A stretch of DNA of 64,000 nucleotides from Erythrobacter sp. (GTDB lineage Bacteria; Pseudomonadota; Alphaproteobacteria; Sphingomonadales; Sphingomonadaceae), in contig NZOF01000045.1 of assembly GCA_002695185.1 (NCBI GenBank), forward strand, positions 22,527 to 86,526, written 5' to 3'. Under the pieces are notes generated by a model, which searched no databases, had not been told where the DNA came from, and saw only the letters and a program-made list of their open reading frames with translations. Position 1 is the stretch's first letter. The number at the start of each line of letters is the position of its first letter. Below, one piece after another: positions 1 through 64,000 of this stretch. The translations under genes were made by a program, and so were the position numbers.

Positions 1-55
1 GGAGCATCAGGAACTCGATGCGCGCGACGCACAGCAATTTTTTAGGGGTGCTCAT
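1..55 (-). CDS. partial protein of unknown function, N-terminus only
   Basis: Only the first 18 codons are inside the window (MSTPKKLLCVARIEFLML); the gene runs off the left edge. The ATG at 53-55 is preceded by AAGGAG with a 5-nt spacer, which overlaps the stop region of the upstream ribbon-helix-helix gene, so it is probably the third gene of the parA operon. The product cannot be identified from so little sequence. It lies within the plasmid-like element. Confidence 0.5.
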   Translation of the reverse strand, partial: MSTPKKLLCVARIEFLML

Positions 56-66
56 GATCTCTCCTT

Positions 67-321
67 TCACGATCCGATCGGGCTTTCGCCATATTTGCGC
101 AGGACATCGTCGAAAGCTTCGGCCATCAGGTCCTGCAGACTGAGACCATTGCGCCGCGCGCAGGTATGCATGGCCAGCGAGAGCTCGGGCGAGAAGTAGC
201 CCGAAATCGCTTTACGACCCACACGGCTTGGCGTGGTTTGTGGGGGAGCTGCAAGCGATATGGGTTCGGTCGTCGCATTGTCCTTCGCTTGCTTGTCAGC
301 GAGGTTAGCGAAGCGGTTCAT
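67..321 (-). CDS. small ribbon-helix-helix protein, probable ParB-type partition partner
   Basis: This 84-residue protein has a polar N-terminal tail and a C-terminal half (about residues 35-78, from GRKAISGYFSPEL to DDVLRKYG) with the beta-strand plus two-helix pattern of ribbon-helix-helix DNA-binding proteins found on sphingomonad plasmids. Its ATG overlaps the parA stop by 4 nt (318-321), so the two are translationally coupled. ParA with no N-terminal DNA-binding domain followed by a small RHH protein is the type Ib partition layout, where the RHH protein binds the centromere and represses the operon. The role is inferred from context; an antitoxin-like regulator is the alternative, but no toxin is adjacent within the window. 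Confidence 0.65.
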   Translation of the reverse strand: MNRFANLADKQAKDNATTEPISLAAPPQTTPSRVGRKAISGYFSPELSLAMHTCARRNGLSLQDLMAEAFDDVLRKYGESPIGS

Positions 322-995
322 GCGGACATCCTTTCCTGTTCGCGTATGGACATATTTAGCTGTTCACACGCCCACATGTGAAGCTGTTCGATCTCGCACG
401 CCGCCTTGCTTGCCGGATCAAGATCGAAGATGGTCTGCCCGCCTGCAACTGCATGGCGATAGGTTGCGCGGTCGGGCAGGATAACAGGGCAGGTCTGCGC
501 ACCAAACCCGGTGACCAATTCCATCGCGTCAGCGTAAATCAGCTGAGCGTTGGGTGGACCGGCGGTGAACACAACGAAGGCCGGCTTGGCGAACAGTTCG
601 ACCAGGCGGATGGTTGTGCGCATGGCGGCAAGATCAAACGCGCTCGGGCGACAGGGGATCAGCACGAGATCTGCGCATTCGACCGCTTTGCTGGCCGCAA
701 GGTCGGCATGGGGCGGCGTGTCGATCACGATCAGTTCGGCGCCCTGAGCAGACGCCGCTTGGATCTTGGCGGCGATGCGCGGCGGCGCGCTGTCGATGAC
801 CTCGGGTGGCGCGCCGCGTCGCCATTCGGCCCATTGCGAGGCGCTGGCCTGCGGGTCGGTATCGATCACAAGGCTGATCTGACCTGTTCTGGTCGCAGCG
901 GCGGAAAGGTGGATCGCAAGCGTGGTTTTTCCGGCACCGCCTTTCTGACTGACAATCGCGACGGTGCGGGTGTGGGGATGTGGATTCGTGTTCAT
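318..995 (-). CDS. parA: ParA-family partition ATPase
   Basis: The 225-residue protein is a short ParA/MinD-family ATPase that drives plasmid or element segregation. The deviant Walker A motif KGGAGKTT is at residues 18-25, the second motif with DTDPQA at about 45-50, and the Walker B region VIDTPPHAD at about 90-98. It lacks the N-terminal HTH of type Ia ParA, in line with the RHH partner immediately downstream (4-nt overlap). The ATG at 995 lies 19 bp downstream of a perfect palindrome and between copies of a 12-bp direct repeat, consistent with autoregulation by its partner. It is transcribed away from the relaxase side of the element. Confidence 0.88.
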   Translation of the reverse strand: MNTNPHPHTRTVAIVSQKGGAGKTTLAIHLSAAATRTGQISLVIDTDPQASASQWAEWRRGAPPEVIDSAPPRIAAKIQAASAQGAELIVIDTPPHADLAASKAVECADLVLIPCRPSAFDLAAMRTTIRLVELFAKPAFVVFTAGPPNAQLIYADAMELVTGFGAQTCPVILPDRATYRHAVAGGQTIFDLDPASKAACEIEQLHMWACEQLNMSIREQERMSA

Positions 996-1050
996 GCGCG
1001 ATGGTCCTCATGTTCACATGTGAGAGTGTGGGGATGTTGGGATGTGGCCA
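970..1050. promoter_or_regulatory. candidate partition centromere/operator upstream of parA
   Basis: A 12-bp direct repeat (GTGTGGGGATGT) occurs at 970-981 and again at 1026-1037, followed by a shorter related copy GGGATGT at 1040-1046. Between them is the perfect 10-bp palindrome TCACATGTGA (1014-1023). Repeats upstream of parA are where type Ib systems keep both the centromere and the RHH operator. The repeats are seen; the function is inferred. Confidence 0.45.
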
Positions 1051-1053
1051 TGT

Positions 1054-4000
1054 TCAGCGTCCGCGCTCCAAATCGCGGGCGCGCTCCAGGTCGCGCTCGC
1101 GGTCGCGTGCCAGCTCGTCTTGGCTGCGGCTGATGCCGCTGCGCGAGGCGGGCTTTTCGAGCGTGATATCGCGCTCGCGGTTCTGGAGGACGGCCATCGC
1201 ATATTCGGGGCCGAGTTTGTCGGAGAGCTTCTGAAGGTCTTCCTTGAAGCCGGGATAGTGGTCGGGCGATTTGGTCTTGGCCTGCGAGACATCCATCGCG
1301 CTGGTTTTTTCGCCGGTCCTGGTCTCGACCTGGCGCTGCACACGATCGGGATTGTCGGTCACCAACGTGGCGTGCTCGGCGATGCGGGTGACAGCGACCA
1401 GAAAAGAGGCGGTGCTGTTGAGCGCCCGTTCGCGCTCCGACATCATGATGATGCCATCCTTGGCGGTCATGCCCTGTGCGACATGCACGTTGATTGCATA
1501 GGCGAGATCGAGCCGCTCGAGCATCGAGTCGCCTTGCGGCAGTTCGTGCAGCTTGCCATCGCCCGCCTTTATCGTGACCTTGCCGCCATCGATGCGCTCG
1601 ACATGGGCAATATCGCCGTTGAGCAACCCACGTTCGCCGTCCTTCGCGGTCCAGCGAATCCGGTCTTGTTCGTGGAGGCCGATGCTCTTGCGCTCGAAAA
1701 TGGTGACGGCATCATGCTTGAGATTAGCCGGAAGTCGCGAGGGATCGAGTGTCCTGAGCTCGCCATCGCCCATATGCAGCTCGACCTTGCCATCTGAGAC
1801 GTCGACGACCTCGCCGCGCTCACCGCGCTGGAACTTTTGGCTCGGCAAGTTCGTCTGGAATGCGACCACGCGACCTTCGTGATAGCCTTTGAGTTGGCGT
1901 GCGCCTTCGCGGGTGATGGTTACCCGGTCGAGTACATCGAGGCGGATACTGTTCGCACCGAGCTCGCCCCGCGCAGCCAATGCCTTCTGCGCCTCCGCAT
2001 TGCCCGCGCTGCGCATCGCTCGACCTGCGGCAAGGAGGACAGTGCTGTCGCGCTGGTCCTTCGGTAGATCGACCCATATGTTCGCAGCAGTCTTCGGTAT
2101 TTCGCCCGGCGCGACCTCGGTGGTCGCCGCCTTGAGCTCCTTGAACGCCTGATCGATGTCACCGTCCCCCAGCGCACGATTGAGCGCTTGCATCTGCGGC
2201 GTCTGCGCACGCAGGTTTTCAGCGATGTCGCTCCTGCCAAGATCCTGGCCCTGAAGCTGGGCAAACGGCTTGCCCGCCTCGATTGCAGGTAGCTGCTTGA
2301 TATCGCCCGCGAGGACGAGCCGCCCGACATGCATCTGGTTAGCGAGGTCGATCAGACGTGCGAGCCGGTCGGTTCCGATCTGGCTCGCTTCGTCCACCAT
2401 CACCAGCGCGCCGCTGAGCTCTTCCCGCGCCTCAGCCACCCGTTCCGCGCTGGCACTGCCGCCCAGAACCCGCGCATACCGGGCCAGAAAGCCATCCACC
2501 GTGGAAGCCGGCGCTGCGGTCTTCTCCCCAAACTCACGCGCAATGCGCCCGACGTGAGACAGCGCGACCACATTGCGCCCTTCCTCCCGCGCAATGGCAG
2601 CCACCGGGGCCAATGCGGCTGACTTCCCAACGCCAGCGCCGCCCTGAACGAGATGGATGCGGTCCCGGCTCGTCAGAATGTCGGCTCCAGCCTTTTCCTG
2701 TCCCTGATTGAGGCGCCGCAGGCCTATGGCCCGCGCCTGTTCTTGCAGGCGCGCAACCACACCGTCCCGTTCTGCGATGGGCTCAACACTGTCCTTTCCT
2801 GCAAGCGCCAGAGCAACGACCTTGTTCTCCATCGCTACGGCCTGCTGCGTGGTCAGCATCCGGTCGCGATCGGCCGGGCCACTGCCAATCAGAAGTCCCC
2901 GTTGCTGAAGTTGCTCGATACGCGCCTCAATGGCTTCGACCGTGAATGGTCCTTGGCGCTCGAGCGAATGGCGGATGAGATCATTGCGGCTGAAGGCCGC
3001 CTCGCGCTCGCCAAGTTCTCTCGCAGCGGAGGCGACCGCTTGTGCGGCTGCAAATGCCTTGGGTTCCAGACGGCCGAGGCGTTCCGGGACCAATGGGTCT
3101 TTATCCTTCGGGGTCAGCCCTATGGCGCTGGCAATCGCCATGCCCTTGGCGCCGATCCCGCGAATGCCGGCCACAAGCCGGGTCCAGACAGTCTGCTCGG
3201 CGCTGGATCGCGCCAGAGCTTTGTCGATCAGAGGTTTATGGTCAAAGCCCACACGCTTTGCTGTTTCCTGCCACCGCTCTTTCTGACCCGCTATGTCCGG
3301 GTCCATTTCCTTGCCCTTGCGCGTCGCGAGAGCGGCAAGTTCCAGTTCTCTTGCGCTGCTCCGTCCATCTTTTGCGGCTTCGGCCACCACCTCAGCGCGC
3401 CGGGTCGAAAAGGCTTCGATCACCTCGCGGGAAACACCTCTGATTTCGAATGCGCCATCGACCGCCTCCCGAGCCGGGACAGTTTCATAGCCGAGCGCCT
3501 CGACCCGCGCGCGCATTTCGGAGTTGTGCACCGCGCTCATCGCGTGCTGAGCGCGGTAGAATTCTGGATTGTGGACCGCTCGCCATTTGCCATCAGCGGT
3601 CTGGGTCGCATTGATGCCGACCGCGTGAATATGGAGATGGGGTTCCAGATTCCGGTTCACATCGTGCAGAAAACTGGCCACAAGGAGGTTGCCCGTGCGC
3701 TCGGGCACAGCGGTGCCCAATTCCTTGTCCCAGACCCGCGCTTCAACGACGTTCTTTTCGGCCCATTTCAGGGCCACTTTCGCCGACTCCGTGAACGCCT
3801 CGATCAGGCGCTTGTCGCCTCCAACCAGCGCCAGCAATGACACCGACTTCGAGACGCTGAAGTGGAGTTCATCGCCGAAGCGGCGCACGCCATCCTTGCC
3901 TTGGATCTCCGAACCGTCGGGCAGCTTGCCCTCGATGACGGCGGCGAACATGTCCTTGTCGACGGAACCGCTCAGCCCCAGCGCTGCGGCACCCTTGCCT

Positions 4001-4104
4001 AACCACTCAGAGGAATCGAGCGCCTGGTCAGAGGTGTAATAGTTATCCTGTGTTAGGTACTCGACGGTCCCCGCACCTGACGTGACTGCATTTACATGGA
4101 TCAT
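1054..4104 (-). CDS. traA: MobF-family conjugative relaxase with helicase domain (TraA/TrwC-like)
   Basis: The 1016-residue protein nicks and unwinds the transferred strand during conjugation. The N-terminal TrwC relaxase domain has candidate catalytic tyrosines at 22-23, the segment HFSVSKSVSLL near 81-91, and the metal-binding cluster HLHIH at about 156-160. A helicase domain follows, with Walker A GGAGVGKS near 487-494 and Walker B LVMVDEAS near 565-572. The tail is rich in Arg, Asp and Glu and looks low-complexity. It overlaps the next gene upstream by 4 nt (4101-4104), forming a mobilisation operon. No type IV secretion or coupling-protein genes are in this window, so only mobilisation can be asserted. 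Confidence 0.9.
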   Translation of the reverse strand: MIHVNAVTSGAGTVEYLTQDNYYTSDQALDSSEWLGKGAAALGLSGSVDKDMFAAVIEGKLPDGSEIQGKDGVRRFGDELHFSVSKSVSLLALVGGDKRLIEAFTESAKVALKWAEKNVVEARVWDKELGTAVPERTGNLLVASFLHDVNRNLEPHLHIHAVGINATQTADGKWRAVHNPEFYRAQHAMSAVHNSEMRARVEALGYETVPAREAVDGAFEIRGVSREVIEAFSTRRAEVVAEAAKDGRSSARELELAALATRKGKEMDPDIAGQKERWQETAKRVGFDHKPLIDKALARSSAEQTVWTRLVAGIRGIGAKGMAIASAIGLTPKDKDPLVPERLGRLEPKAFAAAQAVASAARELGEREAAFSRNDLIRHSLERQGPFTVEAIEARIEQLQQRGLLIGSGPADRDRMLTTQQAVAMENKVVALALAGKDSVEPIAERDGVVARLQEQARAIGLRRLNQGQEKAGADILTSRDRIHLVQGGAGVGKSAALAPVAAIAREEGRNVVALSHVGRIAREFGEKTAAPASTVDGFLARYARVLGGSASAERVAEAREELSGALVMVDEASQIGTDRLARLIDLANQMHVGRLVLAGDIKQLPAIEAGKPFAQLQGQDLGRSDIAENLRAQTPQMQALNRALGDGDIDQAFKELKAATTEVAPGEIPKTAANIWVDLPKDQRDSTVLLAAGRAMRSAGNAEAQKALAARGELGANSIRLDVLDRVTITREGARQLKGYHEGRVVAFQTNLPSQKFQRGERGEVVDVSDGKVELHMGDGELRTLDPSRLPANLKHDAVTIFERKSIGLHEQDRIRWTAKDGERGLLNGDIAHVERIDGGKVTIKAGDGKLHELPQGDSMLERLDLAYAINVHVAQGMTAKDGIIMMSERERALNSTASFLVAVTRIAEHATLVTDNPDRVQRQVETRTGEKTSAMDVSQAKTKSPDHYPGFKEDLQKLSDKLGPEYAMAVLQNRERDITLEKPASRSGISRSQDELARDRERDLERARDLERGR

Positions 4105-4883
4105 CGCTCATCCTCATGAGCGATGACGCGAAGACCGAGTTCGCGCTCCGGTTCAGGAAGGTGGCAGTCGGCGCGGCCGTATTCGCGCTCGATCAAACGG
4201 CACATTTGTGCGGGACTGTCGATCAGCTTTGAAGCCTGCCAGACGGACCACCCACTAAACAGCCCGGGCAATACAAGCCCCGTCAGTATTCCAAGCGAGA
4301 GCAGCAGTCCTCCGCATGCGCTGAGAAATTTGAGCGACAACATTCGATTGTCACCCAAGTAGAGTCCCCGCATTTCCCGGGGCTCGCTTGCCAGCTCTAT
4401 CGTCTTGGCCAATTGCTCGGAAATCTGGGCTAGGCGCGTTTCAAGCGCTTCGAAAAGTTTCGGCTCCAGCGTTTCGAATGCGGTCAGCAACTCTTCGGTC
4501 ATTGTCAGGAAAGGTGAAAGACTGGCTTCGTCCTGCTTTCGAAACTCGGCAATGAGCCGCTGCTGTGCGAGCCGGTTGGCTTCTTCACCACCGTTCCATT
4601 TCTCGTGAAGTTTATGCTGCATCCGGACGTTGTCGGCCTGTGCCCGGTCCATTTCGATTACGAGCTCTTTGAGCTGGTGCACCAAACCGCTGACGGTGGT
4701 GTCGAGCCGCGGTCCAGCGTCCTTCTGGAAGATCGCGCGTCCGGCGTCATAAGCCTCAACCAGCTCCTCGGCGAGGTCGCGAAGTAAAGCCGCGTTCGAG
4801 AGATTGCGCTCGGCGGCGATTCCGGAGAAGCGGGTATAAATTTGAGCGGAAACAGAGGTGTGGAGCTGTTCAGTCTTCGCCAT
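4101..4883 (-). CDS. putative relaxosome accessory protein with C-terminal membrane anchor
   Basis: The 260-residue protein was not recognised as a named family. The first 50 residues (TSVSAQIYTRFSGIAAERN and the following helix) resemble a CopG/TraJ-like ribbon-helix-helix start. Residues about 60-165 are predicted coiled coil, and about 187-210 is a hydrophobic membrane segment, with a short cytoplasmic-looking tail. The coupling to the relaxase (ATGA overlap) and the upstream non-coding region with repeats suggest a protein that binds oriT and presents the relaxase at the membrane. That role is inference; a MobC-like or phage-type membrane protein would be alternatives. Confidence 0.6.
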   Translation of the reverse strand: MAKTEQLHTSVSAQIYTRFSGIAAERNLSNAALLRDLAEELVEAYDAGRAIFQKDAGPRLDTTVSGLVHQLKELVIEMDRAQADNVRMQHKLHEKWNGGEEANRLAQQRLIAEFRKQDEASLSPFLTMTEELLTAFETLEPKLFEALETRLAQISEQLAKTIELASEPREMRGLYLGDNRMLSLKFLSACGGLLLSLGILTGLVLPGLFSGWSVWQASKLIDSPAQMCRLIEREYGRADCHLPEPERELGLRVIAHEDER

Positions 4884-5009
4884 GACGACCTCCCGGCGAG
4901 AGGGATGACCGCAAGATCTTCGTAGTTCTTAAGTCTCTGAAATATGGCGGTTCTACAGGCCGCCTACAGACCGCAAGTGCGACAGAGCCAGCTTTCCGCA
5001 ACCAACTAC

Positions 5010-5041
5010 AAAACGGTACTTGCCCCGTATGGTACCGTTTT
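5010..5041. repeat. 10-bp perfect inverted repeat (AAAACGGTAC / GTACCGTTTT)
   Basis: The arms at 5010-5019 and 5032-5041 are perfect complements separated by 12 nt. With A-tracts on one side and T-tracts on the other it could be a bidirectional terminator for the repC operon or part of oriT, where inverted repeats flank the nick site. The sequence does not decide between these. Confidence 0.5.
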
Positions 5042-5172
5042 CCGGGGGTTTGTCCGCTCCACCGAGAGCAGGCCACCTGCATGAAGTGTGAAATTCTATT
5101 TTCGTCCTCCAGAGTCCGGGCGAGCGAGATTGGGGGATTTCGAAGTCTTCCTGGATTTCCAGTGGGACGCGA

Positions 5173-5188
5173 CCGGCCGAAAGGCCGG
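5173..5188 (-). terminator. tight hairpin after the repC operon
   Basis: CCGGCC and GGCCGG (6 bp) enclose a GAAA tetraloop on the plus strand, 29 bp beyond the stop of the 5217-5849 gene. No T-run follows, so a Rho-assisted stop or RNA-stabilising hairpin is as likely as an intrinsic terminator. Confidence 0.35.
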
Positions 5189-5216
5189 AACAGAGGTGGG
5201 GCTTCGCTGATCAGGC

Positions 5217-5849
5217 TCACGCGGCATCCTCGCGATAGACATTCGGATGACCTGCTCGATTGAAGTCGAGAGCCGACATCGGCTGAGGCGCCGCGTCGGG
5301 TTCCTGATCGAGTTCGACACAGAAGCGCTCGTAATATGAAAAGGCGAGCCGCTCAAAAGGCCACCCCGTCCCGCTGAGTTTGAGGATCGGCAGCTGCTCC
5401 CCGTTCAAAGCAGTTTGGAATGCGGCGCGGTTGATGACGTCCTGATCGTAGGCATCAAGCACGAAATCACAGAAAGATGCTCCATCAAGACGAGTGAGCA
5501 TTTCAGCCAGATGCTTAGCATCAGGGCCGATGCAATGCTGCTCGACCAGCTGCCGAACGGGGTCATTCCAATGGTCGAAATGCTCTAACCAGATGTCGAA
5601 CCAGATCGCCCAAGTGAGTCTTTCAGTGCCTGACAACCGATCACAAATGGCGTCAGCACTTTGATCGTAGATCGCCTCGAACAAATCGGGCAGTGCTGCA
5701 AAAATCGGTTCCGGATCGACCTCGCGCAGCAGGATCGCCGCAGCATGCCGCCAGCTCAGAACATCTGTTCGCCGGGGATGGTATGTTGGCCACCACCGAT
5801 TGCCGTCTTGCAAGGCATGCCAGAGACCTTCGCTCATCGCGGGGGTCAT
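5217..5849 (-). CDS. protein of unknown function in the repC operon
   Basis: The 210-residue product is not recognised. It is acidic and rich in Trp and aromatic residues (for example WWPTYHPRR near residue 18 and WAIWFDIWLEHFDHW near 80-94), with no signal peptide or membrane segment. It starts inside the repC stop (4-nt overlap, 5846-5849), so it is translated together with the initiator. The tight coupling suggests a role in replication or copy control, but that is inference only. Confidence 0.6.
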   Translation of the reverse strand: MTPAMSEGLWHALQDGNRWWPTYHPRRTDVLSWRHAAAILLREVDPEPIFAALPDLFEAIYDQSADAICDRLSGTERLTWAIWFDIWLEHFDHWNDPVRQLVEQHCIGPDAKHLAEMLTRLDGASFCDFVLDAYDQDVINRAAFQTALNGEQLPILKLSGTGWPFERLAFSYYERFCVELDQEPDAAPQPMSALDFNRAGHPNVYREDAA

Positions 5850-7036
5850 ATGATGCGCTCCCTTGCTAGCTTTGCCAAAGAGGCAGAAGCAAGATTCCCG
5901 AAGCTACCGCGGCTATCTTGGCTCGACGGTTCTGGTGTGAACGAACCTTCGCCCACTTTCCCCTCTGGATAGCCCTGTGCTGCCCTAAACATCGGCAAAA
6001 GGCCCTTAGGATTTCGCAGCAGTCCAGTCAGGCATCTTCGACCTGATCGTGCTCGATAGCGGTGCTCACCAGGCAATCGGGCATTGCGATCGATGACCAC
6101 GACGCAGACCGCTGCACGCTCGCGCCCCAATCGCTCGCATGCTTCGCCGAACGTAGCCTCTGAAATGCCATGCCAGCGGCGTGCCGTTTCTGACGCATCA
6201 ACAAGATCGCGCCAGCTTGGCGGGCGTCCTTCGGGCAAGAGGCTTTGATAGTCAGAACTAGCAATTCCAGCGACCGCTGCCGGCGTGACCACCGTCGCAC
6301 GATCATCATCACCTCTGCCGCAACGAGCGCCGCTACAGTTTTTCGATGAGTTTGATTCAGGTATATTGGGTGGAACGATTTCTTCCGTCTGGTCGGAAGA
6401 TTTCGTTGCACCAGAGGGAACTTCCAGCAGCACCAAGAGAGCTTCGAGCGCATCCTTCAACGCTTCCAGCTTCTCGACATCGTTGATGCGTGAGACGCGG
6501 CCGCGCGGCAGGATTTCGCCTGCCCGCTCGATTGCGCCACGATTATCAGAGGCCCGGACTTCTCGATTGAGCGCCGCAACTTCCTGCTTGAGGCAGAATA
6601 CCGCACTAGCCTGCAGTTCGATCGCTTCGCGCCGTGCCTGCCATTTGGCCCAGCCATCGATCAGCGGGCGAAGACTGATCCCCGCAAGCGCGACGATATT
6701 ACCATTGTGACGCTTGCCGCTGCGTCTGGCATGCGGAGTGTGAGTGCGCTCTATTAAACCGGCTTCGAGCAGTTCCGCTTCGGCATTGTGCAGGACCTTG
6801 GTCGAGATCCTGAGTTCGCCTGCCATTGTTTGCGGCTGCTCCCAAGTGCCGCAGATCTTGCCGCGTTCGAAGTCGGATTGTCGGCATGCCCGAATGAAGT
6901 ATTGCAGAATGCGAACTGCCGTTGCCGAGAGCCGCTCTTTTTTGCAGGTGCCGGGCGCAATCTCAGCGACGAGGTCACAGAGCTTAAAGGGCGTCACACC
7001 GTCAGGCAGGCCTCCGTGAGTGAGGGGGATGCTCAT
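5846..7036 (-). CDS. repC: RepC-family plasmid replication initiator
   Basis: The 396-residue protein matches the RepC architecture of alphaproteobacterial plasmids. It has a conserved N-terminal half with a winged-helix region (about residues 35-115, including LSATAVRILQYFI and ELRISTKVLHNAEAELL), a variable linker rich in Ser, Asn and Asp (about 205-250), and a C-terminal domain ending in an Arg/Leu-rich helix. RepC proteins start theta replication and often carry the origin within their own coding sequence. It heads a two-gene operon and has a likely antisense RNA over its leader. Its presence in an element ended by a tRNA fragment points to an integrated plasmid or a replicating ICE. Confidence 0.8.
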   Translation of the reverse strand: MSIPLTHGGLPDGVTPFKLCDLVAEIAPGTCKKERLSATAVRILQYFIRACRQSDFERGKICGTWEQPQTMAGELRISTKVLHNAEAELLEAGLIERTHTPHARRSGKRHNGNIVALAGISLRPLIDGWAKWQARREAIELQASAVFCLKQEVAALNREVRASDNRGAIERAGEILPRGRVSRINDVEKLEALKDALEALLVLLEVPSGATKSSDQTEEIVPPNIPESNSSKNCSGARCGRGDDDRATVVTPAAVAGIASSDYQSLLPEGRPPSWRDLVDASETARRWHGISEATFGEACERLGRERAAVCVVVIDRNARLPGEHRYRARSGRRCLTGLLRNPKGLLPMFRAAQGYPEGKVGEGSFTPEPSSQDSRGSFGNLASASLAKLARERII

Positions 7037-7059
7037 TTGGCACCTCCGGCAAGGTTTGC

Positions 7060-7156
7060 CCTTGCACGCGATTCGAGCATCGCGTAGGAAGAAGGAATAG
7101 CCGTGACGCTATGAAATTTGCCGCCGGGAAGGGTGCCAGCCCTTCCGGCGGTTTTT
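7060..7156 (+). ncRNA. candidate counter-transcribed RNA antisense to the repC leader
   Basis: A strong intrinsic terminator on the plus strand (7121-7156) ends nothing that is coding, but lies directly across the leader of the leftward repC gene. A plausible promoter (TTGCAC at 7063, 17-nt spacer, TAGGAA) sits just upstream of the transcript. In repABC plasmids a small antisense RNA in exactly this place controls repC. The 5' end is a guess; the terminator is clear. Confidence 0.45.
7121..7156 (+). terminator. strong intrinsic terminator upstream of repC
   Basis: A 12-bp stem with one bulged G (7121-7133 against 7140-7151) encloses the loop TGCCAG and is followed by TTTTT (7152-7156). It reads rightward, away from repC, and is the proposed 3' end of an antisense RNA. 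Confidence 0.75.
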
Positions 7157-7293
7157 CGTTTCAGCGTTGGTGGACCCGAGCCGTGATATGATAGGATGGT
7201 TTTGGCGGCCCTTCGTACAATTGGCGTACAGCGCACCACCCTGGTGTCATTGATAATGATTGTCTTACAGATGGTTAGTTGAGATCGCGAACT

Positions 7294-7341
7294 CCCTTCA
7301 CACGGGTGGGGTCGCAAGTTCAATCCTTGCCGCGCCCACCA
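7294..7341 (+). other. 3' fragment of a tRNA (Val-CAC-like) marking an integration boundary
   Basis: The fragment has an anticodon loop TTCACAC (7297-7303, anticodon CAC), a 5-nt variable loop (7309-7313), a perfect T-arm GCAAG-TTCAATC-CTTGC (7314-7330), an acceptor strand CGCGCCC, discriminator A and CCA (7339-7341). The matching acceptor 5' strand GGGCGCG is absent, and the anticodon stem is broken at 7293 (T opposite T7307), where an intact stem would read CACCC. This is what is left when an element recombines at the anticodon loop and carries a copy of the tRNA 3' half. The intact tRNA should lie at the other end, outside the window. Confidence 0.7.
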
Positions 7342-7361
7342 CTTGGAGTGTAGCAGCTTGG

Positions 7362-7565
7362 TCAGGCCTTCCCCACGGCTCCTTTTTCACGAAGTCTCTT
7401 CGCCATATAACCCCCAGCACCAATTGCGAGCATGGCCGGTAGGCTCATGCGACGTAGGACAGTAGCCGCAATTACACCTAGGGCGGCGCCGCCTGCGCCT
7501 CCAACGCTTCCGGTCTGCTTTGCCAATTTGTCGCCTGCGTAGGCACCTATAATCTTACCAATCAT
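7362..7565 (-). CDS. small glycine-rich membrane protein of unknown function
   Basis: The 67-residue protein starts at the ATG at 7565, preceded by AAAGGAG 7 nt upstream; a longer frame to 7664 lacks such a site and would overlap the promoter. It contains a Gly/Ala-rich hydrophobic stretch (VGGAGGAALGVIAATVL) and a second one (LPAMLAIGAGGYMA) with a basic tail, similar in type to glycine-zipper membrane proteins. An EcfG-like promoter lies just upstream, so it is probably induced in the general stress response. It is the first chromosomal gene after the element boundary. Confidence 0.7.
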   Translation of the reverse strand: MIGKIIGAYAGDKLAKQTGSVGGAGGAALGVIAATVLRRMSLPAMLAIGAGGYMAKRLREKGAVGKA

Positions 7566-7587
7566 CTTAAATCTCCTTTGCTCGAAT

Positions 7588-7612
7588 AACGGTTGATCCG
7601 GAGCCGTGTTCC
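7588..7612 (-). promoter_or_regulatory. EcfG-type general stress promoter
   Basis: On the minus strand the sequence reads GGAAC, 16 nt, CGTT, a perfect match to the alphaproteobacterial EcfG consensus. The -10 element ends 22 nt before the start codon of the small membrane protein gene. Confidence 0.6.
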
Positions 7613-7650
7613 TCTCCTTCGTTTCGACCAAATGAGTGGCCGCTGACGCT

Positions 7651-8991
7651 TTAGCTCGAGGCACGTACCGCCGAACTCTCGCCTCTCGAGCTCTTTGCCG
7701 TCACATCGAAAGCTTGGGTGTAGGATTTGAAGCGTTCATGCACTTCATCCCGAGAGAGTCCGAATTCGGCGAGCGAGTAGGAGTGCGGCGTGCGTTTGGA
7801 AGCAGCGGTGCGGTCGAGATATTCCTCCATCCCGTCGAGCGCCGGATCGATGTCGAGGTGCAGGAAATCGTACACCCGCTTCATGGACGTGCGCCAGTCG
7901 CGGTCCATGTCGTCGAAGTGGACATCGATCGCCTGAGACGCGGGGATAATTTGTCTAACCTCTTGCATACGCGAGACCATGAGGTCGGTCTTGCGGAGCC
8001 ATTCTCGGCCGATGGTTTTGGGGTCCACGTCGTCGGCGTAGATGATGGTCTGGTTCCAGGCGAGGCTGGCCGCGCTGCCGACGATCGCCTGCGGGTCGCG
8101 GTGGGTGAAGATGAGCCGCGCATCGGGAAAAACTTCAAGTAAAGCACGGAGATCCAGCATATGCTGCGGGGTCTTTAGCACCCAGGGACGCAGCGAGCTT
8201 TCCTGCTGCGACCAGCCGATCAGGCGCAGCAGATTGGCCATGTGGCGATAGGCCGGCACGGCGCTTTCCTCCTCGCACCAGCGGGCGAAGGTTGGCACGC
8301 GCCACTGCGCCTCGAACTTCATGCCGTAGAAGCTGGCCGCGATCAGGCCGAGTTCCTCTTCCGGTTCATATGGCCCGGTCGGATGGATCGAGAGCGTCCG
8401 TGGATTGGCGAGCCGTGCGACCTTGAGGATCCTTTTCGCCAGAACCGGCCTGAAATCCTCCCTGGCCCCTGCCAGAACCTCCTCGAAATCGGGACGGGGT
8501 ACCGGACTGATCGTTTCGAAACTGCGCAAATGGGCGAAGCGATCGTCCGAGGCCAGCAGGCGGTGCAGCCGGGTCGTGCCAGAGCGCATCGGCCCCACGA
8601 TCACTACCGGCTTGCGGATCGGGCGCGCCAGAATTTCCGGATGCCGCTTGAACCACATCTGCGCATAGAGCCGGTCGCGCAGCAGGTGGTGGATGGTCTT
8701 CATCCCCGACAGCTCGCCCGCAGCATTCAGCCCAGCTTCGACCCGCGCGGAATCGAGCAGCACGTCGAGCGGGCGGGTGAACCAGTCATCGCCGAAATCG
8801 TCGAGCCCGTGTTCCTCGCTCACCTGCTCCAGCAGCGTCTCGCGGTTCCAGCAGGCCGGATCGACCAGCCCCAGCTTGCGCCCCGCCCCGACCCCCGCGT
8901 TGAGAATGTCGATAAAGCGGGTGCGCCGCGGCGGTACGAGTGGCTTGTCCTGCAAGTGTCTGTCACTTTCTTGTTCTGTTTTGCGGCCCAT
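7651..8991 (-). CDS. sulfotransferase family protein
   Basis: The 446-residue protein is a PAPS-dependent sulfotransferase-like enzyme. The 5'-phosphosulfate loop VGPMRSGTT is at about residues 132-140, and the 3'-phosphate region LIFTHRDPQAIVGS lies in the middle. The frame stays open far upstream through serS on the other strand, but the sensible start is the ATG at 8991, with AGGA a few bases before it. The likely acceptor substrate cannot be told from the sequence. It is divergent from serS with about 105 bp between starts. Confidence 0.8.
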   Translation of the reverse strand: MGRKTEQESDRHLQDKPLVPPRRTRFIDILNAGVGAGRKLGLVDPACWNRETLLEQVSEEHGLDDFGDDWFTRPLDVLLDSARVEAGLNAAGELSGMKTIHHLLRDRLYAQMWFKRHPEILARPIRKPVVIVGPMRSGTTRLHRLLASDDRFAHLRSFETISPVPRPDFEEVLAGAREDFRPVLAKRILKVARLANPRTLSIHPTGPYEPEEELGLIAASFYGMKFEAQWRVPTFARWCEEESAVPAYRHMANLLRLIGWSQQESSLRPWVLKTPQHMLDLRALLEVFPDARLIFTHRDPQAIVGSAASLAWNQTIIYADDVDPKTIGREWLRKTDLMVSRMQEVRQIIPASQAIDVHFDDMDRDWRTSMKRVYDFLHLDIDPALDGMEEYLDRTAASKRTPHSYSLAEFGLSRDEVHERFKSYTQAFDVTAKSSRGESSAVRASS

Positions 8992-9096
8992 GGTCCTGCC
9001 ATGATGCGGGTCAGGGCAACAATGATCTGCCAGAGGATCGGTGCCGCAGCTTTTCCGCACTGGAAATAGGCGGACACAATCGGCATAGCCCCGCCC

Positions 9097-10377
9097 ATGC
9101 ACGACATCGCCTATATCAGAGCCAATCCCGAAGCCTTCGATGCCGCCATGAAGCGCCGCGGCGCAGAGCCGGTTGCCGACCGTATCGTGGCGCTCGACGC
9201 CAAGAAGCGCGAGGCGCAGACCCGCGTTCAGGAAGCGCAGAGCCGCCGCAACGAGGCCTCCAAGGCGATCGGGCAGGCCATGGGCCAGGGCGACAAGGAC
9301 AAGGCCGAAGCGCTGAAGGCCGAAGTGGCCGAGATCAAGGCCAGCATGCCGAAGTGGGAAGAGGCCGAACAGCAGACCGGTGCCGAGCTGGACGACCTCC
9401 TCGCCCGCCTGCCCAATCTGCCGGCCCAAGACGTGCCCGAAGGTGCGGACGAGGAAGACAATGTCGAGATTGCGACATGGGGCGACAGACGCGACTTCGC
9501 TTTCGAGCCCAGGGAACACGCCGATATCGGCCCGGCGCTGGGCATGGAATTCGAGACCGGGGCGAAGATTTCCGGTGCCCGCTTCACCTTCCTGCGCGGC
9601 GACATCGCTCGCCTCCACCGCGCGCTCGCACAGTCCATGCTGGACAAGCAGACCCGCGAGAACGGCTATACCGAGTGCAATCCGCCGGTGCTGGTGAATG
9701 ACGATGCCATGTATGGCACGGACAAGCTGCCCAAGTTCGCCGAAGACAGCTTCCGCACCACCGACGATCGCTGGCTGGTCCCGACCTCCGAAGTCCCCCT
9801 CACCTATTCGGTTGCGGGCGAAATCCTGCCCGGCCTTGCCGAACCGATCCGCATGACCGCGCATACGCTGTGTTTCCGCAGCGAGGCAGGCTCTGCCGGA
9901 CGCGATACGCGCGGGTTCATCCGCCAGCACCAGTTCGAGAAGGTCGAGCTGGTCACCGTCTGCCGCCCCGAAGACAGCGAGGCCGAGCATGAGCGCATGA
10001 CCGGATGCGCGGAAGGCATATTGCAGGCGCTGAACCTGCCCTATCGCAAGATGCTGCTGTGCGTCGGGGACATGGGCTTCGGCGCGCGCAAGACCTATGA
10101 TCTGGAAGTCTGGCTGCCCGGCCAGGGGGCCTATCGCGAGATTTCCTCCTGTTCGAACACAGGCGAATTCCAGGCCCGCCGCATGAATGCACGCTATCGC
10201 CCCGAAGGCGAAAAGAAGACGCGCTTCGTCCACACGCTCAACGGCTCCGGCCTCGCCGTGGGCCGGACGCTGGTGGCGGTGATGGAGAATTACCAGAACG
10301 AGGATGGCAGCGTGACCGTGCCAGAATGTCTTGCCCCCTATATGGGTGGGATCGACAGGCTGGAGCCTGTTAAGTGA
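9097..10377 (+). CDS. serS: serine-tRNA ligase
   Basis: The 426-residue class II synthetase charges tRNA-Ser. The N-terminal about 110 residues form the long antiparallel coiled coil that grips the tRNA (charged Lys/Glu/Ala-rich helices). The catalytic core shows motif 2 ([14 protein letters not shown]) and motif 3 ([18 protein letters not shown]). The length is normal for bacterial SerS. It is followed by a palindromic repeat element and surE. Confidence 0.97.
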
Positions 10378-10390
10378 CCACCCTGTCCGG

Positions 10391-10490
10391 TCATCCTGAG
10401 GAGCGCGAGGCCACAGGCCGAGTGCGTCTCGAAGGATGCTTCGAGACGGCCGGCGAACTTCGCTTCGCTCTGCCCACCGCCCTCCTCAGC
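10391..10490. repeat. dispersed palindromic repeat element between serS and surE
   Basis: Nested inverted repeats fill the gap. An outer pair CTGAGGAG/CTCCTCAG (10396-10403, 10482-10489) surrounds a compact inner palindrome GTCTCGAAG-GATG-CTTCGAGAC (10426-10447). The CATCCTGAGGAGC and CTTCGAGAC words are typical of short palindromic repeats scattered through many alphaproteobacterial genomes. It may also act as a transcription terminator for serS. Confidence 0.65.
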
Positions 10491-10507
10491 ACGAACGGCA
10501 TTTGCAC

Positions 10508-11272
10508 ATGAAAATCCTCCTCACCAATGACGATGGCGTGCACGCCCCCGGCCTCGAAGTGCTCGAAGCGATTGCGCGGCAATTCTCGGACGATATCTGG
10601 ATCTGCGCCCCGGACGAGGAACAGTCCGGCATGGGCCATGCCCTCACCCTGACCCGCCCCGTCCGCCTGCGCAAACATGGCGCGCGGCGCTTTTCCGTTA
10701 CCGGCACGCCGACCGATTCCGTGACGATGGGCCTGCGCCAGGTGATGGACGGCCCGCCCGATGTGATCCTGTCGGGCGTCAATCGCGGCGCCAATCTGGG
10801 CGACGACATCACTTATTCCGGCACGGTATCGGCAGCCATCGAAGGCGCGCTGGCGGGCATCCGGTCCATCGCGATGAGCCAGGTGATCGGGCGCGACGAT
10901 GCGGGCCACGACATGTCCTTCGCCGCCGCCGAAGCATGGGGCGCGAAGGTTCTGGGCCCCCTGCTCGACACACCGCTGCCCGATCGCACGCTGGTCAATG
11001 TGAACTTTCCGCCGCGCGCACCCGACGACATCAAGGGTATCCGCGCGGTGGCGCAGGGCTTTCACGATTATTCGCGCGGCACGGTGGTGGAAGGGCGCGA
11101 TCCGCGCGGCTTCCGTTATTACTGGTTCGGCCTGCAGGCGATCGAGCACACGCCCGATCACGGGACCGACCTGGAAGCCATCGCCGATGGCTACGTATCG
11201 GTCACGCCGCTGCAGCTCGATCTGACCCACCACACCTCGTTGCAGGCGCTGGGTCAGCGTTACGGGAATTGA
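10508..11272 (+). CDS. surE: 5'/3'-nucleotidase SurE
   Basis: The 254-residue protein is the stationary-phase survival nucleotidase. The start at 10508 gives the canonical N-terminus MKILLTNDDGV with the metal-binding Asp8-Asp9. Further conserved elements are GVNRGANLGDD and TYSGTVSAAIEGAL in the first half. The open frame begins upstream inside the repeat element, but family alignment favours this ATG. The length matches the family. Confidence 0.95.
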   Translation: MKILLTNDDGVHAPGLEVLEAIARQFSDDIWICAPDEEQSGMGHALTLTRPVRLRKHGARRFSVTGTPTDSVTMGLRQVMDGPPDVILSGVNRGANLGDDITYSGTVSAAIEGALAGIRSIAMSQVIGRDDAGHDMSFAAAEAWGAKVLGPLLDTPLPDRTLVNVNFPPRAPDDIKGIRAVAQGFHDYSRGTVVEGRDPRGFRYYWFGLQAIEHTPDHGTDLEAIADGYVSVTPLQLDLTHHTSLQALGQRYGN

Positions 11273-11315
11273 GAATGCTTGACCGCATGCCTGCCCTCGC
11301 GCACCAAGGCCGTGC

Positions 11316-12443
11316 ATGAGCGAGCGCAAGCAAATCGACAAGATCGAGCCGGGGGGAGGAAGCGCGCGGGTCTATCGCGGTCCGCGTTTCCAGCCGCTGC
11401 GACGGGCGACCAAGATTCCCGTATGGGGCGATCTGGGCATCAGGCTGGGCCTTGCCCTGTTCCTGATCATGGTCGTGGTCATGATCCACTGGTGGGATCG
11501 TGAAGGGCTGGTCGACAATCTCGACGGGGAAGTCAGCTTCCTCGACGTGATCTATTTCACCATGATTTCGATCACCACCACGGGTTTTGGCGATATCGCC
11601 CCCATATCCGACCGTGCGCGGCTGGTCGAAGCGGTTATCGTGACGCCGGTCCGCTTTGCCGTGCTGTTCATCTTCGTGGGCACGGCCTACAACTTCCTCA
11701 TCAAGCGTAGCTGGGAAAAATTCCGCATGGCCCGCATCCAGGATCAACTCAAAAACCATATCATCGTGCTCGGCTATGGCATCTCCGGTTCGGAATCGGT
11801 GGCCGAGCTGATCGAACGCGGCACCGATCCCAGCACCATCGTGGTGATCGACCCGAGCGAAGAGCGGCTGCATGCCGCCGAATCCATGGGCTGCAACGTG
11901 ATGGCGGCCGACGCCACGCGGGACGAGACGTTGAAGGCCGTGCGGATTTCGGAAGCGCAGAACGTGCTGATTTCCGCCGGGCGCGACGATACCACGATCC
12001 TGATCACGCTGACCGTGCGCGCGCTGGCCCCGCAAGTGCCGATCAGCGTGGTGGTGCGGGCAGCCGATAACGAATCGCTGGCCCGGCAGGCCGGCGCGAA
12101 CAACGTCATCAACCCCGTACGCTTCACCGGCCTGTTGCTGGCGGGCAGCGCGAAGGGCGAACATATCGCCGATTATCTGGCGGATCTGGCCAGCGTTTCG
12201 GGCCGCGTCCAGCTGGTGGAACGCGAGGTGACAGAAGAAGAATGCGGCTGCGCGATCAGCGAATTGCGCACCGGCGGCAGGGGCCTGCGCGTCTATCGCA
12301 ACGGCCGCGCGATCGGGTTCTGGGAAGAGGAATGCCAGAACCTGCAGAAGGGCGATATCATCGTGGAGATCGTGGCCACCCCCAATGGCGAGACCAAGGG
12401 CGACGGCCACCGCCGCGACGACGAGCTGCGCCAGGGGGCCTGA
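11316..12443 (+). CDS. two-TM potassium channel with RCK/TrkA-N domain
   Basis: The 375-residue protein has two membrane helices (about residues 45-65 and 105-125) around a pore loop with selectivity-filter-like TTTGFGDIAP. A Rossmann RCK domain follows, beginning IIVLGYGISGSESV, and then a C-terminal TrkA-C-like region. The filter carries GFG in place of the usual GYG, which is seen in some bacterial K+ channels. It probably controls K+ flux in response to a nucleotide or ion ligand. The stop lies 4 bp from the convergent membrane gene. Confidence 0.85.
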   Translation: MSERKQIDKIEPGGGSARVYRGPRFQPLRRATKIPVWGDLGIRLGLALFLIMVVVMIHWWDREGLVDNLDGEVSFLDVIYFTMISITTTGFGDIAPISDRARLVEAVIVTPVRFAVLFIFVGTAYNFLIKRSWEKFRMARIQDQLKNHIIVLGYGISGSESVAELIERGTDPSTIVVIDPSEERLHAAESMGCNVMAADATRDETLKAVRISEAQNVLISAGRDDTTILITLTVRALAPQVPISVVVRAADNESLARQAGANNVINPVRFTGLLLAGSAKGEHIADYLADLASVSGRVQLVEREVTEEECGCAISELRTGGRGLRVYRNGRAIGFWEEECQNLQKGDIIVEIVATPNGETKGDGHRRDDELRQGA

Positions 12444-12447
12444 GGCC

Positions 12448-12816
12448 TCATCCCATCCAGAGGAAGACGCCGCCCATCGCCAGATAGGCAATCAGCCAGA
12501 AGCCCCAGTCCGACAGCGCCCGGCGGATGGGTTCCTCGCGGCGCACCGCAGTGATGAAGATTGCTGGACCGATGAAGGTCAGCGCCAGTCCGCCCGACAT
12601 CATGAAATAGAGCCACCATTTCATCTGCAGCGTTTCGGTGCCGACCCGCGCAAACATGTGGCCCAGCATGGCGGCGCTGGCGAACATCAGCAGCGCGGCA
12701 ACCGCGTGCAGCAGATAGGGTGGCCGCGGGGTCGACCGCTTGCCATAGAATGCGACGCCCAGCAGCGCTGCGACGAACCATGCGGCCACAACCGCAATCC
12801 AGTTTACCGGTCCCAT
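12448..12816 (-). CDS. small four-helix membrane protein, DUF1761-like
   Basis: The 122-residue protein has about four hydrophobic segments. It begins MGPVNWIAVVAAWFVAALLG, resembling the opening of DUF1761 proteins (short N-terminus, NW, then a helix ending in an aromatic-Gly). It also contains GHMFARVG and a Trp-rich second half. The function is unknown. It is a single gene convergent with the potassium channel and divergent from rimO. Confidence 0.6.
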   Translation of the reverse strand: MGPVNWIAVVAAWFVAALLGVAFYGKRSTPRPPYLLHAVAALLMFASAAMLGHMFARVGTETLQMKWWLYFMMSGGLALTFIGPAIFITAVRREEPIRRALSDWGFWLIAYLAMGGVFLWMG

Positions 12817-12881
12817 GCCGTGCCTTCTAGCCTTGGCGGCGCCATTCGTGTAGGGGCGCGCGCGAATTTACGGACATTGCT

Positions 12882-14255
12882 ATGAACACCTCCACCACCT
12901 CCATCCCCGACCAGAAGAAGGTCGGCATGGTTTCCCTCGGCTGCCCCAAGGCGCTGGTCGACAGCGAACGCATCCTCACGCGGCTGCGCGCCGATGGCTA
13001 TGCGATGAGCCCCGATTACGCTGGCGCCGACGTGGTGCTGGTGAACACCTGCGGCTTCCTCGATAGCGCAAAGGAAGAAAGCCTGCAGGCGATCGGCGAG
13101 GCGATTGCCGAGAATGGCCGCGTGATCGTGACGGGCTGCATGGGCGACGAGGCGGAGGCCATTCGCGCCGCGCACCCCAGCGTGCTGGCCGTGACCGGCG
13201 CGCATCAATACGAAGCGGTGGTGGAGGCCGTGCATGAACATGCCCCGCCTTCGCAGGGTCCGTTCATCGACCTGATCCCGCAGCCCGATATCAAGCTGAC
13301 GCCGCGGCATTACAGCTATCTCAAGATTTCCGAGGGCTGCAATCACTCCTGCGCTTTCTGCATCATTCCGGATTTGCGCGGCAAGCTGGCCAGCCGCCGG
13401 ATCGATGCCGTGCTGCGCGAGGCGGAAAAGCTGGTCGCTGCGGGGACGAAGGAACTGCTGGTCATCAGCCAGGACACCAGCGCCTACGGCGTCGACACGC
13501 GTCACGAAAGCCGCGAATGGAAGGGCCGCGAAGTGCGCGCGCACATGACCGACCTCGCACGCGAGCTGGGCCAGCTCGACATCGGCGGCGGTGTGCCGCC
13601 CTGGGTGCGGCTGCATTATGTCTATCCCTACCCGCATGTCGATGCGGTGATCCCGCTGATGGCCGAAGGTTTGCTGACGCCCTATCTCGACATTCCCTTC
13701 CAGCACGCCAGCCCCAAGGTACTGCGCGCGATGAAGCGCCCGGCGAACGAGGCCAAGGTGCTCGAACGGCTGAAGGGCTGGCGCGAGATCTGTCCCGAAA
13801 TCGCGATCCGCTCCAGCTTCGTCGTCGGCTTCCCGGGCGAGACCGAGGACGATTTCAAATATCTGCTCGACTGGCTGGAAGAAGCCCAGCTCGACCGCGT
13901 GGGTGCCTTCCGCTTCGAACCGGTCGAAGGCGCGCAGGCCAATACGCTGCCCGATCCCGTGCCCGAAGCGATCAAGGAAGAACGCTACGCCCGGATCATG
14001 GAAGTGACCGAGCGGATCAGCGCCGCCAAGCTGCAGGCGCGGATCGGCAAGACCATTCCGGTCATCATCGACGAGGTCGGCGAACCCGACGAAGACGGCG
14101 ATATAGGCGCCACCGGCCGCAGCCAGGCCGATGCGCCGGAGATCGACGGTGCCGTCTATCTGCGCAACGTGCCCGCCACGCTGGCGGCAGGCGATATCGT
14201 GTCCGCCCTGGTCGAGGATGCCGACGCCCATGATCTCTTCGCTGCACCGGCCTGA
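12882..14255 (+). CDS. rimO: ribosomal protein S12 methylthiotransferase RimO
   Basis: The 457-residue radical SAM enzyme adds a methylthio group to the conserved Asp of ribosomal protein S12. The N-terminal MTTase domain carries the auxiliary cluster cysteines ([28 protein letters not shown]). The radical SAM core has the CxxxCxxC motif in [16 protein letters not shown]. The C-terminus ends in a TRAM-like domain. The [10 protein letters not shown] signature separates RimO from MiaB. Length is typical. Confidence 0.95.
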
Positions 14256-14513
14256 GACTTTGACGTATCCGACACTGCCCTGCTCTTCTCCGGAGCCCGC
14301 GAATTGCGCCCCGCCCGTTCATTTCACACCCGAAGGCATTGCAATTTCTGATAATTCCCGCTTTGCATGGTGCAATGACGCGCACGAACTTTCCCCTAGG
14401 TCACTTGCTACCCAGTCCTTAACTACTCATTCGCGCGGTTTACCTGGGGTCGGAGATGAATCGGTAATTTCGTAGAAAGAATATTAAGCATAGTCGCTTC
14501 ATAGGGATGCGCG

Positions 14514-16856
14514 ATGACGACCGTCCGCTCTTTGGACCGCATAACCCGGATACTGCGCCGACCGATGTCGCGCCTCCCCGCAGGGGCTGCGCAGCGCGTG
14601 AAGGATTTGCTGGTAAGCGCGCTGATCGCTTTCGTCCTATTCGTCGGGACCATGCTCAGCCCGATCGACCAGCTTAGCTGGGTTCTCCAATCCCGCCTGG
14701 CGACGCATGAACCGTCGGGCGATATCGTCTTCGTCAGCACGGACAGCGACATAACCCACAGCGCCCAGCCGGAGGGCCGGACCGAGCTCGCCGCAGCCCT
14801 TCGCGCGCTAGCTGATCAGGATGTAGCGCGGGTCTACATCGACCTCGCTTTCCCCACCCGCTCAACAAATCAGGCTGACAGGGATCTGGCCGAGGCGATC
14901 GCCACACTTGGTCCACGGGTCATTCTTGTCGACCAGCTCGAACGCAAAGTCACCTCCGGTGATCGAGCCATTCGAACCATCCACACTATCGCTGGAGACG
15001 CGCGTAGAGTCGTTTCGCGGGATACCACCAATTGGATGGGTTACACGTGGACCCGTGATTTCACACATGAGATCGAGGGCGAACGCCTTCCCTCACTCGC
15101 AGCATCTCTCGCCGGCATCGAAGATCTCCGCAACGGGGACTTCCGGATCGATTACGCCCTGGATTCCCAAGACATCACCCATCTTGAGATGGCGGATTTT
15201 CTAGCCGGAGGAATTAGCGTGCGACTGGCCGGCCGGATCGTGGTGATCGGTAGGGAGGCCCGAATTGCTCAAATACAAACACGAGCGCCGGGTAATTTCG
15301 TGGTGCCGGAAAGTTATCCGGACATCTACGGAGCTGAAACGCTTAAGGCCGGAACGATCAAGTTTATAGGCGGCTTTCAGGCTCTGACTTTTTATTTCCT
15401 CCTGACACTCTTCGTACTGCTCCTGGTGCGCTCGAGCAATCAGCGACGAGTGGCTTATGCCCTACTTGCCATTTCGCTACCGGTCGTCCTTTACCTCGGC
15501 AACGTTCGGGGCATTAGAGCCGAGCTTTCCTATCCCGCCGCACTATTAATTTTATACGTTTTGTTGCGTTCACGATCTCGCTGGAAAGACCGGCTGGCCC
15601 TCGTAGATGATGAAACAGGCTTGCCTAAACTACGTGCCCTCGAATTGGAACTTGCGCAGGATATTCATGCAAGAGGGCATATCGTCGTGGCGCGCATTCA
15701 CGGTTACGAGCATGTTTTCAAAACGCTACCTCGGGTGGATCGCGCGAAATACACTCTCAAGCTTGTCGAACGTCTGCGCACGACCAACACCGACCGAGTA
15801 CTTTATTCGGAAGGGCACCACATCGCTTGGCATTCAGGCGAGGACGATGAGGAGCAGCTAGCAGACCATCTCGACGGCCTTAGAGCAATGTTCGCTGCGC
15901 CAATTTATGTTTCGGGTTCCTCGATCGACGTTGGGATAAGCTTTGGTGTCGCCAAGCTTGATGGGGATCCTGCAGCCAGGCTGGCTGCGGCAGTTGCCGC
16001 CGCAGAAGAAAGCTCCGAAGCGCTTCAGCCAATCAAAATTGCAGAAAGCAATTCACGTTTTGACGAGTTGTGGGATCTCTCATTGCGAGCTCGAATCGAC
16101 GAAGCGATGGAAGCGGGAGAGATTTTTTGCGTCTACCAGCCTAAGATAGATACAAGAAGCGGCACCATGACCGGGGTGGAAGCGCTGGTGCGCTGGAAGG
16201 ACCCCGTGCGTGGCTTCATTCCCCCGATGAACTTCATCGCACAATGCGAAAAAGCCGGACGAATGGAAGCTCTCACTGAATTCGTTTTCCGCACGGCGTG
16301 TGCCGCGGGTCGCCTGCTGCATTTCCGTGGACGTTCGCTCACCGTTTCGATCAATGTTTCGGCAACTTTGCTCTCGGACATGAAAGTGGTGAGCCTGATG
16401 AGAAATGCCTTGCATTCCACCGGGTTTGACCCCCGCTTCCTTGTTCTGGAAGTTACCGAGACGTCACGCATCGGAGATCTTCAAACTGCGGAACTCGTAC
16501 TGAATGAGCTGAAATCGATGGGTGCGCGGATATCGATCGACGATTTTGGAGTGGGTGAGACCAACTTCGAAACCTTTTTCGCACTTCCGTTCGATGAGGT
16601 GAAGATTGATCGATTGTTTGTCGCCAACATGGTGAAGAGCGAAAAAGCAAAAGCCATCGTCAGCAGCATCGTGAAGATGGGAAAAGAGGCCCGAATCGGT
16701 GTTGTCGCTGAGGGCGCCGAAGATACAGAAACTGTCAAAATGCTCACCGAAATGGGCTGCACTCATGTCCAAGGCTATATTTTAGCATACCCTATGATCC
16801 TTGAAAAGATAATGGAATTCAGCGGCTTAGAAGAAAGCAGCGCCGCCAAGGCATAA
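14514..16856 (+). CDS. CHASE2-type sensor with degenerate GGDEF and intact EAL domain
   Basis: The 780-residue protein is a membrane-bound cyclic-di-GMP phosphodiesterase candidate. After one N-terminal helix (about 30-48) comes an extracytoplasmic CHASE2-like sensor, then a cluster of hydrophobic helices (about 285-350). Next is a GGDEF-like domain whose active-site loop reads SEGHHIAW, so no cyclase activity is expected. The EAL domain keeps its catalytic residues: E556 in EALVRW, Asn in SINVSA, Glu in VTET, the Asp pair in IDDFG, Lys in VKIDRLF and Glu in VAEGAE. It is a single gene with a 258-bp upstream region and a hairpin after the stop. Confidence 0.85.
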   Translation: MTTVRSLDRITRILRRPMSRLPAGAAQRVKDLLVSALIAFVLFVGTMLSPIDQLSWVLQSRLATHEPSGDIVFVSTDSDITHSAQPEGRTELAAALRALADQDVARVYIDLAFPTRSTNQADRDLAEAIATLGPRVILVDQLERKVTSGDRAIRTIHTIAGDARRVVSRDTTNWMGYTWTRDFTHEIEGERLPSLAASLAGIEDLRNGDFRIDYALDSQDITHLEMADFLAGGISVRLAGRIVVIGREARIAQIQTRAPGNFVVPESYPDIYGAETLKAGTIKFIGGFQALTFYFLLTLFVLLLVRSSNQRRVAYALLAISLPVVLYLGNVRGIRAELSYPAALLILYVLLRSRSRWKDRLALVDDETGLPKLRALELELAQDIHARGHIVVARIHGYEHVFKTLPRVDRAKYTLKLVERLRTTNTDRVLYSEGHHIAWHSGEDDEEQLADHLDGLRAMFAAPIYVSGSSIDVGISFGVAKLDGDPAARLAAAVAAAEESSEALQPIKIAESNSRFDELWDLSLRARIDEAMEAGEIFCVYQPKIDTRSGTMTGVEALVRWKDPVRGFIPPMNFIAQCEKAGRMEALTEFVFRTACAAGRLLHFRGRSLTVSINVSATLLSDMKVVSLMRNALHSTGFDPRFLVLEVTETSRIGDLQTAELVLNELKSMGARISIDDFGVGETNFETFFALPFDEVKIDRLFVANMVKSEKAKAIVSSIVKMGKEARIGVVAEGAEDTETVKMLTEMGCTHVQGYILAYPMILEKIMEFSGLEESSAAKA

Positions 16857-16887
16857 ATTCCACTTTACAAACAAGTTAGTTTAAAAG

Positions 16888-16923
16888 AAAACCTCCTAGT
16901 GTTTACCACTAAGGAGGTTTTTT
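16888..16923 (+). terminator. hairpin with T-run after the EAL gene; also covers a downstream ribosome site
   Basis: AAAACCTCCTAGTG pairs with CACTAAGGAGGTTTT (one bulged A) around a short loop, followed by a T-run. It can terminate the EAL transcript. Its 3' arm is also the AAGGAGG ribosome site of the 11-codon frame at 16924, so the stem would hide that site. Confidence 0.7.
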
Positions 16924-16959
16924 ATGTTTGACTTTTGGGGCTGGTTGATGGGCAAATAA
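16924..16959 (+). CDS. possible 11-residue microprotein MFDFWGWLMGK
   Basis: An ATG is placed 6 nt after a perfect AAGGAGG and opens an 11-codon frame rich in aromatic and hydrophobic residues, ending in TAA. The stop lies in the loop of a perfect 6-bp hairpin (ATGGGC at 16948-16953, GCCCAT at 16960-16965), and an intrinsic terminator follows at 16984-17012. The arrangement resembles either a tiny membrane peptide with a sequestered ribosome site or a leader peptide. It could also be chance within a terminator cluster or a small RNA. No known peptide was recognised. Confidence 0.35.
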   Translation: MFDFWGWLMGK

Positions 16960-16983
16960 GCCCATATTATACAGCAATACTTG

Positions 16984-17012
16984 AAAGGGCCTCTTTATTA
17001 GGGGCCCTTTTC
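16984..17012 (+). terminator. intrinsic terminator
   Basis: AAAGGGCC (16984-16991) pairs with GGCCCTTT (17003-17010) around an 11-nt loop, and the stem runs into TT. It closes the short transcription unit that would contain the 11-codon frame. Confidence 0.75.
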
Positions 17013-17071
17013 GTGCAAAACTTATTTTTTTACTTTCCGAAACGTAATTGGCTCAGTAGCGTTGAGCCTTA

Positions 17072-17869
17072 ATGACCATAACTATCGAAACGAGTTTTTC
17101 GTTCTCACTGCCCAGCATTACGGATGTACTGCTTCAGTTCGAAGCGGCACATATTCCCGAGCAGCGCATCCTTACGTGCAACACTGATCTCTCTCCGTCG
17201 GAACATTGCGCACGTGTCCCAGCGCAGGACGATATAGGCGAGCGTATCTGGATAAGGGCTGAAGGGGAGTTTTCCGCTTCTTATCGGGCCGAAGTTCAGA
17301 TCGAGCGACAGCTTACCGATCTCGCCGCTCTGGAAAAGCTTGCCCCGCACGACATGCCGGGAGAAGCGGTCCAGTATCTCTTCGACAGCCGTTATTGCGC
17401 GGCCGACAGTCTGCAGACGTTCGTACAGGAGGAGTTTTCGGACACCCAAGGCGGCGCACGGATTGCTGCAATCCGGGACTGGATAGCGCGAAAGTTCACA
17501 TATACATCGGGCGTTTCCGGCCCGCAGACCACCGCGCTCGACAGCTTTGTGGCCCGGCAGGGCATCTGCCGGGATTATGCCCACGTCATGATCGCATTGG
17601 CTCGGGCGAGCGCCATACCGGCCCGCTATGTTGCGTGCTACGCACCAGGGGTAAGCCCGCCCGACTTCCATGCCATTGCAGAAGTCTTCCTGAGTGACCC
17701 CGAAACCGATAGTGGTGGAACGTGGCAGATGGTGGATGCTACCGGAATGGCCGACCCCGCGCAGACCGTGAAAATCGGCGTGGGGCGCGATGCTGCCGAC
17801 GTAAGTTTCCTCACTAGCTTCGGAATGACCGATTTCGGGGACAAGCAGGTAACCGTGACGTCAGACTAG
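17072..17869 (+). CDS. transglutaminase-like cysteine peptidase-fold protein
   Basis: The 265-residue cytoplasmic protein has a transglutaminase-like core with the expected triad: Cys166 in RQGICRDYAHV, His200 in PDFHAIAEV and Asp222 in MVDATGMAD. The N-terminal about 120 residues resemble the beta-rich domain seen in bacterial transglutaminase-family proteins (Bact_transglu_N). Such proteins are probably peptidases or amidases rather than cross-linkers. It sits upstream of the Entner-Doudoroff operon, separated by about 100 bp, with no obvious functional link. Confidence 0.8.
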   Translation: MTITIETSFSFSLPSITDVLLQFEAAHIPEQRILTCNTDLSPSEHCARVPAQDDIGERIWIRAEGEFSASYRAEVQIERQLTDLAALEKLAPHDMPGEAVQYLFDSRYCAADSLQTFVQEEFSDTQGGARIAAIRDWIARKFTYTSGVSGPQTTALDSFVARQGICRDYAHVMIALARASAIPARYVACYAPGVSPPDFHAIAEVFLSDPETDSGGTWQMVDATGMADPAQTVKIGVGRDAADVSFLTSFGMTDFGDKQVTVTSD

Positions 17870-17951
17870 CACCATACTTGATAAGAATAGGAATGCGGCC
17901 CTCTGGCGCTCCCCGGGTGGCGCTGATACTCGACACTCTATGGGAGGAAAG

Positions 17952-17981
17952 ATGCCGATGGACGGTACATGCCCGAAATGA
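17952..17981 (+). promoter_or_regulatory. possible zwf leader micro-ORF with strong ribosome site
   Basis: GGGAGGAAAG directly precedes an ATG (17952) that opens a 9-codon frame (MPMDGTCPK, stop 17979-17981). The frame overlaps the zwf start region, and its stop overlaps an internal zwf ATG at 17978 as ATGA. The zwf ATG at 17969 itself has no good ribosome site, so zwf may be translated by coupling to this short frame. Confidence 0.35.
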
Positions 17982-19417
17982 AATTCGAAGCCGACCGCCT
18001 GCTCCTGTTTGGAGCAACCGGCGATCTGTCGCAGCGCATGTTGCTGCCTTCTCTTTGCGCGCTTCATGCAGATGGGTTGATTGGCAACGATCTGCGAATA
18101 GTGGCGACTGCCCGGTCCGAAATGAGCACCCGCGAATTCCGCGATTTCGCGCGCGAGGCGTTGGAGAAGTATCTTCCCAAGAACCGCCGCGGGCCGATGG
18201 CCGATTTTCTCAACCAGATCAGCTACGTTCCTGTAGATGCGACAACACCGGAAGGTTATGACGAGCTCGCGAAGGAAGTGGGGGACTATCACGGCCTCGC
18301 GATCTTCTTGTCTACTGCGCCCAGCCTTTTCGAGCCCACGATTTCCGGGCTCAAACGTGTCGGCCTGACCAAAGGCAACGCACGCATAGCGCTGGAGAAG
18401 CCGCTCGGCACGGATCTGGAAAGCAGTCGTGAAATCAACGACGCAGTAGCGCAAGCCTTCACCGAAGACCGCATTTTCCGCATCGATCATTATCTGGGCA
18501 AGGAGACGGTTCAGAACTTGTTGGCGCTGCGTTTTGCCAACATACTGCTGGAGCCGGTGTGGAATTCCAATTACATCGAGCATGTCCAGATTACCGTTGC
18601 AGAGACAGTCGGGCTGGAATCGCGGGTCGCCTATTATGACGACAGCGGCGCGCTGCGGGACATGGTCCAGAATCACATGCTGCAGCTTCTCGCTTTGGTG
18701 GCGATGGAACCCCCAACCAGCTTCGATGCCACGGCCGTACGTGATGAAAAGGTCAAGGTTCTGCGTGCCTTGCGCCCGGCCAAGCCGGAGGAAGTGGTAA
18801 CCGGGCAGTATCGGGCCGGAGCGGTCGATGGCAAAGCCGTGCCCGGTTACGATGAGGAGCTGGGCAAGGAAAGCGACACCGAAACTTATGTCGCCCTGAA
18901 AGCCCATGTCGACAACTGGCGCTGGCGCGGTGTTCCCTTCTACCTTCGCCATGGCAAACGCATGCCGGAGCGTGTGACCGAAATCGTTATCCAGTTTCGC
19001 TGTATTCCGCATTCGATTTTTGAAGGGCGAGGAGCGAAGACCGAACCCAACCGGTTGGTGATCGAGATCCAGCCCAAGGAAAACATCCAGCTTACCATGA
19101 TGGCCAAGGTCCCGGGCCTCGGAAGCGAAGGCTTGCGCCTGCGTCCGGTTCCGCTGGACATTGCCATGCCCGATGCTTTTTCCGACGTGGTACGACGGAT
19201 CGCTTACGAGCGATTACTGCTCGACCTTATTCATGGCGACCAGACACTTTTCGTCCGCCGAGACGAGGTGGAGGCCCAGTGGGACTTCATCGATCATATT
19301 CGCAATCTGTGGGCGGAAAACGACATTCAGCCCAAAATCTATGCCGCAGGAACATGGGGGCCCAGCGCTGCCGTGGCGCTTGCCGAACGCGACGGGGTAA
19401 CCTGGCACGATGACTAA
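17969..19417 (+). CDS. zwf: glucose-6-phosphate 1-dehydrogenase
   Basis: The 482-residue enzyme oxidises glucose-6-phosphate to 6-phosphogluconolactone with reduction of NAD(P)+. The N-terminal nucleotide-binding motif LLLFGATGDLSQRM and the active-site motif RIDHYLGKE are intact, and EKPLG lies between them. The start is either the ATG at 17969 or the one at 17978 (three residues shorter). It is the first gene of zwf-edd-glk-eda and overlaps edd by 8 nt. No pgl gene is in the cluster. Confidence 0.96.
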   Translation: MPEMKFEADRLLLFGATGDLSQRMLLPSLCALHADGLIGNDLRIVATARSEMSTREFRDFAREALEKYLPKNRRGPMADFLNQISYVPVDATTPEGYDELAKEVGDYHGLAIFLSTAPSLFEPTISGLKRVGLTKGNARIALEKPLGTDLESSREINDAVAQAFTEDRIFRIDHYLGKETVQNLLALRFANILLEPVWNSNYIEHVQITVAETVGLESRVAYYDDSGALRDMVQNHMLQLLALVAMEPPTSFDATAVRDEKVKVLRALRPAKPEEVVTGQYRAGAVDGKAVPGYDEELGKESDTETYVALKAHVDNWRWRGVPFYLRHGKRMPERVTEIVIQFRCIPHSIFEGRGAKTEPNRLVIEIQPKENIQLTMMAKVPGLGSEGLRLRPVPLDIAMPDAFSDVVRRIAYERLLLDLIHGDQTLFVRRDEVEAQWDFIDHIRNLWAENDIQPKIYAAGTWGPSAAVALAERDGVTWHDD

Positions 19418-21224
19418 ACCGCTCAACGATACGATCCGCCGCGTAACCGAGCGCGTGATCGAGAACTCGAAAGCCAGCCGTTCCGCCTATCTGGACTTGA
19501 TGGATCGCGAAGGCGAACGCCAGGTCAACCGCGGCACGATGTCCTGCTCCAACCTTGCCCATGCCTATGCCGGTGCGGAGGATGATCAGAAAGCCATTAT
19601 GGCCGCACGCGGCCCCAACTTAGGCATTGTCACCGCCTATAACGATATGCTGTCGGCGCATCAGCCCTATCATCGTTATCCCGAACGGATGAAGATCTGG
19701 GCCCGCGAGGTGGGTGCCACCGTTCAGGTCGCTGGCGGCACACCGGCCATGTGCGACGGCGTGACGCAGGGCGAAGACGGCATGGAGTTGTCGCTCTTCA
19801 GCCGGGACACCATCGCGCTTTCCACCGTGGTGGCGCTGAGCCACGCCATGTATGATGGCGTTGCGCTGCTCGGTATCTGCGACAAGATCGTGCCCGGCCT
19901 TCTGATGGGTGCACTTCGCTTCGGCCACCTGCCTGCGATCTTCGTCCCTTCGGGGCCGATGGGCACGGGCATCTCCAACAAGGAAAAGCAGCGCACCCGG
20001 CAGCTTTATGCGGAAGGCAAAGTCGGTCGCGAAGAATTGCTGGCGAGCGAGATGGGCAGCTATCATTCCCCCGGAACCTGCACCTTCTACGGCACGGCGA
20101 ATTCCAATCAGATGATGATGGAAATGATGGGCCTTCACGTACCAGGTGCGGCCTTCGTACCGCCAGGCGCCAAGCTGCGGCAGGAGGTCAGCCGTGCCGC
20201 CACCCATCGCCTTGCAGCCATGCGCAAGGGCGGCGACGATTTCCGTCCGCTCGCCCGAGTGGTGGATGAAAAGGCGATAATCAACGCCGCGATCGGCTTG
20301 CTTGCTACTGGCGGCTCGACCAATCATGCTATCCATATTCCAGCGATGGCCCGGGCAGCTGGCATCAAGTTCGACTGGACCGACCTGGCGGAACTGTCGC
20401 GGGCAGTACCTCTGGTTGCGCGGGTCTATCCAAACGGATCGGGCGACGTGAACCATTTCCACGATGCCGGGGGCATGGGATATGTCATCGGAACCCTGCT
20501 CGACGAAGGGCTGGCGCATGGCGATATCCTGACTGTCTGGAATGGCGGCTTCGAAGCCTACGGCCGTGAGCCCGGGATGGACGGCGATGCGCTGACATGG
20601 CGCGATCCCGGTCCCAGCGGCGACACGGAAATGCTTAGACCGGCATCGGATCCCTTCCAGAGCGACGGCGGCATGCGCCTTGTCGAAGGCAATCTTGGTA
20701 GAGCCTGCTTCAAATCGTCCGCTGTCGAACGCGAGCGCTGGACGATTGAGGCACCCTGCCGGGTTTTCCAGGATCAGCGCAGCGTGAACGAGGCCTTCAA
20801 GAAAGGTGAACTCGACCGCGATGTGGTGGTGGTGGTCCGCTATCAGGGACCGCGCGCTAATGGCATGCCGGAACTGCACAAGCTGACGCCAGCGCTGGGC
20901 GTCCTTCAGGATCGGGGGTACCGCGTAGCACTTGTTACCGACGGCCGTATGTCCGGAGCTAGCGGCAAGGTGCCGTCTGCGATCCACTGTACACCCGAAG
21001 CATTGGGGGGCGGTCCGCTTTCCAAACTGCGCGATGGCGATATCGTCAGAGTGTGCGCGGAGACCGGAACTCTGTCGACCACCGCTGACCTGGATACGCG
21101 GGAACCGGCCGAGGAGCCTCAGGCCGATAGCGGTATGGGCCGCGAATTTTTTGCCATGTTCCGCCACAACGCCGATGGCGCGGAACAGGGCGCATCATCG
21201 ATGCTGGCAATGGCAGGACTGTAA
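19410..21224 (+). CDS. edd: phosphogluconate dehydratase
   Basis: The 604-residue IlvD/Edd-family enzyme converts 6-phosphogluconate to 2-keto-3-deoxy-6-phosphogluconate. Iron-sulfur cluster cysteines appear in the segments [30 protein letters not shown] and [11 protein letters not shown]. The C-terminal half contains [18 protein letters not shown], typical of the family. Length and position in the operon support Edd rather than IlvD. It is translationally coupled to zwf (8-nt overlap) and is 2 nt from glk. Confidence 0.96.
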
Positions 21225-21226
21225 GA

Positions 21227-22210
21227 ATGGAACTTGTGAGCGTCGATATCGGCGGAACCCATGCGCGCTTCGCAATCGCGACGATCTCGGATGACGGCAC
21301 CATTACCCTGGGTGAGCCGGAGACAATTCACACCGAGGATCACGCCAGTTTCCAGACAGCTTGGGAAGATTTCCGCGAGCGGATGGGCGGCAGCCTGCCA
21401 CCGCGCGTATCGATGGCGATCGCGGGGCCGGTCGGCGGTGAAGTCATCCGCTTCACCAACAATCCTTGGATCATCCGCCCTGCCCTGATCGGCGAGAAAC
21501 TCGGCTGTGATACTTATTCCGTAGTCAATGATTTCGAAGCAGTTGCTCATGCCGTGGCACGGGTGAGTGAGGATGAGTTCATTCATCTGACCGGCCCGGA
21601 CGAACCGCTGGCACCGACTGGGCGGCTAAGCGTTCTTGGCCCCGGTACTGGCCTTGGTGTGGCACACCTCTATCGGGAGGCCGACGGAACTTATCGGGTT
21701 TCGGCAACCGAGGGCGGTCACATCGATTTCGCCCCGCTCGACAGCATCGAAGACGCAATCCTGGCTCGGCTTCGCAAGAGGCACACCCGCGTTTCAATCG
21801 AACGCGTCGTATCGGGGCCAGCCATTACCGATATCTATCAGACGCTGGCCGCCATGGAGGGCAAAGCTGTCGCCGAAGAGGACGACATCGATATCTGGAA
21901 GCGCGGTCTGGAGGGCACCGACAGCCTGGCGGCGGCCGCAGTTGATCGGTTCTGCCTGTCGCTTGGCAGCGTTGCAGGCGACATTGCCCTAGCTCAGGGC
22001 GGCTTTGGCGGTGTGGTGATCGCTGGAGGACTTGGCTTCCGTATTCGTCACACCCTCCTTAAATCCGGTTTTGCCGAACGCTTTCGTTCAAAGGGCCGCT
22101 TCCAGAGTTTGATGGCCTCGATCCCCGTCAAGCTCATTACCCATCCGCAGCCCGGCCTTTTCGGCGCGGCAGCTGCTTTTGCATCCGAACACGGGATACT
22201 CGACAAATGA
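21227..22210 (+). CDS. glk: glucokinase
   Basis: The 327-residue protein phosphorylates glucose to glucose-6-phosphate. The phosphate-binding loop VDIGGTHARFAIA opens the protein, and LGPGTGLGVAHL and the following EGGHIDFAP are the second phosphate and substrate region of bacterial glucokinases. It overlaps eda by 4 nt. Its place in the operon means glucose entering without a phosphotransferase uptake system would go straight into the Entner-Doudoroff route. Confidence 0.94.
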   Translation: MELVSVDIGGTHARFAIATISDDGTITLGEPETIHTEDHASFQTAWEDFRERMGGSLPPRVSMAIAGPVGGEVIRFTNNPWIIRPALIGEKLGCDTYSVVNDFEAVAHAVARVSEDEFIHLTGPDEPLAPTGRLSVLGPGTGLGVAHLYREADGTYRVSATEGGHIDFAPLDSIEDAILARLRKRHTRVSIERVVSGPAITDIYQTLAAMEGKAVAEEDDIDIWKRGLEGTDSLAAAAVDRFCLSLGSVAGDIALAQGGFGGVVIAGGLGFRIRHTLLKSGFAERFRSKGRFQSLMASIPVKLITHPQPGLFGAAAAFASEHGILDK

Positions 22211-22821
22211 CTACCATTGGCGACATCATGCAGACCGCTCCGGTAATCCCAGTCATAGTGGCCGACGACGTAGATCAAGCGGAGCCTCTAGCCCGAGCCT
22301 TGGTCGCTGGCGGCCTGCGCGTTCTGGAAGTAACTCTGCGTACCCCAGCCGCGCTGGACGCAATCCGCGCCATGAAGCAAGTGGATGGCGCGATCGTGGG
22401 CGCAGGCACTGTCACCAACCAGCAGGAACTGGCCGATGCCATCGATGCGGGTAGCGAATTCATCGTTTCGCCCGGACTGACAGAGAGCTTGGGCAAGGCA
22501 GCCATTCGCGAGGGTGTTCCCTTCCTCCCCGGCATTTCCAATGCCGGGGACATCATGCGGGGCCTTGATCTCGGCCTTACCCATTTCAAGTTCTTTCCTG
22601 CCATGGCGGCAGGGGGGCTTCCCGCGCTGAAGGCACTCGCAGCGCCATTCGGACAATGCCGCTTCTGCCCGACCGGCGGGATTACGCTCGAGAATGCGCG
22701 AGACTGGCTTGCTTTCGACCCGGTACTCTGTGTGGGCGGAAGCTGGGTCGCACCCCGCGGTGCGGTAGACGAAGCGCAGGTGGAGGACCTTGCCCGCGAG
22801 GCCGCCAGTTTAAGTAGCTAA
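22207..22821 (+). CDS. eda: KDPG/KHG aldolase
   Basis: The 204-residue class I aldolase cleaves 2-keto-3-deoxy-6-phosphogluconate to pyruvate and glyceraldehyde-3-phosphate. The catalytic Glu in LEVTLRTPAAL, the phosphate-binding GAGTVTN, and the Schiff-base Lys in THFKFFPA are present. It is the last gene of the operon. Its stop overlaps the stop of convergent tilS (22818-22821), so no space is left for a conventional terminator. Confidence 0.96.
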   Translation: MTTIGDIMQTAPVIPVIVADDVDQAEPLARALVAGGLRVLEVTLRTPAALDAIRAMKQVDGAIVGAGTVTNQQELADAIDAGSEFIVSPGLTESLGKAAIREGVPFLPGISNAGDIMRGLDLGLTHFKFFPAMAAGGLPALKALAAPFGQCRFCPTGGITLENARDWLAFDPVLCVGGSWVAPRGAVDEAQVEDLAREAASLSS

Positions 22822-23801
22822 AAAACCCGCCGCGCATTTTCACGGCGAAACACCCAGACGGATTCACCATCTTTCTCGCGAACATCCGCTTGAATACCAG
22901 CAATATTGGTCTTCAGGCCCCGGATCAGCGTGTCTGCCAATCCCGACCCGACCCGCTGGTTCACTCTGATCCCATATAACTGGAAAATCGCCCGGATCAC
23001 GCCACCCATAATCAAAGATTGACTGGCGGCCGAACCGACCTCTCGATAAACGGCCTCCACTCCGTCAAAGGTAACCTTGTCGGCGAATTCTCGCTCGATG
23101 GTCTGCCGAATAATCATGTCAGCTTCGGCCAAGTGCTTCGCGCTTCGACCCAGCGCATCCCTGTCGAGCCAATCACACCGGGCGAGGTTTTCGCGCATCT
23201 TGATACGGTCGAAGTCGGTATTCTGGTTCGACGGGTCTTGTACGGCCTTCCAGCCGACGCTGTCGACAAGTTGGGCCAGTTCCTCCCGTCGCCATGCCAG
23301 TAGCGGCCGAACGAGTGGAACAGTCGTCTCCGGTACTTTCGCTCGCGAGCGGATCGACGCCAAACCACCCAGTCCACTGCCCCGATTGAGGCGCATGAGA
23401 AAGGTCTCCGCCTGGTCGTCCAGCTGATGCGCCGTCGCTAGACCGGCCAAGTCCCGTTCTCCGCACCAAGCGCCCAAAGTTCGATAGCGAGCGGCCCTCG
23501 CCCGGGATTGTAGGTTTCCCTTTTCCACCTCAACCCGCAAAGTAACATGGGGCACGCCAAGTTCAGCGCAATAGTCGGCAGCAAGTTTCGCTTCCGCCCC
23601 GCTTTCCGCTCGCAACTGGTGGTCTACCGTAGCGGCCTCCACCCGCCCCGGCAGGGCACTATGCCCGAGCAAGAGTAGCGCGAGACTATCTCCGCCGCCC
23701 GATATTGCGATGCCGAGTTTCTCGGACCCATCGAGGAGGTCGGGCCATAATGCGAAGAGGTCGGCCCGGAACCGGTCCAGCAGTTCCGGAGCAATTTTCA
23801 T
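22818..23801 (-). CDS. tilS: tRNA(Ile)-lysidine synthase
   Basis: The 327-residue ATP-pyrophosphatase converts the anticodon wobble C of tRNA-Ile(CAU) to lysidine. The PP-loop motif ISGGGDSLALL is near residue 30, and the family features ATAHQLDDQAETFLMRL and RPLLAWRREEL follow. The start at 23801 (MKIAPELLDRF) follows the upstream stop by 1 nt; the open frame further upstream runs antisense through cpoB. The C-terminal domain is short. Confidence 0.93.
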   Translation of the reverse strand: MKIAPELLDRFRADLFALWPDLLDGSEKLGIAISGGGDSLALLLLGHSALPGRVEAATVDHQLRAESGAEAKLAADYCAELGVPHVTLRVEVEKGNLQSRARAARYRTLGAWCGERDLAGLATAHQLDDQAETFLMRLNRGSGLGGLASIRSRAKVPETTVPLVRPLLAWRREELAQLVDSVGWKAVQDPSNQNTDFDRIKMRENLARCDWLDRDALGRSAKHLAEADMIIRQTIEREFADKVTFDGVEAVYREVGSAASQSLIMGGVIRAIFQLYGIRVNQRVGSGLADTLIRGLKTNIAGIQADVREKDGESVWVFRRENARRVF

Positions 23802-23802
23802 A

Positions 23803-24705
23803 CTAGCTGCATTTGATCTTACTGCGTGCGGTCGAGTAATCAGCCTGAAGCCGTCCGGACGCCAAGGCCGGATAGGTTTCGCCAAACTCGGACAGCGCGA
23901 TGCATGCGCGCTTCGTGTCTTTGAGTGCGATCATCGATTCAGCCAGATAAAGCAGGCTGTCGCCAGCACGAGCGCCATTCTTGTCGGCCTGATAATTCTT
24001 GAGGAACCAAGGGGCAGCTTCGCTGGGTTTGCCGTCGTCCAGATACGCCCGGCCAAGAAGGTTGCGACCATAGCTGGTGCGCGCATGGCTGGGATATTTC
24101 TCGACGAACATGGTCAGCTGCTGCTGCGCCTCGGGAAAGAAACCAGCATCCCAAAGTCGGAAGCCATAGGAATACTCATCATCTCCGGCATCCCCCGTCT
24201 GCGGCTTTGCGATCGCCTGAACCGCAGCCACACGCGCGGGATCGGGTCTCGTAGCTGCTGTAGCCGGGCTTGATGCAGCTGCTGGGGAACGCGCAGTCGA
24301 AGGGGAGCTGGCGGCGGGCGGAGCAGCAGCCATTGGCGCACTGGCCGTTTCCAGCTTCTCTACCCGTTCTTCCAGCAAGCGTGTGGCATTCGTTCCGACT
24401 TCGTATTGCGCGGTCAACCGTTGCAGCTGGCTCTCCAATGCATCGAGCCGAGCGAGAATGTCCGTGACTGCAGTTGTCGAAGGCGCAGAGGTAGTCGGAC
24501 GGGCAGCGGGCTGCCCAGTGATTTCAGGCTCGAAATAGCGCCCGCCGCCCCCTGGAAATACCTTACGCTGCAAGGCACGGACTTCGGCTTCGAGCTTGCG
24601 GATACGCGCTTCGTCATTGTCCTGTGCGACGGCCGGCATAGAGGTGGCAAGCAGAGCCATGCCGATTGTTCCGAGCCCAAAGGCGCGTGCACTGCGTGCG
24701 ATCAT
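23803..24705 (-). CDS. cpoB: Tol-Pal associated periplasmic TPR protein (CpoB/YbgF-like)
   Basis: The 300-residue protein has a signal peptide (cleavage near AVAQ, residue 28). Coiled-coil segments follow (about 30-50 and 83-122) with a linker rich in Ala, Pro and Ser (about 125-160). The C-terminal tetratricopeptide region starts near EYSYGFRLWDAG. That is the CpoB/YbgF plan, coordinating peptidoglycan synthesis with outer-membrane constriction. No tol or pal gene is in the window, but the cpoB-tilS order is common in alphaproteobacteria. Confidence 0.85.
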   Translation of the reverse strand: MIARSARAFGLGTIGMALLATSMPAVAQDNDEARIRKLEAEVRALQRKVFPGGGGRYFEPEITGQPAARPTTSAPSTTAVTDILARLDALESQLQRLTAQYEVGTNATRLLEERVEKLETASAPMAAAPPAASSPSTARSPAAASSPATAATRPDPARVAAVQAIAKPQTGDAGDDEYSYGFRLWDAGFFPEAQQQLTMFVEKYPSHARTSYGRNLLGRAYLDDGKPSEAAPWFLKNYQADKNGARAGDSLLYLAESMIALKDTKRACIALSEFGETYPALASGRLQADYSTARSKIKCS

Positions 24706-24811
24706 GAAAGTTCAAGCTCCCTGTGGAGGTTTATTAAATGAAAATGCCGTAATGACCCAAATCTGTCGAGAGGATGAAGGTTGATATCCGCCACCGCCCT
24801 CCCGGTCGAAT

Positions 24812-25648
24812 TCAGTTCGCGGATTCTGACGATGTACTAGATGCCGAACCGGTTGGCGTGTCGTTGCGCGCCAACAAGGCTTCAGGTGTCACTGAGACAT
24901 CTTTCACCACCGTATCTTCTTCGCTGAGTTTCGGAACACTACGACCGCCGACAGTAATTGACAGAGCGTAGGGGCGGCCAGTCCAGACCTGCGGACCTTC
25001 CGCATCTTCTGGAATGGTGAAGCTATCCCCTTTGGCCATCTGGGCTTCGTAGAGGCGTTCGCCGTCGGCATCGTAGAATTTGACCCAGGTGTCGTCCATT
25101 TCGCTGGTAAACACGACCGGCCCACTTGCCGGTTGGGGCGTAGGGGCGACAGCTTGTTCGGGGCTTTCGGTGCGGGCGACTTGTTCACTGGGGTCTTGCA
25201 GCGGCGCCGGGCCTAAACCCGGTGCGAAATAGCTTGAATAGAAGGCGTAGATTCCGCCCAGCAGCAAGACGGCGGCAAGCGCTGCGAACCAGGCCAAGCC
25301 GCGACCTGGCACACGCTCGGGGTCGCCCGGCTCGAACTTCGTAGGCTTGTCCTCCGCGCTGGCCGTTCCTTCTGCCAGCTCTGCACGAACCTGATCGAGT
25401 GTCTCTTTTTCGTCGAGCCCGAGGAGGCGGGCATAAGTACGGGTAAAACCGATCGCATAGGTTCGCGATGGCAAAGCTGCGAAATCGCCAGCTTCGATGC
25501 TTTCGAGATGTCTGAGAGGAATTCGGGTTTCGGCCGCCACCTGGTCGATTTCCAGACCCTTGGCCTGACGCGTTTCGCGAAGCCGCTCACCCACCCGTTT
25601 GGTTGGCTCTGCGGCAGGTTGCGTTGCTACGTCTTCTTGTTCTTCCAT
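24812..25648 (-). CDS. RodZ-like protein: HTH, single TM and DUF4115 domain
   Basis: The 278-residue protein has an N-terminal Xre-like helix-turn-helix (HTH_25; about residues 17-85, VGERLRETRQAKGLEIDQVA). One membrane helix follows near 118-138 (LAWFAALAAVLLLGGIYAFY). The C-terminal periplasmic beta domain matches DUF4115 (DTWVKFYDADGERLYEAQMAKG). This is the architecture of RodZ, which links MreB to the elongation machinery. It lies between ptsP and cpoB, all leftward. Confidence 0.82.
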   Translation of the reverse strand: MEEQEDVATQPAAEPTKRVGERLRETRQAKGLEIDQVAAETRIPLRHLESIEAGDFAALPSRTYAIGFTRTYARLLGLDEKETLDQVRAELAEGTASAEDKPTKFEPGDPERVPGRGLAWFAALAAVLLLGGIYAFYSSYFAPGLGPAPLQDPSEQVARTESPEQAVAPTPQPASGPVVFTSEMDDTWVKFYDADGERLYEAQMAKGDSFTIPEDAEGPQVWTGRPYALSITVGGRSVPKLSEEDTVVKDVSVTPEALLARNDTPTGSASSTSSESAN

Positions 25649-25769
25649 GAAATTCCCGAACTTGTCGAACCCTGTAACCGCTTAGAAGAAGCGCGCCGGT
25701 CTTGTGTCAACCATAGCAGGATGAACCGATTAAAGGAAATAGACAGATCGCGCATTTAACAGGACCAAA

Positions 25770-28040
25770 TCAGTCGATTTCGATACCATTATTCTGGGCC
25801 CACAAACCAATCGCTGCGCGCATGTCGGGCGGCGGTCGCAGCAGCCACTGCTGCATCTGCTGGGAAAGTTCGGGAAGAGAAACCTTGCGCACCAGTTCCT
25901 TGATCGGTCCGACGGCAGCAGGAGTAATCGAAAATCGCGTGTAGCCCAGTCCCATCAGGGCTAGAGCTTCCAGCCGCCGTCCGCCCATTTCACCGCACAC
26001 GCCGATGCGGACGGGACTGCCAACCATCTGTTTTGCAAGACGGGCCATGAAGCGCAAGATTGCCGGGCTAAGCCAGTCGTACCGTTCCGCCAGCTTCGGG
26101 TTGGCCCGGTCGGCGGCGAATAGGAACTGGGTTAGGTCGTTCGTGCCCACGGAAATGAAGGATAGCTTGGGCAGCAGGACATCGAGCACTTCGGCGAGCG
26201 AGGGCACTTCCAGCATGCAGCCATACTCGACAATTTCCGGCAACACCCGCCGGCGTTCGCGCATGAAATCGGCCTGCTCTTCGAAAATCGCTTTTGCAGC
26301 GTCGAATTCCCACGGCTCGGACACCATGGGGAACATGACCGATAGCTGCCGTCCCGCAGCGGCTTCGAGAAGGGCGCGAGCCTGAGCCTTGAGAAGGCCC
26401 TCTCGCTCCAGGGAAAGGCGGAGTGCGCGCCAACCCATCGCAGGGTTCTCGTCCTTCTCTGCAATATCATTGGCTAGGTACGGAACGGCCTTGTCCCCGC
26501 CGATATCGACTGTCCGGAAAATGACCGGCTTGCCGTCCGCAGCATCGAGCACATCGCGGTACAACCGCATCTGCCGTTCGCGCGCCGGAAGCGTCGACGA
26601 TACGAGAAACTGGAACTCCGTCCGGAACAAGCCAATCCCGTCGGCACCGGTAAGTTGCAGCGCGCTAACATCGTCGCGCAAACCGGCATTCATCATCACG
26701 GTAATGCGCGTACCGTCCCGCGTAAAAGGCTCGACATCGCGAAGCTCGGCATAGGCCGCCGCGCGCTCCTTGCTTCTAGCGAAACGGGCGTCGAATGCCT
26801 CTCGCAATTGCTGCGAGGGTCGAAGAGTGACGGTGCCCAGATCGGCATCCACGAGTACTTCGTCGCCTTCAGAGACATGGCTACGCACGCGTGCCACGCG
26901 CCCCAGTACCGGCACCCCCATGGCTCTTGCCACGATGACCACATGCGCTGTTAGCGAGCCTTCCTCTAGCACCACCCCCTTCAACCGGCGCCGGTCATAT
27001 TCCAGCAATTCTGCTGGCCCGAGATTGCGTGCAAAAAGGATGGAATCCCGGCGCAACCCTTGCGTAGCCGCCGTGCCAAGCTGGCCCGATACGATTCGTA
27101 GCAAACGGTTCGAAAGATCTTCGAGATCATGCATGCGGTCAGCCAGCAGCGGATCGTCGATTTCGCGCATGCGCATGCGTGTGCGTTGCTGGACCCGCTC
27201 GATCGCGGCCTCTGCGGTCAAGCCGCTGTCGATCGCCTCGTTGATGCGCCGGCTCCAACCCTCGTCATAGGCAAACATTTTATAGGTTTCGAGCACCTCG
27301 ACATGTTCGCCGCCTTTACCGAATTCCGGCTCGCGGCCCATTGCGTCGATCTGATCGCGCATCTTGTCGAAGGCGCGGTAAACACGCTGGCGCTCTGCTT
27401 CGACGTCTTCGGCGACAACCTGATCGATTTCAACACGCGGCTGATGGAAGACGGCTTGGCCCGCGGCCAAACCCTTCACCAGAGTCAGCCCTTCGAGGAC
27501 TTCACACTCGGTCGGGGCCTCGCCCAGATCGATCGTGTCCTCATCATCGACCAGTTCCTTGTGAGCGATCAATTCCGATAAAACCATCGCAGTTGTCTGA
27601 AGGGCCTCTATCTCCACGTCTTCATAACGCCGAGGCTCAACATGCTGTACGCAGAGCACGCCCACGGCGCGCTCCCGGTAAACGATCGGCACGCCGGCGA
27701 AGGAATGGAACTTATCCTCGCCCGTTTCTGGCCTGTAAAGAAAGTCCGGATGGGCCTTCGCTTCGGCAAGGTTAAGGGTTTCGATGTTCTTGGCGATTGT
27801 CCCGGTAAGGCCTTCGCCCACTCCCATTCGCGTGACATGGACGGCATCCGGATTGAGCCCATGGGTTGCGTAAAGCTCCAGCTCTCCATCGCGCAGCAAA
27901 TAGATCGAACAGACTTCGCTGGTGAGGCTTTCCGCGATTATGTCGACGACGCGGTCGAGTTTGTGCTGAGCGTGATGACGTCCAGCCATGACCTCGTGCA
28001 ACTGCGTGAGGATCTGGCGGGCGGAAGCTGCTGCTGACAT
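25770..28040 (-). CDS. ptsP: phosphoenolpyruvate-protein phosphotransferase PtsP (EI-Ntr)
   Basis: The 756-residue protein is enzyme I of the nitrogen-type phosphotransferase chain. An N-terminal GAF domain (about 1-160) is followed by the enzyme I N-terminal domain, the swivelling domain with phospho-His in LTAHVVIVARAMGVP, and the PEP-binding barrel ending in the active-site region GVCGEMGGRRLEALALMGLG. It passes phosphate to NPr and EIIA-Ntr, which regulate metabolism rather than transport sugars. Those partners are not in this window. It is a full-length member of the family. Confidence 0.94.
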   Translation of the reverse strand: MSAAASARQILTQLHEVMAGRHHAQHKLDRVVDIIAESLTSEVCSIYLLRDGELELYATHGLNPDAVHVTRMGVGEGLTGTIAKNIETLNLAEAKAHPDFLYRPETGEDKFHSFAGVPIVYRERAVGVLCVQHVEPRRYEDVEIEALQTTAMVLSELIAHKELVDDEDTIDLGEAPTECEVLEGLTLVKGLAAGQAVFHQPRVEIDQVVAEDVEAERQRVYRAFDKMRDQIDAMGREPEFGKGGEHVEVLETYKMFAYDEGWSRRINEAIDSGLTAEAAIERVQQRTRMRMREIDDPLLADRMHDLEDLSNRLLRIVSGQLGTAATQGLRRDSILFARNLGPAELLEYDRRRLKGVVLEEGSLTAHVVIVARAMGVPVLGRVARVRSHVSEGDEVLVDADLGTVTLRPSQQLREAFDARFARSKERAAAYAELRDVEPFTRDGTRITVMMNAGLRDDVSALQLTGADGIGLFRTEFQFLVSSTLPARERQMRLYRDVLDAADGKPVIFRTVDIGGDKAVPYLANDIAEKDENPAMGWRALRLSLEREGLLKAQARALLEAAAGRQLSVMFPMVSEPWEFDAAKAIFEEQADFMRERRRVLPEIVEYGCMLEVPSLAEVLDVLLPKLSFISVGTNDLTQFLFAADRANPKLAERYDWLSPAILRFMARLAKQMVGSPVRIGVCGEMGGRRLEALALMGLGYTRFSITPAAVGPIKELVRKVSLPELSQQMQQWLLRPPPDMRAAIGLWAQNNGIEID

Positions 28041-28126
28041 GACTTGCAGCTATAGCAAAAAACAAGGGCAGCGAAAGCGGGGGCCGCAAGTATAAGCCCG
28101 CGACCCCGCGAACATTTACGCCAACG

Positions 28127-28282
28127 TCAATTCGCGGCGATTTCTTCCTTGATCCTCAGCTTCTGCCGCTTGAGTTTCTGGACCATCACGATGTCGGGCG
28201 AAGGCCTCGCCTGTTCGTCGTGCAACCTGGCCTCCAGGCCCGCATGCTTGGCCTTGAGTGCGGCGACATGGGATGATTGCAT
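28127..28282 (-). CDS. DUF465 (YdcH-like) small protein
   Basis: The 51-residue protein starts at the ATG at 28282, with AAGGAG about 8 nt upstream. Its pattern, SSHVAALKAKHAGLEARLHDEQARP followed by VQKLKRQKLRIKEEI, is the two-helix hairpin of the DUF465/YdcH family. The function is unknown. It is divergent from a second DUF465 gene 148 bp away. Confidence 0.85.
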   Translation of the reverse strand: MQSSHVAALKAKHAGLEARLHDEQARPSPDIVMVQKLKRQKLRIKEEIAAN

Positions 28283-28430
28283 AGGACTGGCTCCTTCTAG
28301 AGTTAAACCCCCGAGAAGCGACTCGCACTTGGCGGCACGAGCCGCGGTAGATCATCAAAACACAGCTTGGTGAATTTACAAACCCCCTCTGAAGGGCCAT
28401 GCGGCAGGACGAGAGACGGGAACGACGACA

Positions 28431-28637
28431 GTGAACGAACAGGAACTACGCAAACGCCTGGAATCGCTCAAGGTTGAGCATCGCGACTTGGACGTTGCTA
28501 TCTCTGCTCTTAGCGAGGCTGGGGAGAATGGATCGATCGATCAATTGCAGATCGCCCGCCTCAAGAAACGCAAGCTCCAGCTGAAAGATCGCATCGCTGC
28601 GATCGAGGATAACCTGATACCTGACATAATTGCCTGA
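28431..28637 (+). CDS. DUF465 (YdcH-like) small protein
   Basis: The 68-residue protein begins at a GTG. Its two-helix pattern (LRKRLESLKVEHRDLDVAI, then LQIARLKKRKLQLKDRI) matches DUF465. It is upstream of the rcdA-like gene in the same orientation and paired with a divergent DUF465 gene. The function is unknown. Confidence 0.85.
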   Translation: MNEQELRKRLESLKVEHRDLDVAISALSEAGENGSIDQLQIARLKKRKLQLKDRIAAIEDNLIPDIIA

Positions 28638-28709
28638 TCGCGTTTCAATCCGGGACACAGAAAAAGAAATTCTGGGCAGCCAAGATCATTCGATAGTCAT
28701 TCCGCTGTC

Positions 28710-29168
28710 ATGGTCGGGGAAACAGCCATCAGGGAACAGGTCGTGGATGAGCTCTATGCGCATGCGCTGGAGCTTGCAGACGAAGCACGCGTCGTTTTTG
28801 ACCTTCGTGACGAAGCGCTTCTTACCCAATCATCCGATCGCGTACGCATCGCCATGTCGATCGAAGGACTTCGTACGACGACAAGGGTGATGCATGTTCT
28901 CGCCTGGCTACTCAACCAACGCGCCTATCATGCGGGAGAGCTGTCGAAACTGCAGGTTCTCCGTGACGGCACGCTGGGCGAGGATCGACCTTCCGATCCC
29001 AACAATCTGGTCTTGCTTCAGTATGGCACCCAGTCTCTGATCCAGGCGACCGAACGCCTGCATGAGCGTGTACGCCGCCTGGATGACGAGCAACGCCAAC
29101 TCGGTGAGAGGCATAGCGCGGTGCAGGAAATGCAAGGACGGATAGCCCAAGCTTTTGGTACTGCTTGA
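28710..29168 (+). CDS. rcdA: RcdA-like DUF1465 protein
   Basis: The 152-residue protein has the DUF1465 signature, with ELYAHALELADEARVVFDL near the start and RIAMSIEGLRTTTRVMHVLAW in the middle. In Caulobacter the family member RcdA is a ClpXP adaptor for degradation of the cell-cycle regulator CtrA. The same role is likely here but not shown. The last third is a charged helix. It follows a DUF465 gene by about 70 bp. Confidence 0.8.
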   Translation: MVGETAIREQVVDELYAHALELADEARVVFDLRDEALLTQSSDRVRIAMSIEGLRTTTRVMHVLAWLLNQRAYHAGELSKLQVLRDGTLGEDRPSDPNNLVLLQYGTQSLIQATERLHERVRRLDDEQRQLGERHSAVQEMQGRIAQAFGTA

Positions 29169-29188
29169 TGCAATGATTTCTGGTTGAG

Positions 29189-30652
29189 TTAAGCTACTGA
29201 CAGAGCTTTGTGATAGCGAGCCAGACGTGCTTCTCGTGCTTCTGGCGAGATGTCGGGGACAAATTTCTGGGTCACACCACGCATCCTGGCGGCTGCCTCT
29301 TTAAGTGATCCGTGGATCCCGGCCCCGACGCTGGCGCAAATTGCCGCGCCTAGAGCGGTCGTTTCTACAAATTGGGGCCGTTCAACTTCCAGGCCGATTA
29401 TGTCGGCCAAGTCCTGCGCCATCCAGTCATTGGAACTCATTCCGCCGTCCACGCGCAAGCTCGTCCACGCTGCGCCATCGGCAGCGAAGGCGGAAGCGAG
29501 ATCGCTCGTCTGATGTGCCATGGCTTCGAGCGCTGCGCGGGCAATCTGCGCCCTGCCGCTAGCAAAACTGAGGCCGGAAATGACACCCCGGGCATCCGGT
29601 CTCCAATGCGGAGCACCCAGCCCAGCAAGTGCGGGGACGATGACGACCTCTCCGCTATCCTGGATCGAGCGGGCTAGATCCTCGGTTTCGGAAGCGCTTG
29701 CAATGAGACCCAATTGATCGCGAAGATATTGAATAAGGCTGCCAGCTACGAAGCATGACCCTTCAAGCGCATAGGTGCGCACGCCCCCGGCCTGGTAAAG
29801 GACAGTTCCCAGCAGGCGGTGGTCTGAATGCGGAATCTCCTGGCCCTTGTTGGTCAGGACGAAGGCGCCGGTGCCATATGTTGCCTTTGTCTCTCCAAAG
29901 GACAGGCATCCTTGTCCGATGGTGGCCGATTGCTGATCTCCTACCAACCCGCAAATAGGAATCGCCTTGCCCAGCCAGTCCGCGGAGCAGCTGGCGAGTT
30001 CGCCATGCGTATCGACGACCTCGGGCAACGCCCTTCGAGGAATGCCGAACAGATCGCAGAGCTCTTCGTCGAATTGTTCTCCGTCTAGCGCCATGAGCAA
30101 TGTTCGGCTGGCATTGCTTGCGTCCGATATGTGGAGCCCCCGCGAAAGCTTGTAGACCAGCCAGCTCTCCACTGTGCCGAAATTCAGCGAGCCTTGTCGG
30201 GCGGCCGTTCGGACGGCTTCTTCATTCTCCAGCATCCAACGCATCTTCGTTCCGGAGAAATACGGATCGAGCAGCAAGCCGGTGCTCTCGTGAACCCGCG
30301 CCTCATGCCCGGCATCACTCAGCGTCTTACAAAATTCGGCTGTACGTCTATCCTGCCAGACGATGGCACGAGCTAGCGGCTCACCGGACTTGCGATCCCA
30401 GGCTACAACTGTCTCTCGCTGATTGGTTATGCCGATCGCTGCGATATTGTTGGCATCGCCGCCCACAACCTCTCGCATGCAATGAAGCGTTTTTTGCCAT
30501 ATTTCTTCAGCGTCATGTTCAACCCAGCCGGGCCGAGGATAATGCTGCGTCAAATCCTCTTGGCAGACACGTTCCACACGCCCTTCGCAATCGAAGACCA
30601 TGGCCCGTGTCGAAGTCGTCCCTGCATCGAGGACCAGAATTCTCGCTCCCAT
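29189..30652 (-). CDS. glpK: glycerol kinase
   Basis: The 487-residue FGGY-family kinase makes sn-glycerol-3-phosphate. The N-terminal ATP-binding motif LVLDAGTTSTRA is present, as are GITNQRETVVAWD with the Arg-Glu substrate contacts and the C-terminal signature LRVDGGMSSNDWMAQ. The sequence GLVGDQQSATIGQGC matches the glycerol kinase group. No glpD or facilitator gene is adjacent. It is divergent from a metallo-beta-lactamase-fold gene with about 120 bp between. Confidence 0.94.
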   Translation of the reverse strand: MGARILVLDAGTTSTRAMVFDCEGRVERVCQEDLTQHYPRPGWVEHDAEEIWQKTLHCMREVVGGDANNIAAIGITNQRETVVAWDRKSGEPLARAIVWQDRRTAEFCKTLSDAGHEARVHESTGLLLDPYFSGTKMRWMLENEEAVRTAARQGSLNFGTVESWLVYKLSRGLHISDASNASRTLLMALDGEQFDEELCDLFGIPRRALPEVVDTHGELASCSADWLGKAIPICGLVGDQQSATIGQGCLSFGETKATYGTGAFVLTNKGQEIPHSDHRLLGTVLYQAGGVRTYALEGSCFVAGSLIQYLRDQLGLIASASETEDLARSIQDSGEVVIVPALAGLGAPHWRPDARGVISGLSFASGRAQIARAALEAMAHQTSDLASAFAADGAAWTSLRVDGGMSSNDWMAQDLADIIGLEVERPQFVETTALGAAICASVGAGIHGSLKEAAARMRGVTQKFVPDISPEAREARLARYHKALSVA

Positions 30653-30770
30653 CCCTCTCTTCTGCCGCTCGTCAAAAGCGAAGTCGAGAGGGCGAAGTCC
30701 AAAAAGCCTTCAGAAGTCCATGGGCAACGGTGCGTTGCATACCCTCGCCCCAACCGGCTAGAAGCAGGAA

Positions 30771-31646
30771 ATGGCAGGTCTTCCCCCCAAACCATGGCCG
30801 ACCGGCGATGCGATTCAGCTGGAACCGCTCGTACGCCGAGTGCTTGCACCCAACCCCTCGCCCTACACCTATACCGGTACACAAAGTTACGTTGTGGGTA
30901 TTGGCGGAGGCTGCGCGGTGATCGATCCCGGCCCGGACGAACGCGAGCATCTGCTGGCTCTCGATGAAGTAATCGGGGAGGAGCACGTCGTCGCGATCAT
31001 GTGCACGCATACACATCGCGATCATTCTCCCGCAGCGAAGACCTTGTCGCAAAGAACCGGCGCTCCGGTCGTTGGCTGTGCGCCGTTGGTACTCAACGAC
31101 AGCGGACCGCGGGCGGATGCTAGCTTCGACCGCACTTACGAACCCGACCGCGTGCTTGAGGATGGGGAAGCGATGACCGGTCCTGGCTGGACCTTGCGAG
31201 CCGTGGCAACCCCGGGTCACGTGTCCAATCACTTATGTTTCGCGCTTGAGGAAAGCGGCGCGTTATTCACTGGCGATCATGTCATGGGCTGGTCGACGAG
31301 TGTTGTCGTACCACCTGATGGCGATATGGCCCAATATATGGCGAGCCTGGAGAAACTATACGCCCGCGAACAGGATCGAATTTATTACCCGGCGCATGGC
31401 GAGGCGATTGAAAAGCCCCGTCAACTGGTGCGCGGTATGATCGGCCATCGGCGCCAGCGGGAAAATCAGATCAAGCGCCACCTCCGGGAAGGGCCTCATG
31501 CCGCTGCAGATTTCGTCCCGAAAATGTACAAGGGTCTGGACGAGAAGCTTCACGAAGCAGCGAAGATGTCGGTTACCGCCCATCTTATCGATCTCGAAAA
31601 TCGCGGTCTCGTCACACGGGACCAAGATCTTTGGGTTGCGATCTAG
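30771..31646 (+). CDS. metallo-beta-lactamase-fold hydrolase (LACTB2-like)
   Basis: The 291-residue protein has the metal-binding motif THTHRDH and the further ligands His in TPGHVSNH and Asp in FTGDHVM. The C-terminal extension (KMYKGLDEKLHEAAKMSVTAHL) resembles the winged-helix tail of LACTB2-type hydrolases/nucleases. The substrate is unknown; an RNase role is one possibility. It starts 118 bp from divergent glpK. Confidence 0.83.
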   Translation: MAGLPPKPWPTGDAIQLEPLVRRVLAPNPSPYTYTGTQSYVVGIGGGCAVIDPGPDEREHLLALDEVIGEEHVVAIMCTHTHRDHSPAAKTLSQRTGAPVVGCAPLVLNDSGPRADASFDRTYEPDRVLEDGEAMTGPGWTLRAVATPGHVSNHLCFALEESGALFTGDHVMGWSTSVVVPPDGDMAQYMASLEKLYAREQDRIYYPAHGEAIEKPRQLVRGMIGHRRQRENQIKRHLREGPHAAADFVPKMYKGLDEKLHEAAKMSVTAHLIDLENRGLVTRDQDLWVAI

Positions 31647-31712
31647 GTTAGCCCTCCGAAAACTGACGAGAGCTTCCCTGGCGACGATCAAATATGAATA
31701 CCGGACCTGGTA

Positions 31713-31738
31713 GGAACCCCCTCGCCTCGCTGCCCGTT
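31713..31738 (+). promoter_or_regulatory. EcfG-like promoter upstream of nadA
   Basis: GGAAC (31713-31717), 17 nt, then CGTT (31735-31738) is a full match to the EcfG consensus, 44 nt before the nadA start. A match this short can arise by chance. Confidence 0.4.
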
Positions 31739-31782
31739 CGCTCTATAAGCGCTTCCAAAGCAATTCAGATGAGATACTACAC

Positions 31783-32769
31783 ATGACCGCCGAAACCACA
31801 TTGCCGACCGGCCAGGATTTGCTCAGCGAAATCGATCGCCTGCGCAAAGAAAAGAATGCGATCATCCTCGCGCATTACTACCAAAGTTCCCAGATTCAGG
31901 ATCTTGCCGATTTCGTCGGCGATAGCCTCGAGCTTTCCCGTAAGGCTGCCGAAACTGATGCGGATGTAATTGCATTCTGCGGCGTGAAGTTCATGGCTGA
32001 CACAGCCAAGATTCTTAGTCCCGAAAAGATTGTGGTTCTGCCGGATATGGATGCAGGTTGCAGCTTGGAAGACAGCTGCCCGCCCGACAAATTCAAGGCC
32101 TTCCGCGAAAAGCACCCCGATCACATCGCGCTGACGTACATCAACTGCTCGACCGAGGTGAAGGCGCTCAGCGACGTCATCGTCACCTCTTCCAGCGCGG
32201 AAACCATCATCAGCCAAATTCCCGAAGACCAGAAGATCATCTTCGGTCCCGACCGGCACCTTGGTGGCTACATGAGCCGCAAGTTCGGCCGCGAGATGCT
32301 GCTCTGGCCGGGTGTGTGCATCGTGCACGAAGCCTTCAGCGAGACCGAGCTTCTGAAGCTGAAGCAAGAGCACCCCGGCGCCCCGATAGCCGCGCATCCC
32401 GAATGTCCGCCGACCATCGTCGACCACGCCGATTACGTGGGTTCGACAAGCGGCATCCTGCAATTCGCGCAGACCTTCGAAGGCGACACGCTGATTGTGG
32501 CGACCGAGCCGCACATTATTCATCAGATGGAAAAGGCGCTGCCAGAAAAGAATTTCATCGGTGCGCCTGGTGCAGATGGCAACTGCAGTTGCAACATCTG
32601 TCCCTACATGGCGTTGAATACGCTGGAGAAGCTCTACAAGTGCCTCGATACGCTGGAGCCGCGTATCGAAATTGAAGAAGGCTTGCGCTTGCAGGCCAAA
32701 CAGAGCCTGGACCGGATGCTGGAAATGGCGAGCGGAACGATCGGCAAGGGTGATCTCGGGCGCGTTTAA
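31783..32769 (+). CDS. nadA: quinolinate synthase A
   Basis: The 328-residue enzyme condenses iminoaspartate with dihydroxyacetone phosphate to quinolinate for NAD synthesis. Cluster and active-site cysteines appear in DMDAGCSLEDSCP, AHPECPP and NCSCNICPYM. The opening EIDRLRKEKNAIILAHYYQ is family-typical. nadB and nadC are not nearby. The last 4 nt overlap the end of the convergent blh gene. Confidence 0.95.
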   Translation: MTAETTLPTGQDLLSEIDRLRKEKNAIILAHYYQSSQIQDLADFVGDSLELSRKAAETDADVIAFCGVKFMADTAKILSPEKIVVLPDMDAGCSLEDSCPPDKFKAFREKHPDHIALTYINCSTEVKALSDVIVTSSSAETIISQIPEDQKIIFGPDRHLGGYMSRKFGREMLLWPGVCIVHEAFSETELLKLKQEHPGAPIAAHPECPPTIVDHADYVGSTSGILQFAQTFEGDTLIVATEPHIIHQMEKALPEKNFIGAPGADGNCSCNICPYMALNTLEKLYKCLDTLEPRIEIEEGLRLQAKQSLDRMLEMASGTIGKGDLGRV

Positions 32770-33584
32770 CGCTCGAGACGTTCCGTCAGCATGTGCGGAG
32801 TTGCCATTCCAAAAGCGAGCGCCACGGCTAGCTGGGTTGCAAGTAAGCCCTGAGCAACAGCGACTGCGAGAGCAAACGCACCGAGGGTAGCGATCGCGGT
32901 GGGCAGAGCCACCGCTCGCACGACCCGCCTCCGGCCATAGGCAGCAATCTGCCGTTCCTGCACTGGAAGCGCATGGGCGATAAGGAAGATCAGCCCAACG
33001 GCAAGGACAGGCTGCAAGAAAGCGATCGACAGGCCAGCCACGATGGCATGTCCGAAACCGCGCAGCCCCTTGATGAACGCATAGAGAGCGAAGCCACCGC
33101 CTACGATGCCGCCAAGCGCAAGAAAGCGCAGGAAATTACGAGGCAATTCCTCCCCAGCTACGAAACCGAGTACGGTTGCCGTCTCGCTGTAGCGGAGCAG
33201 CGCGCTGCCTCCGACTGCCAGTCCGGCAATGGCGATACGTGTAACTTTGTCAAAGCGGCAGTCGCTGCGTGAAAAATGCCAGGCCGACAAAGCCAAGAAT
33301 AATGCGAGGCCGCCGAGAGGTTCGATCAAAAAGAGCCCTGCTACTGCCGCGCCGATCAGCACGTATGCAATTGCGTGGATCAGGGTGAATGATGCGAGCG
33401 TGTCTTCCTGCTCGTCGCCGGCTCCGTGCGAGAGACCGAGAACGAAAAAGATCAGGCCGATGTAGACTGGCAGTGCGCCCCCTGTAATCTGGGCGATTAC
33501 AGCGAGGGTTACGGCGAACCACGATAAAAGGGCCCCGGCATTATGCCAGGGCCCCGATCGTTTGAAGGCGACTGCCGGCTTCAG
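32766..33584 (-). CDS. blh: Brp/Blh-type beta-carotene 15,15'-dioxygenase
   Basis: The membrane protein cleaves beta-carotene to retinal, the rhodopsin chromophore. The conserved histidines are in GLSHGAGD, SAWHFSRSD, LIAHALPVQ and ATPHML, spread over about eight hydrophobic helices. The frame is continuous from just after the rhodopsin TGA (33588-33590) and has no ATG, GTG or TTG before GLSHGAGD. The first GTG (33362) would delete that motif. The only near-cognate start with a ribosome site is CTG at 33582-33584, with GGGGAG 8 nt upstream, giving 272 residues. In-frame read-through from the rhodopsin is the alternative. Confidence 0.8.
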   Translation of the reverse strand: MKPAVAFKRSGPWHNAGALLSWFAVTLAVIAQITGGALPVYIGLIFFVLGLSHGAGDEQEDTLASFTLIHAIAYVLIGAAVAGLFLIEPLGGLALFLALSAWHFSRSDCRFDKVTRIAIAGLAVGGSALLRYSETATVLGFVAGEELPRNFLRFLALGGIVGGGFALYAFIKGLRGFGHAIVAGLSIAFLQPVLAVGLIFLIAHALPVQERQIAAYGRRRVVRAVALPTAIATLGAFALAVAVAQGLLATQLAVALAFGMATPHMLTERLER

Positions 33585-33587
33585 CCG

Positions 33588-34454
33588 TCAATCTCCCCTG
33601 CGGGATGCGACTGCCGAACCGAGCGGCGATGTCTCCAGTGCCTCGGCTGCGGGAACATAACCCTCAAGCGCCGAACGACGAAGGACGTAGCGGCTCAGGA
33701 TCAGGCCGTAGATCAGCTTCGACGAGATGTCGGCGATTGAGAATAGCAGTTGGCGGATGACCACCACATCGCCATCGAAACCGATTTGCGGCAGGGCATA
33801 GGCAATCGGGTAGATTCCCCATGTGGCGAGAAAATACCACCAGATGTTCTTCGGCCATGCCTTGAGTTCGGGAGGGCTTTTCGCCACGCCCAGAGAGATT
33901 ACCCCGCGCACTTCGATGATCAGCCATACGAAGAACACCGTCGAAATCACGCCCCAAATGTTGAGCCTAGACCAGTCACCCGTTTCACCGAATTGACCGT
34001 AGAGACCTGTCCAGATCATCAACAAGGCCGGCACGATCATGCGGATCGCCCGCTTGTGAAGATCGGGACGAGCAATGCCGAATGCGATGGCAAGCTGCGT
34101 CAGCAGGATAGGAACTGTGATCGTCCAGTTTCCGTACCGGAAGGCGTTGGTGAAACTCTGGTTCTCGGCAAGCGGGCGATAAACGCTGCCGACCAGTTCA
34201 TAACTCGTCTGCCAGAGGTTGAATTCACGAAGCAGGCTAAGCCCAGCCGATGCCATCACGACAGCAGAGAGGATAGGGACGATGCGATACCGCGGCGCAA
34301 GCTGCAACGACATCACAAGAAAGAAGAGAATAAACGCGAAATGCGCGCCGTAGCTAACCATCAGGATCAAGGATCCGCTGGTGAATTGTCCGGTCGTCAG
34401 GGTAACGAGATTCTCGATACTACCAAACTGACCCACAGCTTGTTCAGCAATCAT
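33588..34454 (-). CDS. NTQ-type microbial rhodopsin, putative light-driven chloride pump
   Basis: The 288-residue protein has seven hydrophobic helices and the retinal-binding Lys246 in ADISSKLIYG, with Asp242 as second counterion. In helix C the pump motif reads FRYGNWTITVPILLTQ, giving Asn109, Thr113 and Gln120. This NTQ set is known from inward chloride pumps such as that of Nonlabens marinus, in place of DTE in proton pumps. The residue at the proteorhodopsin tuning site is Leu117, which favours green absorption. AAGGA precedes the ATG. blh follows in the same frame after the stop. Confidence 0.92.
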   Translation of the reverse strand: MIAEQAVGQFGSIENLVTLTTGQFTSGSLILMVSYGAHFAFILFFLVMSLQLAPRYRIVPILSAVVMASAGLSLLREFNLWQTSYELVGSVYRPLAENQSFTNAFRYGNWTITVPILLTQLAIAFGIARPDLHKRAIRMIVPALLMIWTGLYGQFGETGDWSRLNIWGVISTVFFVWLIIEVRGVISLGVAKSPPELKAWPKNIWWYFLATWGIYPIAYALPQIGFDGDVVVIRQLLFSIADISSKLIYGLILSRYVLRRSALEGYVPAAEALETSPLGSAVASRRGD

Positions 34455-34576
34455 GCGATTGTCCTTCGAAAAAGGGGGACTAGCCCCAATTGAAGCGACA
34501 CTGCCCAGTCCTGGCCCCCATAAGCTGTGCGCGTAGCAACCAAATCGCGTTTAAGCGGTTGTGTTCCTGAATAGAA

Positions 34577-35881
34577 ATGGACGGGGCACGTTTTTTGACT
34601 GGACCAAAACCTATAAACGACCTGTTAGGCTGGTTCGTCCATCGTCTTACTGCCAATTACTGGTCCCTGGCTTTATGCGCTGTGCTGGCGGCACCCTTGG
34701 TCTTCGCTGCCAGTTTGCATGCGGACCGAAATGGCTTGACCGCTTGGATTTTGGAGCATGATCTTGCTCCTGTCGCCACCGCGGAGACAGCACGTGATGC
34801 TGCGGCATTGATTGCCGGGATCGACGCAGCATTTCTCACCCTTTATTTTTCCATCTCGCTGATCGTGCTGACGATTGCTGCTGGCAATCTCGGCGTGCGC
34901 CTGATCGATCGCTGGCTGGCGAAACGATTGGTCCGCATTTCCATAGCCGGCCTGTGTTTCACGCTCATTCACGCGACGCTGACGATGAATGCGATGGATG
35001 CTGATGCGGGTCTTATCGATACGCCTTTGGCCACATTCGCCTCCACAGTACTGCTGCTTATGATCAACACGGTAATGCTTGCTGTGGCCACTCACGATCT
35101 TGGCCGCACCATGTTCATCGACAGAGCGATTGATGCTGTTGCATCCGACGGGCGAAAGAGTGTCGTGCTGCTCCAGCAGGTACCTCAGACTCAAACAGAC
35201 TGGGCTGACACGGTAAAAGCTCCGCGTAACGGCTATATCGAAGGGGTGGAGCTCAAGCGGCTCAGCAAGGCGCTTGCCAGCGGCAGTGAATCACGGCTTG
35301 AGGTAGCCCCGGGCCAGCATGTGTTGAAGGGGCAGACGCTCATATCTTGCCAGAGCCAATGTGAGTATCCGAAGGCGGTTCTGAGAGCTATTCCGATCGG
35401 CAAGTTCCGCAGTAATACGCAAGGGGCGGTTTTCCAGATACGCCTCTTGGTTGAGATCGCTGCACGGGCCTTATCGCCCGCCGTCAACGATTTCTACACT
35501 GCACTGGCGGCAGTCGATGCGCTGACGGAAGTCGCATCCGGGCATTGCCGCAACTGGGTGGACGAAGGCAACGTTCCCGTCAGCCTGGATTACCCGTCCA
35601 TCGCCCTGCCCGGCCAGGACTTTCGCGGTCTCTTCGAAGATCCGCTGGCCGCCCTGAGACAGGCAGCGGCCGATTACCCTTCCGTTTCGATCCGGATAAT
35701 CGGGAACGTCCAGCGACTTGTGCGCTTGCATTGCTCTCATGCGCCCGGTCTGGTGGTCTTTCTTGTCGAATACGCTAGCGAACTCCATCAGCAAGCACGC
35801 GCTCGCTGCGAAATCGATATGGACAGGGATACCCTGGATCGAAGGCTGGCGGAACTAAAGAAAGAGGCAGGGACTGGATGA
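34577..35881 (+). CDS. DUF2254 membrane protein (first of a pair)
   Basis: The 434-residue protein has four N-terminal hydrophobic helices (about residues 28-45, 80-102, 115-135 and 150-170). A cytoplasmic domain follows with the DUF2254 features NGYIEGVELKRL and IAARALSPAVNDFYTA. The function of the family is unknown, although the ALSPxxND motif is strongly conserved. It is divergent from the rhodopsin gene with 122 bp between starts. It overlaps the second copy by 4 nt. Confidence 0.82.
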   Translation: MDGARFLTGPKPINDLLGWFVHRLTANYWSLALCAVLAAPLVFAASLHADRNGLTAWILEHDLAPVATAETARDAAALIAGIDAAFLTLYFSISLIVLTIAAGNLGVRLIDRWLAKRLVRISIAGLCFTLIHATLTMNAMDADAGLIDTPLATFASTVLLLMINTVMLAVATHDLGRTMFIDRAIDAVASDGRKSVVLLQQVPQTQTDWADTVKAPRNGYIEGVELKRLSKALASGSESRLEVAPGQHVLKGQTLISCQSQCEYPKAVLRAIPIGKFRSNTQGAVFQIRLLVEIAARALSPAVNDFYTALAAVDALTEVASGHCRNWVDEGNVPVSLDYPSIALPGQDFRGLFEDPLAALRQAAADYPSVSIRIIGNVQRLVRLHCSHAPGLVVFLVEYASELHQQARARCEIDMDRDTLDRRLAELKKEAGTG

Positions 35882-37203
35882 CCGCTTATCTCAAGAAAAT
35901 CTGGCTTGATGTTAATGCCAGTTACTGGTTCCTTCCTGCTCTGTTTTCCATCGCCGCTCTCCTTCTCGCGACCCTCACCTTGTGGATGGATCGGAATGGC
36001 TACGCGGCTTCTGTGACTGACGTCAGCTGGCTGGAACCCGCCCGGCCGGATGGCGCCAGCAACATGCTTTCGGTGATAGCCAGCGCCATGATCGGCGTTG
36101 CGTCTACCGTGTTCTCTATCACCATCGCCGCCGTAGCCTACGCCAGCGGCAACTATGGGCCACGCCTCCTGACGAATTTCATGGAAGACCGAGGCAACCA
36201 GTTCAGCCTTGCGACGTTCATCGGCACCTTTGTCTATTCGATCCTGATCCTCCGCACGGTCCGCGCGGAACACGAAGCCCCAGCAGACCTTCAGGATGCA
36301 ATGGCCGCAGGGTCCCTCCCGGGCTTCGTGCCACAGTTGTCGATGCTCGTGGCATTCGCACTGATGCTGCTGAGCGTGGCTGTACTCGTGTACTTTCTCA
36401 ACCACATCCCCGCGTCAATTCGCATCAACACGGTTCTGAAGGGTATCGGGGCCCGGCTTCTCGAAGAGATCGAAGAGCGGTTTCCGGGTGGCAACGATGG
36501 GGAGAATACGGGCGGAGCCCCGAACGGCGTACCCATCGTTTCGCATGGTACTGGATACGTCCAAGCCATCGGGTTCGCAAAACTCGAGAAGCTCGCCGCG
36601 AAAGAGAACGGAAAGCTCAAACTGGCGGTGCGAACAGGTGACTTCGTGCATCCCGACGTAACGATTGCGTATTGGGCGGACATGGATATCGTCAAAGACT
36701 GTCCCGATGACGAAGTGCGCGCGGCATTCACGCTGGGCAGTATGCGAACGCCCAGCCAGGACATGCAGTTTCTGATCGACGAACTGGTAGAAATCGGGTT
36801 GCGGGCGCTTTCTCCCGGCATCAATGACCCCTTCACGGCGGTAACCGCAGTGCATTGGCTCGGCGCCGCTACCGCAGAGCTAGCGCGGAGGAAACTGACC
36901 CGGTCTTTTGCCGAAGCTGGTGAGGATCCTCATCTCATCCTGCTCGAAGACGATTTTTCCCATTTCGTACGGCGCGGCTTCGGCGCAATGCGCGGCAGTG
37001 TTGCCACGAACCGCATCGCGGCCCTCGTAACATTCGACGCGCTCATCGATGCGGCCTCTACCCTCAATGACGAGAGCCGGCGGGCTGAGTTGAAATTGCA
37101 AGGCGACCTGTTGAGAGAACAGGCGCGTGAACATCTGGTTGGCCCGGAACTTCACGAAGTCGAAGCTCGATATCAGCAATTCGTCACTCGGATGGAGCGC
37201 TAG
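35878..37203 (+). CDS. DUF2254 membrane protein (second of a pair)
   Basis: The 441-residue paralogue of the preceding gene has the same layout, four hydrophobic helices then a soluble domain, with the conserved GYVQAIGFAKL and LRALSPGINDPFTAVTAV. The start overlaps the first gene as ATGA, so the two are made together and may form a heteromer. The 3' end overlaps the convergent EamA gene by 20 nt. Confidence 0.85.
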   Translation: MTAYLKKIWLDVNASYWFLPALFSIAALLLATLTLWMDRNGYAASVTDVSWLEPARPDGASNMLSVIASAMIGVASTVFSITIAAVAYASGNYGPRLLTNFMEDRGNQFSLATFIGTFVYSILILRTVRAEHEAPADLQDAMAAGSLPGFVPQLSMLVAFALMLLSVAVLVYFLNHIPASIRINTVLKGIGARLLEEIEERFPGGNDGENTGGAPNGVPIVSHGTGYVQAIGFAKLEKLAAKENGKLKLAVRTGDFVHPDVTIAYWADMDIVKDCPDDEVRAAFTLGSMRTPSQDMQFLIDELVEIGLRALSPGINDPFTAVTAVHWLGAATAELARRKLTRSFAEAGEDPHLILLEDDFSHFVRRGFGAMRGSVATNRIAALVTFDALIDAASTLNDESRRAELKLQGDLLREQAREHLVGPELHEVEARYQQFVTRMER

Positions 37204-38104
37204 GGGCCCTTTGCTGCGGAGTGCTCTTGGCGAGAAGCAGAGCTGCAGCAACCAACGCCATTCCAAGAATATCCAGCGGGACCAGCATTTCGCGGAAAAC
37301 CAGCCAGCCCACGCTGGCGGCTACTGCGGGCTGCGTCAGCAAAGCCATACCAATAATCAAGGGCGAGAAATTCTTCAGCGAGTACACCAGCAGGCCCTGG
37401 CCTACAATTTGGCTACTAAGAGCCAGCAGAAGCACCGGAGTCCAGCCCGCGTCCCCTGGCCATACGGGTTCTCCCGCAGAAATTGCCAATGCAAGTAGAA
37501 GGGGGGACGCTGCGATACAGATCAGCAGCAACACACTCCATTGCCCTAAAGCAACCCGGGCGCGTTGCGCGGGGAGAAGGTAGAAAGCGTAGCAAACCCC
37601 GGCAAAGAGACAGAACAGATCGCCAACGAAGTTAACGGGCGAAATCTCAAGACTCCGGCCCAACAAAATTGTTGCTCCAATGAGCGCTGCCAGAACACCG
37701 CCGGCTTCCCGCCATGAGGGTGCTCGGCGCAGCGCAACCAGCCCCCAAACCATCAGGATTACGCTGCCCGAATTCCCAAAAAGCACCGCATTACCGAGAC
37801 GAGTGCGCTCGATACCGATGTGCCAGCTTGCCAGATCAGCGGCGAAAAACACGCCTGCAATAATAACGAGTATAGCAAGCTTGCGGTCGGCAGGTTCGGG
37901 AGTCCGACCACGCCATGCAAGAAAAGCTATTACCGGAATTGGCAGAAACAGCCGCCAGAACGCGGCAGAAATCGGGCCTGTATCGGAAAGCCGCACGAGC
38001 CACGGCCCTAGCGCCAACGCGACATTGCCGGCAATCAATGCCGTGAAGTGCCATGCACTGGCCTGAAAGCCATTGTTGTCCGTAGGGCTGCTTGTTTCGC
38101 TCAT
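37184..38104 (-). CDS. EamA/DMT-family transporter
   Basis: The 306-residue protein has ten hydrophobic helices in two EamA repeats (AFWRLFLPIPVIAFLAW in the first, SLKNFSPLIIGMALLTQPAVA in the second). Members export metabolites or amino acids; the substrate cannot be told here. The start at 38104 is 55 bp from the divergent Old Yellow Enzyme gene. Confidence 0.85.
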   Translation of the reverse strand: MSETSSPTDNNGFQASAWHFTALIAGNVALALGPWLVRLSDTGPISAAFWRLFLPIPVIAFLAWRGRTPEPADRKLAILVIIAGVFFAADLASWHIGIERTRLGNAVLFGNSGSVILMVWGLVALRRAPSWREAGGVLAALIGATILLGRSLEISPVNFVGDLFCLFAGVCYAFYLLPAQRARVALGQWSVLLLICIAASPLLLALAISAGEPVWPGDAGWTPVLLLALSSQIVGQGLLVYSLKNFSPLIIGMALLTQPAVAASVGWLVFREMLVPLDILGMALVAAALLLAKSTPQQRAPSAPSE

Positions 38105-38159
38105 TCACGCCCCCTAGCTCCCCTTCCATACAAGGCCAGCCAAAAAGGACTAAGCCGCT

Positions 38160-39269
38160 ATGCATGACAAATTGTTCGACCCCCTCACCCTAGGCGCTGT
38201 TGAAACCCGCAACCGCATTTTCATGGCTCCCCTAACTCGCGCCCGCTCCACCCAGCCAGGTTCGATCCCGAATGAAATGATGGCCACCTATTATCGTCAG
38301 CGTGCAGGTGCTGGTCTCATCATTTCGGAAGCGACAGGTATTAGCGTCGAAGGCCTCGGATGGCCCGCCGCGCCAGGTATCTGGAGTGAAGAGCAAATCG
38401 AAGGCTGGAAACTGGTTACGGATGGGGTGCACGAAGAGGGTGGGAAGATTGTTCTCCAGATGTGGCATATGGGCCGACTGGTACATCCCGATTTCCTGAG
38501 CGGCAATGCACCCGTATCGGCAAGCGCAACAAGGGCTCCCGGACACGCTCACACTTTCGATGGTCGTAAGGATTACGAGCCGGCGCGCGAACTCTCGAAG
38601 GAGGAAATCGCTCGCGTGGTGGAAGACTATCGTAAGGCGGCGGAGAATGCGAAAGAAGCCGGCTTCGATGGTGTGCAATTGCACGGAGCGAATGGCTATC
38701 TAGTCGACCAGTTTCTGCGGGATAGCACTAACCTGCGTGAGGACGAATATGGCGGTAGCGTCGAAAATCGCACCCGGTTCCTGCGAGAGGTATTGACCGC
38801 TCTTATCGATGTCTGGGGTGCGGACCGGGTGGGTGTCCGGCTTTCGCCGAATGGAGAAACCCAAGGCTGCGATGACTCCGATCCTGCCGCAACCTTTGGA
38901 GCTGCCGCAAAAGTCGTCGAAGAACTAGGTCTCGCCTTCCTGGAGCTTCGCGAACCTGGACCGGAGGGGACGTTCGGCTCTACTGAGGTTCCCAAGCAGA
39001 GCCCGTTGATCCGTTCAATTTATTCTGGGCCTCTAGTGCTCAATAGCGATTATTCGCCGGAGCAAGCTGTTGCAGACATCGAGGCGGGGCATTGCGATGC
39101 GGTAAGCTGGGGGCGTGATTTCATTTCCAACCCTGACCTTCCCGACCGTTTTCGAGAGGGAAGCCAGATCGCGCCGAATGTGAATGTGCCGCAGAGCTGG
39201 TACATGCCCGGACCTGAAGGCTACATTGATTACCCCACGCTCGCAGAAGCAGACAAGACATCGGTTTGA
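38160..39269 (+). CDS. NADH:flavin oxidoreductase / Old Yellow Enzyme family ene-reductase
   Basis: The 369-residue FMN barrel enzyme reduces activated alkenes or nitro compounds. Typical OYE features are NRIFMAPLTRARS near the start, LQMWHMGRLVHP, GVQLHGANGYLVDQFL with the substrate-binding His-Asn pair, and NREDEYGGS-like NLREDEYGGSVENRTRF. It resembles the classical NemA group. AAGGA lies about 10 nt before the ATG. A perfect 12-bp inverted repeat follows the stop. Confidence 0.92.
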   Translation: MHDKLFDPLTLGAVETRNRIFMAPLTRARSTQPGSIPNEMMATYYRQRAGAGLIISEATGISVEGLGWPAAPGIWSEEQIEGWKLVTDGVHEEGGKIVLQMWHMGRLVHPDFLSGNAPVSASATRAPGHAHTFDGRKDYEPARELSKEEIARVVEDYRKAAENAKEAGFDGVQLHGANGYLVDQFLRDSTNLREDEYGGSVENRTRFLREVLTALIDVWGADRVGVRLSPNGETQGCDDSDPAATFGAAAKVVEELGLAFLELREPGPEGTFGSTEVPKQSPLIRSIYSGPLVLNSDYSPEQAVADIEAGHCDAVSWGRDFISNPDLPDRFREGSQIAPNVNVPQSWYMPGPEGYIDYPTLAEADKTSV

Positions 39270-39286
39270 GCCACCGGCAGCAAGAT

Positions 39287-39326
39287 CAGCGAGCGCATAC
39301 GCGGTACATCCAACATGCGCTCGCTG
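39287..39326. terminator. perfect 12-bp inverted repeat between convergent genes
   Basis: CAGCGAGCGCAT (39287-39298) is the exact complement of 39315-39326 around a 16-nt loop. It lies between the Old Yellow Enzyme gene and the convergent lipoprotein gene. There is no T-run, so a bidirectional hairpin terminator or protein-binding site are both possible. Confidence 0.5.
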
Positions 39327-39363
39327 TTATCTAATGATTTGCAACGATTAGGCGGTTGCAGAA

Positions 39364-39681
39364 CTAATTGAGGTCGGGATCGGAAGCAGAGCCATCCGAG
39401 GTTTCTACTTCCGTAGCGACTACTTCGGCTGCATCACCGGGCGATGTAGCTACCTGTGCGTTGCCGGTTGCAGCAGAATCATCGCTCTGATCTTCTGCTT
39501 GTTCGAGGGGCGGAGATTTAGACTGCAACGTATCGAGCGGAAGCATGTCATCGCTGATGGTCCCACCAAGGACCTCTCCTCGCGCGGTTGCGTCGTCATC
39601 CTGCTCGGCCACGGGGGCCGAACTGTCACCGCACGCTGCAAGCGCAAGGCAGGAAATAATGATTAGGGAAGCACGTATCAC
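39364..39681 (-). CDS. small acidic lipoprotein
   Basis: The 105-residue protein begins with a lipoprotein signal peptide and lipobox (LALAAC, Cys17). An acidic Ser/Ala/Asp-rich region without recognisable domains follows. It overlaps lipB by 4 nt (ATGA). The function is unknown; the mature part is probably disordered. Confidence 0.7.
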
Positions 39682-40349
39682 GGCAGCGAGCAGGCCTTTC
39701 CTTCTAGCGCAGAGAGAAAATCGCTCGCGCGGTTCTTGAGCGCCTTATCGAAATCTTCCGCGTCAATGTCGAGACCTAGCTTTCCAAGGCTGGTCACGCC
39801 GAATTCATCGATCCCGCAAGGAACTATTCCGGAAAAATGGCTAAGGTCCGGCGAAATGTTCACGGAAAAACCGTGCATGGTAACCCAGCGTCGTACCCGG
39901 ACACCGATAGCGCCGATCTTGGCTTCGCGACCGTCAATATCGCGAGTCCAGATCCCTATTCTTCCATCCGCACGCCAACAATCGACACCCAGATCACCAA
40001 GGGTCGCGATTACCCAGCCTTCGACAGAATGCACAAAGCAGCGGACATCACGACCACGCTTTTTCAGATCCAGCATTAGATAACCGATCCGCTGGCCAGG
40101 GCCGTGATATGTATAGCGTCCACCACGTCCGGCCTCGACCACTTCGAAACGCGGGTCGAGCAATTCCGCGCCATCAGCGCTGGTACCTGCGGTATAAACC
40201 GGGGGGTGCTCCAGCAGCCAGATCATCTCGCGCTTGTCACCGGAGGCAATTGCTTCATTGCGTGAAACCATCGTTTCGAGCGCAGCGCGATAGGGCAGCT
40301 GTCCCTTTTCTTCACGCCATTCGATATTTTCGGGGAGTTGGAGAGACAT
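39678..40349 (-). CDS. lipB: octanoyl-[acyl-carrier-protein]-protein N-octanoyltransferase
   Basis: The LipB protein transfers octanoate from ACP to lipoyl domains. The catalytic Cys is in [14 protein letters not shown] and the Lys in [30 protein letters not shown] is a conserved substrate region. The ATG at 40349 (MSLQLPEN) gives 223 residues, the usual length; the frame can be extended to a TTG at 40385. lipA is not in the window. Confidence 0.93.
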
Positions 40350-40408
40350 CGGCGATTGCGTGGCGATTGTCTTCACGCTTATCAAGAGGCAACCAAACGG
40401 GAGGCACT

Positions 40409-41242
40409 ATGAAATTCGATCTGGATACGGCGTGGAAGGACACTACGCGCTTGCTGCGCGGCAGTCTGGGCCTGCTTGCCGTGATTGCAGGCGTTTTCTA
40501 CTTTTTGCCCTATTTTGCCGCTGTCCTCTGGATACCAGGACTGGCCGAATTGTCTTCCGGCCAAATCGATACGTCATCGGCGGCTATGGAGGCCAGAATG
40601 AACGAGCTTCTTTCTGGTTACTGGTGGGCGCTCTTACTCCTGTTCATACTCCAAAGCGTCGGCCTGCTTGCCATGCTGGCGTTATTACGCAGGCGGGCCA
40701 AACCCACTGTCGCAGAAGCGCTGAAGATCGGTGCCAGATCTGTCTGGACCTATTTGGCAGCATCGATCCTGGCCGGCTTCGCCATTAGCTTACTGATAAT
40801 CCTGTTAATTAGCGTACCGGTCGCAATCGGCCTGAGCGCTCTTGCCGTGATCGGCGGTATTCTCGCATTTGTTGGCGGAATTTATCTGTTCACGAAGCTG
40901 TCCATAGTTTCGCCGGTCATCGCCATAGACGGAGAATTGAGTCCAACCCGCTCGCTCCGGCGAGCCTGGAGACTGACCAAGGGCAACTCCCTTAGAATTT
41001 TCTTCTTCTATTTCCTGCTTTTCATCGCCTATCTAGTGATTTCGACGATCATCTCGATGCTAATTTCGCTCATCTTTGCTTTGGGCGGTGCGGAGGCTCA
41101 GCTTTTCGGAGAGGCATTCAACGGAGCGTTTATGAATACGTTGGCGGCCTTACTTTTCGCTTGCGTTCTTGCATCCGTCCATGCCCAGCTGACCCGCCTC
41201 CACGAGCGACATACAGACGAGAGTAACAGAACGACCGGCTAA
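40409..41242 (+). CDS. multi-spanning membrane protein, GPDPase-membrane-domain-like
   Basis: The 277-residue protein starts at the ATG at 40409, preceded by GGGAGG. The frame is open upstream, but only as the antisense of lipB. It has about six hydrophobic helices and the segment SPTRSLRRAWRLTKGNSLRIFFFY, similar to the membrane domain of glycerophosphodiester phosphodiesterases and YciC-like proteins. No catalytic domain is attached. The function is unknown. The stop overlaps the convergent methyltransferase gene. Confidence 0.7.
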   Translation: MKFDLDTAWKDTTRLLRGSLGLLAVIAGVFYFLPYFAAVLWIPGLAELSSGQIDTSSAAMEARMNELLSGYWWALLLLFILQSVGLLAMLALLRRRAKPTVAEALKIGARSVWTYLAASILAGFAISLLIILLISVPVAIGLSALAVIGGILAFVGGIYLFTKLSIVSPVIAIDGELSPTRSLRRAWRLTKGNSLRIFFFYFLLFIAYLVISTIISMLISLIFALGGAEAQLFGEAFNGAFMNTLAALLFACVLASVHAQLTRLHERHTDESNRTTG

Positions 41243-41874
41243 CTAGCCGGCTTCTTCCATCCCCAGAAGAGTTGGCAGGGCAGAACGTTGAGCGGCTCAA
41301 ACCCACTGTCGATCCGTTCGAAATGTGGGGTCATGAAGTCTCGTGCTTTCGCCGAAAACTGATAAACAAGGAACGCCCCGCCGGGCCGGATAACGCGATA
41401 GGTTGCAGCCGCAATCGCCGGCCCGACGCCTTTCGGCAGAGTAGAGAAAGGCAGGCCTGAAAGCACATAGTCCGCGTGCTCGTGACCATGAGCCCGCACA
41501 ATGTCTTCAACGTCAGCTGCCGAGCCGAGTACAGCCGAAAAGCGGCTGTCTCGGAAATGCTTTTTGAGGTAATCTATATAGAGCGGATTGGTGTCGATCA
41601 CGATTAGCTGTCCATCCCGTGGAAGCCGGTCAAGAACGGGTTGGCAAAAGGTGCCTACGCCGGGACCATATTCGACGAATACCTTGCACTCATCCCATTT
41701 TACGGGAGCCAGCATCTTGTTGATGGTGAAACGTGACGAAGGAATGATCGAGCCGACCATCTTGGGATGTTCAAGGAAACCCTTGAAGAAAACACCCCAT
41801 TGACCGAACAGGCGCGCAGCTTTCTGTTTGACGCTACGGCGTTCGATCGCGCCGGTACCTTGTTGTCCGCTCAA
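41239..41874 (-). CDS. SAM-dependent methyltransferase, PmtA-like (phospholipid N-methyltransferase)
   Basis: The protein has motif I VEYGPGVGTF, the acidic strand LIVIDTNPLY, and a C-terminal half like bacterial phosphatidylethanolamine N-methyltransferases (VVGSIIPSS-like MVGSIIPSSRFTINKML near the start). I chose the TTG at 41874 because AAAGGGA lies 6 nt upstream and the length (211 residues) fits the family. The ATG at 41970 is possible but would coincide with the divergent transporter start and has no ribosome site. Rhizobial-type Pmt activity is likely but not certain. Confidence 0.75.
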   Translation of the reverse strand: MSGQQGTGAIERRSVKQKAARLFGQWGVFFKGFLEHPKMVGSIIPSSRFTINKMLAPVKWDECKVFVEYGPGVGTFCQPVLDRLPRDGQLIVIDTNPLYIDYLKKHFRDSRFSAVLGSAADVEDIVRAHGHEHADYVLSGLPFSTLPKGVGPAIAAATYRVIRPGGAFLVYQFSAKARDFMTPHFERIDSGFEPLNVLPCQLFWGWKKPAS

Positions 41875-41968
41875 GTAAAATCCCTTTGGTATTCCCAGTT
41901 CAAGCGCGCGGTTTGGCAGCGCCGCGAAAGCATTGCAAGCGCCGCTACGCCGGCCTAGCGACTTCTTC

Positions 41969-43324
41969 ATGGCCGACGCCAATCCCAGAACTGCCGCTTC
42001 GCCTGAGCCCGCAATCCGTCCACCGAGCATCTCGCGTGAACGAATGGCGTTGCTCTTCGCCGTGATGTTGACCACAGCTGCAGGCAATACAGCGATGCAG
42101 TCGGTCATGCCCTCGATCGGGACTGCGCTGCGCATAGACGATGTCTGGATCAGTCTTGCCTACAGCTGGTCTGCTCTCTTGTGGGTCATCTGCGCGCCCC
42201 TGTGGGCGCAGCGTTCTGACAGGCGCGGCCGCAAGGCGATGATGGCGCTCGGTCTGATCGGGTTCGTATCGTCAATGATCCTTTGTGGCTTTTCACTATG
42301 GTTGGGGTTGAAGGGATTTCTCGGTGGCACAGCGGCGCTGATTGCCTTTGCCATTGCCCGCAGTCTCTATGGCGGTTTTGGAAGTGCGGCACCTCCGGCC
42401 GTGCAAGCCTACGTGGCTAGCCGCACTCCCCGCGCCGAACGAACCCAAGCGCTGTCATTGATAGCGTCCAGTTTCGGCCTTGGTACCGTAATCGGTCCCG
42501 CGCTGGCACCACTCATGGTTCTACCCTTCCTGGGTCTCACCGGTCCATTCATCATCTTCGCGGTGATAGGCTTGGCGACCCTGTTTGCCTTGCGGCTCCG
42601 TCTTCCCAATGACGAACCTCAATTTCCTGCTCGCGGCCAAAGCTACGACGCACCGTATGCCGGCGGGTCGACCTCTGAATTTCTCGAGGAAGATGAAGAG
42701 GACGGCGAAGACTTAATTGAGCCCCACAAACTACGCTGGTTCGAACCGCGCCTTCGTCCATGGGTCACTGTCGGTTTGCTCGGGGGGCATGCGCAGGCCA
42801 TGGTGCTGGGCATCATCGGGTTTCTGGTGCTCGATCGCCTAGGTTTACGCGAGACCCCTGCACAAGGAACCGGGCCGGTTGGTTTGGTGCTGATGAGCGG
42901 GGCTATTGCCACACTTCTTGCCCAATGGGCCCTGATACCGCGGCTCGACATGGGCCCGAGGACGGCCACACTTTCTGGTATTGCTGTCGCGGCCGCTGGC
43001 GTTGTCTATCTATCGGTGGCTAACGACCTGCATTCGATTGCTCTCGCCTATGCGATTGCTTCGCTTGGCTTCGGATTATTTCGGCCTGGCTTCACCGCCG
43101 GCACCTCCCTCGCCGTAACCCGCAACGAACAGGGCCAAGCTTCAGGTATTACCGCGTCGGTTGCCGGCGCCAGTTTCATTTACGCGCCGGCACTTGGGGT
43201 GTGGCTATACGGCCATTCAGACTGGCTGGGGTTCGGTCTGACGGCTGCGCTTTGCCTGATGGTCTTCGCTTACGGCTGGCGCGCCTTGCAACGCGACAAG
43301 ACGCTGACCGGTTCGAAAAGTTAG
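41969..43324 (+). CDS. MFS transporter
   Basis: The 451-residue protein has twelve predicted helices and the MFS motif after helix 2 (WAQRSDRRGRKAMMALGL). An acidic cytoplasmic loop (about residues 225-245, EEDEEDGEDLIEP) joins the two halves. This plan is typical of TetA-like drug exporters; the substrate is unknown. The ATG at 41969 overlaps a possible start of the divergent methyltransferase. A start at 42044 is the alternative. The stop overlaps that of the arsC-like gene by 4 nt. Confidence 0.87.
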   Translation: MADANPRTAASPEPAIRPPSISRERMALLFAVMLTTAAGNTAMQSVMPSIGTALRIDDVWISLAYSWSALLWVICAPLWAQRSDRRGRKAMMALGLIGFVSSMILCGFSLWLGLKGFLGGTAALIAFAIARSLYGGFGSAAPPAVQAYVASRTPRAERTQALSLIASSFGLGTVIGPALAPLMVLPFLGLTGPFIIFAVIGLATLFALRLRLPNDEPQFPARGQSYDAPYAGGSTSEFLEEDEEDGEDLIEPHKLRWFEPRLRPWVTVGLLGGHAQAMVLGIIGFLVLDRLGLRETPAQGTGPVGLVLMSGAIATLLAQWALIPRLDMGPRTATLSGIAVAAAGVVYLSVANDLHSIALAYAIASLGFGLFRPGFTAGTSLAVTRNEQGQASGITASVAGASFIYAPALGVWLYGHSDWLGFGLTAALCLMVFAYGWRALQRDKTLTGSKS

Positions 43325-43665
43325 AGAATTTCCAGCACCGTGTCCTGCGGCCGGCAGAGACGAACACCTTTCTCCGTTTCCACAATTGGCCGCTCGATAA
43401 GGATCGGGTCGGCCGCCATGGCTTCTAGCACATTCGCGGCATCAGCATCTTTCAAGCCGCGCTCCTCGGCGTCCGTCCCGCGCAAGCGAAGCCCTTCGTT
43501 AGGGGTAATCCCCGCATCTCTGTAGAGTTGCTCAAGCTTTTGGGCCGTTGGCGGCTGCTTCAGATATTCGATAACCTCCACTTCAACATTCGAAAAGTTC
43601 TCAAGGATAGCGAGGGTCTTCCGCGAGGTTCCGCATTTGGGGTTGTGCCAGATTGTCGCCTTCAC
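43321..43665 (-). CDS. arsC: ArsC-family arsenate reductase (glutaredoxin-type)
   Basis: The protein of about 114 residues has the ArsC/Spx fold. It starts KATIWHNPKCGTSRKTLAIL with the catalytic Cys, and the Arg of IERPIV and RLCRPQDTVLEIL follow in the second half. GTG at 43665 is preferred because AAGGAG stands 8 nt before it, while the ATG at 43671 is only 2 nt from it. No arsB or arsR is adjacent, so a general thiol reductase role is also possible. Confidence 0.85.
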   Translation of the reverse strand: MKATIWHNPKCGTSRKTLAILENFSNVEVEVIEYLKQPPTAQKLEQLYRDAGITPNEGLRLRGTDAEERGLKDADAANVLEAMAADPILIERPIVETEKGVRLCRPQDTVLEIL

Positions 43666-43792
43666 TTGCATTTCTCCTTTTGAGGCCACACTAATTTACT
43701 GCTTCGCCCTTTAATCCGGTTATCGGCATGATACTTCAAAAGTGCTCCCATTTGCCGAACAGCCGCTCTAAAATATTAGCCGCTTATCCCGA

Positions 43793-44350
43793 TCAATCAC
43801 GTGATGAGGGTTCATCCGGAGGAGTCAGTGCGGGCACTTCGCTCCTCGCATCTTCCGCGCTAATGCCAGGGGCAGGCGCGGCGCTGATACGCTCCTGGCG
43901 AAGTGCAACCCGGCCGGCGCGCTGAATTGCTCGAACCAAGCGCGGGTAGACACCGCAGCGACAGATATTGGGGATCGCCTCGCGTATTTCGCTTTCTGTA
44001 GCTCCAGGGTTTTTGTCGATCAAAGCTGCCGCAGCCATCACGATGCCTGGTGTACAGAAGCCGCACTGGATAGCCTGTTCTGCAACCATAGCTTGTTGCA
44101 CAGGATGCGTACGATCCCCTGAAAGCCCCTCGATGGTCTTTACGAAGCGCCCTTCGGCTTCAGCGATAGTTACAAGGCAGCTCCTCAAGGCCTCACCATC
44201 GATATGAACTATACAGGACCCGCAATCGCCGTTGCCACACCCATATTTCGTCCCGGTAAGGTTAGCCGCATCACGCAACGCCCAAAGCAAGGGCGTCTCA
44301 TCATTCATGAGAAATTCGATGGGTCGATCATTCACCGTCATGCGAGACAT
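43793..44350 (-). CDS. 2Fe-2S subunit of a molybdenum hydroxylase (IorA/XdhA-like), orphan
   Basis: The 185-residue protein carries the two clusters of xanthine-oxidase-family small subunits. Plant-type ferredoxin Cys are in KYGCGNGDCGSCIVH and the following RSCL. The helical [2Fe-2S] domain has CGFCTPG and CRCGVYPR. A Pro/Ala-rich tail of about 30 residues is added. The molybdopterin-binding large subunit, normally next door, is absent on both sides. It lies between an arsC-like and an aldolase gene. Confidence 0.88.
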   Translation of the reverse strand: MSRMTVNDRPIEFLMNDETPLLWALRDAANLTGTKYGCGNGDCGSCIVHIDGEALRSCLVTIAEAEGRFVKTIEGLSGDRTHPVQQAMVAEQAIQCGFCTPGIVMAAAALIDKNPGATESEIREAIPNICRCGVYPRLVRAIQRAGRVALRQERISAAPAPGISAEDARSEVPALTPPDEPSSRD

Positions 44351-44391
44351 GGCGGGGCTTTCGCTTGAAAAGGTTGAATTGTCGAGAGGCC

Positions 44392-45156
44392 TCAGTTCTT
44401 CCAGCTATCGTCAATTTTCGAGACGCGACGCTTCCAAGCCTCAAAGTCGAACAGCCCTGCCCCTCCCTGGGTCTGCATAGTCGACAGATCTCTCTGATGA
44501 ATGTCTACGACATCCTGTTTGACGATGTTCGGCTCGCCCTGACTGAGAGTGGCGACCTGTATCTCGCATGCGCGCTGAAGTGCCCACATCTTAACGAACA
44601 TTCCGGGAATGGTCTTGTCCATCACCACTGGTCCGTGATTGCGTAACATCAGGATCGAATGTTTGCCCAAATTGTCGACCAGACGGTCCCCTTCTTCTGG
44701 GCGGACCGTTACGCCTTCGAAATCGTGATAGCCAATCTGGCCTTGGAAGTTACAGGCATAGAAGTTGGTCGGCAGCAGTCCGTCCTTATGGCTGCATACC
44801 GCCATCGCAGCTGTCGTGTGCACATGGCAAATTGCATTAGCGCGCTCGCCAAGGTTCTTGTGAAAGTGTGCGTGCTGCGTGAAGCCGGCCTTGTTGACCA
44901 TGTATTGCGAAGGGCCGACGTTGTTGCCTTCCACATCGATCTTCACCAGATTCGAAGCGGTCACTTCGTCATAAAGAAGACCGAAAGGGTTGATGAGGAA
45001 AGTGTCCTTCTCCCCGGGTACAGCCACCGAGATGTGGTTGTAGATGCTCTCCCCCCAGCCGAGATGGTCAAAAATGCGGTAGCAGGCAGCCAGATCCTGA
45101 CGGGCCTTCCATTCCTCTTCGCTGCATTCGAATTTCGGCTTCATCTGAGTTGCCAC
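44392..45156 (-). CDS. class II aldolase/adducin family protein
   Basis: The 254-residue protein has the zinc-binding histidines in CHVHTTAAMAV and NHGPVVMD, plus the opening NHISVAVPG region of the family. Known members are sugar-phosphate aldolases, but many of this longer adducin-like group have no assigned substrate. It is a single gene about 120 bp from the divergent MATE gene. Confidence 0.87.
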   Translation of the reverse strand: MATQMKPKFECSEEEWKARQDLAACYRIFDHLGWGESIYNHISVAVPGEKDTFLINPFGLLYDEVTASNLVKIDVEGNNVGPSQYMVNKAGFTQHAHFHKNLGERANAICHVHTTAAMAVCSHKDGLLPTNFYACNFQGQIGYHDFEGVTVRPEEGDRLVDNLGKHSILMLRNHGPVVMDKTIPGMFVKMWALQRACEIQVATLSQGEPNIVKQDVVDIHQRDLSTMQTQGGAGLFDFEAWKRRVSKIDDSWKN

Positions 45157-45277
45157 GGCGCTCTCTCCTACGTTTTTCTTTGCAACCTCTATCGCACAGA
45201 GCGGCGCATCCCTTCAAGCGGCAAGCAGGAAATCGGCGCTTCCCAAGCGCGCCCTGCCCCGCTAGCGCGCTTCTTCA

Positions 45278-46645
45278 ATGAGCGAGACGGCCAAACTTAC
45301 CCGCGGGAGCATTCGCGGCCATCTCGTTACTCAGACCCTGCCCATGATTGTAGGCGTCGCCGCTATCATGTCGGTGGGCCTCATTGACGCCTATTTCATT
45401 GGCCAACTTGGCGCGGCCGAACTCGCTGCTGTCAGCTTCATTTTCCCAATCACCATGGCGCTAACGAGCCTTGGTGTGGGCGTGATGGTGGGAATAAATT
45501 CCGTTATCGCCCGCGCGTTAGGCGAAGGTGATGTAGCGCGCGCCGAACGCCGCGCCAATTTTGGCGTTATCTTCGCTCTCGTCGCTGCTGTCGTTCTTGG
45601 TGCCGCACTCTATCTGTTGTTGGATCCCCTGTTTCGATTAATGCAGGCGAGCGACGCGCTGCTCCCCCTTATCAATGCTTATATGCGCCCTTACGCGCTT
45701 GGAATGCCTGTGCTGTTGCTGCAGATGAGCCTTGGCGGGGTATTGAGGGGCCAAGGCGAGGCACGACGTGTTTCAGCAGTTTCCATCACCTATTCCGTAG
45801 CAAACTGGATCCTTGATCCGATCCTTATTACCGGCGCGCTTGGCTTTGAAGGATTTGGCGTGGCCGGGGCCGCGTATGCCTCCATCATTGGGTACGGGCT
45901 TGCCTGTATCATGGCGCTCTTCTTCATCCGCAGAACACAGTTAGCGATCGCTCCGTCAAAGATCCGTGGATGTAATATCGCTGACTCCAGTCGAGCAATC
46001 CTTCGCGTCGCCGGGCCTGCGGCCTTCTCAAATGCTATCAATCCGATCGGTCTCTCCGTTTTAACCGCGCTGCTTGCAAGCCAAGGAGAAGCCGCCGTTG
46101 CAGGTTTCGGTGCTGCCGGTCGATTGCAGAGCTTCGCTGTCGTACCTCTACTGGGTCTTTCCGGTTCGATTGGGGCGATCATCGGCCAGAACTGGGGTGC
46201 CGATCGGCCGGACCGCGCGAGGCGCGCAATGTACTGGGCGGGGCTATTCTGCATTGTCTACGGATTGGCGACAGCAATCGTGCTGTTTGCTTTCGGCGAC
46301 TGGTTTGCCGATTTCTTTACGGAAGACGCGGAAGTGATCGAAGAATTCTCCCGATACCTCGCAATCTCTGTATGGGGGTATGCCGGCTACGGCTTGCTCA
46401 TTGTTGGCAATGGCGCACTCAATGCTGTTGATCGTGCACCTTATGCTTTGGCGCAGAGTGCTGCTCGCGTGTTCCTCGTTATGCTTCCCTTCGGATGGGT
46501 ACTTCGTTCGAGCTGGGGTTCGGATTCGATCTATGCAGCGGAATTAGTCGCAAATGTCGTGGGCGGCGCCTTGGCATCGCTGGTCGTCTGGCTTGTCCTT
46601 CGCGACAAGCCTCAATCGAGTTCCACAGACCAAACGAAACGTTAA
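45278..46645 (+). CDS. MATE-family multidrug efflux transporter
   Basis: The 455-residue protein has twelve hydrophobic helices in two MatE repeats. It begins GHLVTQTLPMIVGVAAIMSVGLIDAYFIG, with QLGAAELAAVS next and QNWGADRPDRARRA in the second half, as is typical of NorM/MATE exporters coupled to Na+ or H+. The substrate is unknown. It precedes the chemotaxis cluster by about 50 bp. Confidence 0.92.
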   Translation: MSETAKLTRGSIRGHLVTQTLPMIVGVAAIMSVGLIDAYFIGQLGAAELAAVSFIFPITMALTSLGVGVMVGINSVIARALGEGDVARAERRANFGVIFALVAAVVLGAALYLLLDPLFRLMQASDALLPLINAYMRPYALGMPVLLLQMSLGGVLRGQGEARRVSAVSITYSVANWILDPILITGALGFEGFGVAGAAYASIIGYGLACIMALFFIRRTQLAIAPSKIRGCNIADSSRAILRVAGPAAFSNAINPIGLSVLTALLASQGEAAVAGFGAAGRLQSFAVVPLLGLSGSIGAIIGQNWGADRPDRARRAMYWAGLFCIVYGLATAIVLFAFGDWFADFFTEDAEVIEEFSRYLAISVWGYAGYGLLIVGNGALNAVDRAPYALAQSAARVFLVMLPFGWVLRSSWGSDSIYAAELVANVVGGALASLVVWLVLRDKPQSSSTDQTKR

Positions 46646-46694
46646 CCATCCTCGTGCATAGCGGGTCCTATCGAGAACTGGGGGTCCGAGACCG

Positions 46695-49079
46695 ATGGAT
46701 GAACTGCTGGCCGATTTCGTGGCCGAAACCCGTGAAATGCTGGAGCAGAGCGGCAGCGAACTGGTCGCCTGGGAAGCTGACCCTTCAGATAAGGCGCGCA
46801 TCGATACGATCTTTCGCTTCGTACACACCGTGAAGGGAAACTGCGGTTTTTTCGACTTTCCCCGGCTGGAGAAGCTCAGTCACGCTGCCGAAGATGCACT
46901 TGCCGAATGCCGTGCCGGACGGCGTGAGCCGGATAGCGCACTGGTCACCGCAGTGCTGGCAATCATCGACCGAATTTCAGAAATGACCGATTCGATAGAA
47001 GCTGGTGAAGAACTCGGTGAAGGCGGTGACGAGGACCTCATCTCCGCACTCGATCAACGGTCAGAGCTCGAAGTTCAGAGCGATCTCGAGTTAGTCGAGG
47101 AAACCGAGGTCGCTAGCGTGCCCGAGGATGAAAAGGTCACGCAAAAAGCTCCGCGCCAAGGGGTGCAGCGGTCGATCCGCTTACCCGTGGATCTGCTCGA
47201 CGAGGTGATGAAGGGCGTGTCGGATATGGTGCTGGCAAGAAACGATCTTGCTCGCCGTCTGCGCGAAGCAGGGGAGCAACCTACAATTGACGGTCCGTTC
47301 GAGCGTTTGTCGGCCATTCTCGCAGACGTACGTACCTCTATTACGCGTATGCGCATGCAGCGCCTCGAGCACCTTTTTTCTTCTTTGCCCCGGCTCGTCC
47401 GTGATTTGTCCAACGAGTTGGGCAAGCAAGTCATGGTCGACTTTGAGGGAGGTGAAGTCGAACTCGATCGCGAAATGATCGAGATGGTGCGCGACCCCCT
47501 TACCCATATCATTCGCAACGCGATCGATCATGGAATTGAAACGCCTGCCGCACGCTTGAAGAACGACAAGCGCGAGATCGGGCTTTTGAAGTTCGCTGCA
47601 CGGCAATCTGGCAATCAGATCAGTCTGGTGATCACCGACGATGGTGGCGGCATAAATCTAGAAAAGCTGTGTGCCAAAGCGGTTGCGAATGGCCTGTATT
47701 CGAAGTCCGAAATCGACAAGATGTCGGACAACCAGAAACAGAACCTCATTTTCGAACCGGGCCTCTCGACTGCTGAGGCAGTCAGTTCCGTTTCCGGCCG
47801 CGGCGTGGGAATGGATGTGGTGCGCGCCAATATCGAACGTGTTGGAGGATCGATCGAGGTTGCCAGCAAGGCAGGCGAAGGTACGAGCTTCCATTTGCAA
47901 CTTCCGCTGACCCTCTCGATCATCGCTGCGCTCACGGTGGGGTCTGGCGACCAGCGCTACGCTCTTCCGCGCAGTTATGTCGAAGAAATCGTCTTCGGCA
48001 GTTCGTCGCACGTCGAATTTGCGCAGGCCGGTGATCGCCATCTTGTGACCTTCCGTGACAAGCGGGTCCCCTGTCTGTCGCTCGCTGAAGTTCTGGGCTG
48101 TGAGGATGGGGCCGTTTGCCGATGGGAAGACAAGACCTTGGTGATGGTGCGCCTAGCAAGCGAAGATGTATTCGCTCTCGCCGTGGACCGTGTCTTCGAT
48201 CACGAAGATGTAGTGGTGAAACCGATTGCACCGGCCATCATGGATACTCGTCTGTACGCCGGCACCACCCTGCTCGATGACGGTCGACCGATGATGCTTA
48301 TGGACCTTCCCTCCATCGCCCAACTCCGCGGCATGGTAGGCGGTGTCCGCTCGAAGCCGACCGAAATTGAACGTGAGAGCCGGGAACGGGTTTCAAAGGC
48401 GGTCCCGGTAATGTTGTTTGCTGGCCTCGATGGGCGTCATCGCGCAGTTCGTCTCGAACTCGTGCGGCGGATCGAGACGATTTCCCGCGAAGCAATCGAT
48501 ATCGAGGGCGAACGTGCGCAGGCGGTTATCGAAGGCGAAATCTTTACTCTGGCCGGACATGATGTCGGACCACTTCCGGATGGCAGAATTCGTTTGCTGC
48601 GCCTGTCAGATGCAGAGAACGAACTCGTATACGCTGTGCAAGAAGTGCTCGATGCGGCGGATGTCACTGAAGATGTGGTGCCGAGTGAAGCTGATACAGC
48701 CATCGAAGGCGTAACCCTCATTGGTGGCAAACCCATTCCTCTTCTCGATGGCCACGCCGTGTTCTCGCGGTATCGTGCTACGCGGAAAATCGATCAGGCT
48801 CTTACGTGCCGAATTCCAACTCACAGCGAATGGGCGAAGACCATTCTCGAACCGCTAGTTGCAGCTGCAGGGTATCGGATCGCAGCTGAAGATGAAGATG
48901 TAGAAGCCGACCTTGCCATTGCCTTGGCTGAAGAGATGGAAAGCCCAGTAGGTGTAGCCCGACAGATAATCCGCCTACGCCCCGACCCAGACGATGCCGG
49001 TGACGACACAATTTATCGCTATGACCGGGACGCCCTTCTCGCAGCACTTAAACGCATCCGGACGGGGAGGGCCGCATGA
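46695..49079 (+). CDS. cheA: chemotaxis histidine kinase CheA
   Basis: The 794-residue kinase has an N-terminal Hpt domain with phospho-His44 (RFVHTVKGNCGFF). A dimerisation domain follows, then the HATPase with N box (IIRNAIDHGIE), G1 (ITDDGGGI) and G2 (GRGVGMDVVRANI), and a CheW-like P5 domain. A second CheW-like segment (about residues 545-690) and a C-terminal receiver-like region (about 700-794) follow. The usual P2 domain is not evident. It is coupled to cheW by a 4-nt overlap. Confidence 0.95.
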   Translation: MDELLADFVAETREMLEQSGSELVAWEADPSDKARIDTIFRFVHTVKGNCGFFDFPRLEKLSHAAEDALAECRAGRREPDSALVTAVLAIIDRISEMTDSIEAGEELGEGGDEDLISALDQRSELEVQSDLELVEETEVASVPEDEKVTQKAPRQGVQRSIRLPVDLLDEVMKGVSDMVLARNDLARRLREAGEQPTIDGPFERLSAILADVRTSITRMRMQRLEHLFSSLPRLVRDLSNELGKQVMVDFEGGEVELDREMIEMVRDPLTHIIRNAIDHGIETPAARLKNDKREIGLLKFAARQSGNQISLVITDDGGGINLEKLCAKAVANGLYSKSEIDKMSDNQKQNLIFEPGLSTAEAVSSVSGRGVGMDVVRANIERVGGSIEVASKAGEGTSFHLQLPLTLSIIAALTVGSGDQRYALPRSYVEEIVFGSSSHVEFAQAGDRHLVTFRDKRVPCLSLAEVLGCEDGAVCRWEDKTLVMVRLASEDVFALAVDRVFDHEDVVVKPIAPAIMDTRLYAGTTLLDDGRPMMLMDLPSIAQLRGMVGGVRSKPTEIERESRERVSKAVPVMLFAGLDGRHRAVRLELVRRIETISREAIDIEGERAQAVIEGEIFTLAGHDVGPLPDGRIRLLRLSDAENELVYAVQEVLDAADVTEDVVPSEADTAIEGVTLIGGKPIPLLDGHAVFSRYRATRKIDQALTCRIPTHSEWAKTILEPLVAAAGYRIAAEDEDVEADLAIALAEEMESPVGVARQIIRLRPDPDDAGDDTIYRYDRDALLAALKRIRTGRAA

Positions 49080-49510
49080 ACGAACTACTACTCATGTGCA
49101 CTATTGCGGGACGGCGCGCCGCGATCAGCGCCAGTCATGTGCAGTCGGTGATAGAAATCGAAAACATCACTCCGATTCCAGGAACGCCGGATTTCATTCT
49201 CGGCTTGACCGCGCTGCGTAGCCAGGCGTTGACCGTGATCGATTGCTCGCTGGCACTTGGGCTCGAAACACCCAGCCAATCCGAAGATCGTCGCGCCGCG
49301 GTCGTGGAAGTCGATGGCCACCTTTACGCTCTTCTCGTCGACAATGCCCACGATGTCGGTGAAGCCACTAGCGATCCCGTGGCGGTACCTGGGGGGTTTG
49401 GCGAAAACTGGCAGCGAGCGTCCACGGGTATGGTTGAAACCGATGGCGGGCCGACATTGCTCGTCGAAATCAACCAACTGGTATCCGGACCTCTTCAAGA
49501 AGCAGCTTAA
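49076..49510 (+). CDS. cheW: chemotaxis scaffold CheW
   Basis: The 144-residue protein is a single CheW domain that links receptors to CheA. Typical features are ENITPIPGTPDFILGLTALRSQALTVID-type segments and VDNAHDVGE. It begins inside the cheA stop codon. cheY follows after 55 bp. Confidence 0.93.
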   Translation: MNELLLMCTIAGRRAAISASHVQSVIEIENITPIPGTPDFILGLTALRSQALTVIDCSLALGLETPSQSEDRRAAVVEVDGHLYALLVDNAHDVGEATSDPVAVPGGFGENWQRASTGMVETDGGPTLLVEINQLVSGPLQEAA

Positions 49511-49565
49511 GCGATTGGTTACCGCCTAACATTAAGAAGGCTAGGCAAATTAGGGAATCACTGAA

Positions 49566-49931
49566 ATGAAAACCTGTCTTATCGTCGACGACTCGCGCGT
49601 GATCAGGAAAGTGTCGCGCCACATCCTGGAAACACTCGGCTTCTCCGTAGATGAAGCGGAAAATGGCCAGGAAGGCCTCAACAAATGTCTTGAAAGCATG
49701 CCCGATGTCGTGCTGCTCGACTGGAACATGCCGGTCATGACAGGCATCGAGTTCATTCATCAGCTCCGCAAGCATGAAGGCGGCGACAAGCCGAAGGTCG
49801 TTTTCTGCACAACTGAAAACGACGTTGCCCACATTCGTGAGGCGATCAGTGCCGGAGCAGACGAATACGTAATGAAGCCGTTCGATCACGAGACCTTGCA
49901 AATCAAGCTCCAACTTGTCGGTATGGTCTGA
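49566..49931 (+). CDS. cheY: chemotaxis response regulator CheY
   Basis: The 121-residue single-domain receiver has the acidic pair Asp8-Asp9 (LIVDDS), phospho-acceptor Asp52 (LLDWNMP), the switch Thr in FCTTEND and Lys in VMKPFD. It is phosphorylated by CheA and would act on a motor or another output. It lies between cheW and cheB. Confidence 0.94.
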   Translation: MKTCLIVDDSRVIRKVSRHILETLGFSVDEAENGQEGLNKCLESMPDVVLLDWNMPVMTGIEFIHQLRKHEGGDKPKVVFCTTENDVAHIREAISAGADEYVMKPFDHETLQIKLQLVGMV

Positions 49932-49949
49932 TCATAAAGAAGATCAGCG

Positions 49950-51044
49950 GTGGCGATCACGTTACAACCTGAGAACAAGCTAACCTCTGGCAAAGCGCCA
50001 TCCGGCGGATCGGTCAGAGTTATGCTGATTGATGACTCGCTGACCGTGCGAACGGTTTTCTCGCGTATGATCGAGCGAGAAAGCGACATGACGATTGTCG
50101 CAAGCGCCAGTACTGCCGAGCGTGGTCTGGATGAATTGCGCCGCCATCAGGTAGACGTAATTCTTCTCGACCTTGAGATGCCTGGCATGGGAGGCATCGA
50201 AGCTCTCCCGAAACTCCTGAAGACATCACCACGCACGAAAGTGCTTGTAATTTCTTCGCTCACGGCAGCCGGTGCGGAGCACACCGTACAGGCGTTGCGT
50301 ATGGGTGCGGCCGACACCATGCTCAAGCCGCAGCCAGGCGGTTTCAACGACGATTACCGCAGCCAACTACTCGGCAAGATACGCGCGCTGAAGGGTCTTG
50401 CACCTTACGAACAACCGCTTCGCCCGTCTTCAAAATGGACCGAGCGACGCATCGGCAAGAAACCACAGCTCCTCGCAATAGGTGCGTCGACCGGCGGCAT
50501 ACATGCCCTGAATTTGTTTCTGCGCCAGATTCCTGCGAATTTCGATCTTCCGATCCTAATCACCCAACACCTCCCAGGAAGCTTCATCCCTGTTTTCGCC
50601 AAGCAGATGGAGGCAGCTTCCGGACGGCGCGCTGTGCTTGCCGACGAAGAGGTGGAGATACGGCGCGGGACGATCGTCATTGCGCCTGGGCATGGTCACA
50701 TGGTGGTCCGTCGCAAGGGAACTCAGCTGGTCACCGGCCTCGCTTTCAACGCCGTAAAAAGCGGGTGCACTCCGTCGGTCGATCCAATGTTCGAAACCTT
50801 GGCCGAAGCCTGTGAAGGAAAGGTAGCAGGCATCCTCCTATCTGGCATGGGTCGTGATGGAACCGACGGCGCCCATGCTATCATCAAAGCGGGCGGCACC
50901 ATCTATGCCCAAAATGCCGAAAGCTGCGCGGTATGGGGTATGCCTCGTTCCGTCACGGAAAGCGGGCTGGCATCTGCCATTCTTCCGCCGGCAGAACTCG
51001 CCGACAAAATTCTCTCTAACGCTGGAGCAGACGCATGGCGTTAG
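49950..51044 (+). CDS. cheB: chemoreceptor glutamate methylesterase CheB
   Basis: The 364-residue protein has an N-terminal receiver domain (phospho-Asp74 in LLDLEMPGM) and a C-terminal methylesterase domain. The Ser-His-Asp triad is Ser180 in GASTGGIH, His207 in TQHLPGSF and Asp303 in GMGRDGTDG. It demethylates or deamidates receptor glutamates during adaptation. The start is a GTG at 49950. It overlaps cheR by 10 nt. Confidence 0.95.
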   Translation: MAITLQPENKLTSGKAPSGGSVRVMLIDDSLTVRTVFSRMIERESDMTIVASASTAERGLDELRRHQVDVILLDLEMPGMGGIEALPKLLKTSPRTKVLVISSLTAAGAEHTVQALRMGAADTMLKPQPGGFNDDYRSQLLGKIRALKGLAPYEQPLRPSSKWTERRIGKKPQLLAIGASTGGIHALNLFLRQIPANFDLPILITQHLPGSFIPVFAKQMEAASGRRAVLADEEVEIRRGTIVIAPGHGHMVVRRKGTQLVTGLAFNAVKSGCTPSVDPMFETLAEACEGKVAGILLSGMGRDGTDGAHAIIKAGGTIYAQNAESCAVWGMPRSVTESGLASAILPPAELADKILSNAGADAWR

Positions 51045-51910
51045 AAGACGCTTCTCACGTGATCATCGCCGACTTGCTGAACTCACGTACGGGTCAGACC
51101 CTGTCGGAAAGCCGTCGCTGGCGTATTTCCACAGCTCTGTCCGGTCTGTTCCGCGAATGCGGTATCGAAAATGTCGATCAGCTTGCTTGTTTGCTGGAAA
51201 GGCCTGGCGAACACCAACTTGCCACTCGCGTGGTCGAAGCACTGCTAAACAACGAAACGTATTTCTTTCGCGATCACGCCTATTTCACAACACTTGCCAA
51301 TGTCGTTCTACCTGAGCTGGCAAAGAAGCGTGCCGGTTCGCGTAAATTAACAATATGGTCCGCTGGCTGCAGCACGGGGCAGGAAGTACTCAGCCTCGCG
51401 ATGACTTTCTGCGAGCAGCCGGGACGCTGGGCTGATTGGAACATCGAAATTCTCGGCACCGACGTCTCTGGCAAAGCGATTGAGCAAGCACGGTCCGGGA
51501 CCTACTCCCAGTTCGAAATCCAGCGCGGCATCTCGGTCGCACAGATGTTAAACTTTTTTTCCGAAACGCCGAGAGGTTGGAAGGTTGCTGATCGTGTGAT
51601 GGACATGACACGCTTCGAGCAGCGAAATATCTTGGATTTCCCTCCTCCTCCAGGCCGTTTCGACTTGGTGCTTTGCCGCAATTGCCTGCTCTATTTTGAT
51701 CCCGACACGAGGCGTTCGGCATTCGACCGGCTCGCCAGCGGAATTGCCCCCGACGGCTTCCTCATGCTCGGTGCCGGCGAGACCGTGGTGGGACAAACGG
51801 ACAAGTTCGAGCCCGCAAGCTGTGGCTCCGCAATTTATACTCGGAGCTCAATCGAAAGCTCAGTTGGCGCCGTTCTTTCAGGGCCGTCTGCCTGGGCAGC
51901 AAATGCCTGA
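51035..51910 (+). CDS. cheR: chemoreceptor methyltransferase CheR
   Basis: The 291-residue protein methylates receptor glutamates using SAM. The N-terminal helical domain (to about residue 75) precedes the SAM domain with WSAGCSTGQEVLSLAM and FDLVLCRNCLLYFDP. NNETYFFRD matches the CheR family. It is translationally coupled to cheB. Confidence 0.95.
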   Translation: MALEDASHVIIADLLNSRTGQTLSESRRWRISTALSGLFRECGIENVDQLACLLERPGEHQLATRVVEALLNNETYFFRDHAYFTTLANVVLPELAKKRAGSRKLTIWSAGCSTGQEVLSLAMTFCEQPGRWADWNIEILGTDVSGKAIEQARSGTYSQFEIQRGISVAQMLNFFSETPRGWKVADRVMDMTRFEQRNILDFPPPPGRFDLVLCRNCLLYFDPDTRRSAFDRLASGIAPDGFLMLGAGETVVGQTDKFEPASCGSAIYTRSSIESSVGAVLSGPSAWAANA

Positions 51911-51960
51911 CACATGAGCGTCGCAAAGCCACAGAATGTACGGATTTGCGACCAATCGAA

Positions 51961-51979
51961 GGTAAATTTGAAGTTTACC
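51961..51979. terminator. weak inverted repeat after cheR
   Basis: GGTAAA (51961-51966) pairs with TTTACC (51974-51979) around a 7-nt loop. It may be a weak terminator or an operator for the downstream GGDEF-EAL gene. Confidence 0.3.
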
Positions 51980-52044
51980 GTTAATTAGCGAATCCGCGCT
52001 ATCCGAAGAGGATAACGAGAGCAGATTTTTCCAGGGGAATTCGC

Positions 52045-53583
52045 GTGCGGTCAAACACCGACATAGCAGAGCAGGGCACGCGAATGATGATTTTCGCGCC
52101 CCTCGCCGCTCTGGCCGGGATTGCTAGCGTGACTGCTGCCATGGTGCTTCTCGGGCCTTATCTGGGCATCGCATCAGTACGTGCGGTACTCGGCGGCGGG
52201 TTCGTCGCTCTAATTTCCAGCATCGGCGGCTTTGCAATCATGGGGGTCAGGCACGTTCGAAAGATCGAGCGCCTTTCCAACAGCGACACACTTACCTTGC
52301 TCCCCAATCGCCGCGCGCTTCATCGCGACATCTCTGTCATCATGTCAGATCAGCATGAAGTGGCTCTAGGAATTGTCGACCTCGATGGTTTCAAGACCAT
52401 CAATGATCATTATGGCCATGAGCTTGGCGATGCTACGCTGCGTGCTGTCAGCAAGATCATCGGAGATATCTGCGATAGTGACGCGCGCCTTTACCGTCTC
52501 GGAGGTGATGAGTTCGCTATTCTGATGACTGGTGATCTGGCGGGAACGCTGCTCGAAGGTCATTGCCGCCGGATTATCGAACGCCTGGCGAAATCAATAA
52601 AGATCGAAGAGCGGCGCCTGAGTCTTGGTGCTAGCATCGGCCTCTCGCGCAATGCTCCGGGGCAGCAGCTCACATCCTCCGAAATGTTACGGCGTGCAGA
52701 CGTGGCGATGTATGCATCGAAACGTGGCGGGAAGATGCGGTGCACTTGGTTCAACGAAGCCTTTGATCGCAGCCGCGAACAAATCAAGAAGCTGGACGAG
52801 GAATTGCGCCAGGCTCTGACGATGAACCAATTCCGCATGCACTATCAGCCGTTGGTCGATGCGGAGACGCGCAAGATCGTTGCTGTTGAAAGCCTAATGC
52901 GTTGGGAGCGACCGGACGGACAGATCGTCGGACCGACCACGTTCATTCCAGTCGCTGAAGAATCAGGCCTTATAAATCCGATTGGTCTGTGGGTACTCCG
53001 ACAAGCGTGCTGTGATGCACTTGAGTGGGACGGCGTTACGCTTTCGGTGAACATTTCCGCTGCCCAGCTACGCAACCCAGAATTTCCGATCCAGCTGGGT
53101 CACATCTTGGAAGAGACCGGTTTTGATCCCGAGCGCCTCGAGCTGGAAATCACCGAGACCTGTCTGGTGCTCGACCCCATTGTGGCCGAACGCAGTTTGA
53201 ACCTGATCCGCGGCTTTGGGGTGCGGGTAGCCCTGGATGATTTCGGGACCGGTTATGCCTCCATTGGCTTTCTGCGGCAGTTCCGCTTCGAGAAGCTCAA
53301 GATCGATCGCAGCCTGGTCATGCAGGCAAGCGAAGATGAATCCAGTCGGGCGATGATGCTTTCGAGCATCACCATGGCCCAGGCGATGAATATGTCCGTG
53401 ACCGCCGAAGGTGTAGAAACGCGCGAACAGGCTGACATGGTGCGCGCCGCTGGCTGTGACCAAATACAGGGTTGGCTCTATTTCAGAGCCATGCCCGCTC
53501 AAGAAATCCAACAACATCTCGGCATGACGATCGAAGACGCAATGTCCGGGATTGATGGCGACCAAGGGGTCAAGGCAGCATGA
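52045..53583 (+). CDS. GGDEF-EAL cyclic-di-GMP turnover protein
   Basis: The 512-residue protein has two N-terminal membrane helices (about residues 15-70) with no sizeable periplasmic domain. The diguanylate cyclase domain has an intact GGDEF (residues 153-157). The EAL domain reads ESLMRW but keeps the catalytic Glu, and also has Asn in VNISAAQ, Glu in EITET, DDFG and KIDRSL. Both activities are possible. The start is a GTG with GGGGA upstream. Its stop overlaps the following receptor start by ATGA, tying c-di-GMP turnover to chemotaxis. Confidence 0.9.
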
Positions 53584-55358
53584 ATGCAATGACGGGCGAT
53601 TTCACAACCGCTGAAATCGATGACAACAAATACTATTCGGATGAGATCGCTGAAGACCGGGCCATTTTAGCGGACGTCGGTTCCGGAAGCGAAGGTTTGC
53701 GAGGCAAGTTTGCCGATCTGACCATTGGCAGCAAGCTGAGCCTCGTTTCCATGGCAAACATTGGAGCAGTCGCCCTTTGCCTGCTTTCCACGGTCATCGG
53801 CGGGTGGATCGCATACCAGCTTCGCGAAGAGCGGATGCAGATTTCCGAGATGCTCATTTTGTCTACCGAGTTACAGGCTGATTCCAACGCAGCGCTTCTC
53901 GACACCTACAGGTTCGTCAATTCGGGCGATAACCAAGCGCTGGCCAGCGCCGAGGCAAGCCTCAAAGAGGTACGCCGGGATCTCAACTCGATCGAAACCA
54001 ACGCTCGCCAGGTCGCTCCGGAAAGTATCGAACGCATCGAGCGTTTGCGCTCAGGTTTGGACGGCTTGTTAGCTGACCTGACACGGCAGGCTGCCGAAAC
54101 TCAGTTCGAGAGCCGTGCCGCCCTCGCTCAAGTTTCTTTCGAAACAAGCCGAGAGTTTGCTTCGGAGGCCCGCCAGCTGAAAACGGATCTGTTCAATTCT
54201 TCGCAGGTCAGTGAAGCCGAAGGCGATACAACCATAATTTGGCTTCTCGTCACCTTTCTCGCAGTGGCCGCTATCGGCGTGTTCCTGATTATCGCAACCA
54301 CGCGCTTCATTGCACGCGATATCTCCGGAACAGTAAGCCAACTTACCGATGCTTCGGAACGGCTTGCAACGGGCGACAAGACGATTGAAATCCCAGGCCT
54401 TGGGCGGCGCGATGAACTCGGCGGCCTGGCTCGCTCACTCCACGTGTTTCTTCGAAGCGCCTTTCGCTTCGAAAAAATGGCTGCCGAAAAGCAAGAACTG
54501 CAGGCCGAGCGTGGTCAGGCCCTTCAGCGTCTGGCAATGCAGTTTGAAGCGACGGTTGGCGAAGTCGTTAATGGTGTCGCGTCGGCCTCATCCCAGCTCA
54601 ATACGACGGCTTCGGCGATGGCCAGCGCAGCTGAGCAAGCGCAGCACCAAAGCGAGACCGTCGTTTACTCCATGGAGCGCGCGTCTGGCGGTGTAACGGC
54701 AGCAGCTGCCGCGTCGGACGAATTCGCTATGTCGATCGGCGAGATCAGTCGGCAGGCATCCCATTCGGCCGAACTGGCGCGAAAGGCGTCGGATGATGCC
54801 GAACAGGCCGATGGCACGATCTCCGCCCTTGCGTCTTCTGCAGATCAGGTTGGGCAAATTGTCGAGCTCATCCAGTCAATTGCGAAACGCACCAATCTCT
54901 TGGCACTCAACGCCAGTATTGAAGCCGCGCGTGGCGGTGAAGCGGGACGCGGGTTTGCCGTTGTCGCGAGCGAAGTCAAGGAGCTGGCAGCGCAGACCAG
55001 CAGGGCTACCGAGGAAGTTGCCGAACAGATCCGTTCCATGCAGGATTCAACGGGCGCCAGCGTAAATGCCCTGAGATCGATCGGCGACCAGGTAAAACAG
55101 CTCGAAACGACTGCCATCTCCATCGCCAGCGCGGTCGATCAGCAATCGGTCGCCGGCCAGGACTTGGCCCGAAGCATTGATTTAGCTGCCCGTTCGACCG
55201 ACGAAGTATCCGGTAGCATCTCTCAGGTTCGTGAAGCCAGCCAAGCCACCGGCACAGCAGCAAGCCAGGTACTAGGTTCCGCGGCTTCTTTGGAATCCCA
55301 AGCCTCGGTGCTTCGGGAACAGGTCGATGTATTTTTGCAGCATGTGCGGGCCGGATAA
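53580..55358 (+). CDS. methyl-accepting chemotaxis protein with periplasmic helical sensor
   Basis: The 592-residue receptor has a membrane helix near 58-80, a periplasmic helical region (to about 215), a second helix near 217-240 and a HAMP domain. The signalling domain has the tip [21 protein letters not shown]. The periplasmic part looks like a four-helix bundle; the ligand is unknown. The C-terminus lacks an NWETF-like CheR-binding pentapeptide. It is coupled to the GGDEF-EAL gene by a 4-nt overlap. Confidence 0.93.
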
Positions 55359-55412
55359 GTTCTTGCAGGGTAATAATCCCGTTTGAACGGGTGAGTGGGG
55401 AGAGGAAATGTC

Positions 55413-56756
55413 ATGGGAATGCAAAGCGATATCTTCGCTGAGGAGATGAGAGGGGAAATCGCCGCAGTCGACGGGATCGAACTGGGCGAAGCGACGGAAG
55501 TTCCGGGTTTCCGCGGTTGGTTCCTCGGCCTCTCGTTGACTGCAAAATCGAAATTATCGACGGGCATTACCGTGGTCGGTATGACACTTCTGGCGACTGC
55601 CGGCCTTGTGGGTATATTCAACCCCGGCTTGTCCGGAGTGATGGCCACGATTATCGTCGTGATCCTTGCGGCGACGCTGATAGCCGGGTTCGTCAGCTTA
55701 CAAATGATCCTGAAAGAGGTAATTGCTCCATTCACGCATGTCGCGAGCGAAATGGGTCGCCTCGCGGGCGGGGCTCGGGATATTGATGTTGGCGATACCA
55801 CACGACCGGACGAAATCGGCGATCTATCCCGCGCGTTAAGTATCTTCGCCAAATCCGGTATCAAGCTCGACGAACTCTTTGCCGGACGCAGGACTGCGTT
55901 GGAACGGCGTAAGCACGAACTGATGCTGCTCGCCGACCGTTTCGAACAAAGCATCGGAGAAGTTGTGGGCGGTGTTGCCGCTGCTTCCAGTCAGCTCAAT
56001 GCGACAGCAGGGGCAATGGCTGGCGCGGCTGAACAAGCAGCTGGCCAAGCCAATCAGGTTTCGCATGCGATGGAACAGGCTTCTGGCGGCGTGACCGCCG
56101 CGGCCGCTGCTTCAGACGAATTTGCGATGTCTATCAGCGAAATCAGCCGACAGGCCGCCAATTCTGCAGAGCTTGCACGAAAAGCCTCGGATGATGCGGA
56201 AGGAGCGGACGAAACAATTTCCGCTCTCGCATCTGCTGCCGATCAGGTCGGCCAAATCGTAGAGTTGATCCAGTCGATCGCCCAGCGCACCAATCTTCTT
56301 GCCCTAAACGCGAGCATCGAAGCTGCGCGGGGTGGCGAAGCAGGGCGAGGTTTTGCGGTAGTGGCCAGCGAAGTTAAAGAGCTCGCCGCGCAGACCAGCC
56401 GAGCAACCGAAGAGGTTTCGGAGCAAATCCAAGCGATGCAGTCCTCGACCGGTGCAAGCGTCAGTGCGCTTCGCTCGATCGGCAATCAAATCAAACAACT
56501 TGAAACGACCGCGATCTCGATTGCGAGTGCGGTGGACCAGCAATCGGTTGCCGGTCAGGATCTCGCGAGAAGTATCGATCGTGCGGCACATGGAACTGAT
56601 CAGGTAGCGACTCATCTTGACAGCATGCGCGACACCAGTATTTCTGCTGGTGCCGCAGCCAGTCAGGTGTTGGCCTCTTCGAGCGATCTAGAGAGCCAGG
56701 CCACAACATTGCGCGATAAGGTAGACGAATTTCTTTTCCAAATCCGCTCAGCCTAA
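55413..56756 (+). CDS. methyl-accepting chemotaxis protein with no periplasmic domain
   Basis: The 447-residue receptor has two membrane helices close together (about residues 48-70 and 76-98) with almost no loop between them. A HAMP-like segment and a signalling domain nearly identical to that of the preceding receptor follow ([20 protein letters not shown] at the tip). It probably senses a membrane or cytoplasmic cue. The ATG at 55413 with AGAGGA upstream is preferred over the GTG at 55395. Confidence 0.92.
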
Positions 56757-56778
56757 TCTTGGTTCGTTACTGTTCGAG

Positions 56779-56815
56779 GGGCGGCCACGGCATTTGCTGC
56801 GGCCGCCCTTCAATT
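56779..56815. terminator. bidirectional hairpin between receptor and amidohydrolase genes
   Basis: GGGCGGCC (56779-56786) pairs with GGCCGCCC (56801-56808), with an inner GCA/TGC pair, between convergent genes. TTCAATT follows on the plus strand. Confidence 0.65.
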
Positions 56816-59800
56816 CATTCCCACCAATAAGGCATTCGGCGGTCATCTCCAGTAATCGTTTCGTTCATCGTACGAGCATCGTACAGACGACCGCCAAGCA
56901 TCACCTGAGCGATATCATCCGAGTTACGAATGTCCTGCGCCGGATCGCCGGTAAGGATCACCAAGTCGGCCAGTTTGCCAACCTCGAGGCTTCCGACATC
57001 GCGATCCATGCCGAGCGACTTTGCAGACTCAATCGTTCCTGCACGCAGCGCCTCCACCGGTGTCATTCCGCCACGTACGAAGCTCCATAGCTCCCAGTGG
57101 GCGGCAATTCCGGCCTGCTGCCCATGTGCGCCGATGCTGACCTTCACGCCGCGATCGGCAAGCTTCTTGGCTTCGCGCGCTGAATTATCATCAACGAACG
57201 CCCATTCCGGCGCCTTGATGCGGCGTCCCGTTTCGGCGAGCAGCATCTTTGGTGGAGTATGTACCAGCAGCGGGTTGTCGAACACATCGGTCGCCTGACG
57301 CCAGTATGGATCGGCTGCAAGGCCACCATAAGTGACGACAAGTGTCGGCGTGTAGTTCGTGTCCGAGCCGCCGAACATCTGCAGGACGTCATCGTACATA
57401 ACGTCGACGGGAATGTTATGTTCAAGCGTCGAGTTGCCATCGGCAACGAGATTCATGTCCATCCCGAAGAGCGAGCCACCCTCAGCAACAACCAGCATGT
57501 TTTCCGCACGTGCGGCAGCCACAACCTGCTGACGCTGCTCACGCCTCGGCTGATTGTAGTTCTTCACGCTGATCCCACCTTGCGCCTTGATCCGGCGAAC
57601 GTGGGCCAAAGCATCCTCATAACTATCTACACGGGCATAGACGCCAGGGGACTTCGCACCGTAGATAATTTCGCCGGTCGAGAATATCCGCGGCGCCAAC
57701 AGGCTTCCTGCCCGCTGCCGTTCCGAGGCAGAGAAGATCATGCTGGCAGAAGAAGACGGGTCGTGGAGGGTTGTGGTACCCAGCGCGAGATTCTGGACCA
57801 GCGACCAGTTCTGCTGCGGAACCAGATCGCCAACCCCTTGCGCGCCGTGCGCGTGAGCATCGACCAGACCCGGAATGATGGTCTGACCAGCAGCGTCTAC
57901 GAGCGTGGCTCCCGAAGGGATGGTAACATCCGATGCTGGGCCTATCGCGACTACCCGATCTCCTTCGATCACGATCGCGCCGTTTTCGATCGTACCCGCG
58001 CCGCCCCCTGTCATCGTGTGGATGCGCGCACCTGTGATGGCAACGGTTCCACTAGGCTTGTCTGCACGGATGGTCCGCGCGAGAGAAGTACCAATATCCG
58101 GAGGAGTGAATTTTGGCGCGTTCTCACTAGGAGAGGTCGGCGTCAGGGCGGAGGTGCTGGCACGATAAAGCACGGGCCCCATGGACCAGTGCAGTGTCGA
58201 ACCATTGTCGGTCCAGCCAATATAATCGGCACCTCCTTTGCTGACCCGTGTAACGGGCAGCGAGCTGGCCTTTTCGCCTACGGTAACCGTTTGCCCACCC
58301 GGCAACAGCGGCATGGCGAAGACTTCGTAGTTCTGGCGGAAAGCGACATAGTCGCCGCGTGGGCTTACCTTGAAGTCGTTCGCGAGTTCGCCTTGCGCAT
58401 GAACGCGCCGCGCTTCCCCATCCAGATCCGCAGATATGAGTTGGAGGTTGCCCTCGGCCCGAGCGAGCATGAAAACGCGATCGTTATCCGCACCAAACTG
58501 CGGTGTAGAAGTATCGCGGGCTATCAGACGCGGTGTTCCGCCAGACGCCGGGACGGAATAGACACCCTCGTTCTCCGAGTAATTCGGGGATGTCAGATAG
58601 CCACCTCCGCGCTTTTCGAAGACGATGGTGTCTCCTTCGGGAGAAAATTGAGGGAGCGCATAGTGGCCCTGCTGCCCGGTCACCACTCGCTCGTCACGCC
58701 CGCGCGGATCTACCGTCACGACCTTACCAAGACCACTGTCGGTCCAGCGTACGAAGGCGATCCGCCTCCCATCACGAGACCACGAAGGCCATAGCTCCAA
58801 GCTGTCGTCCGAACTGGAAATGAGGCGCGATGGCGCTGCGTCACTGCCCACGGGCTTGACGTATAGCTTGCCGAGGCTTTCGAAAACTACAGTCCGCCCA
58901 TCGGGAGATACGCTTGCGAAACGTGGGATTTTGGCAGTGAAGCTCTCAGGCGCAACGTCGATAACCGGATGGGGTGCAGAGGCGACCTTGCGGGTATCAT
59001 TGATGCGGAATGGTATCTCGCGCGCGCCCGAACCATCGGCTGACACTCGTTGGAGTTTACCGCCCGCCCAGACCACCAGTCCGGAATTGTCGGGCATCCA
59101 ATCCATCATCGGATAGACACCATAAACCGCCCAGGTTTCCTGCATATCCAGATCGAGCGAGCCATAAATCATCCGCTCTTCGCCCGTGCCGAGGTCCTTC
59201 ACCCAAAGCTGGGTCTGGTCCTTGTCACGCCGCACGAAGGCCAGCTTCTTGCCGTCAGGCGAAGGTGTGGGGCGTACTGCGCCACCATAGCCACCGACTG
59301 CCGTGGTGACTTCGCCGGTGTCGATATCATAGCGCTCGATATTGAATATGCCGGCGTTCGAATCCTGCGCATACTCGAAGATCGGACCCGGCGAGACGTT
59401 GCGAGTATAATAGATCGCGTTTCCATCGGGTGCGTAGATCGGTTCGCCCAGCTCTTTCTGCAGAACTTCACTGGCCCGCTTGACCAGCTGAACGCCCCCG
59501 CCGCCGGAGACGTGATAGAGCCAGATTTCACCCGTCCCGAGGCTGCGCTGAGTGGTGAAGTGCTTCTTGGCGACAATGTATTGCCCATCGGGTGACCAGC
59601 TTGGCTGGTTGATCAAACGAAAGTCTTCTTTCGTGACCTGTAGCTTGTTCGAGCCGTCTGCATTCATGATCCAGAGGTTATCGCCACCGGCACGGTCCGA
59701 AATGAACGCCAGACGGTTGCCGTCAGGAGAGAAGCGAGGTTGCACTTCCCAAGCCAGGCCTTCGGCGATCCGCGTCGGCGTCCCGCCGGAAATCGGCATG

Positions 59801-60147
59801 GTGTAGATATCACCCAACAAGGAGAAGGCGAGCGTGCGACCATCAGGCGACACGTCGACATCCATCCAGGTTCCTTCATCGGTGTTGATGGCGACCTCGC
59901 GCAAGGTCGCGCCACGCGGTGCCGTTACATCCCAGCTTTCGTCCTTTTCGCCCTCACCCGCGATCGGCACAGTGGCCGCAGCGGCATCGACCTGTTCGCC
60001 GCTTCCTTCAGGCGGCAACCCGTCCTGCGAAGCATCGACTTCCTGCTCTTCGACCGGATTGGGACTTGGATCGGGCTCCTGACTTTGAGCGTGGGCGGTT
60101 CCAGCGCACAGGACGAGCGCGAGAGCGGATGCGATGCTTGTTTTCAT
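56815..60147 (-). CDS. secreted beta-propeller amidohydrolase
   Basis: The 1110-residue protein has a signal peptide (to about residue 21, AHAQ) and an acidic linker. A long TolB/WD40-like propeller region follows (about 80-680), with repeats of the type FSPDGNRLAFISDR and PSWSPDGQYIV. A C-terminal amidohydrolase domain (about 700-1100) has the metal-binding VDAHAHG and late features GAHGQQAG and GKLADLVILTGDP. Related enzymes are periplasmic peptidase-like or imidazolonepropionase-like hydrolases. The substrate is unknown. Confidence 0.87.
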   Translation of the reverse strand: MKTSIASALALVLCAGTAHAQSQEPDPSPNPVEEQEVDASQDGLPPEGSGEQVDAAAATVPIAGEGEKDESWDVTAPRGATLREVAINTDEGTWMDVDVSPDGRTLAFSLLGDIYTMPISGGTPTRIAEGLAWEVQPRFSPDGNRLAFISDRAGGDNLWIMNADGSNKLQVTKEDFRLINQPSWSPDGQYIVAKKHFTTQRSLGTGEIWLYHVSGGGGVQLVKRASEVLQKELGEPIYAPDGNAIYYTRNVSPGPIFEYAQDSNAGIFNIERYDIDTGEVTTAVGGYGGAVRPTPSPDGKKLAFVRRDKDQTQLWVKDLGTGEERMIYGSLDLDMQETWAVYGVYPMMDWMPDNSGLVVWAGGKLQRVSADGSGAREIPFRINDTRKVASAPHPVIDVAPESFTAKIPRFASVSPDGRTVVFESLGKLYVKPVGSDAAPSRLISSSDDSLELWPSWSRDGRRIAFVRWTDSGLGKVVTVDPRGRDERVVTGQQGHYALPQFSPEGDTIVFEKRGGGYLTSPNYSENEGVYSVPASGGTPRLIARDTSTPQFGADNDRVFMLARAEGNLQLISADLDGEARRVHAQGELANDFKVSPRGDYVAFRQNYEVFAMPLLPGGQTVTVGEKASSLPVTRVSKGGADYIGWTDNGSTLHWSMGPVLYRASTSALTPTSPSENAPKFTPPDIGTSLARTIRADKPSGTVAITGARIHTMTGGGAGTIENGAIVIEGDRVVAIGPASDVTIPSGATLVDAAGQTIIPGLVDAHAHGAQGVGDLVPQQNWSLVQNLALGTTTLHDPSSSASMIFSASERQRAGSLLAPRIFSTGEIIYGAKSPGVYARVDSYEDALAHVRRIKAQGGISVKNYNQPRREQRQQVVAAARAENMLVVAEGGSLFGMDMNLVADGNSTLEHNIPVDVMYDDVLQMFGGSDTNYTPTLVVTYGGLAADPYWRQATDVFDNPLLVHTPPKMLLAETGRRIKAPEWAFVDDNSAREAKKLADRGVKVSIGAHGQQAGIAAHWELWSFVRGGMTPVEALRAGTIESAKSLGMDRDVGSLEVGKLADLVILTGDPAQDIRNSDDIAQVMLGGRLYDARTMNETITGDDRRMPYWWE

Positions 60148-60231
60148 TCTGGATCTCTCCCCTAAGAGATTGGATGCGGAAGCTTAGACCGCAGCATGTT
60201 CGCTTGGCAAAGCGCCAATCGACGAAAGGCG

Positions 60232-61260
60232 TTACTTGGCGCTGGCGCGCTCGACCAGACGAACAGGGACCCGCCGTTCGGCACGTTCGCCTTCTCCAGC
60301 GAGGGCCGTTTCCACCAGCAGTCTGCCCGCTTCGGCGAAGTCCGGTTCCACGGTGGTCAACGGCGGGTTGCTGAAAGCGCCAGATCCCAGTCCATCGAAA
60401 CCTATGACCCCCACGTCGGCCGGTACGGCAATTTCGCTGGCGGCAAGTTCGTCGAGAGCCCCTAAAGCCATGGCATCACAGGCGAAAAACAGCCCATCGA
60501 ACGCGGCGCCGCTTTCTTGGAGCGCGATCACCGAACTGCGCCCCTGCGTCACGCGATCCGCGCCTTCCGACACCACTGCTTCGCGCGGGATCAATCCGGC
60601 CGCCGACATAGCAGTTCGATAGCCTTCATAGCGTTCGCGAAACTGGCGCTGGGAGGAATTCGGATCTCCGACGAAAACGATGTCTTTGGCGCCGCCTGCA
60701 ATAAGCTTTTCGACTGCAAGTCGGCCGCCATCCAGATTGTCCGACCGGACCCAGACCGCGTCATCGAAGGGCGACCCCCAAAAGGCGATGGCATGGCTCT
60801 GATTGGCGACCTGGCGAAAATAGTCCCAGGCGGGCCCGTTGCTGGCCGTTCCGATCACCACCACGCCATCGGCTTGGCGCCGACCTACATAGTGACCGAA
60901 CAATTCCTCTTCCCGCGCCTGGAAAGAAACCAGGGCTTCGTATCCGCGCTCCGCCGCGGCGGCACAGGTGCTACCCAGCAAGCTGTAATAGAAGGGATTC
61001 ATCGCCGCGGGCCCCTGCCCGTCGCGACCAATCACCACAATTGCGATCGTCCCGGTTTCCCCCTTGCGCAATCCGGCTGCGCGCATGTTCACATGATAAC
61101 CCAATTCGGCAGCCGCCTGCTCTACCCGGCGACGGGTAGCTTCGGTAATCGTTTCCGAACCGGACAGGGCCCGGCTGACCGTAGACTGGCTAACCCCGGC
61201 GCGCTCAGCGACGTCGATCGACGTGACTCGGTGCGGGCGCCCGTTACCCTCTTTTGTCAT
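60232..61260 (-). CDS. LacI-family transcriptional regulator
   Basis: The 342-residue protein has an N-terminal helix-turn-helix and hinge (VTSIDVAERAGVSQSTVSRALS, about residues 12-33). A periplasmic-binding-protein-like effector domain follows, with VIGFDGLGSGAFSNPPLTTV near the end. The effector is probably a sugar or related small molecule. It is divergent from the monooxygenase gene with about 140 bp between starts, and 84 bp downstream lies the amidohydrolase; either could be its target. Confidence 0.9.
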   Translation of the reverse strand: MTKEGNGRPHRVTSIDVAERAGVSQSTVSRALSGSETITEATRRRVEQAAAELGYHVNMRAAGLRKGETGTIAIVVIGRDGQGPAAMNPFYYSLLGSTCAAAAERGYEALVSFQAREEELFGHYVGRRQADGVVVIGTASNGPAWDYFRQVANQSHAIAFWGSPFDDAVWVRSDNLDGGRLAVEKLIAGGAKDIVFVGDPNSSQRQFRERYEGYRTAMSAAGLIPREAVVSEGADRVTQGRSSVIALQESGAAFDGLFFACDAMALGALDELAASEIAVPADVGVIGFDGLGSGAFSNPPLTTVEPDFAEAGRLLVETALAGEGERAERRVPVRLVERASAK

Positions 61261-61400
61261 GGCATCTCCTCACTCCATCCCGCCCTAGCCGAGCCACCGC
61301 ATTAAGGCGAGAGCACGAACGTCGATCAAGGGCCCACTTCCCGGTTTTATTCCGCAACTCGTACTTTCCCTTGCTCACAGCTTGGGATAGCCTTCTCTGC

Positions 61401-62918
61401 ATGGGAGAGAGACCAACTAGCAGCCGCGCGACCGATTTAGACGTGCTGATCGTAGGCGCGGGCCTGTCCGGCATCGGCATGGCCGCACACATGAAGGAAA
61501 AGACGCCGGGGCACAGCTTCGCTATTGTCGAGCGGCGGGACGATCTTGGTGGCACATGGGACCTGTTCCGCTATCCCGGCGTGAGATCGGACAGCGACAT
61601 GCACACGCTGGGGTTCGAATTCGAGCCGTGGAAGCACGAAAAGACCATAGCCGACGGGCCGGCAATTCTCGACTATCTCCATCGTATCGTCGACGAGCGC
61701 GACATTCGCCGGCACATCCGGTTCCAGCACAAGGTTATCTCAGCAGATTTTCGAAAGGCCGATGCCCGCTGGCACGTGACGCTCGAAATGCCCGATGGTG
61801 AGCGTAAGATGCTTACCGCTAACTGGCTCTATCTCGGCTCGGGCTACTACGATTACGACGAGGCCTATGATCCGGGTTTCGAGCTCGGAGAATTTGAAGG
61901 GCAGGTTCTGCATCCACAGTTCTGGCCGAAAGATCTGGACTATTCCGACAAGCAAGTTGTCGTGATCGGGTCTGGGGCAACTGCAGTCACGCTCGTTCCT
62001 TCCATGGCAAAGAAGGCGGCAAAGGTGACCATGCTGCAGCGGACGCCGACATGGATGTTCTCGCGCCCGGCAAAAGACCGCGTTGCCAACTTCCTGCGTA
62101 AAGTTCTGCCGGAGAAGGTCGCCTATGCGATTACCCGATGGAAGAACATCACGATGCAGGACTTCACGTTCAAGCTTGCTCGGCGGAAGCCGAAAAAGAT
62201 GCGCGCAATTCTCCATAAACGCATCCGCCAATCCATGGGCGAAGATTACGATCTCGCCGCCTTTACCCCACCCTACAATCCATGGGACCAGCGGCTTTGC
62301 CTGATCCCTGATGACGATCTGTTCGACGCGATCAAGCGCGGCAAAGCCGAAATAGTTACCGGCCATATCGCGGCCTTCGAGAAGGGCGGCGTCCGGCTGA
62401 CCGACGATCGTTTCCTGGCAGTGGATATCGTCGTCATGGCTACCGGTCTTAAACTGGCGGTGGCTGGCAAGATTGCGCTGACGCTCGAAGGCCAACCGAT
62501 CGATCTGGCGGATCGTTACTATTACAAGGGATGCATGTTCTCGAACTTGCCGAACCTTGCAGTGGTCTTTGGATATCTCAATGCGAGCTGGACCTTGCGG
62601 GCTGACATCAATGCGGATTTTATCTGCCGCGTGCTGAATGCGATGGCCGAAGAGAGCGCGGATATCGCAACACCATATCTGCCAGAGGGCCACACGCTGG
62701 AAGAGGACAACATATTCGATTTCTCGTCCGGTTATATTCAGCGCAGCAGGCATCTCATGCCGAAGAATGCGGTGGAATATCCCTGGCGGCTCAATCAGGA
62801 ATATGTGGTCGATCGCAAGCGGATGAAGAAGGACCCAGTCGATGACGGGATCCTGGTACTTAGCCGGAAAGGCGATGCTGCGGCAAAGAATGACGCCCGC
62901 TTGCAAGCTGCCCGGTAG
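61401..62918 (+). CDS. flavin-containing Baeyer-Villiger-type monooxygenase
   Basis: The 505-residue protein has an FAD-binding motif VGAGLSGIGM near residues 18-27 and a second Rossmann motif VIGSGATAVT. Between them is the Baeyer-Villiger fingerprint FEGQVLHPQFWP (FxGxxxHxxxWP). It probably oxidises ketones to esters or oxygenates sulfides using NADPH; the substrate is unknown. The ATG at 61401 is preferred to the start of the longer frame, which begins inside the lacI start region. Confidence 0.88.
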   Translation: MGERPTSSRATDLDVLIVGAGLSGIGMAAHMKEKTPGHSFAIVERRDDLGGTWDLFRYPGVRSDSDMHTLGFEFEPWKHEKTIADGPAILDYLHRIVDERDIRRHIRFQHKVISADFRKADARWHVTLEMPDGERKMLTANWLYLGSGYYDYDEAYDPGFELGEFEGQVLHPQFWPKDLDYSDKQVVVIGSGATAVTLVPSMAKKAAKVTMLQRTPTWMFSRPAKDRVANFLRKVLPEKVAYAITRWKNITMQDFTFKLARRKPKKMRAILHKRIRQSMGEDYDLAAFTPPYNPWDQRLCLIPDDDLFDAIKRGKAEIVTGHIAAFEKGGVRLTDDRFLAVDIVVMATGLKLAVAGKIALTLEGQPIDLADRYYYKGCMFSNLPNLAVVFGYLNASWTLRADINADFICRVLNAMAEESADIATPYLPEGHTLEEDNIFDFSSGYIQRSRHLMPKNAVEYPWRLNQEYVVDRKRMKKDPVDDGILVLSRKGDAAAKNDARLQAAR

Positions 62919-62951
62919 CTTTCACTCGGTTAGCGCAGTAGGTCTCTCGTC

Positions 62952-63707
62952 ATGACCGATCGTATCTATACTGCCGGCCTCGTCGTCATCGGCGACGAGA
63001 TCCTGTCCGGACGGACCCATGACAAGAACATCGCCCAGGTCGCCAGCTGGCTGCAGGTCCAGGGTATCCGCCTGTCCGAAGTGCGCGTGGTGCCGGATGT
63101 GGTCGAGCGGATCGTCGAGGCGGTCAATGCGCTGCGCGAGAGCTATGACTATCTCTTCACCACGGGAGGAATCGGCCCCACGCATGACGACATCACCGTC
63201 GATGCCGTGTCCGAAGCGCTGGGAGTGCCGGTGATTGTCCATCCGGAAGCCCATGCCATTCTTGAGCGGTATTATGCCGACAAGGGCGGGCTTAACGAAG
63301 GCCGTCTGCGCATGGCGCGCACGCCCGAGGGCGCGGAACTGATACCCAACCGCATGTCGGGCGCCCCGGGAATCCGGATCGGCAATGTCCACCTTATGGC
63401 CGGCGTGCCGCATATCACGGCGGGTATGCTCGACGCGCTTACCGGCACCCTTGAGGGAGGCGCTCCGCTGATCGCGGAAACCGTAGGCGGTTTCATTCCC
63501 GAAAGCGAGGTTTCGGCCCTGCTGCGCGATGTCGAGAAAGCGCATGAGAATTGCCAGATCGGCAGTTACCCCTTCTTCAAGGAAGGGAAAGTCGGGGCGA
63601 ATTTCGTGATCCGCTCAACCGATCGCGACGAGCTGGACGCCTGCATGGCGGCGCTGTGCGAAGGATTGGCGCAGGCCGGTTTCATCTTCACCCCCGGCGG
63701 TATCTGA
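62952..63707 (+). CDS. CinA N-terminal/MoCF-domain protein (competence/damage-inducible A-like)
   Basis: The 251-residue protein has a molybdopterin-binding-like domain opening AGLVVIGDEILSGRTHDKN, with TTGGIGPTHDDIT, the hallmark of CinA N-terminal domains. The C-terminal nicotinamide-mononucleotide deamidase domain of full CinA is missing, as is usual for this short group. The role is unclear; ADP-ribose pyrophosphatase activity is known for some relatives. Base composition is GC-rich again from here on. Confidence 0.85.
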   Translation: MTDRIYTAGLVVIGDEILSGRTHDKNIAQVASWLQVQGIRLSEVRVVPDVVERIVEAVNALRESYDYLFTTGGIGPTHDDITVDAVSEALGVPVIVHPEAHAILERYYADKGGLNEGRLRMARTPEGAELIPNRMSGAPGIRIGNVHLMAGVPHITAGMLDALTGTLEGGAPLIAETVGGFIPESEVSALLRDVEKAHENCQIGSYPFFKEGKVGANFVIRSTDRDELDACMAALCEGLAQAGFIFTPGGI

Positions 63708-63721
63708 AGCGACAATGAGAA

Positions 63722-63747
63722 AGGGCCGGAGGTTTCCCCCCGGCCCT
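63722..63747 (-). terminator. terminator of the rplA transcript
   Basis: AGGGCCGG (63722-63729) pairs with CCGGCCCT (63740-63747). On the minus strand the stem is followed by TTTCTC, and it also faces the end of the cinA-like gene, so it may work in both directions. Confidence 0.7.
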
Positions 63748-63754
63748 AATCCGA

Positions 63755-63770
63755 TCCTACCGATGTAGGA
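63755..63770. repeat. 6-bp hairpin next to the rplA terminator
   Basis: TCCTAC (63755-63760) and GTAGGA (63765-63770) enclose CGAT. It lies between the rplA stop and the main terminator and may protect the 3' end of the transcript. Confidence 0.45.
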
Positions 63771-63792
63771 AAGCTGTTTCGTTCGAAGCTGC

Positions 63793-64000
63793 TTACGCGC
63801 CTTCGACTTCGCCGAGGTCGACCTTGAGGCCGGGACCCATCGAGCTGGTCAGCGTGATCTTGCGGACATACTTGCCCTTGGCACCCGACGGCTTCGCCTT
63901 GACGATCGCGTCGGTGAGAGCCTTGAAGTTGGTCTTCAGGTCTTCGTCCTTGAACGACAGCTTGCCGATGCCGGAGTGGATGATGCCCTGCTTTTCCACG
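63793..64000 (-). CDS. rplA: ribosomal protein L1, C-terminal part
   Basis: The last 68 or so residues of L1 are present, with the family-typical FKALTDAIVKAKPSGAKGKY and VRKITLTSSMGPGLKVD. The gene continues beyond the right edge. L1 binds 23S rRNA and represses its own operon. A hairpin terminator follows the stop. Confidence 0.95.
   Translation of the reverse strand, partial: VEKQGIIHSGIGKLSFKDEDLKTNFKALTDAIVKAKPSGAKGKYVRKITLTSSMGPGLKVDLGEVEGA

Follow-up and report, generated by a model that had tools for sequence, protein, structure and literature searches.

The locus studied here raises the question of how a gene for a retinal-producing enzyme is translated when it lies directly behind a rhodopsin gene and has no normal start codon. 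To our knowledge, it is an open question how bacteria adjust retinal supply to the quantity of opsin present. In the window, i.e., the whole stretch of 64,000 nucleotides of Erythrobacter sp. DNA that was analysed, a rhodopsin gene is followed by the gene blh (Table 1). The initial annotation had noted that the rhodopsin ends with GGA GAT TGA at 33588-33590, that the 273 codons open past this TGA encode a complete Brp/Blh protein, that the interval from the TGA to the motif GLSHGAGD is devoid of ATG, GTG and TTG, and that a CTG at 33584-33582 is preceded by GGGGAG 8 nt upstream. All four observations were borne out: the two genes are encoded on the minus strand, the last rhodopsin codons read AGG GGA GAT TGA, the sense codons of blh run from 33587 to 32769 with a stop codon at 32768-32766, the first in-frame standard start is a GTG at 33362, past the motif, and GGGGAG occupies 33598-33593. 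Two explanations had been offered, either a start at the CTG that would keep Blh at a low, coupled level or read-through of the TGA yielding a rhodopsin-Blh fusion.

Table 1. Features of the rhodopsin-blh junction and their coordinates in the window.
Feature	Position	Strand	Detail or basis
Rhodopsin gene, predicted NTQ-type chloride-pump family, 288 aa	33588..34454	minus	stop TGA 33590-33588
Shine-Dalgarno-like AGGGGAG in the last rhodopsin codons, 8 nt before the CTG	33593..33599	minus	predicted duplex -8.2 kcal/mol
CTG, proposed blh start codon	33582..33584	minus	start slot of relatives, clade, spacing to hairpin
blh, Brp/Blh beta-carotene 15,15'-dioxygenase family, 272 aa from the CTG	32766..33584	minus	reading frame and PF15461
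Terminator-like hairpin, 12 pairs, 3-nt loop, over the GPWHNAGAL codons	33529..33555	minus	stem scan and covariation
T run TTTT at the hairpin's 3' foot; the first T still belongs to the stem as its final base	33526..33529	minus	sequence

Sequence comparison identified chloride-pumping rhodopsins as the closest PDB matches of the rhodopsin (E 1e-52), and in the alignment N, T and Q occupy the three pump positions of helix C in RYGNWTITVPILLTQL, aligned positions that we take to be the N-T-Q motif. A predicted NTQ chloride pump, the protein is most like solved pumps of the ClR/FR group, to which its best PDB matches and the N-T-Q positions point. Nothing unusual was noticed in the protein itself; the 3' end of its gene and the overlap downstream are unusual. 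The blh product matches PF15461 over nearly its whole length (56.2 bits for a cut-off of 28; profile positions 3-261 of 267) and carries the motifs common to 25 aligned homologs, as expected of Brp/Blh proteins, but it scores 78.4 bits with TIGR03753 (E 6.5e-22), below the cut-off of 95.25. From these profile scores it would be filed under PF15461 and outside the TIGR03753 subfamily model. It also departs from other Brp/Blh genes in its CTG, which replaces a standard start, and in the overlap of its first 20 codons with a conserved hairpin. Between the window and locus L001 from Qipengyuania aestuarii, whose rhodopsin is 94% identical to that of the window, codons 21-272 of blh show a dN of 0.133 and a dS of 1.743 (dN/dS about 0.08), and the enzyme is therefore under purifying selection. 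Searches with the Blh alignment among solved structures and with blh among plasmid records gave no match, and none of the viral contigs searched encodes a relative of the database protein P0004.

The initial annotation had proposed comparing the junction in related genomes for conservation of the TGA, the frame and the CTG. Alignment A1 joined 25 of 96 homologs to the translated window, and 18 loci were fetched through them. A blh match was present in 23 of 397 genomes of the family (E <= 0.001, some of these matches being very weak) and in 15 of 60 genomes of the genus. In a class-wide sample of 385 genomes, no rhodopsin of this kind was found at E <= 1e-40 besides that of G001. After merging duplicates and dropping incomplete or broken loci (L037, L038, L039, L042, L044, L045, L046 and L057; other missing identifiers are duplicates), 33 distinct rhodopsin-blh junctions were kept, window included. 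The rhodopsin tree holds 31 rows (L040 and L043 left out), 12 of its 28 inner branches being open, and the hairpin alignment A2 holds 30 junctions (L018, L040 and L043 left out).

At 30 of the 33 junctions, the frame of blh has an ATG, GTG or TTG in the interval from -8 to +10 nt, counted from where the rhodopsin stop codon ends, and stays open to +63, while the same count in the two other frames gives 1/33 and 0/33. The open frame without a start codon is less telling; 32 of 33 junctions keep the frame of blh free of stops between the rhodopsin stop and +66, compared to 22 and 22 for the other frames. At the 25 junctions where blh is out of the rhodopsin frame, the start codon moves together with the blh frame. 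The three junctions devoid of a standard start are those of the window, L001 and L025, all of which have a CTG, located in L025 21 nt after the rhodopsin stop. Start codons are distributed as TTG 15, ATG 10, GTG 5 and CTG 3; in L027, preference was given to the ATG at -1, which its sisters also use, and not to a TTG at -4. On the rhodopsin tree, the three CTG users form one group (98/94) and, because they are a single clade, the change to CTG was counted as one event. This group is nested in a larger one of 16 rows, whose genes use TTG, GTG or CTG and whose fork (92/93) lies below the star level of the tool. Most simply, the tree suggests that in this clade a start of the TTG/GTG type gave way to CTG.

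Measured from the stem of the hairpin, position -30 bears an ATG, GTG or TTG in 21 of 30 junctions and a CTG in 2. Position -33 bears five ATG, and the other 53 positions scanned have a mean of 0.45 of 30 and a maximum of 6. Removal of five near-copies leaves standard starts at position -30 in 19 of 25 junctions, plus the 2 CTG. The CTG of the window therefore falls in the start slot of its relatives. The in-frame layout is in itself unremarkable, being found at 8 of 33 junctions, window included; the position of the CTG is beyond chance. A sequencing error that hides an ATG, which would have undermined the proposed start, is unlikely because two other genomes (L001 and L025) likewise have no ATG, GTG or TTG at -8 to +10. 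On this comparative basis, blh translation very probably begins at the CTG. The part of the earlier proposal that concerns the start codon thus stands, by the start slot of the relatives and by the single clade, while the low level of Blh is something we infer.

The CTG is accompanied by a strong putative ribosome binding site. Mean predicted Shine-Dalgarno energies are -8.3 kcal/mol for CTG (n=3), -6.0 for GTG (5), -5.1 for TTG (15) and -2.6 for ATG (10), a trend to which no test was applied because the rows are related. Against it, the strongest single values fall outside the CTG group, L012, L015 and L034 (TTG/GTG) reaching -9.4. A strong Shine-Dalgarno sequence likely compensates for the CTG start. 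GUG and UUG starts are reported to be compensated by stronger Shine-Dalgarno sequences in an excerpt of PMC5622118, and CUG, according to an excerpt of PMC11497404, makes up 0.024% of bacterial starts and yields in E. coli 0.86% of the AUG output, compared to 29.8% for UUG. The blh start of the window thus resembles other bacterial non-AUG starts in combining a rare codon with a strong Shine-Dalgarno sequence (PMC11497404 and PMC5622118, excerpts), but differs from other CTG starts in that two features, the start codons of relatives and a hairpin lying 30 nt farther on, mark out its slot. Some observations count against the CTG. L001 carries an additional in-frame TTG six codons past its CTG, at which the database proteins P0001 and P0002 start and where the window has TTC, and a fold predicted for 108 nt would pair parts of both the Shine-Dalgarno sequence and the CTG. 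With ATG, GTG and TTG as the only starts allowed, the blh ORF of the window shrinks to 198 aa (33362-32766) and no longer includes the HGAGD motif, which calls for caution in gene prediction. P0004, a database protein of 198 aa that is 95% identical, begins at the very residue of this GTG-started ORF, which, judged from the protein alone, fits the same absence of a standard start upstream.

The hairpin located within the first 20 blh codons was absent from the initial annotation. A perfect-stem scan of the 64-kb window ranks it top on the minus strand, tied with the best of both strands. Matching a terminator consensus means little by itself because the scan of 32500-35000 gave 3 terminator-like sites for 2.7 expected in shuffles, a point against the proposed mechanism. 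Conservation is more informative. When stems were scored against 730 neighbouring windows of 80 nt, 30 of 33 junctions had one above the 99th percentile no more than 80 nt away from the stop of the rhodopsin; against this, no such stem was found in three linked junctions (L018, L040 and L043). When the 14-pair structure of the window is laid on the 30 aligned junctions, 91.9% of cells are paired (shuffled mean 81.7), 10 of the 14 pairs have changes on both sides (4.3 in shuffles) and 37 cells are double-changed (9.9 in shuffles). None of 500 shuffles matches the pairing or the double-change values, with the reserve that shuffles ignore kinship and that some rows are near-copies. Sliding the partner by 1-3 columns lowers pairing to 43-64%, and RNAalifold, unprompted, gives the same helix with 13 pairs.

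Synonymous change is likewise suppressed. For six degenerate conserved codons under the stem, the majority codon accounts for 95% on average among 14 close relatives versus 57% over 99 other conserved columns, a value attained in 0 of 20,000 resamplings, and dS relative to L001 is 0.15 in the ten hairpin codons versus 1.74 in codons 21-272. Covariation and suppressed synonymous change together show that the RNA (or DNA) structure itself has been selected, and on this evidence we consider it virtually certain that the conserved hairpin is real. As in intrinsic terminators, the conserved structure is a G+C-rich stem-loop. The U run is TTTT in the window and reaches at least 4 T in the first 8 bases at only 20 of 30 aligned junctions; because this run is uneven, the hairpin and not the terminator tail is the conserved part, a point against the proposed mechanism. 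The distance from start codon to stem is exactly 30 nt at 23 of 30 junctions and 27 (1), 33 (5) or 42 (1) nt at the others, a spacing inseparable from the ordinary scarcity of in-frame insertions and for which no functional role is claimed.

Other origins of the stem were considered and rejected. Conservation of GPWHxAGAL for the sake of the peptide alone does not account for L016, L017, L028, L029, L032, L035 and L041, where the peptide differs and the stem stays. The stem is not a dispersed repeat either: with up to 2 mismatches allowed, its sequence occurs once per genome and only at the junction, in 8 of 60 genomes of the genus. No known riboswitch or sRNA was found in 32700-34800, where an Rfam search returned three matches, all below the gathering score (E 0.42-0.63).

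Rhodopsin genes devoid of blh offer a clue to the source of the hairpin. Among 17 rhodopsin loci examined, 11 are NTQ rhodopsins that are 62-68% identical to that of the window and have no blh in the fetched stretch. In nine of these 11, an ordinary terminator (a long G+C stem followed by 4-6 T) lies no more than 85 nt from the rhodopsin stop, while none was found within that distance in L103 and L106. The hairpin therefore looks like the 3' end of the rhodopsin gene itself, now overlapped by the start of blh. This origin as an old rhodopsin 3' end is tempered by the kinship of the nine terminators, which are not independent cases because one C-terminus is common to all nine.

At the sequence level, the comparison of junctions demonstrates the hairpin with its covariation as well as the start slot and the frame. 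Beyond that, we infer that the CTG is initiated in the cell, that the Blh level is low and that translation relieves termination. Blh would be a separate protein, its CTG being initiated by ribosomes that have just finished at the rhodopsin TGA three nt upstream, helped by the Shine-Dalgarno sequence in the last rhodopsin codons. Ribosomes leaving the rhodopsin would seldom start there. Ten codons on, the blh frame would cross the old rhodopsin 3' hairpin, a terminator-like stem with a short U run, kept at the RNA level with the overlapped peptide free to change. If blh were left untranslated, the hairpin would end or trim the message after the rhodopsin; a ribosome entering blh would open the hairpin and prevent that ending. 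The rare start and the hairpin would together hold Blh, a catalyst, far below opsin. We give a probability of about two in three to this main reading, i.e., that a weak, coupled CTG start and an overprinted leaky terminator or stabilising hairpin keep Blh scarce relative to opsin.

Three alternatives concern the start of Blh. Read-through of the TGA, giving a fusion that would hand retinal to the opsin, could draw on a frame that, in the window and L001, continues beyond the TGA and on the C that follows the TGA, a leaky stop context. However, blh is out of the rhodopsin frame at 25 of 33 junctions and, even among the 8 in frame, L025 reads TGA TAA, so that most relatives do not keep the frame across the stop as translational read-through would demand, and 30 of 33 have a standard blh start beside the stop. 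Moreover, the read-through protein (TGA as W, residues 200-560), searched over about 5.8 billion proteins with a length filter of about 310-980 aa and scoring of the 7997 candidates sharing most words, gave no match with both domains; the two proteins obtained (332 and 320 aa) have one a BCD domain alone and the other a rhodopsin domain alone. Read-through is therefore not the conserved way of making Blh, although a trace of it may occur in this strain, and the fusion put forward in the initial annotation is highly improbable. A start farther downstream, for example at a CTG that is codon 39 past the TGA, or at an ATC or ATT, would leave the stretch from the TGA to the hairpin untranslated. 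This would agree with the resemblance of the hairpin to an intergenic terminator, with codons 2-10, where 13 of 27 nt differ from L001 in a 3/4/6 spread over codon positions and coding constraint looks absent or unclear, and with the annotated starts beyond the GPWH block in 9 of 25 aligned homologs. Gene callers often pick starts farther downstream, however, and 8 of the 25 are annotated from ten residues before GPWH. The near-exclusive presence next to the rhodopsin stop of standard starts that are in frame with blh, the opening of that frame to +66 and the absence of ATG, GTG and TTG before 33362 in the window also argue against it, making such a start very unlikely. Finally, the blh of the CTG clade could be losing its start and turning into a pseudogene, as the poor performance of CUG in E. 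coli (PMC11497404, excerpt) and the broken rhodopsin-blh remnants at related loci (G436 and G030) might suggest. The low dN/dS relative to L001 over codons 21-272 and the fact that each of the three CTG genes retains a full-length frame (271-272 aa) make this as improbable as the fusion.

The other alternative retains the CTG start but assigns the hairpin a different role, that of a 3' stabiliser or processing end of the rhodopsin message, the opsin to Blh ratio being set by RNA half-lives. The stem is kept at 30 of 33 junctions even though 10 of 30 have fewer than 4 T in 8, and there is a precedent in the Rhodobacter puf operon, whose hairpin reportedly acts as a 3' stabiliser or processing end (Klug 1987). 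In this photo-energy operon, an intercistronic hairpin separates a highly needed product from its lesser partners, as at the rhodopsin-blh junction; here, in contrast, the hairpin is read within the downstream gene, and a U run stands behind it in two thirds of the aligned junctions. The typical terminators with runs of 4-6 T found at the same place in nine of the 11 blh-free NTQ paralogs, the TTTT tail in the window and the rank of the stem among the two top-scoring of the 64 kb oppose a stabiliser, which we consider unlikely. The hairpin may also both terminate and stabilise, but a terminator relieved by translation was put somewhat ahead because the blh-free paralogs have terminators. That the start of blh overprinted a rhodopsin terminator which was kept as a built-in attenuator, weak coupled translation gating transcription into blh, is a tentative proposal to which we give somewhat less than even odds.

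Such an attenuator would have precedents. In E. coli, the ribosome can block intrinsic terminator hairpins (PMC5021804, excerpt), and large numbers of RNA 3' ends lie inside ORFs (PMC7815308, excerpt). In the pyrBI and pyrL attenuators, as described in the same excerpt of PMC5021804, a ribosome keeps the terminator hairpin from forming, as proposed here for blh. Unlike these systems, the junction has no separate leader peptide; the candidate hairpin is embedded in the opening codons of the very gene that it would regulate, and the start that precedes it is weak and coupled. If the attenuator proposal is true, lineages would tune the ratio of opsin to retinal enzyme through the start codon (ATG, GTG, TTG or CTG), the Shine-Dalgarno sequence and the stem, the overlapped peptide would drift, and the fixed 30-nt spacing would set a race between ribosome and RNA polymerase. 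The junction thus offers a concrete, conserved and mutable candidate element, a start behind the opsin stop with a hairpin usually 30 nt on, within the gene of the retinal enzyme. It also offers a natural CTG start supported by comparison and a terminator-like RNA structure that overrides the peptide encoded there. Among open-licence papers, surveyed by title and abstract opening with partial coverage, none on a rhodopsin-blh overlap was found.

Several minor observations were made at these loci. The blh gene of the window overlaps tail to tail by 4 nt (32766-32769) with a convergent ORF (31783-32769, plus strand) that presumably is nadA. Two other strong G+C-rich stems with T at their foot are found in the window, at 16983-17011 (plus strand) and 63747-63722 (minus strand); the former may show how a terminator looks in this genome because it lies behind ORF 14514-16856. 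In G436 (L057 and L073), a rhodopsin fragment adjoins and overlaps a match to the last part of blh, which suggests a deletion through both rhodopsin and blh. Other copies are damaged as well: blh is matched in two pieces in G030 (L037 and L045) and has only 213 aa in L013. Second rhodopsins are also present. In the genomes of L002 and L001, a distant one with D in place of N in helix C (L074 and L075) has no blh within the fetched stretch, and one blh may therefore serve two pumps. Four genomes (G104, G318, G341 and G381) each carry two NTQ-type rhodopsins (L107-L110 with L086-L088 and L090), one linked to blh and the other unlinked and with a terminator of its own.
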